In this document: piece after piece, positions 1-40,222 of the stretch
Position numbering within the stretch: position 1 is the first letter of the stretch
Layout of the letters: every line of letters begins with the position of its first letter
IMG/VR virus record: IMGVR_UViG_3300049855_000248
Coordinates: 1-40,222 of that record
DNA: 40,222 bases
DNA from: a virus
Direction: 5' to 3' (one strand)
Notes under the pieces: model-generated
Databases searched by the model: none
Told to the model about the DNA's origin: nothing
What the model saw: only the letters and a program-made list of their open reading frames with translations
Translations under genes and position numbers: made by a program

Positions 1-717
1 CTCTAATATCATTGATATGGGCAAATAAATATCACCAATATTTATATCTAAAAAATTCTGGGTAGTATTATTAGGAGATACTATAATTGTTCCTCCTCCC
101 GGACGCCTTACTATAATTTTTATTTCATATGCAGTTTGTGGAATAAAAGAAGGGAACAAACTTAATAAGGTTGGGAAAGCACTAGCTCCCGATGCCATAA
201 CTGGAAATGTAACAGGATTAACTCCAGATACGTATTGTATTTTATTGCCATATTGAATATAGCGAAGAAAATTTGATCCCGCGTTATTGCGCACCCACCC
301 AACTCGTACTTTATAAGTATAACCCACCGGCATAGTTGGCGATGTTGCGGATGTAGACAATAGACTTGATACCGTACTCCCATTATAGATAACCCAGATA
401 CTATACCACGTATTGGCCGCCTCCGTGCCAGTATCAAGCCCGTTGACTCCTGATAGCGTGATGTTAAATGATGAATTTACAAAAGGAGTCAAATATACTA
501 CGTTATTAAGGCCCTCCCTAAGAATAAGGCCGGATGCCGTTATATTGCCTATTGTATCACCATATACAGAAATCTTTAGATTAGAATAGCTATTGCCCAT
601 CCCATAACCTACCCCTCGTACGATACCAGAACTGTCACGAGCCAACATTGTGGAGTTCTGTAAAGAAACCTGCGTATCTATTCCATTATCTCTAACTATG
701 GGATCTCTATTAGCCAT
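1..717 (-). CDS. Tail fibre / receptor-binding protein, C-terminus cut off by window edge
   Basis: The frame is open from ATG at 717 to base 1 (239 codons, no stop), so the 3' end is missing. Residues around 90-150 (GLDTGTEAANTWYSIW, then STVSSLLSTSATSPTMPVGY) closely match the C-terminal half of the fibre encoded at 2054-3541, so the two are paralogous distal fibre domains. It is the last gene of the late operon, the usual place for host-range proteins. The paralog continues about 25-30 residues beyond the point where this one is cut, so only a short end is lost. The fibre role is inferred from paralogy and position; no enzymatic motif is seen. Confidence 0.75.
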   Translation of the reverse strand, partial: MANRDPIVRDNGIDTQVSLQNSTMLARDSSGIVRGVGYGMGNSYSNLKISVYGDTIGNITASGLILREGLNNVVYLTPFVNSSFNITLSGVNGLDTGTEAANTWYSIWVIYNGSTVSSLLSTSATSPTMPVGYTYKVRVGWVRNNAGSNFLRYIQYGNKIQYVSGVNPVTFPVMASGASAFPTLLSLFPSFIPQTAYEIKIIVRRPGGGTIIVSPNNTTQNFLDINIGDIYLPISMILE

Positions 718-724
718 GAATTAC

Positions 725-1228
725 CTAAGCAAGAACAGTTATGGGTTGTGGTTCAAAACTAATTTCAGTTGCTGAAATTGCTGTTCCAATCTGTTGCGAG
801 ATTACACCCGTACCAGAAGGTGCCGTTGCGGTTGCTGCGCCAGATACCCCTAGAAACATTAATGATCCAGCAGTTAATCCAGATAATCCGGTTATAGTAC
901 CTTTAAAATATACACTGGCAGCGGCGGGGCTGGTAGTTCCTGCTAAAACAAATCCGACCGCTCTACGAGTATTTGAATTATCTGCCTTCCTAGCCGTTGA
1001 AGTTCCGGCATTGTCATATATATTTACAAGATCACCGGCCGAAAGATTCTCACTTGTAACAACACTCTTTACGTCTGGTCCAACTCCGACAGGCATCACC
1101 GAATTACTCAATTTGCCAGAGGGATCAAGTGCCGGTATTTCTCCAGCATTAGCTGCGCCACCGCTAATAACCGTTGCTTCCACTTCTGTTTGAATGCCAT
1201 TTTGTAATGAAATATATTTGTCTGCCAT
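725..1228 (-). CDS. Virion surface or tail-tip protein, unknown function
   Basis: This 167-residue protein is rich in Gly, Ala, Ser and Thr. Its N-terminus (MADKYISLQNG, then GEIPALDPSGKLSNSVMPVGVG) resembles linker segments found in phage tail and adhesin-type proteins. The C-terminal part (SAGDLVNIYDNAG, RRAVGFVLAG, VYFKGTITGL) has the short beta-strand pattern of DUF2190-like capsid cement folds. AAAGG lies upstream of the ATG. It sits between fibre genes in the late operon, so it is probably a structural accessory of the fibre or baseplate. A precise role cannot be assigned. Confidence 0.65.
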   Translation of the reverse strand: MADKYISLQNGIQTEVEATVISGGAANAGEIPALDPSGKLSNSVMPVGVGPDVKSVVTSENLSAGDLVNIYDNAGTSTARKADNSNTRRAVGFVLAGTTSPAAASVYFKGTITGLSGLTAGSLMFLGVSGAATATAPSGTGVISQQIGTAISATEISFEPQPITVLA

Positions 1229-1242
1229 AATAAAACCTTTGA

Positions 1243-1674
1243 TTAAGTTGTAAGCACCGGTTCTCCAGCGCGAATAAAGATTGTTGTTGATGAAATGATG
1301 TGTCCTATACGGGCAACTACTGCCCCAGTAGGAACGCCTTGAACTATAGTACCATTAGCACCAAGAAACAAGTGTAATTCACCATTAATATTCCAGTTCC
1401 AGCCGTTATCACTAAGTATCCCGAATGTCTGCACATTAACCGCAACATCGGCGGTAACTGATTGTGTTGTTACACCCAATAGAGAGATTGCGGTATTAGG
1501 TATGTCTTTGTCTGCATATAGTACTTTGCTAGTAATAGGATCAATATGAACAATCCGCAATGCGCTCAAAACCTGCCCCGCAATAGCGTTAACTGTATTG
1601 CCCGCCGGCCCCTGCAAGCCCATGGCGGATATAACAGCGGACGGCCCGCCCGTATTTATGATCTCAATTAACAT
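1243..1674 (-). CDS. Small structural protein with a collagen-like Gly-X-Y patch
   Basis: This 143-residue protein begins MLIEIINTGG and carries a short collagen-like stretch (GLQGPAG) near residues 19-25. The rest is beta-rich (FGILSDNGWNWNINGELHLF, GAVVARIGHII). Such short Gly-X-Y linkers are common in phage fibre and tail-tip proteins. The first codons overlap the end of the upstream gene by a few bases, so translation is probably coupled. A trimeric fibre accessory is plausible but unproven. Confidence 0.65.
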   Translation of the reverse strand: MLIEIINTGGPSAVISAMGLQGPAGNTVNAIAGQVLSALRIVHIDPITSKVLYADKDIPNTAISLLGVTTQSVTADVAVNVQTFGILSDNGWNWNINGELHLFLGANGTIVQGVPTGAVVARIGHIISSTTIFIRAGEPVLTT

Positions 1675-2045
1675 GGCGCCTCATCCGTTATGGTTATGTC
1701 GCCAGAAAATGATTGTCCTGTGCCAGCTGGTGATGTTATGCGTAGATAATAAGGATATTTACCAAGTGGAAGCGCCATCGTTTCAACAGAAGTTATATCG
1801 ATTGTGATGGTTCCGGTTATCCCACCAAGTGCAAGTTTACCGTTGACTATCGTGCAACTAATAATAGTAGTATTATTGGAGTTGTACACTCTAAATTCGC
1901 CAGCATTGTAGCTACTTATGTTCATTGGCGTCCCGTCATCATTCTTCATAATAGCAACTTTATGGACAGTAAGGCCCCTGTACAAAGTGAAGTCCACTTC
2001 CTGCCCCCTAGCTTCTGCTGTCATGCCATCAAATACTGTTGCCAT
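1668..2045 (-). CDS. Beta-sandwich baseplate/fibre-associated protein
   Basis: This 125-residue protein (MATVFDGMTAEARGQEVDF...) reads as alternating beta strands. Its N-terminal FTLYRGLTVHKVAIMKNDDG and C-terminal SGDITITDE are typical of BppU-like upper baseplate or Ig-like phage domains. It lies immediately downstream of the long fibre gene (8-base gap) and overlaps the next gene slightly. A structural role between fibre and baseplate is inferred from fold pattern and position. Confidence 0.6.
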   Translation of the reverse strand: MATVFDGMTAEARGQEVDFTLYRGLTVHKVAIMKNDDGTPMNISSYNAGEFRVYNSNNTTIISCTIVNGKLALGGITGTITIDITSVETMALPLGKYPYYLRITSPAGTGQSFSGDITITDEAPC

Positions 2046-2053
2046 GTATCATC

Positions 2054-3541
2054 CTATAAATTATCTGTCCATCCGTAGACTGCAATACTCGAGCTGGCAC
2101 CAGTGCCGTGCCAATAAATATTTGTGCTTTCAAGCACCATCTCAACAACTTGGCAATTTGGATTGGCAATAAGTGCCATTATGAAACCATGTGTTTCTAT
2201 AGTTGTATCACCCCATCCTATATCGTTTGGCATCACGTGTGTATTACTAAAATTAGCGTTAGAATATATGACTTGTATTTTATAAGCGGTGGGTGGGACA
2301 TAGTTTGCTACTGCTACGGGAACAATCGACCCACTATTACCACTTCCCATAATAATTTTATTGACAGGATTTGTACCACAAACATAAACCGCTTCATTAC
2401 CATACTGTAGGCTGCGATAAAGATTAGAGGAACCGTTATTTCTTATTGCGCCAACCCTTGCTTTATAAGTATACCCAACTGGCATAGTTGGCGATGTTGC
2501 GGATGTAGATAATAGACTTGATACGGTGCTGCCGTTATAAATGATCCAGACATTATACCACGTATCGGCCGCCTCTGATCCCGTATCAAGACCACCAGCT
2601 CCGGATGTTGTAATATTATTAGAAACGTTAACAGCATTTGCCACATAAACAAGACCGCTACCATTTGAAAGTGCTATCTGATTAATTGTAATGGTAGTAT
2701 TCGTATCACTTGTTACTTGAATTTTAAGCCCAGATGCGCCAGCGGCATATCCTCCTGTAAAAGCATTTGCAACATTGCCAGCTATCTTTTGAATAGCTCC
2801 TAAAATGGAATCGCTAGGACTAACCACTCCTGCGCCAGCAGTATATCCAGTTAAGACTTTGCTGATTACTGCGCTGTTTGTAAGTGTGGTTACGCCATCA
2901 ATTCCAGACGTAGCCTCTCCTGTTAAGGACATAATACCACTCGCGCCCGCAAGAAGGGAAAATGATAAATTTGTCACGCCAATATCAATGGGGGCTGCTG
3001 TTGTAAGTATCCAAGCGGTTGCGCCGTTGGTCGTGCCGAAAGCCACTGGAATTGTGGTGCCAGGTTCTACCTCATCCGTTCCGTCAAAATCTGTTGCACG
3101 CGTCCATGATCCGACCTGTTGTTCATATATACCATTTTCAGAAGCAGTGCTTTGGTTCTTAACAAGAATGCGCTGGCCAGCTATACCGGTTCCGCCATCA
3201 ATATTTTGCAACCCCGACAAAGTAATATTTGCCGTAGTGGCGTATTCTACAGGATCTTTAAAAGCAAATTCTTTGTTTGCCAGTTGCTGTATAAGCAGTT
3301 GCAAGTTCGTCTTAAGAGTTGCTGTATTATTGTCATCCAGAACATCCGCGCCCGTGATATCCTCTACAAGTTGCGTAAGTGCGTTGACAACAAAAGCGCT
3401 TTGCCGCATTGCTTTATTTACAAGTGCCGATCGTGCGATGCCGGGTTGATTTCCAAGGTTGCGCCGTGCATCCGCGCTATATTGGGCTTGTGTTAATATG
3501 TTTGTAGCGGTATCGCCAAACTTCAATATTTCATTAACCAT
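2054..3541 (-). CDS. Long tail fibre protein
   Basis: This 495-residue protein begins MVNEILKFGDTATNILTQAQ, a form typical of phage tail fibres that bind the baseplate through the N-terminus. Residues 30-100 are helical. Residues 100-200 contain LVKNQSTASENGIYE and TRATDFDGTDEVEPG, a module common in tail fibres. The C-terminal third has the GLDTGSEAADTWYNVW domain shared with the gene at 1-717 and ends in IYWHG...IAVYGWTDNL, a receptor-binding type tip. It follows DUF2612 in the late operon, the usual fibre position. Fibre assignment is firm; the receptor is unknown. Confidence 0.85.
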   Translation of the reverse strand: MVNEILKFGDTATNILTQAQYSADARRNLGNQPGIARSALVNKAMRQSAFVVNALTQLVEDITGADVLDDNNTATLKTNLQLLIQQLANKEFAFKDPVEYATTANITLSGLQNIDGGTGIAGQRILVKNQSTASENGIYEQQVGSWTRATDFDGTDEVEPGTTIPVAFGTTNGATAWILTTAAPIDIGVTNLSFSLLAGASGIMSLTGEATSGIDGVTTLTNSAVISKVLTGYTAGAGVVSPSDSILGAIQKIAGNVANAFTGGYAAGASGLKIQVTSDTNTTITINQIALSNGSGLVYVANAVNVSNNITTSGAGGLDTGSEAADTWYNVWIIYNGSTVSSLLSTSATSPTMPVGYTYKARVGAIRNNGSSNLYRSLQYGNEAVYVCGTNPVNKIIMGSGNSGSIVPVAVANYVPPTAYKIQVIYSNANFSNTHVMPNDIGWGDTTIETHGFIMALIANPNCQVVEMVLESTNIYWHGTGASSSIAVYGWTDNL

Positions 3542-3556
3542 AAAAAAATCCTCTTA

Positions 3557-4231
3557 TTAAGGTGTTATTTCTTCTGCCCACGATCCTATATCCCATCCAT
3601 TAACTCCAATGCCTTCAGAATCCCATGCGAATAAAGGTGTATTTGGTGCGCTTATAGCATAGTAGCTAATACCTACGCCTTCTGGTTTAAGTGATATATA
3701 CCCTCCTGTCAATAGCGCAAGATAAACGGGCGTTAGTAGATTGCCGGCAATACCAACAATCATCGACATATCTTGATTGTCCTGTATTACAATAGTGCTA
3801 TCTGGAAACAATGTTTGCCATATTTCGTATGCTCTTGGTATGCTTCCATCCCAATGGTTGGCTGCAATTTTACCCTTTATCACGATCCTATATAAATCAT
3901 CGTTAAGGGAAATAAGCCCTGTATCAGGATCAAACTCACCCTGCCAGACTCCTGAATCCCACCCGTCCGCATCGGTGTCATCCCAAGTGAAATAATAACC
4001 CACTAGGGGAATAGAGATTTGCCTACTAATACCCACCCACTCGCCAACAATATCAAGCTGTTTACCAATGGCCAAATCGACATCAAAGTATTCTGGCATC
4101 TTACAAATAAGGTCTTGAACCTTTACCATAGGTTCAATTATCGCGCGCAACGTACTCTCAAACTTAGGTTTCTGCCTATGTTCTGATGTAACTAACGCCA
4201 AATAATCATCAATAGTATTTATAGTTGCCAT
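3557..4231 (-). CDS. Baseplate protein, DUF2612 family
   Basis: The 224-residue product has the DUF2612 hallmark order. An N-terminal helix (INTIDDYLALVTSEHRQKPK) is followed by DVDLAIGKQLDIVGEWVGIS, then WDDTDADGWDSGVW and DDLYRIVIKGKIAANHWDG. In contractile-tailed phages this family follows baseplate J and links the wedge to the fibres, comparable in position to P2 gpI. Here it lies one base from the gpJ-like gene and just before the long fibre gene, which supports that role. Confidence 0.88.
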   Translation of the reverse strand: MATINTIDDYLALVTSEHRQKPKFESTLRAIIEPMVKVQDLICKMPEYFDVDLAIGKQLDIVGEWVGISRQISIPLVGYYFTWDDTDADGWDSGVWQGEFDPDTGLISLNDDLYRIVIKGKIAANHWDGSIPRAYEIWQTLFPDSTIVIQDNQDMSMIVGIAGNLLTPVYLALLTGGYISLKPEGVGISYYAISAPNTPLFAWDSEGIGVNGWDIGSWAEEITP

Positions 4232-4232
4232 G

Positions 4233-5408
4233 CTATACCACTATTAGGGTTATATCAGCAACAGAGCACTCAGCCGCTTCAGTGAAGACCAAATTAATAT
4301 TACTAGTACCGAAAGGATCAGCTAACTTAGCCAAGCGGATTAGTGTAACGTTAAACGTCTCTCCAATTTGTGAATTAGAAAGATTAGCCGGCACATAAAG
4401 CCTCGTTAAATACACATCGTCACCAATATCAAGGGTGTTAATATAGTCGGCCACAGCTTGCTTTATGGCGTCGCCTGTTGAACTTATATAGCCAGCCAAT
4501 GCGTCAATAGTTACTTCCACCTTTATCGCAACATTCGTAGGCCGGAAAAAGTTGATAACATTGGGCACGCCGTATTGATCAATCACTGTATAATTGGTGG
4601 TTCCATAGGTTGGAGTTCCGGGCGTTTTATGTACTGCAATAGCTGTTGCAATATCCGCAACGGTTCCACCTTCCGCAATGATAGCTATGTTATGGGCTGG
4701 TATTCCATCGGCATCAGTGAAATTAGAATCGTTCTCATATCCTTTATACCTTGTCACCCCGTAGACACTTGCAACCGCTCCGACTGTGCCTTCAATCACT
4801 GATTTCGATGGTATAGCAACCGATATCGTTTGCCTCTGCCGTAGTTCAAAATCTGTTTCGACAGGAACTCCTTCAACTGCCGCAAGAACATTGGTAACAG
4901 TTTGCCAACCTAGGGTTGGGGTTGCAATTTTATTAATCTCGCCCGCGCCCGCGCGTATAGCCCCTATTTCTGCTGCCGTGGCGGTGACGATAATATCGCC
5001 ACTGATAGGAATCGTTACACTTACGGGAAGGTTCCATTTCTGCCCCAAGATATCTTCGGCTTGTCCATTTAATATAATAGTACCCTGTTGCCCAACAATC
5101 GTTAAGTCGGCAGTGGAATAGGTGGCATCTCTTCTTGTTATACCATTAATCTTAACATTTCTTGAAAGGCCAGTACCTTGCGCAGTAGAGGGAGAAAATG
5201 AATTATAAACCGATGCCCCAAATGACATCGTATCATATGTGGCCTGTGAGAAGATAGCTACAAGCTGCCCGTCCTGACTATCTGGCTCTATATAAATATC
5301 ATTGCCATAAATAGAGCGGAAATTATTCTGTTGCTCAGCAAGTACCGTAGGATAATCTGGGAAATGATAACCAGTTGCATCAATGTAAACAAGATCAGCA
5401 ATAGCCAT
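4233..5408 (-). CDS. Baseplate wedge protein, gpJ family
   Basis: This 391-residue protein has the Baseplate_J layout. The N-terminal region reads YHFPDYPTVLAEQQNNFRSI then YGNDIYIEPDSQDGQLVAIF. A central domain includes AAVEGVPVETDFELRQRQ, and the C-terminal part includes TPGTPTYGTTNYTVIDQYG. GpJ-type proteins form the baseplate wedge around the hub. The gene overlaps the stop of the gp25/W-like gene upstream and is followed by DUF2612, the conserved order of simple myophage baseplates. Length fits the family. Confidence 0.92.
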   Translation of the reverse strand: MAIADLVYIDATGYHFPDYPTVLAEQQNNFRSIYGNDIYIEPDSQDGQLVAIFSQATYDTMSFGASVYNSFSPSTAQGTGLSRNVKINGITRRDATYSTADLTIVGQQGTIILNGQAEDILGQKWNLPVSVTIPISGDIIVTATAAEIGAIRAGAGEINKIATPTLGWQTVTNVLAAVEGVPVETDFELRQRQTISVAIPSKSVIEGTVGAVASVYGVTRYKGYENDSNFTDADGIPAHNIAIIAEGGTVADIATAIAVHKTPGTPTYGTTNYTVIDQYGVPNVINFFRPTNVAIKVEVTIDALAGYISSTGDAIKQAVADYINTLDIGDDVYLTRLYVPANLSNSQIGETFNVTLIRLAKLADPFGTSNINLVFTEAAECSVADITLIVV

Positions 5409-5761
5409 TACAGGACTCCATTAATAGTTGTTTCACCAAAGGCCGTTGTTATGGTGGCCCTTATCTCAAAATTTCTTGTATCTGGATCAAAAGTACTTTC
5501 GTATTCATTGATTGCCGTCACTCCCCTTGTCTCGATTATTCTTTGTCTTATTTCGAGATCAACACTATCTTTAGTATGCTTTCCTAATATACCTACATTA
5601 TATGGTGTGCCTTCCTCTACATCTAAGAACCACTCACCAAGCCATAATTTAAGACGGGTAAGCACAGCCTGCGCGGCTGTTTCTGGTGTATCAAATAAGA
5701 AGTCATCGGCACTATGCCCAAAAGTCATATCACCATTCTCGTCAAGTTTACGGTATCTCAT
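5408..5761 (-). CDS. Baseplate wedge protein, gp25/gpW-like
   Basis: This 117-residue protein matches the small gp25/P2 gpW-type wedge proteins. Its recognisable core is AAQAVLTRLKLWLGEWFLDVEEGTPYNVGILG followed by IRQRIIETRGVTAINEYE and a C-terminal beta region. It lies between the spike and gpJ-like genes, the expected place, and abuts both with overlapping start and stop codons. In the family it connects the wedge to the sheath and tube. The family call rests on pattern and gene order. Confidence 0.82.
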   Translation of the reverse strand: MRYRKLDENGDMTFGHSADDFLFDTPETAAQAVLTRLKLWLGEWFLDVEEGTPYNVGILGKHTKDSVDLEIRQRIIETRGVTAINEYESTFDPDTRNFEIRATITTAFGETTINGVL

Positions 5762-6417
5762 TAATTGGGCGCTCCTGTATTACCACCACCATTCTGGACA
5801 CCAGAATGTGTATGTGTCTTTAAACTTATTGTACCAGCAAGTGAGTCTCCTGCAACATTTAAATCGCCCGTCATTTCAACAAGGGGGGCGTCAAGTATTA
5901 TCTTACTACCTGATTTTAACTTTATCTCGCCAGAGGCGTTAATCTCAATAAATGCGGCCCCTGCATTGTTGCGCAACTGGACGCTATTGCTACTAATATT
6001 TGCAATCTTTGTGGCTTGGCTTTTGATGCCGGCTATTGCGAAACCATCAGATAAATCATGCATTCTTGCTTCTGCTTGTTTGCCTATTCCGCCACTCTGC
6101 CACCAAGTATCAATACACCTTGACGCAAATATGACGAGCACTTCATCGCCATCCTCTATTGGGAAGGTAAGGCTAAAACCACCAGCAGAAGGGAATACTA
6201 TAGGAACGTCAACAAGTACTGGAAGGTTAACATTCGCTACATTTCCATTCTCATCACTTACCGCACCTTGTATAGCAGGCTGCGCTGATATAGTATTGGC
6301 CTCAAGATTAACTGCACTTACAATACATGGTAAAGCAGTCCATATTGAGGCCGCCCTGTCATCCATAGCAAGCCTCAGTGACTCCTCGCTATCGTTTAAA
6401 TATTCCCTTCTATCCAT
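5761..6417 (-). CDS. Baseplate central spike protein, Gp138 N-terminal (OB-fold) type
   Basis: I place the start at ATG 6417 because GGGTGG lies just upstream; a TTG at 6429 is the alternative. The 218-residue protein has an N-terminal Gp138/gpV-like OB domain (LPCIVSAVNLEANTISAQPA, VLVDVPIVFPSAGG, IEDGDEVLVIFASRCIDTWW). A repetitive beta region follows, and the C-terminal tip reads KTHTHSGVQNGGGNTGAPN. The closely spaced histidines recall the metal-binding HxH apex of P2 gpV-type spikes. It would form the membrane-puncturing trimer under the hub. Confidence 0.88.
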   Translation of the reverse strand: MDRREYLNDSEESLRLAMDDRAASIWTALPCIVSAVNLEANTISAQPAIQGAVSDENGNVANVNLPVLVDVPIVFPSAGGFSLTFPIEDGDEVLVIFASRCIDTWWQSGGIGKQAEARMHDLSDGFAIAGIKSQATKIANISSNSVQLRNNAGAAFIEINASGEIKLKSGSKIILDAPLVEMTGDLNVAGDSLAGTISLKTHTHSGVQNGGGNTGAPN

Positions 6418-6432
6418 ATAACCACCCAATCT

Positions 6433-7350
6433 TTATGTTTTCTTAACACTCTTCTTCGGCGGCTGTGTCGCATCTACGTCAAGACATACAATGTTACTAT
6501 ACCATTCGTTTGCATGTGTATCTCCAACGTGTTCCACCGCTAATAGTCTATAGAACCCATCCGCCGCCGTTGCGGTTAGATTCTTTTTCTTCCCATCGCC
6601 CTCATCAGTTTGTTTCTGCTCTGTCACATCTTCTTCGTTTATCTTTACTTTGCTGGCGATCTTAAGCATGGGGTTAAGTAGGCATTTTGCCTTAATACCT
6701 TCCGTTGTTTGTTCGGCACTACCTATAAGTCCGCTTGAACTATTAAGGACAACCGCTTGATTTGGAAGCACTTCTGTCAAGCTAACAAATTGAACCTTCC
6801 CGTCTTGTATACTCCATGTTGTGCCTGTTGTTTTTGCCGATTGCCTTAAATAATCTCTACTCATTCCATACATGACTTTACCGCGCGCTAACTTTTCCGT
6901 TCCAAGGGAAGGAATATTGCCCGTCGATATACCGTTATTCTTCATATTGTTAATCGCAGCGTTTACTTGATCGTTCTGCGTGGAACCTGCGGCAAGCGTT
7001 GTATTTGTGATAGAGTAGTTGTAGGCCTTATCACCATCACCGGCATAAATCATAATGAAGGAATCAACACCATTTTCCTTTCCTTTAGATATGCGCTTGA
7101 CATTCCCTTTAAAAATAAGCGCAATATTTTCCTCGTAACCCGCCTCTAAAGTGACTTGTGTAAATTCCTTCTTAATACGATTCGCCGTATCGTCTGCAAG
7201 ATTCCATACCTGTATTTCTGCCGCGTTTGGTGTTTGCGCATCCGTTTTCTTGACACTAAACTTGATGCGTAGATTCGACAGGTCAAGACCATTCCCTGCA
7301 TCATCCGCTATAATTAGCCTGCATTTCCTTAAATATTGACGGGCGCTCAT
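6433..7350 (-). CDS. Baseplate hub protein (gp27/gp44-like)
   Basis: This 305-residue protein begins MSARQYLRKCRLIIADDAGN and continues LRIKFSVKKTDAQTPNAAEI and VWNLADDTANRIKKEFTQV, a signature of hub proteins in simple myophages. It encodes beta domains that form the trimeric hub on which the spike sits. The C-terminal part includes a Lys-rich segment (KQTDEGDGKKKNLTATA) and DGFYRLLAVEHVGDTHANEW. The gene lies between the baseplate plug and spike genes, overlapping the plug gene by 4 bases. Confidence 0.85.
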   Translation of the reverse strand: MSARQYLRKCRLIIADDAGNGLDLSNLRIKFSVKKTDAQTPNAAEIQVWNLADDTANRIKKEFTQVTLEAGYEENIALIFKGNVKRISKGKENGVDSFIMIYAGDGDKAYNYSITNTTLAAGSTQNDQVNAAINNMKNNGISTGNIPSLGTEKLARGKVMYGMSRDYLRQSAKTTGTTWSIQDGKVQFVSLTEVLPNQAVVLNSSSGLIGSAEQTTEGIKAKCLLNPMLKIASKVKINEEDVTEQKQTDEGDGKKKNLTATAADGFYRLLAVEHVGDTHANEWYSNIVCLDVDATQPPKKSVKKT

Positions 7351-7670
7351 TGGGCCTCCTCCGTCACAAAATAAAGGAAAGATTCAACACCAAGGTTATC
7401 AAGCGTTGGCACAGCAGTTTCATCACTATTAGTTAACACTACAAGCGATCCACCAATGCCAAGATATTCATATTGGCCAAGAAGATCGACTCCTGTCACA
7501 AGGGGGGTATTATGCAATATTGGCTGGTTTGTTATGGAGTCATCTATATCAATAAACCACCCGCCTTCAATGGCATCGTTCCATCTACAAGTTACAATGT
7601 ATTCTTTCCCTACTAATTCGATAGTGAGGCGTTGCGGTATATTGGAGAGTGGAATTGTATAAACTGCCAT
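7347..7670 (-). CDS. Baseplate plug protein, DUF6983-like
   Basis: This 107-residue protein (MAVYTIPLSNIPQRLTIELVG, WNDAIEGGWFIDIDD, YLGIGGSLVVLTNS, YFVTEEAQ) matches the small plug-type baseplate proteins described for minimal myophages such as cyanophage Pam3. In those particles the plug occupies the hub near the tape-measure end. It overlaps the hub gene by 4 bases and touches the Dit-like gene. The family call is from recalled sequence pattern and gene order. Confidence 0.78.
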   Translation of the reverse strand: MAVYTIPLSNIPQRLTIELVGKEYIVTCRWNDAIEGGWFIDIDDSITNQPILHNTPLVTGVDLLGQYEYLGIGGSLVVLTNSDETAVPTLDNLGVESFLYFVTEEAQ

Positions 7671-8242
7671 TAACTACCTCTCACTATTTTTCTGCCAGTC
7701 ATATTACTCAATGAGCTATCGTCTTTTGCTGATATAGTACTAGTCTTATCAACAGCTTTCTTAACGCCAACATTCTGCGTCGCTCCTGTTTTTGCTGGCG
7801 TCTTCTGCCTTGCACGTGGTGGTACAGTCGTGACCTCAACATCCACAATATTTATTTCTGTTAAAGTTGCCGTAATAGATAAGCAGTTTTCAGTTGATGA
7901 ATCAGTAGTTTGCGACAAACTCTTGAATAACATGTTCTTGTATTTTCTTTTTCCTGTTACAACGTCGAAAGGCTCCCTTGACGCCTGCAACTCTAATAAA
8001 TCTTTGTAAGTTTCTGTTAGTGGTTTCGTGTTACTATCCCACATAGCGCGTATGGTAACTTCTGAAGGATTCTTATACGCATGATCGCTAACATCAGCAC
8101 CATTTTGCACCGGATGTTTTGTTATCTCAAGTGTATCCTCTGCGCTTTCCTCAATTGTTACGGTTGCCTCTATACCTCCAATGCTACGTCTTGGCCTTAT
8201 AAGTACTGAAGTAAACGGCGCTGATAAGAAGTTGAATGTCAT
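7670..8242 (-). CDS. Dit-like distal tail / baseplate ring protein
   Basis: The 190-residue product has an N-terminal beta domain of the Dit-like phage tail type. Its core reads IEATVTIEESAEDTLEITKH, DVSDHAYKNPSEVTIRAMW, ELQASREPFDVVTGKRKYKN and a closing ITATLTEINIVDVEV. The C-terminal 50 residues are low-complexity and basic (PPRARQKTPAKTG). Proteins of this type cap the tube end and join it to the hub. It directly follows the tape-measure gene, overlapping by 4 bases, as expected. Confidence 0.82.
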   Translation of the reverse strand: MTFNFLSAPFTSVLIRPRRSIGGIEATVTIEESAEDTLEITKHPVQNGADVSDHAYKNPSEVTIRAMWDSNTKPLTETYKDLLELQASREPFDVVTGKRKYKNMLFKSLSQTTDSSTENCLSITATLTEINIVDVEVTTVPPRARQKTPAKTGATQNVGVKKAVDKTSTISAKDDSSLSNMTGRKIVRGS

Positions 8243-9744
8243 CTTGCAGCCCCCTTCATATTGCGCGCCATATCCGCATTAACTTGACTCTGCGCATTGG
8301 TTACACTTCTTGCCGTAGCGTTCGGGTCGGCATTGCCTATTACGTTTATTTCTGTCTTTTGCGTAATATTCTGTTGCGGTGCTGTAGCAGAAGATAGGTA
8401 AGAGGGCGCCAATCCTGTTGCGGGTGCCCCAATTCTATTAACATTAACGGCAACATTCTTTCCGTCTTCACCGAAGAAATCAGATATTGAGCCGCCAACC
8501 TTCTTTACAATATCCCACGCGCCTTTCATCTTATCAATGAAGCGACCAACTACGCCAAATACTTTGTCGAATGCACTAGAGAATGATCCATATAATACAC
8601 TTGCGATATTGCCAATCTGAATAAGGAAGCTGCCAAATAATCCTAATACAGGTTTTATAACGGCCCACATTATACTAAATACGCTACTTACTACATCAGC
8701 AAATTTAATAAATGCTGTCCAGTCTAAAGCAGAACCGGCCCCCCTTTTGAAAGCCATAAGATCATCTACCAATAATGCAAAAGCTACCCCTAGGCCTAAT
8801 ATAATCCCAACAGGGGAGCGCATAAATACAATATTCAGCACTTTCCATGCTGCAATAACCGCCAAGATACGAGTAACCCACCCACCAGTGGCATCATCCG
8901 CCTTCTTTACAATATCAATAACGGCACCCATAGTATTAACCACAGCAAGAAGAACTTCTGATAATATACCCGCTATTTTCAAGAGGATTTCCATCATAGG
9001 CTCAAATGCCCGCATGATATTTGGCATATTGTCGACAAGTTTACGCCTAAAATTATCCATGCCAGCGGTAACATTGGGAAGAAGCTTACTCACAATCGCC
9101 TTAAATGTTACACTAAAGACGGCCTTTGTGCGGTCAAGAGCATCTACAAACAATCCTGCATCCTTTGCCGCTTGGTTCGCATCAACGCCGGCCCCCTGAT
9201 ATAGCTTGCGGTATTCCTCCCTTAGTCCTGATATATCGGATGTCATGACCTCTATCATGGTAGGGTCAATACCTAACCTTGATAATATGGCCATTTGCTG
9301 GCCCTTCTCCATATCTTTTATTTTATCAGCTATTTCGCCCATAAGGATTGTAGATGATTTCAAATCACCATTGGCATCCTTGACGCTTATGCCAAGTTTC
9401 TCAAATATCATCTTAGAGCGGCCTATGCCTGTTGCTGCAAGGCCAGCCTGTATAGATAATCCCTCCAATGATGAATTCGCCGCCTCAACTGAAGACCCCA
9501 TTATTTGGGCAGCATATCCGAATTCTTCTATTTCATTTACTGGTGTATCGATACGATTACTTAAATCGTTTAATTTATCCATCTGGTGAGCAACAGAATT
9601 AAACGCTTGCACAATGGCAGCGCCGCCCAATGCTATTAGACCTTGCTTTACTCTTGATATGCCGTTATTAAAATTATTGAGGCTTTTATCGTCAACTTTA
9701 AACCCAATTCCTACCAAGAACTCTTTGATAACATCGCCTTTCAT
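8239..9744 (-). CDS. Tail tape-measure protein
   Basis: This 501-residue protein lies between the tail chaperone and baseplate genes. The N-terminal half is helical (NFNNGISRVKQGLIALGGA, MDKLNDLSNRIDTPVNEIE). Several hydrophobic segments follow around residues 250-400 (ILLKIAGILSEVLLAVVNTM, VFSIMWAVIKPVLGLFGSF). It ends in a Gln/Asn/Ala-rich tail. Tape-measure proteins set tail length and line the tube; at this size the tail should be short for a myophage. Its start overlaps the end of the frameshifted chaperone frame (stop at 9741). No lysozyme or peptidase motif is seen. Confidence 0.92.
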   Translation of the reverse strand: MKGDVIKEFLVGIGFKVDDKSLNNFNNGISRVKQGLIALGGAAIVQAFNSVAHQMDKLNDLSNRIDTPVNEIEEFGYAAQIMGSSVEAANSSLEGLSIQAGLAATGIGRSKMIFEKLGISVKDANGDLKSSTILMGEIADKIKDMEKGQQMAILSRLGIDPTMIEVMTSDISGLREEYRKLYQGAGVDANQAAKDAGLFVDALDRTKAVFSVTFKAIVSKLLPNVTAGMDNFRRKLVDNMPNIMRAFEPMMEILLKIAGILSEVLLAVVNTMGAVIDIVKKADDATGGWVTRILAVIAAWKVLNIVFMRSPVGIILGLGVAFALLVDDLMAFKRGAGSALDWTAFIKFADVVSSVFSIMWAVIKPVLGLFGSFLIQIGNIASVLYGSFSSAFDKVFGVVGRFIDKMKGAWDIVKKVGGSISDFFGEDGKNVAVNVNRIGAPATGLAPSYLSSATAPQQNITQKTEINVIGNADPNATARSVTNAQSQVNADMARNMKGAAR

Positions 9745-9989
9745 TCCATGGCCTCCCTATAACGTGCCTCATTCTCATACTGGACATCAAGGGCATCATT
9801 CATCAGCGCAATGTCCATAATGTCGAGAGTTCCATCTTTAAGACTTTCGAACTTACATAATCCTTTAATGACTGGACGCATTACCCAATCTTCACCATTT
9901 GGCAATGAAACAAAATAATCAGGACTTATTTCGTTGCCCCTCTTATCTACTACGCCCCTGTGCCTGAGGTTGGGTAAAGGGCGCTGGTA
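9741..9989 (-). CDS. -1 frameshift extension of the tail assembly chaperone (GT-type part)
   Basis: The frame one base back from the chaperone gene has no stop from 9989 to TGA at 9741. It encodes about 82 residues (YQRPLPNLRHRGVVDKRG... ending NEARYREAME). It has no ATG with a good ribosome site at its beginning and fills what would otherwise be a 205-base gap before the tape measure. A shift at the slippery heptamer 9989-9995 would give a fusion of about 218 residues, the G/GT arrangement known in many tailed phages. The open frame is directly visible; the shift itself is inferred. Confidence 0.72.
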   Translation of the reverse strand, partial: YQRPLPNLRHRGVVDKRGNEISPDYFVSLPNGEDWVMRPVIKGLCKFESLKDGTLDIMDIALMNDALDVQYENEARYREAME

Positions 9990-10396
9990 AAATTTTTAAA
10001 ATTACACATCACCGCCTCCCACATCAGCCTAAGTATGGATACCACATTATCAATGTCTTGAAACATTATAGCTTTGCCGCCAGACGATACCACAGGAGCC
10101 CATCCTCCGCCTGCTTGCTTTCTACTAACAGAAGATAGAAGCTCAAATAATATGTAGTTGAATTCATCATCACTAAGCTTCGAGAGTGCGGCCGCACCCT
10201 TTGCCGCCATTTCTAAATAGTCCTCACCTTTACTATCTTTAGAAACAGTTTTGACAAGGGGTGCTATTTCCGAAAGTATCGGTGTCAACCTTCTTGCAAC
10301 ATGAATCTGATTCAATACTGGAAGCTTACTAAATTTATATTCAGCACCAGCGACATTAATGCTTTCTTGTGTCATGTTATATCTCCGGTGTTCCAA
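9950..10396 (-). CDS. Tail assembly chaperone (G-type, unshifted product)
   Basis: This 148-residue protein sits between the tube and tape-measure genes, the invariable position of tail assembly chaperones. It is mostly helical (LNQIHVARRLTPILSEIAPL, KAIMFQDIDNVVSILRLMWE) and ends FTSALYPTSGTGA. The first 20 bases overlap the end of the tube gene. Chaperones of this kind coat the tape measure during tube polymerisation. A second product is expected by -1 frameshift near codon 136; see the extension entry. Confidence 0.85.
   Translation of the reverse strand: MEHRRYNMTQESINVAGAEYKFSKLPVLNQIHVARRLTPILSEIAPLVKTVSKDSKGEDYLEMAAKGAAALSKLSDDEFNYILFELLSSVSRKQAGGGWAPVVSSGGKAIMFQDIDNVVSILRLMWEAVMCNFKNFTSALYPTSGTGA
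9989..9995 (-). promoter_or_regulatory. Slippery heptamer for -1 ribosomal frameshift
   Basis: On the minus strand the bases read A AAT TTT in the chaperone frame, which matches the canonical X XXY YYZ form. Slippage would re-pair the two codons as AAA TTT. In the -1 frame a TAA stop lies just upstream of this point, so the shift can only occur here or later. The zero frame ends about 14 codons downstream. Together these constraints make this the most likely shift site. Confidence 0.7.
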
Positions 10397-10829
10397 CGCC
10401 TAGAATCGTATTTGTGCCAATGGCATCAAATGACCACTCCATCATGCCACCTTCTTTTGCGTATGTGATGGTTGGGCGCTTTTTAAATGCCACTCCTGAT
10501 AATGTAATAATATCGCCACGAGATACATCATTGATAACAATAACGTTGCTTCCATGCGTCGCACTTGACGCCGTTTGCAAGTTGTACATTGTTTGCAATT
10601 GTGCATTGGTTGGCGATGTCTTAAGTAGCCTTACAGTTACTGCGCTAGATTCATCAGCAACAAGCGAATGCATACCGGCACCATCAGAGCCTATCGTCAT
10701 GATATTCTTATCATTGGTAGATTCGATAGTAATACCTTCTTCTGCTACTCCGGCCCCGTTTGCCAGATTAATAGAACCACCAAAACCATTTATCGATGCT
10801 GTAACATCTTTAAAACTATATGTAGCCAT
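10377..10829 (-). CDS. Tail tube protein, DUF3277 type
   Basis: This 150-residue protein (MATYSFKDVTASINGFGGSI, GAGMHSLVADESSAVTVRLL, GDIITLSGVAFKKRPTITYA) matches tail tube proteins that accompany DUF3383 sheaths. It lies immediately downstream of the sheath gene (14-base gap) with AAGGAGAAG before the start. The subunits stack as hexameric rings to form the inner DNA conduit. Its end overlaps the chaperone gene by 20 bases. Confidence 0.9.
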   Translation of the reverse strand: MATYSFKDVTASINGFGGSINLANGAGVAEEGITIESTNDKNIMTIGSDGAGMHSLVADESSAVTVRLLKTSPTNAQLQTMYNLQTASSATHGSNVIVINDVSRGDIITLSGVAFKKRPTITYAKEGGMMEWSFDAIGTNTILGVGTPEI

Positions 10830-10843
10830 TCAACTTCTCCTTA

Positions 10844-12322
10844 TTAGCGATTAACATTGATATCAATATTGAGGACAGTATGTATTGCACCTGCAAGCTT
10901 TACTGCTATTTGTATTGGGGGCGATTTGCGCGCATCCCTATCTGCTTGTGGTTGTAAGTCGATAGGGGAGCTGTAAATGTAATAACCTTGTGTTAGATAG
11001 TTTCCTCTCTCTAATTGACCAAAACCATCTTGATTCCATACACCAGCAGCAATTAATCCATTGGTGACGCCCTGATCAAGTGCCCTAGATATAACAGTCT
11101 TTATATCGGTAACGCCGCTTTCAGTTTGGGATGTCTTATTGGATGTATTAAGAAGGTTATACACATTATTCTCGATTGCATCTTTTAGCCAATCAAGACC
11201 ATGAATCTCATCAAAATATGCACCACCAAACATTACGCCGTATTGGGTAATTGCTGAACTATTATCATATGCAGCAAATACATTATAGCGCTTAGTAGCT
11301 AATGATTGTTGTTGACTAACTTTAAGATTCTCCGCAATAACACCTGGCTCTTGTTTCCACATCATAGTTAGTGTAGTTTTGCTTCCAGAGAAATTAACAG
11401 TAAAAGCACGCCCTACAAATGACGCTACCGCATATGGGCTTGAAGAAGAATATTGTCCGAATGTGCGGGTGTAATTTAGGGCACTTAGTGCAGTTCCAAT
11501 ATCCGCGGTATATCCAGAATCCAAAACCCGCGTGTCTTGTTCTGTAATTCCATAAATACGACTACGTGACAATCCTTGTATGTATTGAGCAACTGCGGTT
11601 GCTTGCGCATCCGTTGGTTGTGTGGCCGCTCCAAATATTAAACCGTACCATTGGCCAGATACATCCACAAATGCAGTAACAGCCTCAAGTGGTGTTTCAG
11701 GAGCAAATCCTGGAACAGGTGCCAAGGCGGTTGCGGTTGTTAACTTTAGTTGCGCCGAAATGTCCGTACCTGATAATGGAGCAATTGCATAATCAACTTC
11801 AGAGGAAACCCCTGTTGTTGAACTTGTTACGATAAATCTAGAGCCATCCCACGTTACAACGCCACCAGTAAGGCCGGCAGTGATAACAGAAGCTACGCCG
11901 TTGAGATTTGTTTCTGCGGAAAAGTCACGTCCTGTTACGGTGCGTGTTACGCCATCTATATCAATACGGAAACCGCCGTTTGTGATAGGTGTCCAGTTCC
12001 CCATGGCTTGCTCTGCCGTTGTGAGTATACCGCCACGCAATAGTCCAGCGGTTGCAGTACGTAACCAGCGACCAATCATAACCTCGCGAGGTTTCGGACT
12101 TTGTGAATAATACAAAGCAGCCGTCAAGTATTCAGGAGCTGAAGTACCAAAATCATCAGCTACTCCCTCGAGAGTGGTATAGCTTCTCATACGCTCTACA
12201 CCATCAATAATATTGCTATCGCCAGCAATTAAAAGGATACCAAAAGAACGCCTCGGTGCCGCCTGCGGTTGTATAGTTATGGTTGCATTTACAAGTAAAT
12301 TAGTCGGAAGTTGATTTACCAT
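10844..12322 (-). CDS. Tail sheath protein, DUF3383 family
   Basis: This 492-residue protein has the DUF3383 pattern. The N-terminus reads NATITIQPQAAPRRSFGILL. A central insertion follows (NWTPITNGGFRIDIDGVTRT). The C-terminal part has VISRALDQGVTNGLIAAGVW and a final positively charged ADRDARKSPPIQIAVKLAGA strand. DUF3383 proteins form the contractile sheath of this myophage group. Position before the tube and after the neck genes agrees, and the length is normal. Confidence 0.93.
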   Translation of the reverse strand: MVNQLPTNLLVNATITIQPQAAPRRSFGILLIAGDSNIIDGVERMRSYTTLEGVADDFGTSAPEYLTAALYYSQSPKPREVMIGRWLRTATAGLLRGGILTTAEQAMGNWTPITNGGFRIDIDGVTRTVTGRDFSAETNLNGVASVITAGLTGGVVTWDGSRFIVTSSTTGVSSEVDYAIAPLSGTDISAQLKLTTATALAPVPGFAPETPLEAVTAFVDVSGQWYGLIFGAATQPTDAQATAVAQYIQGLSRSRIYGITEQDTRVLDSGYTADIGTALSALNYTRTFGQYSSSSPYAVASFVGRAFTVNFSGSKTTLTMMWKQEPGVIAENLKVSQQQSLATKRYNVFAAYDNSSAITQYGVMFGGAYFDEIHGLDWLKDAIENNVYNLLNTSNKTSQTESGVTDIKTVISRALDQGVTNGLIAAGVWNQDGFGQLERGNYLTQGYYIYSSPIDLQPQADRDARKSPPIQIAVKLAGAIHTVLNIDINVNR

Positions 12323-12339
12323 TGTTAGGCTCCTTTATT

Positions 12340-12930
12340 TTATGGTTGCACATTCAAAGTTGACCACGCAATATCAATTTGCGGATCGTTATCAGTAACA
12401 ATGTTGCCACCAGCGGATAGTAGTTTCATTATTGCGTAATCTCTTATAACCTCACGTCTTACGATGAGCGACAAATCGCAGCGACGATACCATCTTTCAT
12501 TTATGAGTTCAGAGGCATTAACGATGCGCCCTATTTCTACTAACCCCATATTCGCAAGAAATAGTTGCTCTCTATTCTGCATAACATCCAACCCATCGCG
12601 TAATAACGATGCGTTCTCGATACAATTGGGCCCGTAGAAAGTGCATAGTATTTCGACGACTTCATGTCTTTTCATAGTAGTGACGTCATCTTGCTGCTCA
12701 AAATATGGATCGTTATCACCTTCAACATCAGCAACGCCTATTGCGCACCAGTTTACTGATATATCTGGTTGTGGTGCCGGCTCTGGTTGCCACCTTGGCC
12801 ATACTAAAGATGGCTGCAAGCCTACCACTCCTATAATGATCTTTTGAATAAACGTATCAAACGATCCATTCATGGGTATAGAAGAAGTGCTTGCCGTAAG
12901 ATATCCGCCAGTTGCGCTTGTATTAGGCAT
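12340..12930 (-). CDS. Neck / tail terminator protein, LIC_12616-like
   Basis: I start at ATG 12930 because GGAGA lies 6 bases upstream and the codon overlaps the stop of the preceding gene. An in-frame upstream codon at 12996 lies inside the previous gene. The 196-residue product contains DTFIQKIIIGVVGLQPSLVW, PQPDISVNWCAIGV, KRHEVVEILCTFYGPNCIEN and NERWYRRCDLSLIVRREVI. This pattern fits the phage neck terminator family found just upstream of DUF3383 sheaths. It would cap the tail and join it to the head. Confidence 0.85.
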   Translation of the reverse strand: MPNTSATGGYLTASTSSIPMNGSFDTFIQKIIIGVVGLQPSLVWPRWQPEPAPQPDISVNWCAIGVADVEGDNDPYFEQQDDVTTMKRHEVVEILCTFYGPNCIENASLLRDGLDVMQNREQLFLANMGLVEIGRIVNASELINERWYRRCDLSLIVRREVIRDYAIMKLLSAGGNIVTDNDPQIDIAWSTLNVQP

Positions 12931-13291
12931 TAGGTTTCTCCATAACACAATCGGCACGATACCACCCTTTGCCATAGTTACCCCATGGGGTAACACCTAT
13001 TACTTGATGGCGCTGATTATTCCATATCACGATATCAGGGTAGCCACCTGTTTTTGAGGTGATGATTTCGGTTTTCGTGTATATTGTAATCGTATCACTA
13101 ACCCTTATGCCGTCTGGTAATCTATTGACAAGATCGTTATCACCTGATTGCACAGAAGCGACCGCTTTTAATTGGGTTTCTGTAATGACGTTAATACCAT
13201 CATCATTGACCGCCGATGTCCTCCTAACGATGGTTATATCATCCACAAAGTCAGGATCGGTTAATAGCTCTGTAACATCAATATTAGCCAT
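12923..13291 (-). CDS. Head-tail connector / neck protein
   Basis: I choose ATG 13291 (MANIDVTELLTDPDFVDDIT), with AAGG about 11 bases upstream, over an in-frame upstream codon at 13327 that lies inside the preceding gene. The 122-residue product has beta-rich segments (IVRRTSAVNDDGINVITETQ, YPDIVIWNNQRHQVIGVTPW). It occupies the slot between the gp10-like and terminator genes, where head completion or stopper proteins are found. A neck role is inferred from order. Confidence 0.75.
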   Translation of the reverse strand: MANIDVTELLTDPDFVDDITIVRRTSAVNDDGINVITETQLKAVASVQSGDNDLVNRLPDGIRVSDTITIYTKTEIITSKTGGYPDIVIWNNQRHQVIGVTPWGNYGKGWYRADCVMEKPNA

Positions 13292-13295
13292 AATA

Positions 13296-13799
13296 CTATT
13301 TACCTTTTTGTTTCGAACGTACCACATACGTAATCGAATTAATCAACTGCCCCGTACGTATTAAGGGCTTTGTACCCTTAGCACCCGCACGCTTCCTTGC
13401 CGCTAACGTGGAAGGCGCTAAGGGAGCAAAACCCTCACCCGCGCGGATAATTGCCTTCACACTATTCTGCGCAATAATACCAGCCCGCGCATAAGCATTA
13501 TCTAAAGCAGATATGCCATGGCTAAGTGTATTGATCGCACCCTTGCGCAACTCAGCAACAATCCTTTTCTCAACCTTCTTGACGCCAGGACGCAAGAAAG
13601 GACGAGCGGGTATATTATTAACAGGGCTTCCAGTTTCCTGTATGTATCCAATGGCTGCATTCGATTCTCTCGTATCGTCACGTTTGCCGCCAGCCTCTGG
13701 AATCCCTACCAATAACTCCTTCTTCTTAAATTCTTCTATTTCAGCTCTAAGTTTACTCATGCCGTTATAAATAGTCATGACGTCAACTTTCATTTTCAT
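13296..13799 (-). CDS. HK97 gp10-like head-tail joining protein
   Basis: The ATG at 13799 overlaps the TGA of the preceding gene (ATGA), which favours it over an upstream in-frame codon. The 167-residue basic protein contains ELLVGIPEAGGKRDD, NAAIGYIQETGSPVNNIPAR, PFLRPGVKKVEKRIVAELRK and APSTLAARKRAGAKGTKPLI. This is the familiar pattern of Mu gpG/HK97 gp10-type proteins, ending with a GTKPLIRTGQLINSITYVVR motif split here for length. It works at the head-tail junction or tail completion. Confidence 0.85.
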   Translation of the reverse strand: MKMKVDVMTIYNGMSKLRAEIEEFKKKELLVGIPEAGGKRDDTRESNAAIGYIQETGSPVNNIPARPFLRPGVKKVEKRIVAELRKGAINTLSHGISALDNAYARAGIIAQNSVKAIIRAGEGFAPLAPSTLAARKRAGAKGTKPLIRTGQLINSITYVVRSKQKGK

Positions 13800-14191
13800 A
13801 GCTGTATGCACCCCATACCAATTAGTCGCACAAGTTGTACATATTGCCGGCCATACATTGTAGTATTCCAATGACCATCTTCTGGATTCATTGATGACGT
13901 TGATGCGCTATTATCATAACTAATAGACACATCACCAACGGACTTGCTACTTATAACACCAGCCGTTCCAGTTCCAGTTTGAGCACCCCTATCCGCCGCC
14001 TTCACATTATTATTCGCAATAACAATGTTATGAGCAGTGAATAATTGAACACCGCGTAACCAAAGATCACCCCATTTATTTTGATCGACGAGTTGTTCCC
14101 CAATTCCTGACCACAAAGCAATCATAGAATTAGGGAAACAAGACATGTCGGCAAATTCTGGAAAGTCTAACCTGAATTGCGCGATATCCAT
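13796..14191 (-). CDS. Head-tail adaptor, DUF4054 family
   Basis: This 131-residue protein begins MDIAQFRLDFPEFADMSCFP and continues WLRGVQLFTAHNIVIANNN. It then has a Gly/Ser-rich linker (QTGTGTAGVISSKSVGDVSI) and a C-terminal WNTTMYGRQYVQLVRLIGMG. That order matches DUF4054, a connector protein of myophages with DUF2184 capsids. It probably binds below the portal. The gene follows a small structural protein and overlaps the gp10-like gene. Confidence 0.87.
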   Translation of the reverse strand: MDIAQFRLDFPEFADMSCFPNSMIALWSGIGEQLVDQNKWGDLWLRGVQLFTAHNIVIANNNVKAADRGAQTGTGTAGVISSKSVGDVSISYDNSASTSSMNPEDGHWNTTMYGRQYVQLVRLIGMGCIQL

Positions 14192-14194
14192 TTG

Positions 14195-14458
14195 CTAGGC
14201 CTCTTTTTTACCTTTGGCGGCTTTTTCTTCTTTTGAAGGAACTTCTACCGCATCGTATACAGCCGGCCCTTCTATTCTTAGATTGGGTTTCGGTAGCTCA
14301 ATTTCTGGTAGTGTCCTGCCGTCAACTATTTCGGCATCACCTTCTTTTATAAGAAGGTGCAAATAAGGATGATTCGCTAAGCTATCATCTAGCGTATGCA
14401 CACCAACTTTATAGTCAACTTTATCAATACCGCGAGGTACATTAAAACGTACTAACAT
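14195..14458 (-). CDS. Small head-associated protein, unknown
   Basis: This 87-residue protein (MLVRFNVPRGIDKVDYKVGV, then NHPYLHLLIKEGDAEIVD) ends in a charged tail (VEVPSKEEKAAKGKKEA). It sits directly after the major capsid gene with GGAG before the start. The place is typical of a short head protein. No known domain is recognised, so the role is inferred only from the neighbours. Confidence 0.7.
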   Translation of the reverse strand: MLVRFNVPRGIDKVDYKVGVHTLDDSLANHPYLHLLIKEGDAEIVDGRTLPEIELPKPNLRIEGPAVYDAVEVPSKEEKAAKGKKEA

Positions 14459-14480
14459 ATAACTTCTCCTTTTAGATTAA

Positions 14481-15425
14481 TTAAATACCGTCAGCATAAC
14501 GAATAGTTTCAGGGTAAACGATCTCAAGTTCTCCATAAGCCCAAATATAAGGAGCGCAGAAATGAATGCCTTGATAGTATGGCGTCTCTCTACGAATTGG
14601 AACCATAGGGAAACGAACCTTATCTTCTGCATTCGTATAGCACATCATGCGATTTGTACTACCAGCGCCACGTCCTGTTAGCCATTTCAAAGGTTGAATA
14701 TTGAGAGTAGCGTTATTAATACCAGTGGATATATTATTTCTAGTAATATACTCAAGAATAGAAACATTTCCCGCCGTGCTTACCAATTGAGTGCTAATAT
14801 ATGCAAATTCTGCTGGTGGTAGCCTTAGATCGGTAGGGGCGTATTTATAAGCACTCGCAGTCCATGAAGCTGTTAGGAGCGTATTAACATCTGAAAGAAT
14901 TTCAGCAGGCGTTTTAAACGGCCATACAGCACCCGTAACGTTTGCTGCTGTAACAGCAGCATTATTAACAAGACCGCCAACACCTAGGCCTGAATCGCCA
15001 ATATAGACCATTTCATCCGTAGATAATTGGTATAATTCGTTAAGAGCATCTATTTTCTGAACATCTATAGGAACTCCAATAGTTTGCGAACGCGCTAACT
15101 CAATACTAGTATAAGAAATTTCGCGACCAAGTGGACGGATTAGGCTAACAATACGCTCACCGTTAACAGAAACGCCAGGTAGCGCTGTTGTTTCAGCTGA
15201 TATCCATGGCTTACCAGCAACTGATTGCGTTCCTTGTCCAGAGAATGAAGAACGCATGAAACTTGTGCTCTCGTTTCCAAATCCGATGTTAGACCTTAGT
15301 TTGATATCACGACTCCAAGTAACACTTGTTAGCGGTTGATATAGAATCTTATCCATAACATCCAGCTGGTTAACATAAAATGATAACGTGGAATCATAGA
15401 ATTTTTGATCAAAAGTTTGTGTCAT
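14481..15425 (-). CDS. Major capsid protein, DUF2184 type
   Basis: The 314-residue product has the DUF2184 pattern. The N-terminal region reads NQLDVMDKILYQPLTSVTWS. Next come ERIVSLIRPLGREISYTSIE and DEMVYIGDSGLGVGGLVNN, then LRLPPAEFAYISTQLVSTA. The C-terminal end reads YAYGELEIVYPETIR-like (IWAYGELEIVYPETIRYADG). DUF2184 proteins adopt the HK97 fold and form the icosahedral shell. The upstream decoration and scaffold/protease genes and the strong AAGGAG site agree with a highly expressed coat protein. Confidence 0.9.
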   Translation of the reverse strand: MTQTFDQKFYDSTLSFYVNQLDVMDKILYQPLTSVTWSRDIKLRSNIGFGNESTSFMRSSFSGQGTQSVAGKPWISAETTALPGVSVNGERIVSLIRPLGREISYTSIELARSQTIGVPIDVQKIDALNELYQLSTDEMVYIGDSGLGVGGLVNNAAVTAANVTGAVWPFKTPAEILSDVNTLLTASWTASAYKYAPTDLRLPPAEFAYISTQLVSTAGNVSILEYITRNNISTGINNATLNIQPLKWLTGRGAGSTNRMMCYTNAEDKVRFPMVPIRRETPYYQGIHFCAPYIWAYGELEIVYPETIRYADGI

Positions 15426-15447
15426 ATTTTTTACTCCTTAATTGGAT

Positions 15448-15927
15448 TTATTTAATGCGGATTTCGGCAAGATTGCCGTTTGCAGTATCGCGACCTTCGC
15501 TAGCCCAAACTAGATTTGGGATCAAAACGCTATTAGCCCCATCAGCAACTGCTTCAAAGTCACCGACCAGTTTAGGGCCTGCTGCAACTACGCGAATATA
15601 GACAGCCCCTCCTCGTGCTGGTGTTCCATCAGAACAAACTACACCAACGTATCCAGAAACAGCAACGCCAGTGATCTGTCCTGCGGTAGGCGCATCAGCG
15701 TTTGTTTCTGAACTTATGCGCGGAACCTCACGAACAAGAATACCGTAGAGATCTCCAGCAACTTCAGCGCCAGCGAAAGGAATAGCCTTTCCAGAACTGA
15801 TTTTTACAGGAATACCAAAGGCTGTAGCCGTTGGGGTTCCTAGTTGAATAGGCTCAATGATAGAATCCTCGACACGAGAAACGCTACCTTTTGTTAAAGC
15901 GGGTGCGTTATATAAATATGCAACCAT
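15448..15927 (-). CDS. Head decoration / structural cement protein (DUF2190-like)
   Basis: This 159-residue protein (LYNAPALTKGSVSRVEDSII, FAGAEVAGDLYGILVREVPR, SGYVGVVCSDGTPARGGAVY, LAEIRIK at the end) resembles capsid cement proteins that precede the DUF2184 coat gene. The strong TAAGGAG site supports high expression. Such proteins bind three-fold or quasi-three-fold positions on the shell and stabilise it after DNA filling. Confidence 0.8.
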   Translation of the reverse strand: MVAYLYNAPALTKGSVSRVEDSIIEPIQLGTPTATAFGIPVKISSGKAIPFAGAEVAGDLYGILVREVPRISSETNADAPTAGQITGVAVSGYVGVVCSDGTPARGGAVYIRVVAAGPKLVGDFEAVADGANSVLIPNLVWASEGRDTANGNLAEIRIK

Positions 15928-16013
15928 ATAAAAACTCCTTAATAGATTATGTTACCACCCTTGTTAATAAAGCGCCGTCGGGTGTTTACAGCGCATATTT
16001 CCCAAGGGGAAAA

Positions 16014-16739
16014 TTACAAAGCGGCTTTCTTGGCCCAAAACTTCGCGTGCATCTCATTTAATTTGTCAGCAGTCATATTCCCCCCACCCTTCAATGGGTT
16101 ATTAGACGCATCAAAAGTTTTGCTATCGACAAGAGTATTTGAGCGTTTAACTTTTAGCAATTCGGATGCTGCAATAAAGATGGTAGTAAGGTCGTCACCA
16201 CTATCGAGTGTTACAGCATGGCCGGCGTTTAGTGTGTCAATAACACTCCGACCATCGACTGTTGCGTATGCCGCTTTCAATGCATTACGCATAATGTCCT
16301 TGTCTCTTGCAATATTAGGAGCAAGAATCTCTGCACGTGATATTGTTTCCGCATCAATAGCAACTGTTCCGTCCGCAACATCTTCTTGTATAGCCGAATT
16401 GTTACCACCAACCATTTGGCGCACCTGCAAGATAGACTCCTCAATTTTAGATAACATCGCTTCTATATTATCACCCTCTACAGCATCAGGAGTAACAGTA
16501 GCATTATCACCTATTTTGCTTTCTTTATCTTCTTCTGGCTCGCATATATCTTTAATCCCCTCTAGCTTCGCAATACGAGCGTCGAGTGCTTCTATTCTTT
16601 CCATCATTGCGGTTTGCATGTCTTTTGACTCGCTCGCCATATCTTTATTTTCATCTTCTATTACTCCCGCAACTTCTAAAGCTTGATCAATTGTCTTAGA
16701 GATAGATGACTTTAGTTTTTCTGTTAGTTTTTTATACAT
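16014..16739 (-). CDS. Probable nested scaffolding protein from an internal start
   Basis: Inside the DUF2213 gene, codon 182 is ATG with AGAGG 6 bases upstream, an unusually good ribosome site for an internal codon. The 241-residue product (MYKKLTEKLKSSISKTIDQA...) is highly charged and predicted helical, with a coiled-coil stretch (MMERIEALDARIAKLEGI) and a C-terminal WAKKAAL. This mirrors the lambda C/Nu3 pattern, where the scaffold is made from within the protease gene. It is inferred from sequence alone. Confidence 0.5.
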   Translation of the reverse strand: MYKKLTEKLKSSISKTIDQALEVAGVIEDENKDMASESKDMQTAMMERIEALDARIAKLEGIKDICEPEEDKESKIGDNATVTPDAVEGDNIEAMLSKIEESILQVRQMVGGNNSAIQEDVADGTVAIDAETISRAEILAPNIARDKDIMRNALKAAYATVDGRSVIDTLNAGHAVTLDSGDDLTTIFIAASELLKVKRSNTLVDSKTFDASNNPLKGGGNMTADKLNEMHAKFWAKKAAL

Positions 16740-17282
16740 AGAGACCTCTTTATGGTTATCGTGAATTGCGCAGGTAGGGCCTGCGCGTCCTTTGTCTACT
16801 AGAGCAACGTGATTGCCCCGTATATTAAATTGCTTCCCTCTGCCATCACCTATTTCTGCGCATTCCACATCGTATCCGCAAGAAACCTCTCGCAGGCCAC
16901 TCTTGACCATAGATATCGCGCGCGCATCCGTAATTAGTAATTCTGCAATCAACTTGTCACTAGCTACGCCATTGCCGCGGCGTACGTTCTGCACAACACC
17001 AACGCTTAATTCTTTCCAGTTATCAGGTGTGACAAAATCATTGGGGTGGCCTATCGTGACTGGCTTGCCTTCGAAAGATGCAATAGTTTCTTCTGCGAAC
17101 AATTCTTCTTCGTCTCGAGAGACAAGAACCGTTCCCGTTCTTCCACCAGTAATAGACGGGGTTTCTTCGTTTAGGTATTCTAAATAGCCGGTGCGCGTAA
17201 TGGCGACTTCCTTACACAGCAGGAAGCCTTCCGGTGTTTCACTAATATTTTCGCTGATTTGATTAGTAGTGTAATAACGCAT
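16014..17282 (-). CDS. Prohead protease-scaffold, DUF2213 family
   Basis: This 422-residue protein has an N-terminal DUF2213 domain (residues about 1-175) and a charged, helical C-terminal part. Candidate catalytic positions are His79 in GKPVTIGHP and Ser134 in LREVSCGYD, the spacing expected for U35-type phage proteases. NHVALVDKGRAG closes the domain. The enzyme would remove scaffold and trim head proteins during maturation. It lies between the minor head and decoration genes. An internal start at codon 182 may give a separate scaffold. Confidence 0.86.
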   Translation of the reverse strand: MRYYTTNQISENISETPEGFLLCKEVAITRTGYLEYLNEETPSITGGRTGTVLVSRDEEELFAEETIASFEGKPVTIGHPNDFVTPDNWKELSVGVVQNVRRGNGVASDKLIAELLITDARAISMVKSGLREVSCGYDVECAEIGDGRGKQFNIRGNHVALVDKGRAGPTCAIHDNHKEVSMYKKLTEKLKSSISKTIDQALEVAGVIEDENKDMASESKDMQTAMMERIEALDARIAKLEGIKDICEPEEDKESKIGDNATVTPDAVEGDNIEAMLSKIEESILQVRQMVGGNNSAIQEDVADGTVAIDAETISRAEILAPNIARDKDIMRNALKAAYATVDGRSVIDTLNAGHAVTLDSGDDLTTIFIAASELLKVKRSNTLVDSKTFDASNNPLKGGGNMTADKLNEMHAKFWAKKAAL

Positions 17283-17303
17283 CAGTTCCTCTAGGGAAAA
17301 ATA

Positions 17304-18080
17304 TTAATCCTCTGGCAATACGGGCTCCCCGTAACACCTACAGTTATATATTTCCCCAGGATGAGTAGTTGTCCCGTCACTTAAAGTAGGAGGATTGTTC
17401 CAACTAAAGACTTCTCCATTTACTTCTTCGTGACTTTCTCTTACATCAGCGTCCCCCATTGTTCTCCACGTGTATTGTTCTGATCCAATACTTAATGCAC
17501 GCGATCGATTAATGGTGGTATTACTTTTTGCGACTTCAGTTCTTGCAATTAACATTGCACGACTTTCTGTCACGTTAGTTGTATTTAACAACTCCCTTTG
17601 TACCACATCTGCACGACTTCCGTCAAGTGCTGCTTCAAGTGCTAATTTTTGCGCCCTTCTTCCTGCGTCTATGGGTAAGGATTTTATAAGAGTAACCTGC
17701 TCATTGAGCAACTGTTGGGCTATCATTCCAGTAGGCGTAGAGTATACTTCTTGACGTAATGATCTGCCTAGTTTTTTTGCTGTTTCTTCCCACGCCCGCC
17801 TGTTTCGTGCGTTCGTTTGTCTGATCATGTCAAAACTCTTTCTTGTCGCCCATGGCGTAATGATCTTTGAATAATCCTCAAGCGATTTCATCATCGCGCT
17901 TTCGTCAATTATTTGCACACCATCAATATGAGACTCTACAAGCTGTCCACTCGTTCTTGCAACTTTCCGCAACTCTCTTCCAAATTGTTTTTCTATAGCA
18001 CTACTAACCGCAAAACTACTTCTACGTTTCCTTGCATCAAAGGTTAGTGCCCTTATAGAAAGGTTACAACTGCATATCAT
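17304..18080 (-). CDS. Minor head protein, Mu gpF-like
   Basis: The 258-residue protein ends with the Phage_Mu_F signature: LIARTEVAKSNTTINRSRAL, WRTMGDADVRESHEEVNGEV, then NPPTLSDGTTTHPGEIYNCR and CYGEPVLPED. The His and clustered Cys residues suggest a metal-binding site. The N-terminal part is helical. The start overlaps the end of the portal gene by 17 bases. Family members are head morphogenesis proteins present in few copies near the portal. Confidence 0.88.
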   Translation of the reverse strand: MICSCNLSIRALTFDARKRRSSFAVSSAIEKQFGRELRKVARTSGQLVESHIDGVQIIDESAMMKSLEDYSKIITPWATRKSFDMIRQTNARNRRAWEETAKKLGRSLRQEVYSTPTGMIAQQLLNEQVTLIKSLPIDAGRRAQKLALEAALDGSRADVVQRELLNTTNVTESRAMLIARTEVAKSNTTINRSRALSIGSEQYTWRTMGDADVRESHEEVNGEVFSWNNPPTLSDGTTTHPGEIYNCRCYGEPVLPED

Positions 18081-19500
18081 TTTCTACGGCTTCCTCTTGC
18101 AATGTTTCATCAGTAGGAAGCGGCGGCTCTTCTTCTGCCTCCTCTATTTGCTCATCGGTGATATTAGTAAATAACCCCGTCACACGACTTGCAAGACGCA
18201 GCTCCTTCATTGCCGTCGCAGTATCTATAACACCACTATCCAGCGCACCAAGTATACTTTCAGTTGTCGTTTTCCCTATATTGGCCTTATCGACTGCCGA
18301 CATTTGCCATAATGACACAAAATCAAATTCTAGGTCCTCTGGCATCTGTTCACCATATGTTGAAGCGTAAATAACAGGATTAAGCTTCGATATTCCGGCC
18401 CTTAGATTACTTTCCTGCTCAGAATTAATATGATCATAGTAATTACGCCAGTCACTTTCGCCAGAAGAATTAAGACCCGCGGGGGCCTGTCCGAACAATC
18501 TAACGAGCGGCGTTCTTGAGGCGCCGGCTAATTGTTGCCCGAATTGGGTTATAATATCTGTAAGACCAGAAAAGCCATAAGATGTCGTTTCATATTCATC
18601 TTGTTTGTCCAGAATAGTTAGGCCCGCATTCGATTGCCAATATCGCATCGTTTCGAAAGAATTCATAAGGTTTTCTGTAATCTTACCACCGGCTGATATC
18701 GCATCACGCAATCCGTCCACACGAATAATATTTAACCGCGCCTTATCTACGAGATTTGCCGTATTCATAGTAGCATTATCGAATGCAACCAGCCTGTCGT
18801 TTAGGCGCTCTATTATGGACGCCCCCCATAGCTCCTGACTGATTGCCTGAAAAAATGGTAGCTGTGTACCTATTTGTCGTATAACGCGAGAATGGTGTAC
18901 GTTAATAGAACCCGCAAGTTTCGTTTCGTTATTACCAGTCTTATAGTAATCCTGCGACGTTATAATTCTGTAATAGGCAGGCAATCCTATATCATAACCG
19001 CTCTGTATTAGGTTGTTTAGATCGGGCTGTAACTGCCATCTATCATATACCGCAAGCCCTTTAAATTGCCCTTTTGCAACTGTACTAGGGTCAAGTGTAG
19101 TCGCCATGTCATGCCCTTCTATTTGCATCACAGCGATCGCGCCACCATATAATCTTGCCCATCTAATAGTATCGGCCATGCTTTCCCATATCCTCAAGTT
19201 GCTGTATGCCGCATATATCTTATCGAGCTTATCAGCAGCAATATTAGATCGTAGCGTTATGCCAGCACGGCACATATCATCAGCTATGCTATCAACAATA
19301 GCGCCAACAATCCACGAACCGCGATATTGGGCCTCAAGCATCCTGTTATTGTTTGTAAGGTTATTAAAAATATATCCTGATTGTGATAGTGTGTTATTTG
19401 CCCCCACACCCACCCTTTGCATAAAGTTTGCGAAACTATCCGCTGCCATATGCGCTTTATTCTTCGTCTTGCTTTTCGCATTACTATCTTTGTTTTTCAT
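18064..19500 (-). CDS. Portal protein, DUF1073 type
   Basis: I start at ATG 19500, which overlaps the terminase stop (TGATG) and has GGGAG upstream. The 478-residue product contains YRGSWIVGAIVDSIADDMCR, RWARLYGGAIAVMQIEGHDM, INVHHSRVIRQIG and DIITQFGQQLAGASRTPLVR followed by LFGQAPAGLNSSGESDWRNY. These are the landmarks of DUF1073/SPP1-like portals. It forms the dodecameric DNA gate at one vertex. The C-terminal tail is acidic (EEAEEEPPLPTDE). Confidence 0.92.
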   Translation of the reverse strand: MKNKDSNAKSKTKNKAHMAADSFANFMQRVGVGANNTLSQSGYIFNNLTNNNRMLEAQYRGSWIVGAIVDSIADDMCRAGITLRSNIAADKLDKIYAAYSNLRIWESMADTIRWARLYGGAIAVMQIEGHDMATTLDPSTVAKGQFKGLAVYDRWQLQPDLNNLIQSGYDIGLPAYYRIITSQDYYKTGNNETKLAGSINVHHSRVIRQIGTQLPFFQAISQELWGASIIERLNDRLVAFDNATMNTANLVDKARLNIIRVDGLRDAISAGGKITENLMNSFETMRYWQSNAGLTILDKQDEYETTSYGFSGLTDIITQFGQQLAGASRTPLVRLFGQAPAGLNSSGESDWRNYYDHINSEQESNLRAGISKLNPVIYASTYGEQMPEDLEFDFVSLWQMSAVDKANIGKTTTESILGALDSGVIDTATAMKELRLASRVTGLFTNITDEQIEEAEEEPPLPTDETLQEEAVENDMQL

Positions 19501-20897
19501 CAAAAGTTCTCCCATTGCCTTATCTTGTTATTTGCAAGCATAATGTTAACAGCATCAATCATAGGATCAATCTGGTCATCGTGCATATGTGTGTTATCAG
19601 GTGTGAAGCTTTCACACTCGGCAAGGAAGTCACTGGTAAATGGCGCATCTTCTGGTACGCATACCAGTCCAGCTTCAATGTAGCTTAGCACATCAAGCAC
19701 TCGTGTCAATTTGTCTTTAGTACGCATAACACCCTTGATTGGTATATTTCCATTGCGCTGTATCTTTTGTATTATGCCAGTACCACTATTAGCCTCCTCG
19801 ACATAGAACGTCCTTAGCTGCCCGCCATCTCTTATACTCATATGTTTCATCCAGAAAGATACGGCAACCCTTTCGAGTTCCGGTATTTCCCACTTGTTGC
19901 GCAACATATCGAGTAGATATATCTTACCGTCATCACCAAAACCCCAACATTGGAAGACAGAATAGTCGTTGTGCTCCTTTGTTTTGCTTGCGGTATCCGC
20001 TGTTACTATGCGATATTTTATGAGTGGCGCTACTTTATATGTTCTGAACCAGCGTCTTTTTATAATATTTCCACCTAATATAATCGGTTGCTGTAAATAT
20101 TGTCCTGCGAATATATAAGAATTGGCCTTCTCAAGCCTTCTTAATTTCTCTAGGGGGAATTGATCCGGCCAAAAAGATTCTCCTAGTTCATTGATGGCCG
20201 GAATACTAACATGATGCCATTGTTGACCATTACCACCATTTAACAAGTAACCAGCTAAGTCATTATCATGCAACCGTTGCATAATAATAATTATAGGCGT
20301 CTTCGGTGAGTTCCTCCTATGTTCCATAGTGTTGGAAAACCATTCGATGACATTCTGCCTCATGATGGCGGAAAGGGCTTCGTCTGCTTTATGTGGATCA
20401 TCAATGATGATTGCCCCCCCGAATGTATCACGCATCTTTCCAGCGCCGTATCCGGTGATCGTTCCTCCTGCACCGGCGGCGTATACTATCCCCCCCTCCT
20501 CTGTTCTAAATTCATCTTTTGCGTTAGAATCACCCTTAAATCTTGGCTTCCCAAATATTTCTAAGTACCTCTCATGTTGCATGATTGATCGCGCTTGATA
20601 GGTGTTAGTAGTTGCCAATCTATGAGAATATGACGCATGAATAAACTCACTATCCGGCCAGTTGCCCATGCACCACGCTATGAAATTAATAACAGCAAAT
20701 TCTGTTTTGCCTGATCGTGGAGGAATCGTAATAATTAGTTCAGTAATTTCACCAATAACCACCCTTTCAAGGGCATTACATATTGTAACTTGATGAGAGT
20801 TTCCCTTCATCACAGTCCCCTTTCGGGCCTCAAACATTTTATTTGTGAAAGTCAATAGATCGGTACGACAGCTTACTATTTCATCAGTCGTTAACAT
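19500..20897 (-). CDS. Terminase large subunit
   Basis: This 465-residue protein has both terminase domains. The ATPase has Walker A at residues 59-66 (PPRSGKTE) and Walker B at about 162-168 (AIIIDDP). The C-terminal nuclease has acidic residues in IVTADTASKTKEHND (Asp301, Asp311) and in DDQIDPMIDAVN near residue 450. It pumps and cuts concatemeric DNA into the prohead through the portal. Its start overlaps the small-subunit gene by 14 bases. Confidence 0.95.
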   Translation of the reverse strand: MLTTDEIVSCRTDLLTFTNKMFEARKGTVMKGNSHQVTICNALERVVIGEITELIITIPPRSGKTEFAVINFIAWCMGNWPDSEFIHASYSHRLATTNTYQARSIMQHERYLEIFGKPRFKGDSNAKDEFRTEEGGIVYAAGAGGTITGYGAGKMRDTFGGAIIIDDPHKADEALSAIMRQNVIEWFSNTMEHRRNSPKTPIIIIMQRLHDNDLAGYLLNGGNGQQWHHVSIPAINELGESFWPDQFPLEKLRRLEKANSYIFAGQYLQQPIILGGNIIKRRWFRTYKVAPLIKYRIVTADTASKTKEHNDYSVFQCWGFGDDGKIYLLDMLRNKWEIPELERVAVSFWMKHMSIRDGGQLRTFYVEEANSGTGIIQKIQRNGNIPIKGVMRTKDKLTRVLDVLSYIEAGLVCVPEDAPFTSDFLAECESFTPDNTHMHDDQIDPMIDAVNIMLANNKIRQWENF

Positions 20898-21339
20898 ACT
20901 TCCTCTTTATGGCCTCTAGTATAATATCGCCGTTACAAGGGCTCATCGTTCCGTCAGGAGAGGTGTGCTCCACTTTTGATTCTTGTACTGGCCTGCCATA
21001 GCGACGATCCCAGATTTTATCTAATATTCCAACATCACCTTTTTTTACCGCATCGTGGAATGCCTTTGCTATTAATTTAACGAATATAGGCTTATCTTTA
21101 TCAAGCCATATGCTCTCCAGTTCTTCGCGACTCTTTTCAGAAAGGCTGTCAATAATAGCAAATTTTTGTTCTTTATTAAGGGCAACCTTATAATCGTCCC
21201 CTGTAAGCTCCTTTATTTGCTTCCAAACACTACTGCGCTTCCCCCGCGTCCTTGGCTGCCTATCTTTTGAAAATCTAGTATGCTTAGGAGGGCGGCAATT
21301 TCCAACCTCATAGTCTTTTTTCTCTTTCGTATCGCTCAT
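20884..21339 (-). CDS. Terminase small subunit (DUF5681-like)
   Basis: This 151-residue basic protein has an N-terminal PPKHTRFSKDRQPRTRGKRS motif of the DUF5681 type. It is followed by helical segments (LDKDKPIFVKLIAKAFHDAV, LDKIWDRRYGRPVQE). It directly precedes and overlaps the large subunit gene. Small subunits recognise the packaging site and regulate the motor. The assignment rests on the motif and gene position. Confidence 0.83.
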   Translation of the reverse strand: MSDTKEKKDYEVGNCRPPKHTRFSKDRQPRTRGKRSSVWKQIKELTGDDYKVALNKEQKFAIIDSLSEKSREELESIWLDKDKPIFVKLIAKAFHDAVKKGDVGILDKIWDRRYGRPVQESKVEHTSPDGTMSPCNGDIILEAIKRKYVND

Positions 21340-21463
21340 ATACCACCTTCTTTATATAGTTGCTATTATGCTGATTCCCACACAGCATCGCGTTAAAGTA
21401 TTCTTCAAAAGCAATGAATAAGAAATCATCGCCTATTTTATCCTTTAGTTTCTCGTAACTCAT
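21308..21463 (-). CDS. Small hypothetical protein upstream of terminase
   Basis: I choose ATG 21463 (MSYEKLKDKIGDDFLFIAFE), with AGGA about 10 bases upstream; this gives 51 residues. It overlaps the methyltransferase end by 26 bases and the small terminase start by about 32 bases. The helical, charged product (NYIKKVVYERYEREKRL) resembles no family I know. Tight coupling suggests a real late gene, but the size leaves doubt. Confidence 0.5.
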   Translation of the reverse strand: MSYEKLKDKIGDDFLFIAFEEYFNAMLCGNQHNSNYIKKVVYERYEREKRL

Positions 21464-22652
21464 TATAGGTTTGTCCTGTTGATTCAAGAGTTGCCTTCTT
21501 ACCAGCATAATTTTGCCAGCGGTTAATAATTACGTCACAGTATTTTTCATCTAATTCCATCATGAAACACTTGCGATTTGTTTTTTCACAGGCAATCAAA
21601 GTGCTTCCTGAGCCACCGAATCCGTCATAACAACTTCTAAATTCAAAATCTTTAAAAATATCAACAAATAAGCCCACAGGTTTTTGTGTTGGATGCACCC
21701 TAGTGGAACCCTCTGTTTTGTGGTCGCCCTTCCGACTCGCGCCATTCCATAACCACCGATACAATCTAGCAGCAGAATTATTTGAACACCACGCCAATTC
21801 TATATCCGCAAATTTCGTTTCACCATTCTCCTTATCCCACACTAGCCAGCACATTGACCGCTCCAAAAAATCAGTGAAGTAATTACCGCCCCATATTATG
21901 AAATCCTCAAAACCGTAACCGACACAAGTGTTATAGAAATCTCTTGCAGTATCTGTTGTATCATCGTTGAGAACCGGCGAATAGGCTTTTGCAGGTATTG
22001 GATCGTTACTTATCAAACTAGTAGTTCTAGAATTGCTCCCCCCTCCTACTTTATTATTTCTAACAATACTTATCCCATAAGGCGGATCAGTAAAAACCAT
22101 ATCAGCCTTTGCGCCATTCATCAGCTTTTCGACATCGTTCATCATTGTCGAATCACCGCACATAAGCTTATGTTCTCCAAGCAACCAAATATCACCACGC
22201 TTAGTTACGGTCTTTTCTGGCTCACTAGGGACTTCGTCTTCGTCAGTAAGTCCTACGAATTCTTCATCTAGTATACCAAACTCCTCTTTCTCAAATCCCC
22301 AATCAAGCAACTCGTCTTGTTCAAATAAATTTGCAAGCATGTCAAAGTCCCATTCGCCGGCGGTGTTCTTGTTAAGCCTAATAAGAAGCTCTTCTACCTC
22401 TTTTTCGGAAAGCAGGCGCTCTGGTACTCGCACATCTATCTCACTCTCTCCTGTAGACTTTAAATATTCGATTCTGGCATGCCCACCAATTATAACGTTG
22501 TCTTTGTTGACAATTACCGGATCAGCTACGCCGAATTTGTCTATAGACTTGCCAAGATCAGCCAGTCCTTTCTTTGTAAACCTACGCGGATTCTTACTAT
22601 GTGGCTTTAAATCATCTATCTTGCGCCTTTCTGCAAACCATTCTATGGCCAT
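21438..22652 (-). CDS. ParB-like nuclease domain fused to a DNA methyltransferase
   Basis: The start is ATG 22652, with GGGAG just upstream, giving 404 residues. Residues about 10-100 form a ParB/sulfiredoxin-like domain (LKPHSKNPRRFTKKGL, NVIIGGHARIEYLKS). Residues 155-390 form an amino-methyltransferase with DPPYG at 189-193, HPTQKP at 320-325 and FGGSGST at 345-351. DPPY before the FxGxG motif indicates the beta-class order (CcrM-like). It methylates adenine or cytosine N, probably to protect or mark phage DNA. It is the first gene of the late operon, next to terminase. Confidence 0.92.
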   Translation of the reverse strand: MAIEWFAERRKIDDLKPHSKNPRRFTKKGLADLGKSIDKFGVADPVIVNKDNVIIGGHARIEYLKSTGESEIDVRVPERLLSEKEVEELLIRLNKNTAGEWDFDMLANLFEQDELLDWGFEKEEFGILDEEFVGLTDEDEVPSEPEKTVTKRGDIWLLGEHKLMCGDSTMMNDVEKLMNGAKADMVFTDPPYGISIVRNNKVGGGSNSRTTSLISNDPIPAKAYSPVLNDDTTDTARDFYNTCVGYGFEDFIIWGGNYFTDFLERSMCWLVWDKENGETKFADIELAWCSNNSAARLYRWLWNGASRKGDHKTEGSTRVHPTQKPVGLFVDIFKDFEFRSCYDGFGGSGSTLIACEKTNRKCFMMELDEKYCDVIINRWQNYAGKKATLESTGQTYNELRETKG

Positions 22653-22685
22653 ATTTTCTCCCGTTAAGTGTTTTATAACTCCCGT

Positions 22686-22714
22686 AGTATACACCACATC
22701 GTTATATTAGGCAA
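22686..22714 (-). promoter_or_regulatory. Probable late promoter, leftward
   Basis: On the minus strand TTGCCT (22709-22714) and TATACT (22686-22691) are separated by 17 bases, a sigma70-like pair. It lies about 35 bases upstream of the methyltransferase start and could drive the long structural operon. A weak -35 fits activation by a phage factor, but no activator is identified. Confidence 0.45.
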
Positions 22715-22753
22715 GCAACCATCTATTATCACTATGCAATCATAATATAAGTA

Positions 22754-22782
22754 TTGATGCTGTGAAAGTATTGGTGTATTTA
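22754..22782 (+). promoter_or_regulatory. Probable promoter of the head-spike cassette
   Basis: TTGATG (22754-22759) and TATTTA (22777-22782) are 17 bases apart, about 45 bases before the start at 22827. It is divergent from the late promoter, so both structural transcripts arise from the same 130-base intergenic region. Confidence 0.4.
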
Positions 22783-22826
22783 CATATTACTTGCCATATA
22801 CCAATCCTATTATTGGAGCTTTCCCT

Positions 22827-23105
22827 ATGGCAGCTGATACTAATTATTCCACCTTAAATAGAACCCTTGAAGGTCCACCATCCAAAGCAATCGTTATAAC
22901 TCCTAACGATTCTACTGATATAATTCCAGACAAACCAATACGATATTTTATGGTTGGGGCCACTGGCGATCTTTCGGTAATATTACAAGACGACACAAAC
23001 CCCGTTACATTAACTGGTCTAATAGCTGGTATTCAATACTACTTCATGGTCAAGCGCATAAGAGCAACAAACACAACCGCAACTGGCATAATTGGGTTCT
23101 ATTAA
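22827..23105 (+). CDS. Head-spike base protein, RCAP_Rcc01079-like
   Basis: The start is ATG 22827, with GGAG about 9 bases upstream. The 92-residue product reads GPPSKAIVITPNDSTDIIPD, then PIRYFMVGATGDLSVILQDD, then VKRIRATNTTATGIIGFY. This matches the small spike-base family known from the Rhodobacter capsulatus gene transfer agent and many alphaproteobacterial phages (recalled pattern: AxxITPSDSTDL ... GxTGDL ... VTRVxATGTTA). In the GTA this protein attaches a fibre to head vertices. Its stop overlaps the next start (TAATG), as expected for a base-fibre pair. Confidence 0.75.
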   Translation: MAADTNYSTLNRTLEGPPSKAIVITPNDSTDIIPDKPIRYFMVGATGDLSVILQDDTNPVTLTGLIAGIQYYFMVKRIRATNTTATGIIGFY

Positions 23106-24277
23106 TGTTCTATAAAGGCGTCCCACATATGCACCAAGCGGCTGGCGCTATACAATCCGCGCCAGAACCACTTCCATTTATCTCTACTTGGAAGACAGAT
23201 AATCCAGGAGTGACTGCGTCAACACTGATAAAATTACCTACCGATCCTGCAGGAGTCTATAATGCAACTATCGACTGGGGTGATGGTAATCAATCAACTA
23301 TAACCCAATGGAATATCAATAATGTTCATACATATGCAGTTGCTGGTATATATACCGTAACTATTACTGGCATATTTACGGGATTTAACTTTTCTGGAGG
23401 TGGGGATAGAAGAAAGTTATTAAATATATCGCAATTTGGTATCCTAAGGCTAGGAGATGATGGCTATGGAAGATATTTTGAACGATGCAACAATCTTACA
23501 ATTACAGCAACCGATCCACTTGACCTAACTGGAATCACAACTTTATTCAAAGCTTTCGCATTTTGCTCATCGTTAACAGCAGCGCCAGGCGTTGCCATCA
23601 CGAACACCTCAAATATTATTGATTTTGGAAGTGCGTTTGAATCATGCCCTTTATTTAATGAGAATATTGGCAACTGGGATGTTTCTTCTGGTATTGAATT
23701 TTCAAATATGTTTTATGAATGCGCTAATTTCAATCAGAATCTAAATAATTGGAACGTTTCTTCTGCAACTAAAATAGATGGCATGTTTCTAGGTTGTCAT
23801 GTTTTTAATTCACCATTATCTAATTGGGATGTATCGAACGTTACTACTTTCGATAGCACCTTTGTAGAATGCTTTGCATTTAATCAACCTTTAGATATGT
23901 GGGATGTAGGCAATGGCAACAACTTTTATGCAATGTTTCTTGATTGCCATATTTTTGATCAATATTTAGGCTCATGGAATGTAAGTAATGGTACTCTATT
24001 TGGATTTATGTTTTATAATGCATATTTATTTAAGGGGGTTGATTTGGGAAACTGGAATATTACTGAAATGCAGAGTGCACAGTCAATGTTCCAGAATGTT
24101 ACTTTACCAACAGCAAATTACAATTCTATTTTGATAGGTTGGGCGGCTCAAGTTGTTGAAACTAATGTTTTATTCCATGGTGGCAATTCGCAATATTCTG
24201 CTGCTGCCGTCAGTGCGCGCTCAACTCTTGTTATTACATATACCTGGACAATAATAGATGGCGGCATTGCGCCATAA
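23105..24277 (+). CDS. Probable head-spike fibre with PKD-like and BspA/DUF285 repeats
   Basis: This 390-residue protein has an N-terminal linker, a PKD-like domain at about 52-90 (ATIDWGDGNQS, HTYAVAGIYTVTITG) and a DUF285/BspA surface-repeat domain at about 175-330. Six repeats begin at W191, W216, W241, W266, W291 and W317, an almost exact 25-residue period with consensus xWDVSxxTxFxxMFxxCxxF. No signal peptide is seen. The start overlaps the stop of the spike-base gene. DUF285 repeats are known from surface and adhesion proteins, so it is probably the receptor- or glycan-binding fibre of that spike. Adhesin function is inferred. Confidence 0.75.
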   Translation: MFYKGVPHMHQAAGAIQSAPEPLPFISTWKTDNPGVTASTLIKLPTDPAGVYNATIDWGDGNQSTITQWNINNVHTYAVAGIYTVTITGIFTGFNFSGGGDRRKLLNISQFGILRLGDDGYGRYFERCNNLTITATDPLDLTGITTLFKAFAFCSSLTAAPGVAITNTSNIIDFGSAFESCPLFNENIGNWDVSSGIEFSNMFYECANFNQNLNNWNVSSATKIDGMFLGCHVFNSPLSNWDVSNVTTFDSTFVECFAFNQPLDMWDVGNGNNFYAMFLDCHIFDQYLGSWNVSNGTLFGFMFYNAYLFKGVDLGNWNITEMQSAQSMFQNVTLPTANYNSILIGWAAQVVETNVLFHGGNSQYSAAAVSARSTLVITYTWTIIDGGIAP

Positions 24278-24317
24278 GTTTTACTCCTTGCCATTAATTA
24301 TAAAAGGAGTCAATGGT

Positions 24318-24506
24318 ATGGAAGACTATATAGCAACTGATATTGTTTACGTTGTTTCTCATAACGGAAATGATGTTTATCATTTCACCAAATTATTATC
24401 AGGTAATCAAATAACAACTGGCCTACCATTCATGCAGATTTTTTTGACGCCAGAAGAAGCAATTGCTGTATTTCATGATAATATTTCTTTAGAATCTGTA
24501 GAATAA
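24318..24506 (+). CDS. Small hypothetical protein of the spike cassette
   Basis: The start at ATG 24318 has a strong AAAGGAGT site; upstream in-frame codons lie within the spike fibre gene. The 62-residue product (MEDYIATDIVYVVSHNGND, PFMQIFLTPEEAIAVFHDN) has no signal peptide or membrane segment. It is the last gene of the cassette. A chaperone or structural accessory is possible, but no family is recognised. Confidence 0.6.
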   Translation: MEDYIATDIVYVVSHNGNDVYHFTKLLSGNQITTGLPFMQIFLTPEEAIAVFHDNISLESVE

Positions 24507-24708
24507 TAAACGAGAGGCTCCGGTATTTAACTAGAACCCCTCGCTGATCTTGGTTAAGAACATAACCACCTTAAGTTATACCATAATCATTGGTTGAAGC
24601 CTATCTTTTATCTTCTTCCACTTCTTTTCTATAATACATCCTCTGTCACTTCTGCAATATATTCATTGTATCCAGCACGTTATTATAATACATATGTATT
24701 ACATCTAA
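24507..24708. other. Intergenic region between convergent operons
   Basis: No credible gene is seen. An imperfect hairpin (24517-24545, CGAGAGGCTCC against AACCCCTCG) follows the spike cassette but lacks a T tract. Two perfect palindromes lie near the leftward operon end: 16 bases at 24686-24701 (TAATACATATGTATTA) and 12 bases at 24703-24714 (ATCTAATTAGAT). They could act in transcript ending. Confidence 0.4.
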
Positions 24709-24987
24709 TTAGATATTATTTATAACCACGTCGAGATTCCACTCTCTGTGGCGATTCAGTTGCTCCTTTAACCGCCTAATATTAGGCAACGATTCCACCA
24801 CATCTTTGTCGAGAAGGTCATTATAATAGGCACATTTCCTTTTTAGTTCCTCATCAGAAAGCTTGCTAATTACCTCAAACACAAGCTCCCTCATGTCCTC
24901 TGGCAACGTATCAATGTCAAGCGCCGCCTGCGCAGGGTTTTTCATCTTTATATCTACCATTATTTTCTTCAACTTCTCATAGTTCAT
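24709..24987 (-). CDS. Small helical hypothetical protein
   Basis: The 92-residue product is charged and helical (MNYEKLKKIMVDIKMKNPAQ, LDIDTLPEDMRELVFEVISK, NIRRLKEQLNRHREWNLDV). GGAGG precedes the ATG, which overlaps the stop of the preceding 53-residue gene (ATGA). It is the last gene of the leftward accessory block. No family is recognised. Confidence 0.7.
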   Translation of the reverse strand: MNYEKLKKIMVDIKMKNPAQAALDIDTLPEDMRELVFEVISKLSDEELKRKCAYYNDLLDKDVVESLPNIRRLKEQLNRHREWNLDVVINNI

Positions 24988-25145
24988 AGTTCCTCCATTA
25001 GCTTCACAATATTTTGTTCAATGTCCATCTCGTAAATAGCAATTGAGCCACGACGATATATCTTTGCATCCTTCCTAGCTTTCTCAATTGTGTCATACAA
25101 ACGATCGCAAACATATTCCATATTTACTATACAATATTTCTTCAT
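24984..25145 (-). CDS. 53-residue hypothetical protein
   Basis: An open frame from ATG 25145 to TGA 24984 encodes MKKYCIVNMEYVCDRLYDTI followed by EKARKDAKIYRRGSIAIYEM. GAGG lies about 11 bases upstream and the stop overlaps the next ATG. Soluble and charged. No family is recognised, but coupling and a ribosome site support it. Confidence 0.62.
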   Translation of the reverse strand: MKKYCIVNMEYVCDRLYDTIEKARKDAKIYRRGSIAIYEMDIEQNIVKLMEEL

Positions 25146-25192
25146 ATAAGTCTTTTCCTCTTAAGTACCATATAGGTACAATATTAAATCGA

Positions 25193-25211
25193 ATTGAATA
25201 TGTGCTGTACC
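25193..25211. repeat. 19-base repeat, copy 1
   Basis: The 19 bases ATTGAATATGTGCTGTACC recur exactly at 25485-25503. Both copies sit just after the stop codon of a leftward gene and before the next ribosome site. Here a further inverted repeat (GTACCATATAGGTAC) lies nearby at about 25166-25180. Possibly a transcript-processing or regulatory element, or a trace of gene-block duplication. Confidence 0.6.
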
Positions 25212-25216
25212 CGTCC

Positions 25217-25456
25217 TTATTTAATTCTCATCCCCAAATCTTTATTCCACCCGCTAATATCGTTACTGAATTCACGTAACTCCATACTAAATGATGCGGT
25301 GTTATAGGAGGATGATCCACTCCAAAGTCTTGCATGGTGGTATATCATCAGTAAATGCCCTATGCCACTAACGATGCCTAGTAATGAAGTTATGATCCAA
25401 GTATCCACACCCCCTCCTCCTTGAGGACTACTACTGATCATTAATAATGAAACCAT
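25217..25456 (-). CDS. Small membrane protein
   Basis: This 79-residue protein has a Gly-rich start (SSPQGGGGVD) and one clear membrane segment (TWIITSLLGIVSGIGHLLMI, residues about 19-38). A soluble C-terminal part follows. The strong AAGGAGGG site decides the start. Early phage membrane peptides of this kind often act on host envelope processes or superinfection, but no family is recognised. Confidence 0.7.
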   Translation of the reverse strand: MVSLLMISSSPQGGGGVDTWIITSLLGIVSGIGHLLMIYHHARLWSGSSSYNTASFSMELREFSNDISGWNKDLGMRIK

Positions 25457-25484
25457 ATTCCCTCCTTATTTCTATTTCAATATT

Positions 25485-25503
25485 ATTGAATATGTGCTGT
25501 ACC
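25485..25503. repeat. 19-base repeat, copy 2
   Basis: Identical to 25193-25211 and placed the same way, directly after a leftward stop (25504). An adjacent TTCAATATTATTGAA palindrome (about 25476-25490) overlaps it. Confidence 0.6.
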
Positions 25504-25743
25504 TTAATTAAATTTTATTAGGATATATATCAAGCACCCTATGAATGAAGAAAAATATGTTCCAATACTAAGGAATACAAATATTAGGAAATTCCTGTAT
25601 TCTTTATCCTTCTCTTCTTCTGTCATGTAGTACTCTCTCCAATACCACTTAATAAAGGCCTTTGATTTGAAAGGCTCCTTCCAATAGTTCTTGTGGCGCC
25701 ATTCTAATTCCGAAATGACTTCCACAGGAATCTGTTTATCCAT
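25504..25743 (-). CDS. Small protein with C-terminal membrane segment
   Basis: I place the start at ATG 25743 with AAGGAAG upstream; an ATG at 25758 is the alternative. The 79-residue product has a charged N-terminal part (ELEWRHKNYWKEPFKSKAF, MTEEEKDKEYRN) and a membrane segment near the end (FLIFVFLSIGTYFSSFIGCL). No family is recognised. It is packed closely with its neighbours. Confidence 0.65.
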   Translation of the reverse strand: MDKQIPVEVISELEWRHKNYWKEPFKSKAFIKWYWREYYMTEEEKDKEYRNFLIFVFLSIGTYFSSFIGCLIYILIKFN

Positions 25744-25758
25744 TGCTTCTTCCTTCAT

Positions 25759-25950
25759 TTATGTTATTGTGTCTCCCGTCTTGGTGAAGTCTTCAATTAT
25801 TTTCTTCCGTATCGATTCATTCACCATTACTTCTAGCTTCTTCATTTGATCCTTATCCACTTCGATCTCAATAGGCTCGCATTCCAGTCTTTTGCCGTCG
25901 CCCAGAACAAGTTCTACCTTTACCTCACTTGAACTTATTTTCTTATCCAT
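25759..25950 (-). CDS. 63-residue hypothetical protein
   Basis: The product (MDKKISSSEVKVELVLGDGK, RLECEPIEIEVDKDQMKKLE) is acidic with an N-terminal beta and a C-terminal helical part, ending KTGDTIT. GAGGAGA precedes the start, which overlaps the preceding stop. A 26-base segment covering its last codons recurs at 26512-26537. No family is recognised. Confidence 0.65.
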   Translation of the reverse strand: MDKKISSSEVKVELVLGDGKRLECEPIEIEVDKDQMKKLEVMVNESIRKKIIEDFTKTGDTIT

Positions 25951-26248
25951 TGCCTTTCTCCTCTTCCCAAATATTATCGAACGCTTCCGAGATGATATTT
26001 AAGGTTTGATTCCACTCTTCTACACCGAGCGCCTTATCTGGAATTCTGGATATAATGTTGTACATCCTACCCTCGATAGAGGGTGGCACAGTCACGTGCT
26101 GTCGGTCTGTTTGTACATCATATTCTATCAGACAGAACATTCTCGGAAAATTATTATCGTTAAAGAATATTTCCCCAAGTTTTATAGATAACCTTATTTC
26201 TGGTCCCTGTTTTCTATTCACAAATATGTATTCTTTTATGTTATGCAT
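25943..26248 (-). CDS. Hypothetical protein, accessory block
   Basis: This 101-residue protein (MHNIKEYIFVNRKQGPEIRL, NFPRMFCLIEYDVQTDRQHV, EWNQTLNIISEAFDNIWEEE) appears as a mixed alpha-beta soluble protein. GGAGAAGG precedes the ATG, and the end overlaps the next gene by 8 bases. No family is recognised. Confidence 0.68.
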   Translation of the reverse strand: MHNIKEYIFVNRKQGPEIRLSIKLGEIFFNDNNFPRMFCLIEYDVQTDRQHVTVPPSIEGRMYNIISRIPDKALGVEEWNQTLNIISEAFDNIWEEEKGNG

Positions 26249-26258
26249 TGCCTTCTCC

Positions 26259-26495
26259 TTATCTTTTCTTGATGGCTTGACTATATTGAACTAATCGGGA
26301 CGAAAGACTGGGTTTATGTTTTCTTGTCGCCAACTTAAAAAGTTGGACCAACAATAACACTACAATTACTGCCGCCCAAGTAATCCATATAGGAGAGGTT
26401 ACCCACCACCAACTCCATGTGCCAACTACTCCAATGTTAGCAAGCTTCAAGGTAAGAAAGACTATAAAAAGTAGTCCAAACATTGTTATCTTCAT
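26259..26495 (-). CDS. Two-helix membrane protein
   Basis: The 78-residue product has two membrane segments (MFGLLFIVFLTLKLANIGVV, about 5-24, and SPIWITWAAVIVVLLLVQLF, about 34-53) and a basic C-terminus (KLATRKHKPSLSSR). GAAGGAGA precedes the start. The topology resembles small phage inner-membrane proteins. A holin cannot be excluded, but a better holin candidate lies at 39061-39348. Confidence 0.68.
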   Translation of the reverse strand: MKITMFGLLFIVFLTLKLANIGVVGTWSWWWVTSPIWITWAAVIVVLLLVQLFKLATRKHKPSLSSRLVQYSQAIKKR

Positions 26496-26511
26496 TTGTA
26501 TTCTCCTTCAA

Positions 26512-26537
26512 TTATGTTATTGTGTCTCCCGTCTTGG
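26512..26537 (-). repeat. 26-base repeat with gene-end remnant
   Basis: These 26 bases are identical to 25759-25784, the 3' end of the 63-residue gene. Read on the minus strand they encode PKTGDTIT and a stop, preceded by LLKEKVDGDSKKS without a convincing start. The segment 26496-26600 therefore holds the tail of a duplicated, decayed gene. Confidence 0.6.
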
Positions 26538-26600
26538 GGCTCTTCTTTGAATCCCCGTCTACCTTCTCTTTCAATAAGTATAATTTTTATCTCTTTAAGT

Positions 26601-26954
26601 TCATGAATCTCGAATATCTACCCATTTACAAGGTTTGTTTTCTTTGTAATGTATTTTATATTGCTCATTTATAAATATATTCCATATTGAGGATACGAGA
26701 CCATATCCATTTGGCAGATTAGGGGCGTTTGTATATGACTTAGATATTATACCTTTTACTTCTTTCCCTTTAGATATTAAATAAACTCGATACCACGTAC
26801 GGGACTCCAATTTTCCTTCATCTAAACCACCAGCACCAATAATATTGATGTCAACTTTTTCGTGTATGTCTTGGAATTCTCCGACTCTCTTTGCTATAAT
26901 GATTAATTCATAATCACTATTGACATATACCCGTAGTCCTTCTGATGTTAACAT
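26601..26954 (-). CDS. Hypothetical protein, accessory block
   Basis: The start is ATG 26954 with GAGAGG upstream, inside the end of the preceding gene (38-base overlap). The 117-residue product (MLTSEGLRVYVNSDYELIII, VDINIIGAGGLDEGKLESR, TWYRVYLISKGKEVKGIISK) is mainly beta at the start and contains a Gly-rich turn. No family is recognised. Confidence 0.65.
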   Translation of the reverse strand: MLTSEGLRVYVNSDYELIIIAKRVGEFQDIHEKVDINIIGAGGLDEGKLESRTWYRVYLISKGKEVKGIISKSYTNAPNLPNGYGLVSSIWNIFINEQYKIHYKENKPCKWVDIRDS

Positions 26955-27552
26955 TGTCTTTCCTCTCAATTATGTTATAATAAACTTTGTCACAAACGGC
27001 CGAATCCTTATAATATTTAAACATGGCAGAAGGAACTATCCACACATCCATGTATGCCGTGACATTTCTTCCGAAATTCACAAATTTTACCAACACTTCT
27101 TCAACATCATAAGAAACACCCTCACGCGTTGCTTTATCTTTTCTGAGATAAATACTATCTATTGGGTGTCCATATTTTCTATATATATATATCTTGATAT
27201 CATCCTTCTTATATAATTTCTGTGTAACAACACCGTGCTCAACAACTCCATACTTCATCACCCACTCCTCCCTGAGTGGTGGCCAGATACGATTCTTATC
27301 CACAATCCATTCTCTACACTCCATTTCTAATATCCCCCACTCAATGTCATCTGGTATTTCAAAAATCTCTAAGTCAGAATGGGCGGCTGGCGACGCATAT
27401 TTCCCCATTTCTTCCAATACCTGAATTAACTGTTTAGAATCACGTGGAATACAACCATCCTCATCTACAATTCCTCCAAGCTCCTCATAACGCGCTATGG
27501 CTTCTTCTGTTAGGCTAAATCCACCATAGGTACTAATAGCTATTTTACTCAT
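26917..27552 (-). CDS. Conserved phage protein of unknown function
   Basis: The first 90 residues of this 211-residue protein (KIAISTYGGFSLTEEAIARY, IPRDSKQLIQVLEEMG, SDLEIFEIPDDIEWGILEME) match a widespread uncharacterised family recalled from phages and bacteria (YGGFxLSxEAIxRYxEL ... EIPDDVEW). The family core usually ends near EWI. Here about 120 extra residues follow, with two beta-rich stretches. GGAGGGGG precedes the start. Function unknown. Confidence 0.75.
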   Translation of the reverse strand: MSKIAISTYGGFSLTEEAIARYEELGGIVDEDGCIPRDSKQLIQVLEEMGKYASPAAHSDLEIFEIPDDIEWGILEMECREWIVDKNRIWPPLREEWVMKYGVVEHGVVTQKLYKKDDIKIYIYRKYGHPIDSIYLRKDKATREGVSYDVEEVLVKFVNFGRNVTAYMDVWIVPSAMFKYYKDSAVCDKVYYNIIERKDNVNIRRTTGICQ

Positions 27553-27854
27553 ACCCCCTCCTTATTTAAGTAAGCTATTTCTTCGTCTATCGAGTCAATT
27601 ACCGAGTTAGGGAAAACAACCCCGCGCTCTCTAAGCCATAGCAATCTGTCTTTAAATTCTTGTAAAGTTTTTTCAAGAAATCTATACTTGCCTTCCACAT
27701 TATAAAGCATATCTATTCGATACCCCCCTTCAATGGACTCATAACAATAAACATCACATCTCCTGATCGCTGAGTTTGCATATTCAGGATATTTCAGATT
27801 TTCACCACTTGACCACCTACAGTACGACATAACCTTCCCTATTATCTCTTTCAT
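27549..27854 (-). CDS. Hypothetical protein, accessory block
   Basis: I choose ATG 27854 (MKEIIGKVMSYCRWSSGENL), with GGTGG upstream; it lies within the last 38 bases of the preceding gene. The 101-residue product has a beta-rich middle (RRCDVYCYESIEGGYRIDML) and a helical C-terminus (EKTLQEFKDRLLWLRERGV). The stop overlaps the following start. No family is recognised. Confidence 0.67.
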   Translation of the reverse strand: MKEIIGKVMSYCRWSSGENLKYPEYANSAIRRCDVYCYESIEGGYRIDMLYNVEGKYRFLEKTLQEFKDRLLWLRERGVVFPNSVIDSIDEEIAYLNKEGV

Positions 27855-28155
27855 AAAAACCACCAACTAAACCCTGTACTGTTGTGCCGGTCTTATTAAT
27901 GCGAATAAGTCTTCCAGCCCAGTCGTCTTCGTCTTTATAAAAATTAAATTTAACACCAGCTATAACCTTCAGCTCAATATTTTCTTCCTCTCCTTCCAGA
28001 AGGAAGTTAACACTCCCACTTTCTGATGCCGTAAACCAGCATAAAGGCTCATCAAAATTCTTATGATCATCAGGAGTAATCGCAATAACTCTCTCTTTTA
28101 TGGTGAGTAGCTGATGGAGATACTTGAGATTATTAGCGCTAATTCTTCTACTCAT
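27817..28155 (-). CDS. Hypothetical protein, accessory block
   Basis: This 112-residue protein (MSRRISANNLKYLHQLLTIK, PLCWFTASESGSVNFLLEGE, LIRINKTGTTVQGLVGGFYE) appears beta-rich after an N-terminal helix. CTGGAGGG precedes the ATG, and the start overlaps the previous stop by 4 bases. No family is recognised. Confidence 0.67.
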   Translation of the reverse strand: MSRRISANNLKYLHQLLTIKERVIAITPDDHKNFDEPLCWFTASESGSVNFLLEGEEENIELKVIAGVKFNFYKDEDDWAGRLIRINKTGTTVQGLVGGFYERDNREGYVVL

Positions 28156-28349
28156 ACGCCCTCCAGATCTTCTATGTACCCCAAAGGCCTAACAGCATCA
28201 ATATCTATAACATTGTACGTTTGGTGCGTATCCGACGTATACCTTCTGATGTGCTCATCTAATATTTCCCAATCTTCAACAAGTTCTTCTAAAGAATTAC
28301 CGGAACTAACAAAATCATTATCCATGTCATATCTGATAAACCTACTCAC
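28152..28349 (-). CDS. Small protein, paralog of the 28847-29053 product
   Basis: This 65-residue protein starts at GTG 28349, with AAGGAGGG immediately before it. It reads MSRFIRYDMDNDFVSSGNSL, EELVEDWEILDEHIRRY, NVIDIDAVRPLGYIED. The order RYD-(x)-D-xxxxxNSxEEL ... IDID ... GYI is shared with the gene at 28847-29053, so the two are probably duplicated copies. No known family is recognised. Confidence 0.66.
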   Translation of the reverse strand: MSRFIRYDMDNDFVSSGNSLEELVEDWEILDEHIRRYTSDTHQTYNVIDIDAVRPLGYIEDLEGV

Positions 28350-28542
28350 ACCCCCTCCTTATTTCCATTTCAACAATTCGCTTTCCATTTATCTTACAAT
28401 CTTTCTTGAGTTCCTTCATAACGCTCTTGGCTCGCTCCATGCTACGTACAGGCAAAGCGTAGTAACTACCATCATCATATTTATGGTAGACATAATATAA
28501 TCCGTCTAAAGGTTTGCGGTTGTATTTAACTTTCTCGCTCAT
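28342..28542 (-). CDS. 66-residue hypothetical protein
   Basis: The product (MSEKVKYNRKPLDGLYYVYH, KYDDGSYYALPVRSMERAKS, VMKELKKDCKINGKRIVEME) is basic, with an N-terminal beta and a C-terminal helical part. AAAGGAAA precedes the ATG, and both ends overlap neighbours by a few bases. No family is recognised. Confidence 0.66.
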   Translation of the reverse strand: MSEKVKYNRKPLDGLYYVYHKYDDGSYYALPVRSMERAKSVMKELKKDCKINGKRIVEMEIRRGCE

Positions 28543-28850
28543 TTTCCTTTAACCCTAAATATATAATGACCCCCTCGGCGTGACTGCTCCCAGCACATAA
28601 GCCAAAACATCATATTTTTTCTCATTGCTCCGATGATGTCCTCGTTCCCGCTCCATCCACCGGTTGAAACATCATAATTGATATACGCACGCCCGAAGTC
28701 ATCAACTATTTCCGCCTCGTTCCAACCCCATTCGGCTTGCCACCAAATATCTTTCACATAGCCCATAAGTTCTTTAAAGTCAGTATGCCCCTTATCACAT
28801 GGCCAGTTCTTTATCGTCTCTAACTCTTCGTCTGTTGGGTATTCACTCAT
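28539..28850 (-). CDS. Conserved Trp-rich phage protein of unknown function
   Basis: This 103-residue protein has the pattern TIKNWPCDKGHTDFKELMGY, IWWQAEWGWNE, YDVSTGGWSGNEDIIGAMRK, MFWLMCWEQSRRGGHYIFRV. I recognise this as a conserved uncharacterised family seen in many phages of proteobacteria and actinobacteria (STGGWSGNE ... W...SRRGGHY). The Trp/Arg-rich core is well preserved. Function unknown. It overlaps neighbours at both ends. Confidence 0.75.
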   Translation of the reverse strand: MSEYPTDEELETIKNWPCDKGHTDFKELMGYVKDIWWQAEWGWNEAEIVDDFGRAYINYDVSTGGWSGNEDIIGAMRKNMMFWLMCWEQSRRGGHYIFRVKGK

Positions 28851-29053
28851 ATAAACTTCCTCTCACAAGTATTTAAAATATATCCAACATATTTGAGCCT
28901 ATGATTTGCTGTGTGGTCAATTATATAAATGTCATTAACGAGCATTAATGATCGTGAGTCAATAAACTCTCCTTGAGACAAAAGCTCATCTATTGTATTC
29001 GCTGATCTGACTAGGATGTCAGATTTGTCGTATCTGTTGTATCTTGCTTTCAT
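28847..29053 (-). CDS. Small protein, paralog of the 28152-28349 product
   Basis: The 68-residue product reads MKARYNRYDKSDILVRSANT, IDELLSQGEFIDSRSLMLV, DIYIIDHTANHRLKYVGYIL. It shares RYD-x-SD, NTIDEL, IID and YVGYI with the 65-residue gene at 28152-28349. Its start overlaps the preceding stop by one base. No family is recognised. Confidence 0.66.
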   Translation of the reverse strand: MKARYNRYDKSDILVRSANTIDELLSQGEFIDSRSLMLVNDIYIIDHTANHRLKYVGYILNTCERKFI

Positions 29054-29637
29054 TATATCTTTTCCATTGATAAAAGAGATTTCATAGCAGCAATTGCGTT
29101 ATAAGTTAATTGACGTTGCCATGCCTTATTACGCGGGGACCATTTAAATCCTCTGCTTTTTAAAGTGGCAATCATTTGCTGATCAGGCTTATCATCGAAG
29201 AAAAGTTTCAGCCTATTGTCATCACTATCTTGTAAAACACGAATACCATTTATAATATATTCTTCTTTTGCAATCCCCTGCCTAATCTCTTTTCTTGGCT
29301 TCGGAGATGGCTCACGAACTTTTTCGATAAATTCTAACATTTTTTTCGTAGCATTATGTTCAAATAGATTCAGTTTATTCATGCGAGCAACAGGAAAATT
29401 AGCAGATCCCGTAATCATGACAGAATAACAACGCCCGTTTGCAACAAGTCTTTTAACAAACAAATTACTAAACTTTTCTATTGCCCACTCATTACCTGTA
29501 TCTATGAACTCTTTGCATATATTATCATATTCTTCGCATTCTCGAATAGCGCTCTTTTCAGGGGAAAAGCTGCTTCCTCTATAAGCATGATAGGCTAAAT
29601 CATAGTACTTATGTTTTATATTCCCTTCTTTCTCCAT
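29053..29637 (-). CDS. Hypothetical protein with a plasmid/phage 'RGFKWSP' C-terminal domain
   Basis: The start is ATG 29637, with AAGGAG 8 bases upstream and within the transcript of the 29661-29718 promoter. The 194-residue product contains YHAYRGSSFSPEKSAIRECE and GRCYSVMITGSANFPVARMN. Its C-terminal module is LKLFFDDKPDQQMIATLKSR then GFKWSPRNKAWQRQLTYNA. This combination is common in mobile-element and phage proteins of unknown function. It is the first gene of an accessory operon. Confidence 0.72.
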   Translation of the reverse strand: MEKEGNIKHKYYDLAYHAYRGSSFSPEKSAIRECEEYDNICKEFIDTGNEWAIEKFSNLFVKRLVANGRCYSVMITGSANFPVARMNKLNLFEHNATKKMLEFIEKVREPSPKPRKEIRQGIAKEEYIINGIRVLQDSDDNRLKLFFDDKPDQQMIATLKSRGFKWSPRNKAWQRQLTYNAIAAMKSLLSMEKI

Positions 29638-29660
29638 CTTACGGCTCCTTTTTGAATTGA

Positions 29661-29718
29661 TTAATGACCTTGTAAGCACATTGTATACAATGTGCTTCAC
29701 GTTGTCAATATCTTTTTT
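29661..29718 (-). promoter_or_regulatory. Promoter with palindromic operator, copy A
   Basis: On the minus strand TTGACA (29703-29708) and TACAAT (29680-29685) are exactly 17 bases apart. A perfect 24-base palindrome at 29674-29697 (half-site AAGCACATTGTA) covers the -10 and start region, an arrangement for repression. The whole 58 bases recur identically at 31323-31380. It should drive the operon beginning at 29637. Confidence 0.78.
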
Positions 29719-29738
29719 CAAAAAAATTCCAACAATAT

Positions 29739-30089
29739 TTATTTCCAGATTATGTTATCAAAACCAAGGCAACCTTTAAGCAACTCCCTGTTGCTTTCGG
29801 TATCCGTAAATACCGCAAAGCTTAAGTCCGCCCCGAATAGGTTAGCCCCCATTATGTCCGCCTCCCTTAAGTCCGCCCCCATTAAATCCGCCTCACTTAA
29901 GTCCGCAAAGCGTAAGTCCGCCTCCCTTAAATTAGCCCCCATTATGTCCGCCTCGCTTAAGTATGCCCCGCCTAGGTCCGCCCCCATTAAATCCGCCTCC
30001 ATTAGGTCCGCCCTTGTCCCCTCACTTTTATTAGACTCGACCCACTTCTTATGCTCTGCCAATATCTTATCTAGTGTTTCTTGTTTCAT
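29739..30089 (-). CDS. Pentapeptide-repeat protein
   Basis: The 116-residue product has about fourteen A(D/N)Lxx pentapeptides between residues 26 and 100 (ADLMEADLMGADLGGAYLSE and on). They would form a right-handed quadrilateral beta helix. The DNA shows a matching 15-base periodicity. An N-terminal helix (MKQETLDKILAEHKKWVES) precedes it. Some family members mimic DNA and inhibit gyrase, but most have unknown roles. It follows AAGGAGC in a glycosyltransferase-led operon. Confidence 0.9.
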   Translation of the reverse strand: MKQETLDKILAEHKKWVESNKSEGTRADLMEADLMGADLGGAYLSEADIMGANLREADLRFADLSEADLMGADLREADIMGANLFGADLSFAVFTDTESNRELLKGCLGFDNIIWK

Positions 30090-30109
30090 CTTATTGCTCC
30101 TTTTTAACC

Positions 30110-30325
30110 CTAAATATATTCTTTCAATGGGCGGTATAATTCAGATGGATCATAGTAAGAGAACGCCTCAAAAAACTTTCCTTCTAGCTCATCGTACCAA
30201 CAAAGTTTTCCATCTTTCTTTGATCGCACTAGATAGCAATATTCATCCGAAGGGCTATATTGGTATATCGGACCATCCTCCCCTCCTTCATTGGGCGCTT
30301 TCAGTTTAGTGAGTATAGTTCTCAT
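30110..30325 (-). CDS. 71-residue hypothetical protein
   Basis: The product (MRTILTKLKAPNEGGEDGPI, YQYSPSDEYCYLVRSKKDGK, LCWYDELEGKFFEAFSYYDP) is Tyr-rich and beta-type. GGAG precedes its ATG and it lies one base from the glycosyltransferase stop, so the two are cotranscribed. No family is recognised. Confidence 0.66.
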   Translation of the reverse strand: MRTILTKLKAPNEGGEDGPIYQYSPSDEYCYLVRSKKDGKLCWYDELEGKFFEAFSYYDPSELYRPLKEYI

Positions 30326-30326
30326 T

Positions 30327-31244
30327 TTACTTCTCCTCTTTAAATTTATAAGGCAACGGCCTCCACGGAGTTAATCCCATGATAGAACCTGCCGCAAAAA
30401 CAAGCTTGTTGATTCCCTTAATAGCAACAGAAAAAGCGGCTCTTTTTCCACCAATAATACACACAGGAGATATAACTATAAGAACGATCCCCATAAATAA
30501 CCTTTTAGCAACCTTTCCGGCCCTTTCTACAACAGCAGCTTTTCCTTCCCTGCGCATAATTCCATACATATTAACTGCCGCGCGCCAATAACTCCTCCAA
30601 ATATACGCTTTAAAAGTTTGTCTCTCTTTTGGCACTTCTTCGTATATATTCGCGTGTGCGCAGTAAATAATCCTCTCACCATTATCAATCGCACGAAGGA
30701 AAAAATCCGTATCTTCACCGCCCGTATAATTATAAGCCTCATCAAATCTTATGCGCAAAAAGACATCGCGATTTATCATGACATTATTTGTACATGCGCA
30801 ATCCATATCTTTCCCATTCTCTGGCCATTTCGGCTCTTTAATCCACAAATTACTATTACTATTACCACTCTTTATATAAGAGATATGCCCATGAAATATA
30901 TTAACGCGATCATATTTATTCTGCATTGAAAACAAATTCTCTAACCAATCTTTAGAAACCCACGTATCATCATCAATAAAGATAAGCCAATCTCTTTTGT
31001 TCTCTACACAGTAGTCAATTGCTTTATTCCTAGCATATGACAGCCCTATCTTTGGCTCCCAAAGATACAGAATTCTATCACTACATGATGCTGATTCTTG
31101 CAAAACTTCCTTGGTGTTCATTATAAGAATTACGTTACATTCTACATTATATGGCAACACCACTTTCTTTAAACTACTAAGGCATCTTTCAAGCATTTCA
31201 GGCCTTTTTCCTGCCGTGCAAATAGCTACTGTTGCTTTTATCAT
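30327..31244 (-). CDS. Glycosyltransferase family 2 (GT-A fold)
   Basis: This 305-residue protein begins with a GT2 fold (MIKATVAICTAGKRPEMLER). It has Asp-Asp-Asp at 91-93 (LIFIDDDTWV), the metal- and nucleotide-sugar-binding site. It also has a GGED motif at 175-178 (NYTGGEDTDFF) providing the likely catalytic acid. Hydrophobic residues at about 246-265 (LFMGIVLIVISPVCIIG) and a closing YKFKEEK suggest inner-membrane association. Phage-carried enzymes of this type often modify host surface glycans and block superinfection. It starts just after a 26-residue leader. Confidence 0.88.
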   Translation of the reverse strand: MIKATVAICTAGKRPEMLERCLSSLKKVVLPYNVECNVILIMNTKEVLQESASCSDRILYLWEPKIGLSYARNKAIDYCVENKRDWLIFIDDDTWVSKDWLENLFSMQNKYDRVNIFHGHISYIKSGNSNSNLWIKEPKWPENGKDMDCACTNNVMINRDVFLRIRFDEAYNYTGGEDTDFFLRAIDNGERIIYCAHANIYEEVPKERQTFKAYIWRSYWRAAVNMYGIMRREGKAAVVERAGKVAKRLFMGIVLIVISPVCIIGGKRAAFSVAIKGINKLVFAAGSIMGLTPWRPLPYKFKEEK

Positions 31245-31321
31245 TTATCTCTCCTTATCTTCACCCAATCTCCATATGTTCCAATTTTCCACTCTCTAAT
31301 TATTCCTAACTCTTTTTCCAT
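31241..31321 (-). CDS. 26-residue leader peptide coupled to the glycosyltransferase
   Basis: ATG 31321 opens a frame (MEKELGIIREWKIGTYGDWV, KIRRDK) whose TGA overlaps the glycosyltransferase ATG (ATGA). AAGG lies 9 bases before it, just below promoter copy B. Its first residues (MEKE) match those of the gene at 29637 below promoter copy A. It is either a coupling leader or the stump left after a promoter-gene duplication. Confidence 0.5.
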   Translation of the reverse strand: MEKELGIIREWKIGTYGDWVKIRRDK

Positions 31322-31322
31322 C

Positions 31323-31380
31323 TTAATGACCTTGTAAGCACATTGTATACAATGTGCTTCACGTTGTCAATATCTTTTTT
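31323..31380 (-). promoter_or_regulatory. Promoter with palindromic operator, copy B
   Basis: This is identical over 58 bases to copy A. TTGACA (31365-31370) and TACAAT (31342-31347) are 17 bases apart, and the 24-base palindrome is at 31336-31359. It should drive the leader, glycosyltransferase, 71-residue and pentapeptide genes. Its upstream end meets the stop codon of the ankyrin gene. Confidence 0.78.
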
Positions 31381-31820
31381 TAAAATAATTGCATTAATTC
31401 GAGGTTTCCGCATCTTTTGGCATATGATCTATAGGTAATAATTCTATCAGAATCTAAGAAGTCGCGAGCTTCTATCATCGCCTTACATATATCATATTGA
31501 TTATTAGTAACTGCAAGCATGAATGCAGACACTACCGCAACTCTTTCATCAGTTAATAGCAACTTGACCATTTCTATACTGTTATTTCCAACTGCCCTAT
31601 GTATTGCATAATTATATCTTGCGGATGGATCTGATCGGCCCTCATTCATAAGATATTCGACAACATTATATTTGTCCGCAATAGCTGCCATTCGCAATGC
31701 ATAGCTATCATTAAAAGAAGGATCAAAGCCGCCATTTTCTATTAGTGCCATGATCATACTTAGATTTCCATCCAACGCCATGGCACCTAAATAATACTCT
31801 TGCACTTGATAATGTATCAT
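31380..31820 (-). CDS. Ankyrin-repeat protein
   Basis: The 146-residue product carries about four ankyrin-like repeats with the xxALxxAAxxGxxxxVxxLL pattern: GAMALDGNLSMIMALIENGG, YALRMAAIADKYNVVEYLM, YAIHRAVGNNSIEMVKLLL and FMLAVTNNQYDICKAMIEA. Such repeats mediate protein binding; in host-associated bacteria they can be effectors. No secretion signal is visible. The ribosome site is weak. Its 5' side is divergent from the small protein at 31868. Confidence 0.82.
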   Translation of the reverse strand: MIHYQVQEYYLGAMALDGNLSMIMALIENGGFDPSFNDSYALRMAAIADKYNVVEYLMNEGRSDPSARYNYAIHRAVGNNSIEMVKLLLTDERVAVVSAFMLAVTNNQYDICKAMIEARDFLDSDRIITYRSYAKRCGNLELMQLF

Positions 31821-31867
31821 GTATATATTCGCATATTATCTTATATAAAAAGGTGATTTATTTTATT

Positions 31868-32014
31868 ATGGAAAACAAAAAAAAAGCACACATGGTTCGC
31901 ATTGATGATGAAACTTTTAATGTCTTAAAAGACATTGCTTTAAATGAAGGGCGGACAATTTCTAATCTTATCAGATTTATCCTTAACACTCATGTTAAAG
32001 CCAATAGAAAATAA
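31868..32014 (+). CDS. Ribbon-helix-helix (Arc/CopG-type) DNA-binding protein
   Basis: ATG 31868, preceded by AAAGGTGA, encodes 48 residues. KKAHMVRIDDETFNVLKDI then NEGRTISNLIRFILNTHV is a classic RHH layout, with a short beta strand (HMVRID) followed by two helices. Such proteins dimerise and bind palindromic operators. It is a candidate for the factor binding the duplicated 24-base palindromes a few hundred bases away, but this is untested. Confidence 0.75.
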   Translation: MENKKKAHMVRIDDETFNVLKDIALNEGRTISNLIRFILNTHVKANRK

Positions 32015-32020
32015 TAATAT

Positions 32021-32314
32021 CTATTTATCTTTCTCAATAAGAATATTTTTTATCCTACTGATAATAGAAACTCTATCTTTGTTTTCTTTTATTTTCTCGG
32101 GCGTGCTTATGGATTCCGCTTCTGCTTCACTTTTATTTTTCAACATGCGGATTTCTTTTGTGATGCCATTTCTGATATATTCACGGCATAGGCTTGATAA
32201 TGATCTGGCTCTTCCTTTTCTTGATAATCCAAGCATTGCAAGAGTATCTCTATCTTCTTTTGACAAACGTACGAAAACGCGCTCTGTCAACTCATCCGGT
32301 TTATTCACTACCAT
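32021..32314 (-). CDS. Possible RHH-type DNA-binding protein
   Basis: This 97-residue protein (TERVFVRLSKEDRDTLAML, KGRARSLSSLCREYIRNGIT) has the strand-helix-helix pattern of CopG/RHH domains in its N-terminal half and a highly charged helical tail. GGGGAAA precedes the ATG. It converges on the 48-residue RHH gene with a 6-base gap and is next to the candidate origin, so plasmid-type copy control or replication regulation is possible. Confidence 0.65.
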   Translation of the reverse strand: MVVNKPDELTERVFVRLSKEDRDTLAMLGLSRKGRARSLSSLCREYIRNGITKEIRMLKNKSEAEAESISTPEKIKENKDRVSIISRIKNILIEKDK

Positions 32315-32346
32315 TTATTTCCCCAAAAAATAGTTTTAATATCTGC

Positions 32347-32375
32347 TTAATATATCATAGCGGTTTAGATTGCAA
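32347..32375 (-). promoter_or_regulatory. Candidate promoter of the RHH-type gene
   Basis: On the minus strand TTGCAA (32370-32375) and TATTAA (32347-32352) are 17 bases apart, about 35 bases before the start at 32314. ATTGCGCAAT, a 10-base palindrome, lies just upstream at 32382-32391. Confidence 0.4.
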
Positions 32376-32426
32376 TTGATTATTGCGCAATGTTAAAAAT
32401 AATTAAATAACTTTTAATGAAAAATT

Positions 32427-32584
32427 CCCTCGCGCGCGCACGCGTATACTACTAACTAGTTTATTATAGTATATACTAACTACTAAACTAAAAATAATAT
32501 TTTTTAGTTTTTATAGTTTAGTTAGTTTAGTATAGTTAGTAGTATAATATTTAGAGTAGTAACTTACGCGTGCGCGCGCGAGGG
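32427..32584. other. Large inverted repeat with CG tracts and AT-rich centre, candidate origin
   Basis: Perfect 20-base arms at 32427-32446 and 32565-32584 (CCCTCGCGCGCGCACGCGTA and its complement) flank 118 bases of AT-rich DNA. A second inverted pair of 14 bases lies inside (32445-32458 and 32533-32546, TATACTACTAACTA), and the centre repeats CTAACTA/TTAGTTAG motifs. Alternating CG can form Z-DNA and the whole can form a cruciform. It lies in a gene-free region next to two replication-type genes. Origin function is inferred. Confidence 0.6.
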
Positions 32585-32685
32585 GAAAATGCAAATCCAT
32601 TTTAAATGTTATTACAATCGAAGTTACTCATTTGTAGTACATAGGTAGCCAAAAGGTATGTTTTCGCTATCTATGAGGCCTCAAA

Positions 32686-32919
32686 ATGGCAATAAACGTA
32701 TATATTAGTGGTTACTTCCAGAACAAATACTTAGTGATAAGTAAAAATGAGCGAGTTGGTGATAGATTGTCACCAACTGTTCGGAAATTCCGAACAGTTC
32801 AAACTGAACCGGTTAAATTGCAAGAATGGTTCTATTTATGTATAGTAGAATGTCTCATCTACCATGTTGAAGAAGGAGTTACCAAGCCGCTACTGAATGG
32901 CGGCTTGGTCTATTTGTAA
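32686..32919 (+). CDS. Possible 77-residue protein; may not be coding
   Basis: ATG 32686 with GAGG upstream opens MAINVYISGYFQNKYLVISK, then RVGDRLSPTVRKFRTVQTEP and VEEGVTKPLLNGGLVYL. No family is recognised. At the DNA level the same bases contain four hairpins, the last overlapping the final codons, so this may be a structured RNA rather than a gene. I keep both readings. Confidence 0.35.
   Translation: MAINVYISGYFQNKYLVISKNERVGDRLSPTVRKFRTVQTEPVKLQEWFYLCIVECLIYHVEEGVTKPLLNGGLVYL
32755..32909 (+). ncRNA. Hairpin-rich segment, candidate structured RNA or operator array
   Basis: Four perfect inverted repeats are visible. They are 8-base arms at 32755-32777 (GTTGGTGA), 12-base arms with one central base at 32775-32799 (AACTGTTCGGAA), 4-base arms at 32797-32809 (GTTC/GAAC), and 10-base arms at 32881-32909 (ACCAAGCCGC, 9-base loop) followed by a weak CTATTTGT. 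The last resembles a terminator. The first two overlap, so alternative pairing is possible. Confidence 0.4.
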
Positions 32920-32939
32920 TAGCATTCGAGTCTTTATAC

Positions 32940-33815
32940 TTATATCTCTAAACTATTTATTGATAATACATTGCGGTCAATGTCTTTTGATAGATGCATA
33001 ATATTTACCTTCTTACCGCATATCTTATTTAAATCATTTATATAACGTGATGAGATATGTTCTAATATAAATTTTGAGCCACAAGAGAATGTCACCTCAT
33101 TGTTACATTCTTTTATTTTTACCAATTTCGATATCCAGTTTCTATAAAAACAATCACCGTATTTTTTATCAAAATATTCTCTAATCTTTGGATCAATATT
33201 GTTGCTATCATTATGATTATTTACGACCTCATTATGATATTTAATAAGGCTATTCTCCTTAAGCTTATATGCCAAATACCTGTCAAGATATGATTGTTCT
33301 TCTACTGTTCTTTCTGACTTATCTTTCTTCGATATCATCTTAATGAGATAGGGATCGCAAGTTACTATACCAAAGTCTATAATCCTTATAATATCACTAG
33401 GTTCAGGAATGCCTGACGCACTTGATTCTATATATATCTTGAAAGCATTATATACGTCATTAATGTTGTAATCACCCAAGGCATCAATAAATAGATTATA
33501 AGTTTCCTCAAGATTCTTCTCTACTGTTTTTCCGAAAGAGTTGCTCCCAAGAATTAACCTATGAAGCATAAAGGCGATAAATGTCTTTCCCAATGGGTTT
33601 TCCCTTATCGGATTGTCTATACAATCCCCGCGGTGTGTATATAACAATATTAGCGCCTCATTTACCAGCCCCTCGTCTGTACTCTGCAATACTGATGACA
33701 CCGTCCCCACTTCTTGACAAGTGCCGCTTCCCATCCGTATTCGCTTCAATAAGTATTCTTGAAATGACTCCTCTAAGGGCGTTATTTGTTTTTTTCCTTG
33801 TGCTATCTTTTCCAT
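32940..33815 (-). CDS. Replication-associated protein with DnaA-N-like C-terminal domain
   Basis: This 291-residue protein ends with a module resembling DnaA domain I as found in alphaproteobacterial plasmid and phage replication proteins: YGDCFYRNWISKLVKIKEC, EVTFSCGSKFILEHISSRYI, NDLNKIC (recalled pattern: F..WF..L ... V.L..PT.F....I...Y...L). The upstream 200 residues are helical and unrecognised. GGGAGG is 13 bases before ATG 33815; a later in-frame ATG at 33734 is possible. The first 158 bases overlap the upstream gene in another frame. It probably recruits helicase or helps initiation. Confidence 0.7.
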   Translation of the reverse strand: MEKIAQGKKQITPLEESFQEYLLKRIRMGSGTCQEVGTVSSVLQSTDEGLVNEALILLYTHRGDCIDNPIRENPLGKTFIAFMLHRLILGSNSFGKTVEKNLEETYNLFIDALGDYNINDVYNAFKIYIESSASGIPEPSDIIRIIDFGIVTCDPYLIKMISKKDKSERTVEEQSYLDRYLAYKLKENSLIKYHNEVVNNHNDSNNIDPKIREYFDKKYGDCFYRNWISKLVKIKECNNEVTFSCGSKFILEHISSRYINDLNKICGKKVNIMHLSKDIDRNVLSINSLEI

Positions 33816-34326
33816 AAGATGTATTTTCCTCCCTATTTACTGTTTTCAGTATTTTTCGTTCTCTTTGATACCATCCAACCCATGATTGCAGAGTTGTCTT
33901 TGTACCTTTTCTTCTGTGATAGGATGAATATTTATGATAGACATGATCAATATCATCAACGTTAAGATTCTTGACCTTTTCCGCAGCGGCGCGCCATTCT
34001 TCAGGTAGAGAGTTATGTATATAATGGCCTGCTGTTTCTATCGTCTCATCAATATTGTTTTGAGACATTTTAGTGAGTGATAAATGTGGTTTATTGTACA
34101 CATTTGACACAAATAAAATTCCAATACTAATGAGATTGTCAATCATATCTCTAACATGAGCCACAAGTATATTTTTGTCTAGACGAAATAATACTTGTTT
34201 TAACTTGTAAGGATCATATTCAATAGAAACATTACTACTTATCATGGTCGTAAGAGATACGAATAAATAGCGCGTATTGATGTCGCACGAAAGGATTCTT
34301 TCGTCAAGAAAAAGTTTGTTGATCAT
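33658..34326 (-). CDS. Probable replication initiation protein
   Basis: The 222-residue product begins MINKLFLDERILSCDINTRY and has a winged-helix-like region: DPYKLKQVLFRLDKNILVAH, RDMIDNLISIGILFVSNVY. This arrangement is typical of phage replication or DnaD-like proteins. A middle segment (LPEEWRAAAEKVKNLNVDDI) is followed by a basic C-terminal part (HRRKGTKTTLQSWVGWYQRE, then RKKTNNALRG). GGGGAA precedes the ATG. The family cannot be fixed. Position beside the inverted repeat and DnaA-N-like gene supports replication. Confidence 0.6.
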   Translation of the reverse strand: MINKLFLDERILSCDINTRYLFVSLTTMISSNVSIEYDPYKLKQVLFRLDKNILVAHVRDMIDNLISIGILFVSNVYNKPHLSLTKMSQNNIDETIETAGHYIHNSLPEEWRAAAEKVKNLNVDDIDHVYHKYSSYHRRKGTKTTLQSWVGWYQRERKILKTVNREENTSYGKDSTRKKTNNALRGVISRILIEANTDGKRHLSRSGDGVISIAEYRRGAGK

Positions 34327-34655
34327 TATGATTCCCCAATCATTAAAAGATTTATCCCCTAAAATGCCTATACATTCGATGACGAGATAAAATAGTTGCG
34401 GAAAGGAGGAACGAGATTAAAAAAACACATTCATTGTGTAAATATAAATGATCTATAGAGTGACAGGATTTAACTGTCTCAAATTCTATTATTAACATTT
34501 TAATTGCGATCCAAAAGTTTGCGATCCAGAAAAAGAAGGGGGGAAACCGGATCAAGCTTTCGTTTGGATTATAAGCCCAAACTATCCCCCGCGTATTTTA
34601 TGATAGCATCATATACATCATCTATAGGACGTGCAATATTTTTTTAAAAAAAATA
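34327..34655. other. Gene-free region upstream of the replication genes
   Basis: No convincing gene is seen. It contains the direct repeat TGCGATCC (about 34505-34528), a small GACAG/CTGTC hairpin (about 34461-34477) and an A/T palindrome at about 34635-34659. A leftward promoter for the replication genes probably lies here, but no clear pair stands out. Confidence 0.35.
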
Positions 34656-34684
34656 TTGACAGGCCAATATACTACATATAGTAT
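34656..34684 (+). promoter_or_regulatory. Rightward promoter with an inverted repeat
   Basis: TTGACA (34656-34661) and TAGTAT (34679-34684) are 17 bases apart. The -10 lies in the inverted repeat ATACTA-CATA-TAGTAT (about 34669-34684), which could bind a repressor. No gene follows on this strand before the terminator at 34752-34786. Confidence 0.5.
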
Positions 34685-34689
34685 GTTAA

Positions 34690-34786
34690 ACATTCATGAT
34701 TACCCTATTTTGAGTTGTGACATTATCTTTCCCCAAAAAGAGAGTCCTAGCGACGGCATCCTAAAAAGATGCCGTCAATTTTTTTT
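34690..34786 (+). ncRNA. Candidate small RNA, about 95 bases
   Basis: A promoter-like pair at 34656-34684 and a textbook terminator at 34752-34786 bound a short rightward transcript with no sizeable reading frame. The transcript runs opposite to the leftward genes on either side. A regulatory RNA acting on replication or lysis is possible. Promoter and terminator are visible; the RNA itself is inferred. Confidence 0.5.
34752..34786 (+). terminator. Rho-independent terminator
   Basis: A perfect 9-base stem (GACGGCATC / GATGCCGTC) with a 7-base loop is followed by AA and eight T residues on the plus strand. The T tract ends exactly at the stop codon of the leftward endolysin gene. The orientation serves rightward transcription, not the endolysin. 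Confidence 0.85.
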
Positions 34787-35271
34787 CATCTCCTTAGTAT
34801 TCCACCCTTCCTTCCATCGCTATATCTTTTACCGTCATATATAAGAAACTGCCCCCTATTATCTACAACCTCTCTTGAGATATGCACCCATCCTTTATTT
34901 GGATCAAGGGCATCATAAAACTCAAGAATCAATTGATCATAATCTATATTACTATAACAATATCTTGCGAGTTCAATTAATGACACATCGCGCATTCTGA
35001 TATCAACTGCCAAGGCTTCTATATGTTGCGACCTTTGGCTTCCTTTTATCATCTTATTAAGGCGCGGGCATCTATACCATGATAAAGGAGAGAATGCGCC
35101 GAAATGATTCCTAATAGGTTCTAGAATACTGTCCGCTATCATCTTTGCGTTGTCTAATAATATGATAGGAAGGCTATTATTGATCTTGAATCTGTCCGCG
35201 TACATAGAGGCGGTGGTCTCCGCAGCTGAAAAATGTTTACTTAACTTGTAAGTATTGTTTACAAGTTGCAT
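34786..35271 (-). CDS. Endolysin, peptidase M15 (Ala-type carboxypeptidase fold)
   Basis: This 161-residue protein matches phage M15 peptidases (Peptidase_M15_3). Zinc ligands are His83 and Asp90 in SQHIEALAVDIR and His130 in GWVHIS, with the usual spacing. The N-terminal LSKHFSAAETTAS is the common lead motif of these endolysins. It cuts peptide cross-links of peptidoglycan at lysis. GAAGGAGAG decides the start. No signal peptide is seen, so it needs a holin. Confidence 0.92.
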   Translation of the reverse strand: MQLVNNTYKLSKHFSAAETTASMYADRFKINNSLPIILLDNAKMIADSILEPIRNHFGAFSPLSWYRCPRLNKMIKGSQRSQHIEALAVDIRMRDVSLIELARYCYSNIDYDQLILEFYDALDPNKGWVHISREVVDNRGQFLIYDGKRYSDGRKGGILRR

Positions 35272-35285
35272 GTTGCTCTCCTTCT

Positions 35286-35585
35286 TTAGTGATTAATGAT
35301 ATCGTCAAATTCTTGACGTGTTTGAACGGTGTAATATTCGAAACCTAGCGCCCTAACTTTCGATTCAAATTCTTTTTGAGCAACTCCTTGCTTCTCTCTC
35401 TTGCTCTTTGTCTCAATAAAAACTGTTCTTCCATTGCGACAAAGTACCATAATATCAGCAAAACCCGCAGGTAATCCTTTAATGCGAAGGTTTCCGTTAT
35501 ATACATTTGTTCTGATTGCCCAAACATGCGGCGCGCGCCTGTATGCTTCAACAATCTGCTTTACTAAATCCGTTCCGGTTGACAA
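35286..35585 (-). CDS. VRR-NUC domain nuclease
   Basis: The 99-residue protein appears to start at TTG 35585, with GGAGG 7 bases upstream. It has the VRR-NUC core: GLPAGFADIMVL (Asp44), VFIETKSKREKQG (Glu58, Lys60) and Gln70, then FEYYTVQTRQEFDDII. These residues form a PD-(D/E)xK site. Stand-alone phage proteins of this kind act as structure-specific nucleases in recombination or replication. It shares an intergenic region with the divergent recombination operon. Confidence 0.88.
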   Translation of the reverse strand: MSTGTDLVKQIVEAYRRAPHVWAIRTNVYNGNLRIKGLPAGFADIMVLCRNGRTVFIETKSKREKQGVAQKEFESKVRALGFEYYTVQTRQEFDDIINH

Positions 35586-35610
35586 AATTTTACCTCCTTA
35601 AAAATTATGC

Positions 35611-35643
35611 TTGACAATTACCGCAAAGTTAGGCTATTGTCAA
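35611..35643. promoter_or_regulatory. Divergent promoter region with inverted repeat
   Basis: TTGACAAT (35611-35618) and ATTGTCAA (35636-35643) form 8-base arms 17 bases apart, so each strand carries a TTGACA-type -35. Rightward, TATTGT (35635-35640) can serve as -10 for the recombination operon. The symmetry may also be an operator. Confidence 0.45.
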
Positions 35644-35706
35644 CAAATAACGCGCATCTTTTTTCGGATGAAGCGTTTAATGTCAACAATTAATGGGGAT
35701 TATAAG

Positions 35707-36570
35707 ATGACTAATTTAACCAATAAAGATATCACGGGGAATAACTATTTTGATTACCCTGCATTATCAGCAAGTGGAATCAACCAGTTTCTAAGTGATG
35801 ACGAAGGACCTTATGTTTACTGGAAACATAGCCCGTTCAATAATGAAAGAATCAAAAAAGAACCAACAGACGATATGTTAATCGGAACTGTTGCGCATTG
35901 CCTGCTATTAGAAACCGATGAAATTTTTCAAGATGCTTTCGCAATCATGCCTGAAGGAATGAGAAGAGACAATCGTGTTAAGGCATGGCTGGATTTTAAG
36001 GATGATGCAACCATACATAACAAGATAATCATTACTCATAAGATATACGAGGAGGCCGTAAGGCTTGTGACGCCACTACGTAAGCATAAAGGTGTCATGG
36101 TGTTGCTATCTGATGGCCGCTCTGAAGTTCCGATTATTTGGGAAAGAGACGGCATAAAATGCAAAATGAAAGCAGACTTCATAAGAAATGGAGGCACTGC
36201 AATTTTTGACTACAAGACTACAAGAACCACAACACCAACGGCATATTTTAAAAGTATGGCAAGTATGGGTTATCACAGGGCTGTCGCTTGGTATATAGAC
36301 GGCATCAAATCAGCAACTGGTGAAGAACCTGAATTGTTTGCGCATATTGTACAAAATAAAGAGTATCCAGAACTAATCGGATTCCCAAAGTTCCCGCAAC
36401 ATATGATCGAAGCTGGCAGGGCAGAAAATAATTATGCCATTGAACAAATCAAAAGACGACTCGAAAGCAACCAATGGAATCCATGGGGTGAAGGTTTTAT
36501 GGATGCAGACTTTCCAGAATACTACCGCCTAAAAGGCGCTCATCAATTATTACTTTCTAACTTTTTTTAA
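35707..36570 (+). CDS. RecE/exonuclease VIII-like PD-(D/E)xK exonuclease
   Basis: I start at ATG 35707 with GGGG upstream; an in-frame codon at 35611 lies within the promoter. The 287-residue product has the RecE-type motifs. These are GTVAHCLLLETDEI (about 60-73), Asp157 in CKMKADFI, Asp168 and Lys170 in IFDYKTT, and MGYHRAVAWYIDG near 187-199. It would degrade one strand of duplex DNA to expose the other for annealing. It is followed by recT. Confidence 0.9.
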   Translation: MTNLTNKDITGNNYFDYPALSASGINQFLSDDEGPYVYWKHSPFNNERIKKEPTDDMLIGTVAHCLLLETDEIFQDAFAIMPEGMRRDNRVKAWLDFKDDATIHNKIIITHKIYEEAVRLVTPLRKHKGVMVLLSDGRSEVPIIWERDGIKCKMKADFIRNGGTAIFDYKTTRTTTPTAYFKSMASMGYHRAVAWYIDGIKSATGEEPELFAHIVQNKEYPELIGFPKFPQHMIEAGRAENNYAIEQIKRRLESNQWNPWGEGFMDADFPEYYRLKGAHQLLLSNFF

Positions 36571-36594
36571 CCAACTCATTTTAAGGGGAATTTT

Positions 36595-37344
36595 ATGACT
36601 AAAGAAACTACGACTACCACTATTGAGAACGAAGATTCAACATTGCTTAAAACAATTGAGGTGTTGAAGCCAGAGGTGCAGCAAGTATCAGAAACACCAG
36701 TTCCAGAAAAACCAAATAAGATCATCATTCAAGGGAATGATATGTCTCTTTATACAGATACAGGCAAATTTGAGCATCTATGGAGGGTTGCTACTGCATT
36801 TTCGCAAAGCACCATGTTACCGAATGGGTATAGCAAATCGCCAGCGAACTGCTTCCTTGCAATTGATCTTGCCATGCAAGTTGGTATGCATCCACTTCAG
36901 TTCATGCAAGCAACCAATGTTATTAATGGGAAACTAGGATTTAGCGGTCAGTATGTGATCGGTCTTATTAACAATAAGCAACGCTTCAAGAGTGATCTTA
37001 ACTTTATATATTCTGGCGCCGAAGGAACACAAGACTTTTCTTGTACAGCATGGGCCGTTGATAAATTCGATAATCGCAAAGAATTTACTATCTCGGTGAA
37101 AGAGGCCATGAAAGTTGGTAAGGCATCGAGCAATCCTAACTGGTCTGCGATACCACGCTTGATGATTACGTATAGAGCGGCCGCCTACTTCGCACGCGTT
37201 CATTGCCCAGAAGTATTATTGGGGATGCAAACTATAGAAGAATTACAAGATATGAATCCAATAAAAGATGTTGGATCATCAAAAGTCGACGAACTAAACA
37301 GCAAGTACTTCGCAAAAGAGGAGCAAGAAAATGTTGAAAAATAA
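36595..37344 (+). CDS. recT: RecT-family single-strand annealing protein
   Basis: This 249-residue protein has the RecT pattern: FEHLWRVATAFSQSTMLPNG, NCFLAIDLAMQVGMHPLQFM, INGKLGFSGQYVIGLINNK and SAIPRLMITYRAAAYFARVH followed by CPEVLLGMQTIEELQD. It binds single-stranded DNA and anneals complementary strands, working with the exonuclease just upstream (24-base gap). The N-terminal 55 residues are low-complexity. The stop overlaps the HTH gene. Confidence 0.93.
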   Translation: MTKETTTTTIENEDSTLLKTIEVLKPEVQQVSETPVPEKPNKIIIQGNDMSLYTDTGKFEHLWRVATAFSQSTMLPNGYSKSPANCFLAIDLAMQVGMHPLQFMQATNVINGKLGFSGQYVIGLINNKQRFKSDLNFIYSGAEGTQDFSCTAWAVDKFDNRKEFTISVKEAMKVGKASSNPNWSAIPRLMITYRAAAYFARVHCPEVLLGMQTIEELQDMNPIKDVGSSKVDELNSKYFAKEEQENVEK

Positions 37345-37627
37345 GCAATGGAGGAGTGCACTCAATAAAATAGTTGGCAACAATCTGGCGGCTATTATGA
37401 GGCAACTAAACATACGACAATCGCGTCTAGCATTAATGCTAGACGTCGATAAAAGCTTCGTACATACGCGCTTATCAGGACGATCTCCTATGACGGCTAG
37501 CGATATTGTAGCAATACGTGAAGCCCTTGGTTTATCAAGGGCGGAAACTAAAAGATATTATGAAGCACTTTTCAGCAACACAACAAAAATAGAGGTTATT
37601 CATCGTGCAGAATCTAACTCGAAATAG
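37331..37627 (+). CDS. Small HTH protein (XRE-like)
   Basis: This 98-residue basic protein has a helix-turn-helix of Cro/CI type: NNLAAIMRQLNIRQSRLALM, LDVDKSFVHTRLSGRSPMTA, SDIVAIREALGLS. It overlaps the end of recT by 14 bases, so translation is coupled. A GAGGAG-like site lies upstream. It probably regulates the early operon or the divergent genes. The family is plausible; the target is unknown. Confidence 0.75.
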   Translation: MLKNKQWRSALNKIVGNNLAAIMRQLNIRQSRLALMLDVDKSFVHTRLSGRSPMTASDIVAIREALGLSRAETKRYYEALFSNTTKIEVIHRAESNSK

Positions 37628-38402
37628 AAATACATACCCCCCGATGTCTAAAGATGAAATCGCGCAGAAGGGAATATTGGTAATGCATAGGGCAGGTATC
37701 ATTGACGATATCTTTGGTTTGTTTGATGCAGGCGGGAGCGTTAAACATTATCTAGATCATAGACTATATGATGCAATTGAAGCTTTTGATGATGTTGCCT
37801 ACTATATGATCGAAATCCATGGCAGTAATATTAATGCATACCACGCGCTTCATGCAGCAAAGGATGAGGCGCCCTTCCTTGGAAGGTCGATTATTGATAT
37901 GGTAAAAAGCAACCCATACTCAATATATAAGATAAAGCTATATTATAATGCATTCATAGCGCCTTACTTGAAGGTTATGGATGAGCCTTGTCCTGAATAT
38001 TCTTGGGAAGACTCATCGGGTATTAATATTGTAATCAGGACAAGTAGAGAGGGGGGCGGTAAACAATCGTTTGAAGATTTCTTCCACAATAATTGTAAGA
38101 GAATTATTGCGAAGAAACTTGCTTGTCTTGAAACCGTTCTTAATATTCCTTTGCTTCCCGCTGATGTGAAGTGTGATGACTATTCAGAAGATAGTATTTG
38201 GGTGTTAAATGCAGTCTTCCCTGTCGATCATAATAAAGGAACAATGCGGAAAATAGCAGAGGCGTGCGATTTGATCATCACTCGCGTTTATTATTTGAAG
38301 GATATGGGGATTGATTTCTATCTTGGCAAAGTCATACTTGATATTGACTACAATATGACAGACGGAGAAATCACGCTTATAACAAAGGCGCATAATGAAT
38401 AG
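37605..38402 (+). CDS. Hypothetical protein in the recombination operon
   Basis: A GTG start at 37605 with AGAGG upstream gives 265 residues; ATG 37644 lacks a good site. The product (LFDAGGSVKHYLDHRLYDAI, IEAFDDVAYYMIEIHGSNIN, KLYYNAFIAPYLKVMDEPC, DLIITRVYYLKDMGIDFYLG) is soluble, with helical N-terminal and mixed C-terminal parts. No family is recognised. Operon context suggests DNA metabolism, but that is weak. Confidence 0.68.
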   Translation: MQNLTRNRNTYPPMSKDEIAQKGILVMHRAGIIDDIFGLFDAGGSVKHYLDHRLYDAIEAFDDVAYYMIEIHGSNINAYHALHAAKDEAPFLGRSIIDMVKSNPYSIYKIKLYYNAFIAPYLKVMDEPCPEYSWEDSSGINIVIRTSREGGGKQSFEDFFHNNCKRIIAKKLACLETVLNIPLLPADVKCDDYSEDSIWVLNAVFPVDHNKGTMRKIAEACDLIITRVYYLKDMGIDFYLGKVILDIDYNMTDGEITLITKAHNE

Positions 38403-38473
38403 TAAAGATATTGCTATCAATATGTAACTTATGATAATACTATTATTAACTGTAACCAACCAATGGGGGAAAT

Positions 38474-38893
38474 ATGAATACAACAGAACTTATCAAACGC
38501 GGCCTAATATCAGTATTGCCGGCCTCTATAATGACGGTTAACTATCAGCTAGTCTTTGGCACCTATCCAGCAATTGCCTTCTGCATATCGTGGGTAATTA
38601 TTATGTGGGCATTCTTAAAACTAGAGAGTAAAGACCCCGTTATGGCAAGATATTACCGTATTCTATCTATTGCTTTCCTTATTATACCAATATCTGCAAT
38701 GATCGCTTCTGGCAAGGCGGCATCTACCGCCGCTGGTGTTGATGTTAGTGACGCAGAAAAGGCTGGCGCCGCTATTGGTGGCGGCGTTGTTCTGTTTATG
38801 TCCATGCTGTTTTCTCTACCGATGGCGGCCATATTCCACTTTGCAGCAAAGAGGCGCATGAAGAATATAGCGAAATTAAATGAGAAGGTTTGA
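38474..38893 (+). CDS. Multi-pass membrane protein
   Basis: The 139-residue product has about four hydrophobic segments: TVNYQLVFGTYPAIAFCISW, VIIMWAFLKL, YRILSIAFLIIPISAMIASG and GAAIGGGVVLFMSMLFSLPM. It ends with a basic tail (AAKRRMKNIAKLNEK). GGGGAAAT precedes the ATG. It may be a superinfection-exclusion or lysis-associated protein; no family is recognised. Confidence 0.7.
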   Translation: MNTTELIKRGLISVLPASIMTVNYQLVFGTYPAIAFCISWVIIMWAFLKLESKDPVMARYYRILSIAFLIIPISAMIASGKAASTAAGVDVSDAEKAGAAIGGGVVLFMSMLFSLPMAAIFHFAAKRRMKNIAKLNEKV

Positions 38894-38898
38894 TACGT

Positions 38899-39045
38899 AT
38901 GGATATACTTTTTAGTTGGCTCTTGGCGCGAGTTCAAGATATCATGAATATTATAATGGCCTCCCATATGCATGAGTCCATTGACGAAGATGAAACAGAT
39001 TTTCGTGATTATATTCTTGGCGCCTCTGATACAAAAGGGAAATAG
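38899..39045 (+). CDS. 48-residue hypothetical protein
   Basis: ATG 38899 with AGAAGG about 10 bases upstream opens MDILFSWLLARVQDIMNIIM, then ASHMHESIDEDETDFRDYIL and GASDTKGK. The hydrophobic first half followed by an acidic tail suggests a membrane-associated or amphipathic peptide. It is the last rightward gene of the operon, 15 bases from the convergent holin-like gene. Confidence 0.55.
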   Translation: MDILFSWLLARVQDIMNIIMASHMHESIDEDETDFRDYILGASDTKGK

Positions 39046-39060
39046 CTTCTAAGTTGCTAA

Positions 39061-39348
39061 TTACCTCTTCTTTGGGGGGCGTCCTCTTTTCTTCTGCACA
39101 ACCGCGCGCATATCTGTATATGTCGCCATCTTATGTTTTTTCTTTGGTATGATTCCAGATATTTTATCCGTTGCTGTAACGCGGCCGTATATCGCCATAA
39201 CGCCGCCAACGATAGCAGAAGCAGAAGTGACGATAGCATTTACTTCTTCGCTTCCAATATCATAACCTAAGATATTTGATAATGTTGGCACAATGGCAAC
39301 AAGTCCGCCCAATATGCTTACAGATTGTAGTGCTGGTTTTGTAGTCAT
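39061..39348 (-). CDS. Holin-like membrane protein
   Basis: This 95-residue protein (SVSILGGLVAIVPTLSNILG, SEEVNAIVTSASAIVGGVMA, IYGRVTATDKI) matches a small two-helix family common in alphaproteobacterial phages (recalled pattern: GLVA ... AIYGRxxATxKI), often annotated as holin-related. The C-terminus is very basic (KKKRGRPPKKR-like). It sits in the leftward tail-lysis segment. Holin function is likely but not proven. Confidence 0.72.
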   Translation of the reverse strand: MTTKPALQSVSILGGLVAIVPTLSNILGYDIGSEEVNAIVTSASAIVGGVMAIYGRVTATDKISGIIPKKKHKMATYTDMRAVVQKKRGRPPKKR

Positions 39349-39357
39349 AAAAAACTC

Positions 39358-39708
39358 CTATGATGACATTTTAATAAAAGTGCTGATAATGAATAGTAAG
39401 ATTGCCATACCTGCCGAGCCGGCCATAACTTTAACACCGCCCTGAATCCCGCTAATTGCCTTGGTTAGTATCTTTATTTCGGTTGCAATTGAATTAACTG
39501 TCTTCTCAATATTGTCAATTGCACCATCATGCTCCTTAAGGCCGTGGAGTGTGCCCATTAGTTCCATTTTGTGAACTTCTCTTGCTTCTTCCAACGCGTG
39601 CACCTTCATATCAATCTTTCCAACGTCTCTATTGATTATACCTATTTGAGTTTGAATAGCTTCAAATTTGGAATCAATAGCTTTAAAATAATTCTTTTCA
39701 GGCGTCAC
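39358..39708 (-). CDS. Coiled-coil protein with C-terminal membrane anchor, lysis module
   Basis: The 116-residue protein has a long coiled coil (FKAIDSKFEAIQTQIGIINR, VGKIDMKVHALEEAREVHK, IDNIEKTVNSIATEIKILT) and a C-terminal membrane segment (VMAGSAGMAILLFIISTFI). This resembles XhlA/hemolysin-type lysis accessories that work with holins. It is adjacent to the holin-like gene (9-base gap). Confidence 0.72.
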   Translation of the reverse strand: MTPEKNYFKAIDSKFEAIQTQIGIINRDVGKIDMKVHALEEAREVHKMELMGTLHGLKEHDGAIDNIEKTVNSIATEIKILTKAISGIQGGVKVMAGSAGMAILLFIISTFIKMSS

Positions 39709-39788
39709 TATAAACCTCCTTTGTTTATATAAGCACCTTATAACACATTTGTCTACTTATACAAACACTTTGTTGCTAAGCAACAGCA

Positions 39789-40205
39789 TTAACAAAGGTT
39801 CTGTAGTTGCAACCTTAATGCAGCAATATCTTCTCGTTTCTCCCTAAATATGTTCGGAACATCTGTATTATTTATAATATCCATAATAGCATCATCACGC
39901 ATCCTTGTTGTTATTGAGGCTTCTATACTTTCTATTTGCATAATAATATCGGCCTTTTGTTTCTCGATTGCATATAAAGGAAATGATTCAGATAATTCAT
40001 TTTCTGAAGGAGGATGATTGAATAATCTCTCACTTTCAAGGACAACATATTCATCATCCACGTGACGATAAGATAATCCATTATTACTATAACATAACAT
40101 AACATATTCTGAAGGAGGATGATTGAATAATCTCTCACTTTCAAGGACAACATATTCATCATCCACGTGACGATAAGATAATCCATTATTACTATAACAT
40201 AACAT
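39789..40205 (-). CDS. Tail-associated protein with a duplicated N-terminal 35-residue unit
   Basis: ATG 40205 with AAAGG 7 bases upstream gives 138 residues. The first 70 are two exact copies of a 35-residue unit (MLCYSNNGLSYRHVDDEYVV, LESERLFNHPPSE...). The remainder is helical (KQKADIIMQIESIEASITT, FREKREDIAALRLQLQNL), resembling the C-terminal helices of tail fibre assembly or tail-tip proteins (EQIxxLExxITxRxxxE). It precedes the lysis genes, a common spot after the fibre gene. Confidence 0.65.
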   Translation of the reverse strand: MLCYSNNGLSYRHVDDEYVVLESERLFNHPPSEYVMLCYSNNGLSYRHVDDEYVVLESERLFNHPPSENELSESFPLYAIEKQKADIIMQIESIEASITTRMRDDAIMDIINNTDVPNIFREKREDIAALRLQLQNLC

Positions 40206-40211
40206 AACATA
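40002..40211 (-). repeat. Perfect 105-bp tandem duplication
   Basis: Bases 40002-40106 and 40107-40211 are identical, and 105 is a multiple of three, so the reading frame is kept. Each copy carries its own potential start and an ATGTTATGTTATG run. Both copies end close to the right window edge. It is either a recent duplication or an assembly effect at a contig end. Confidence 0.85.
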
Positions 40212-40222
40212 ACCTTTATAAG

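Follow-up and report, generated by a model that had tools for sequence, protein, structure and literature searches.

Organization of the cassette

The window, i.e. the whole stretch of DNA analysed, is a virus contig of 40222 bases. Three genes lie together on its plus strand, with genes on the minus strand flanking them on both sides (Table 1), and they form an inverted island, bounded by a methyltransferase gene on one side and the early region on the other, which does not adjoin the capsid gene of the phage. A reading of the sequence alone (hereafter, the sequence-only reading) had described this cassette as divergent from the structural genes and its first two genes as translationally coupled, and both points were confirmed: the stop codon of the spike-base gene (23103-23105) and the ATG of the fibre gene share position 23105 in a TAATG overlap (TATTAATG), in the gene order usual at other spike-base loci. 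The third small gene, also recognized in that reading, likely begins with the ATG at 24318, which follows AAAGGAG, whereas a longer frame from 24258 would overlap the fibre gene. It has a low GC content and no relative was found among the phage records; Rfam analysis of the cassette gave no match either.

Table 1. Features of the spike-base cassette and of other genes of the window discussed in the text.
Feature	Position	Strand	Remarks
Spike-base gene	22827-23105	+	RCAP_Rcc01079 family, 92 aa; fold predicted as a small jellyroll
Fibre gene	23105-24277	+	390 aa; ATG within the TAATG shared with the spike-base gene
N-terminal tail of the fibre (residues 1-19)	23105-23161	+	MFYKGVPHMHQAAGAIQSA; proposed anchor
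PKD-like domain (about residues 22-100)	23168-23404	+	PKD_4 match at residues 46-88
Six DUF285/BspA repeats (residues 182-332)	23648-24100	+	Proposed binding face
C-terminal small alpha/beta module	24095-24277	+	NYxxxLIGWxAQ...WTIxDGG; from alignments
Third cassette gene	24318-24506	+	62 aa; conserved in L021
Tail-fibre gene of the phage	2054-3541		Separate from the cassette
ParB_N + N6_N4 DNA methyltransferase fusion	21438-22697	-	Beside the terminase genes
Second spike-base-like gene (P0003)	27817-28155	-	Diverged; among small early genes; no fibre gene
Pentapeptide-repeat protein gene	29739-30089	-	Alr5209 family match
Glycosyltransferase-like gene	30327-31244	-	EPS/HpsE-type and PHROG glycosyltransferase matches

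The portal protein of the phage falls into the Phage_portal_3 family; further genes encode a cement protein of the E217/Pam3 type and a DUF3383 protein, DUF3383 being the contractile sheath family. Together with the baseplate hub, wedge and spike genes that were also present, this bears out the earlier description of a contractile-tailed phage. Comparison of the structural region with isolate phages yielded no close relative. The same three cassette genes were found in a related phage, L021, whose structural proteins are mostly about 60-90% identical to those of the window phage, although the large terminase reaches only 45%. All three cassette frames are open and are kept in L021 at 48-69% identity, the third gene product showing the lowest value (48%) and the fibre the highest (69%), and the L021 fibre has exactly one 25-residue repeat fewer. 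The ParB_N-methyltransferase fusion of the window was not found in L021 by blastp covering bases 1-40000 of 41973.

The 92-residue spike-base protein

The sequence-only reading had assigned the first gene to the spike-base family of RcGTA, and a profile search upheld this assignment: the protein matched NCBIfam NF048002 ('spike base protein, RCAP_Rcc01079 family') with 64.5 bits (E = 8e-18), well above the curated cut-off of 28 bits. Searching the solved structures by phmmer retrieved 6tb9 (E = 5e-4) and 8cjz (E = 1.5e-3). Given these E-values and the conservation of the cassette in L021, chance can be excluded. The predicted fold agreed with the profile, as an AlphaFold model built from 34 relatives (pLDDT 86.7; a monomer prediction only) displayed the small jellyroll of the solved spike bases, and Foldseek with this model retrieved only two structures at E < 0.001, namely the capsid spike bases of RcGTA (6tb9; TM-scores 0.68/0.74) and Carin-1 (8cjz; 0.67/0.70), at 1.8 Å. 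Carin-1, whose spike base is chain h of 8cjz, is a podophage of Cobetia marina, unlike the contractile-tailed phage of the window, and is likened to it by the base alone, through its fold and a weak sequence match. Among isolate phages the nearest bases are those of the RHph phages, with up to 43% identity.

PHROG_12296 and some GenBank records label the spike-base family as 'tail fiber protein', a label that conflicts with the position of both solved members on capsids. The glutamate by which Rcc01079 contacts the capsid is present in the 92-residue protein and in its L021 counterpart, but it was dropped as evidence since only 14 of 98 aligned bases carry E or D at this position, which is thus not a family-wide trait. 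Eight distant bases were also aligned, but the result was too heterogeneous for use as a search query. The product of the second spike-base-like gene, P0003, scored 23.6 bits against NF048002 (E = 4.8e-5), short of the cut-off of 28, with a profile comparison probability of 91%.

Domain architecture of the fibre

In the product of the coupled gene, an N-terminal tail precedes a PKD-like domain, after which come six 25-residue DUF285/BspA repeats and, last, a C-terminal domain, and the earlier identification of the PKD-like and repeat regions was corroborated. DUF285 (PF03382) matched with 155.8 bits against a cut-off of 25, and the repeats matched TIGR02167 with 31.8 bits (cut-off 30). A tryptophan recurs at residues 191, 216, 241, 266, 291 and 317, i.e. 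with a spacing of 25, 25, 25, 25 and 26. As PKD_4 (PF18911) scored 23.2 bits (E = 7e-5) and thus remained under its curated threshold of 27, we refer to this domain as PKD-like. The structure model of the fibre was of moderate quality (pLDDT 69), with residues 1-19 disordered, and a fold search using it returned no informative match.

BspA/DUF285 (PARCEL) surface proteins include copies from jumbo phages, namely PAU gp103, pir03 ORF 200 and LR756500. PAU gp103 resembles the window fibre in combining a PKD-like domain with DUF285, and LR756500 in addition shares the C-terminal module, which alignments revealed to be common to other PKD-DUF285 proteins. The loci examined in PAU and LR756500 yielded no spike base. 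Since jumbo phages and bacterial surface proteins alike show this domain set, the DUF285 tip was most likely borrowed from this pool.

The proposed N-terminal anchor

In RcGTA, the base pentamer sits on the capsid and anchors the fibre by residues 2-10 of the latter, I-A-L-G-L-G-L-G-L (PMC7296036), and the fibre binds capsular polysaccharide (PMC7296036, PMC10218006). We scored this alternating hydrophobic/glycine pattern, the star peptide, over the first 26 residues of the surveyed fibres by an ad hoc and crude scheme with a maximum of 9. RcGTA scored 9 and most survey fibres 7-9, whereas the window fibre reached 4 and that of L021 5, no better than internal sequence, half of the internal stretches reaching 6. 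The RcGTA-type star peptide is thus absent from both fibres by this scoring, and plainly so by eye. Instead, both share MFYKGVPxxxQAAxA at the N-terminus, 13 of the 19 residues aligned over positions 1-20 being identical. A search for the MFYKGVP codon pattern across viral contigs recovered only L021 and chance frames, and this anchor variant could not be traced beyond L021.

The sequence-only reading had proposed a head fibre as in RcGTA. As far as the base family and the coupled fibre gene are concerned this stands, but attachment exactly in the RcGTA manner is not supported for the fibres of the window and L021. With the star peptide missing, the fibre is not filed under the RcGTA anchor type and at best works like the RcGTA fibre.

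Spike-base loci in other phages

About 120 spike-base loci were surveyed, and a gene with a variable body often follows the base directly. When frames were counted as adjacent if they measured 150 aa or more and began between -5 and +15 nt relative to the base stop, 53 loci qualified (20 at -1, 7 at 0 and 5 at -4), a minority of these frames being terminase or connector genes rather than fibres. Bodies vary among the 39 clear fibres, LamG lectin, Ig-like, GDSL esterase and polysaccharide deacetylase domains being among those represented, and DUF285 occurs in three. Upstream neighbours were picked by eye from a list and serve as examples, not as a rate: just upstream of four tested bases lie major capsid genes of unrelated PHROG families, and other bases follow a head-tail adaptor or decoration gene. 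In Immutovirus the base comes after gp23. In a Sphingomonas prophage (L032:3084-5225), capsid, probable decoration and spike-base genes stand in a row with no fibre gene beside the base. A scan of genome contigs yielded one locus, and the TNTTATGII codon pattern gave no locus beyond those of the first protein scan.

With RcGTA (base Rcc01079, fibre Rcc01080) the window shares the base family, the fold and the order of base and fibre genes; RcapMu, RHph_Y60/TM3 and P8625 have directly coupled base and fibre genes. The fibre body is an SGNH hydrolase in the TM3 phages and a concanavalin-like lectin in P8625, with no type assigned in the rest, and DUF285 occurs in none; the RHph fibres have an MGLG-type anchor, which the window fibre lacks. 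By comparison with RcGTA, the window fibre has a PKD and DUF285 body, is devoid of the star peptide and belongs to a contractile-tailed phage.

A DUF285 fibre is likewise paired with a spike base in L010, an unrelated viral contig with a gene for a GroEL-like protein. The first residues of its 266-aa PKD and DUF285 fibre, MPIAIEIGN, come near the usual anchor. Phage DUF285 proteins were already known, as were spike-base cassettes whose fibres differ, but a literature search, confined to open-licence papers, did not find the two together. The earlier statement that no head spike with DUF285 repeats had been described held within these papers, whereas L010 makes it clear that the window phage is not unique. 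Between its base and fibre genes, L010 encodes a 1485-aa protein (6151-10608) in which a base-like stretch close to the N-terminus precedes numerous similar repeats resembling carbohydrate modules.

Candidate function and alternative explanations

Taken together, the cassette probably encodes a capsid-borne head spike of the RcGTA/Carin-1 kind into which a DUF285 tip has been swapped. Judging from family and fold, the 92-residue jellyroll would form the base on capsid pentamers, presumably at the head vertices, and would hold the coupled 390-residue protein by its N-terminal tail. The PKD-like spacer and the DUF285 solenoid would project and bind a ligand on the host surface, and this reversible, multivalent first contact would, by analogy with RcGTA, precede engagement of the tail. 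The DUF285 part would then be an interchangeable tip drawn from the abundant PKD-DUF285 surface proteins. RcGTA head spikes help capsule binding but are not essential (PMC10218006), and an analogous auxiliary role is likely here. The missing star peptide, the location away from the capsid gene and the pLDDT of the fibre model were counted against the head-spike reading.

The first of these, together with the frequency of DUF285 in bacterial surface proteins and its occurrence alone in many phages, would also suit a base on the head accompanied by a separate, merely coupled DUF285 gene, for example one for a secreted or surface protein of the infected host. However, the overlap and the position fit the usual base-fibre order, L021 keeps the pair, and L010 combines a base with a DUF285 fibre that has a near-standard start, which makes such a separate protein unlikely. 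It also seems quite unlikely that the cassette specifies a tail-borne adhesin, with the base family acting as an adaptor able to sit on tails too. Both solved bases are on capsids, several bases follow capsid genes and the phage has a tail-fibre gene of its own, even though PHROG_12296 and some GenBank entries speak of a tail fibre and in RcapMu the pair is located among the tail genes. If the cassette were the functionless, decaying remains of a head spike since lost, one might expect the inverted, isolated position, the low-GC third gene and the non-standard anchor seen here, but three open frames, their conservation in L021 and a change of exactly one repeat render this very improbable.

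Returning to the head spike, we raise tentatively, as a possibility we rather doubt, that in this phage group the fibre is held on the head base by another N-terminal module (MFYKGVPxxxQAAxA), to which the third gene product perhaps contributes, that a DUF285 solenoid varying in whole repeats has taken the place of the usual sugar-binding tip, and that P0003 may form or modify mixed spikes.

On the favoured reading, the RcGTA-type head spike is a widespread platform with interchangeable tips, the DUF285 repeat among them, on many tailed phages, and adhesion from the head would be a candidate job for phage DUF285 proteins, whose role has so far been without explanation.

Two further genes were noted in the window. 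The pentapeptide-repeat protein matched the Alr5209 family with 81.6 bits, below the cut-off of 125, and the glycosyltransferase-like product possibly modifies host surface sugars or phage DNA.
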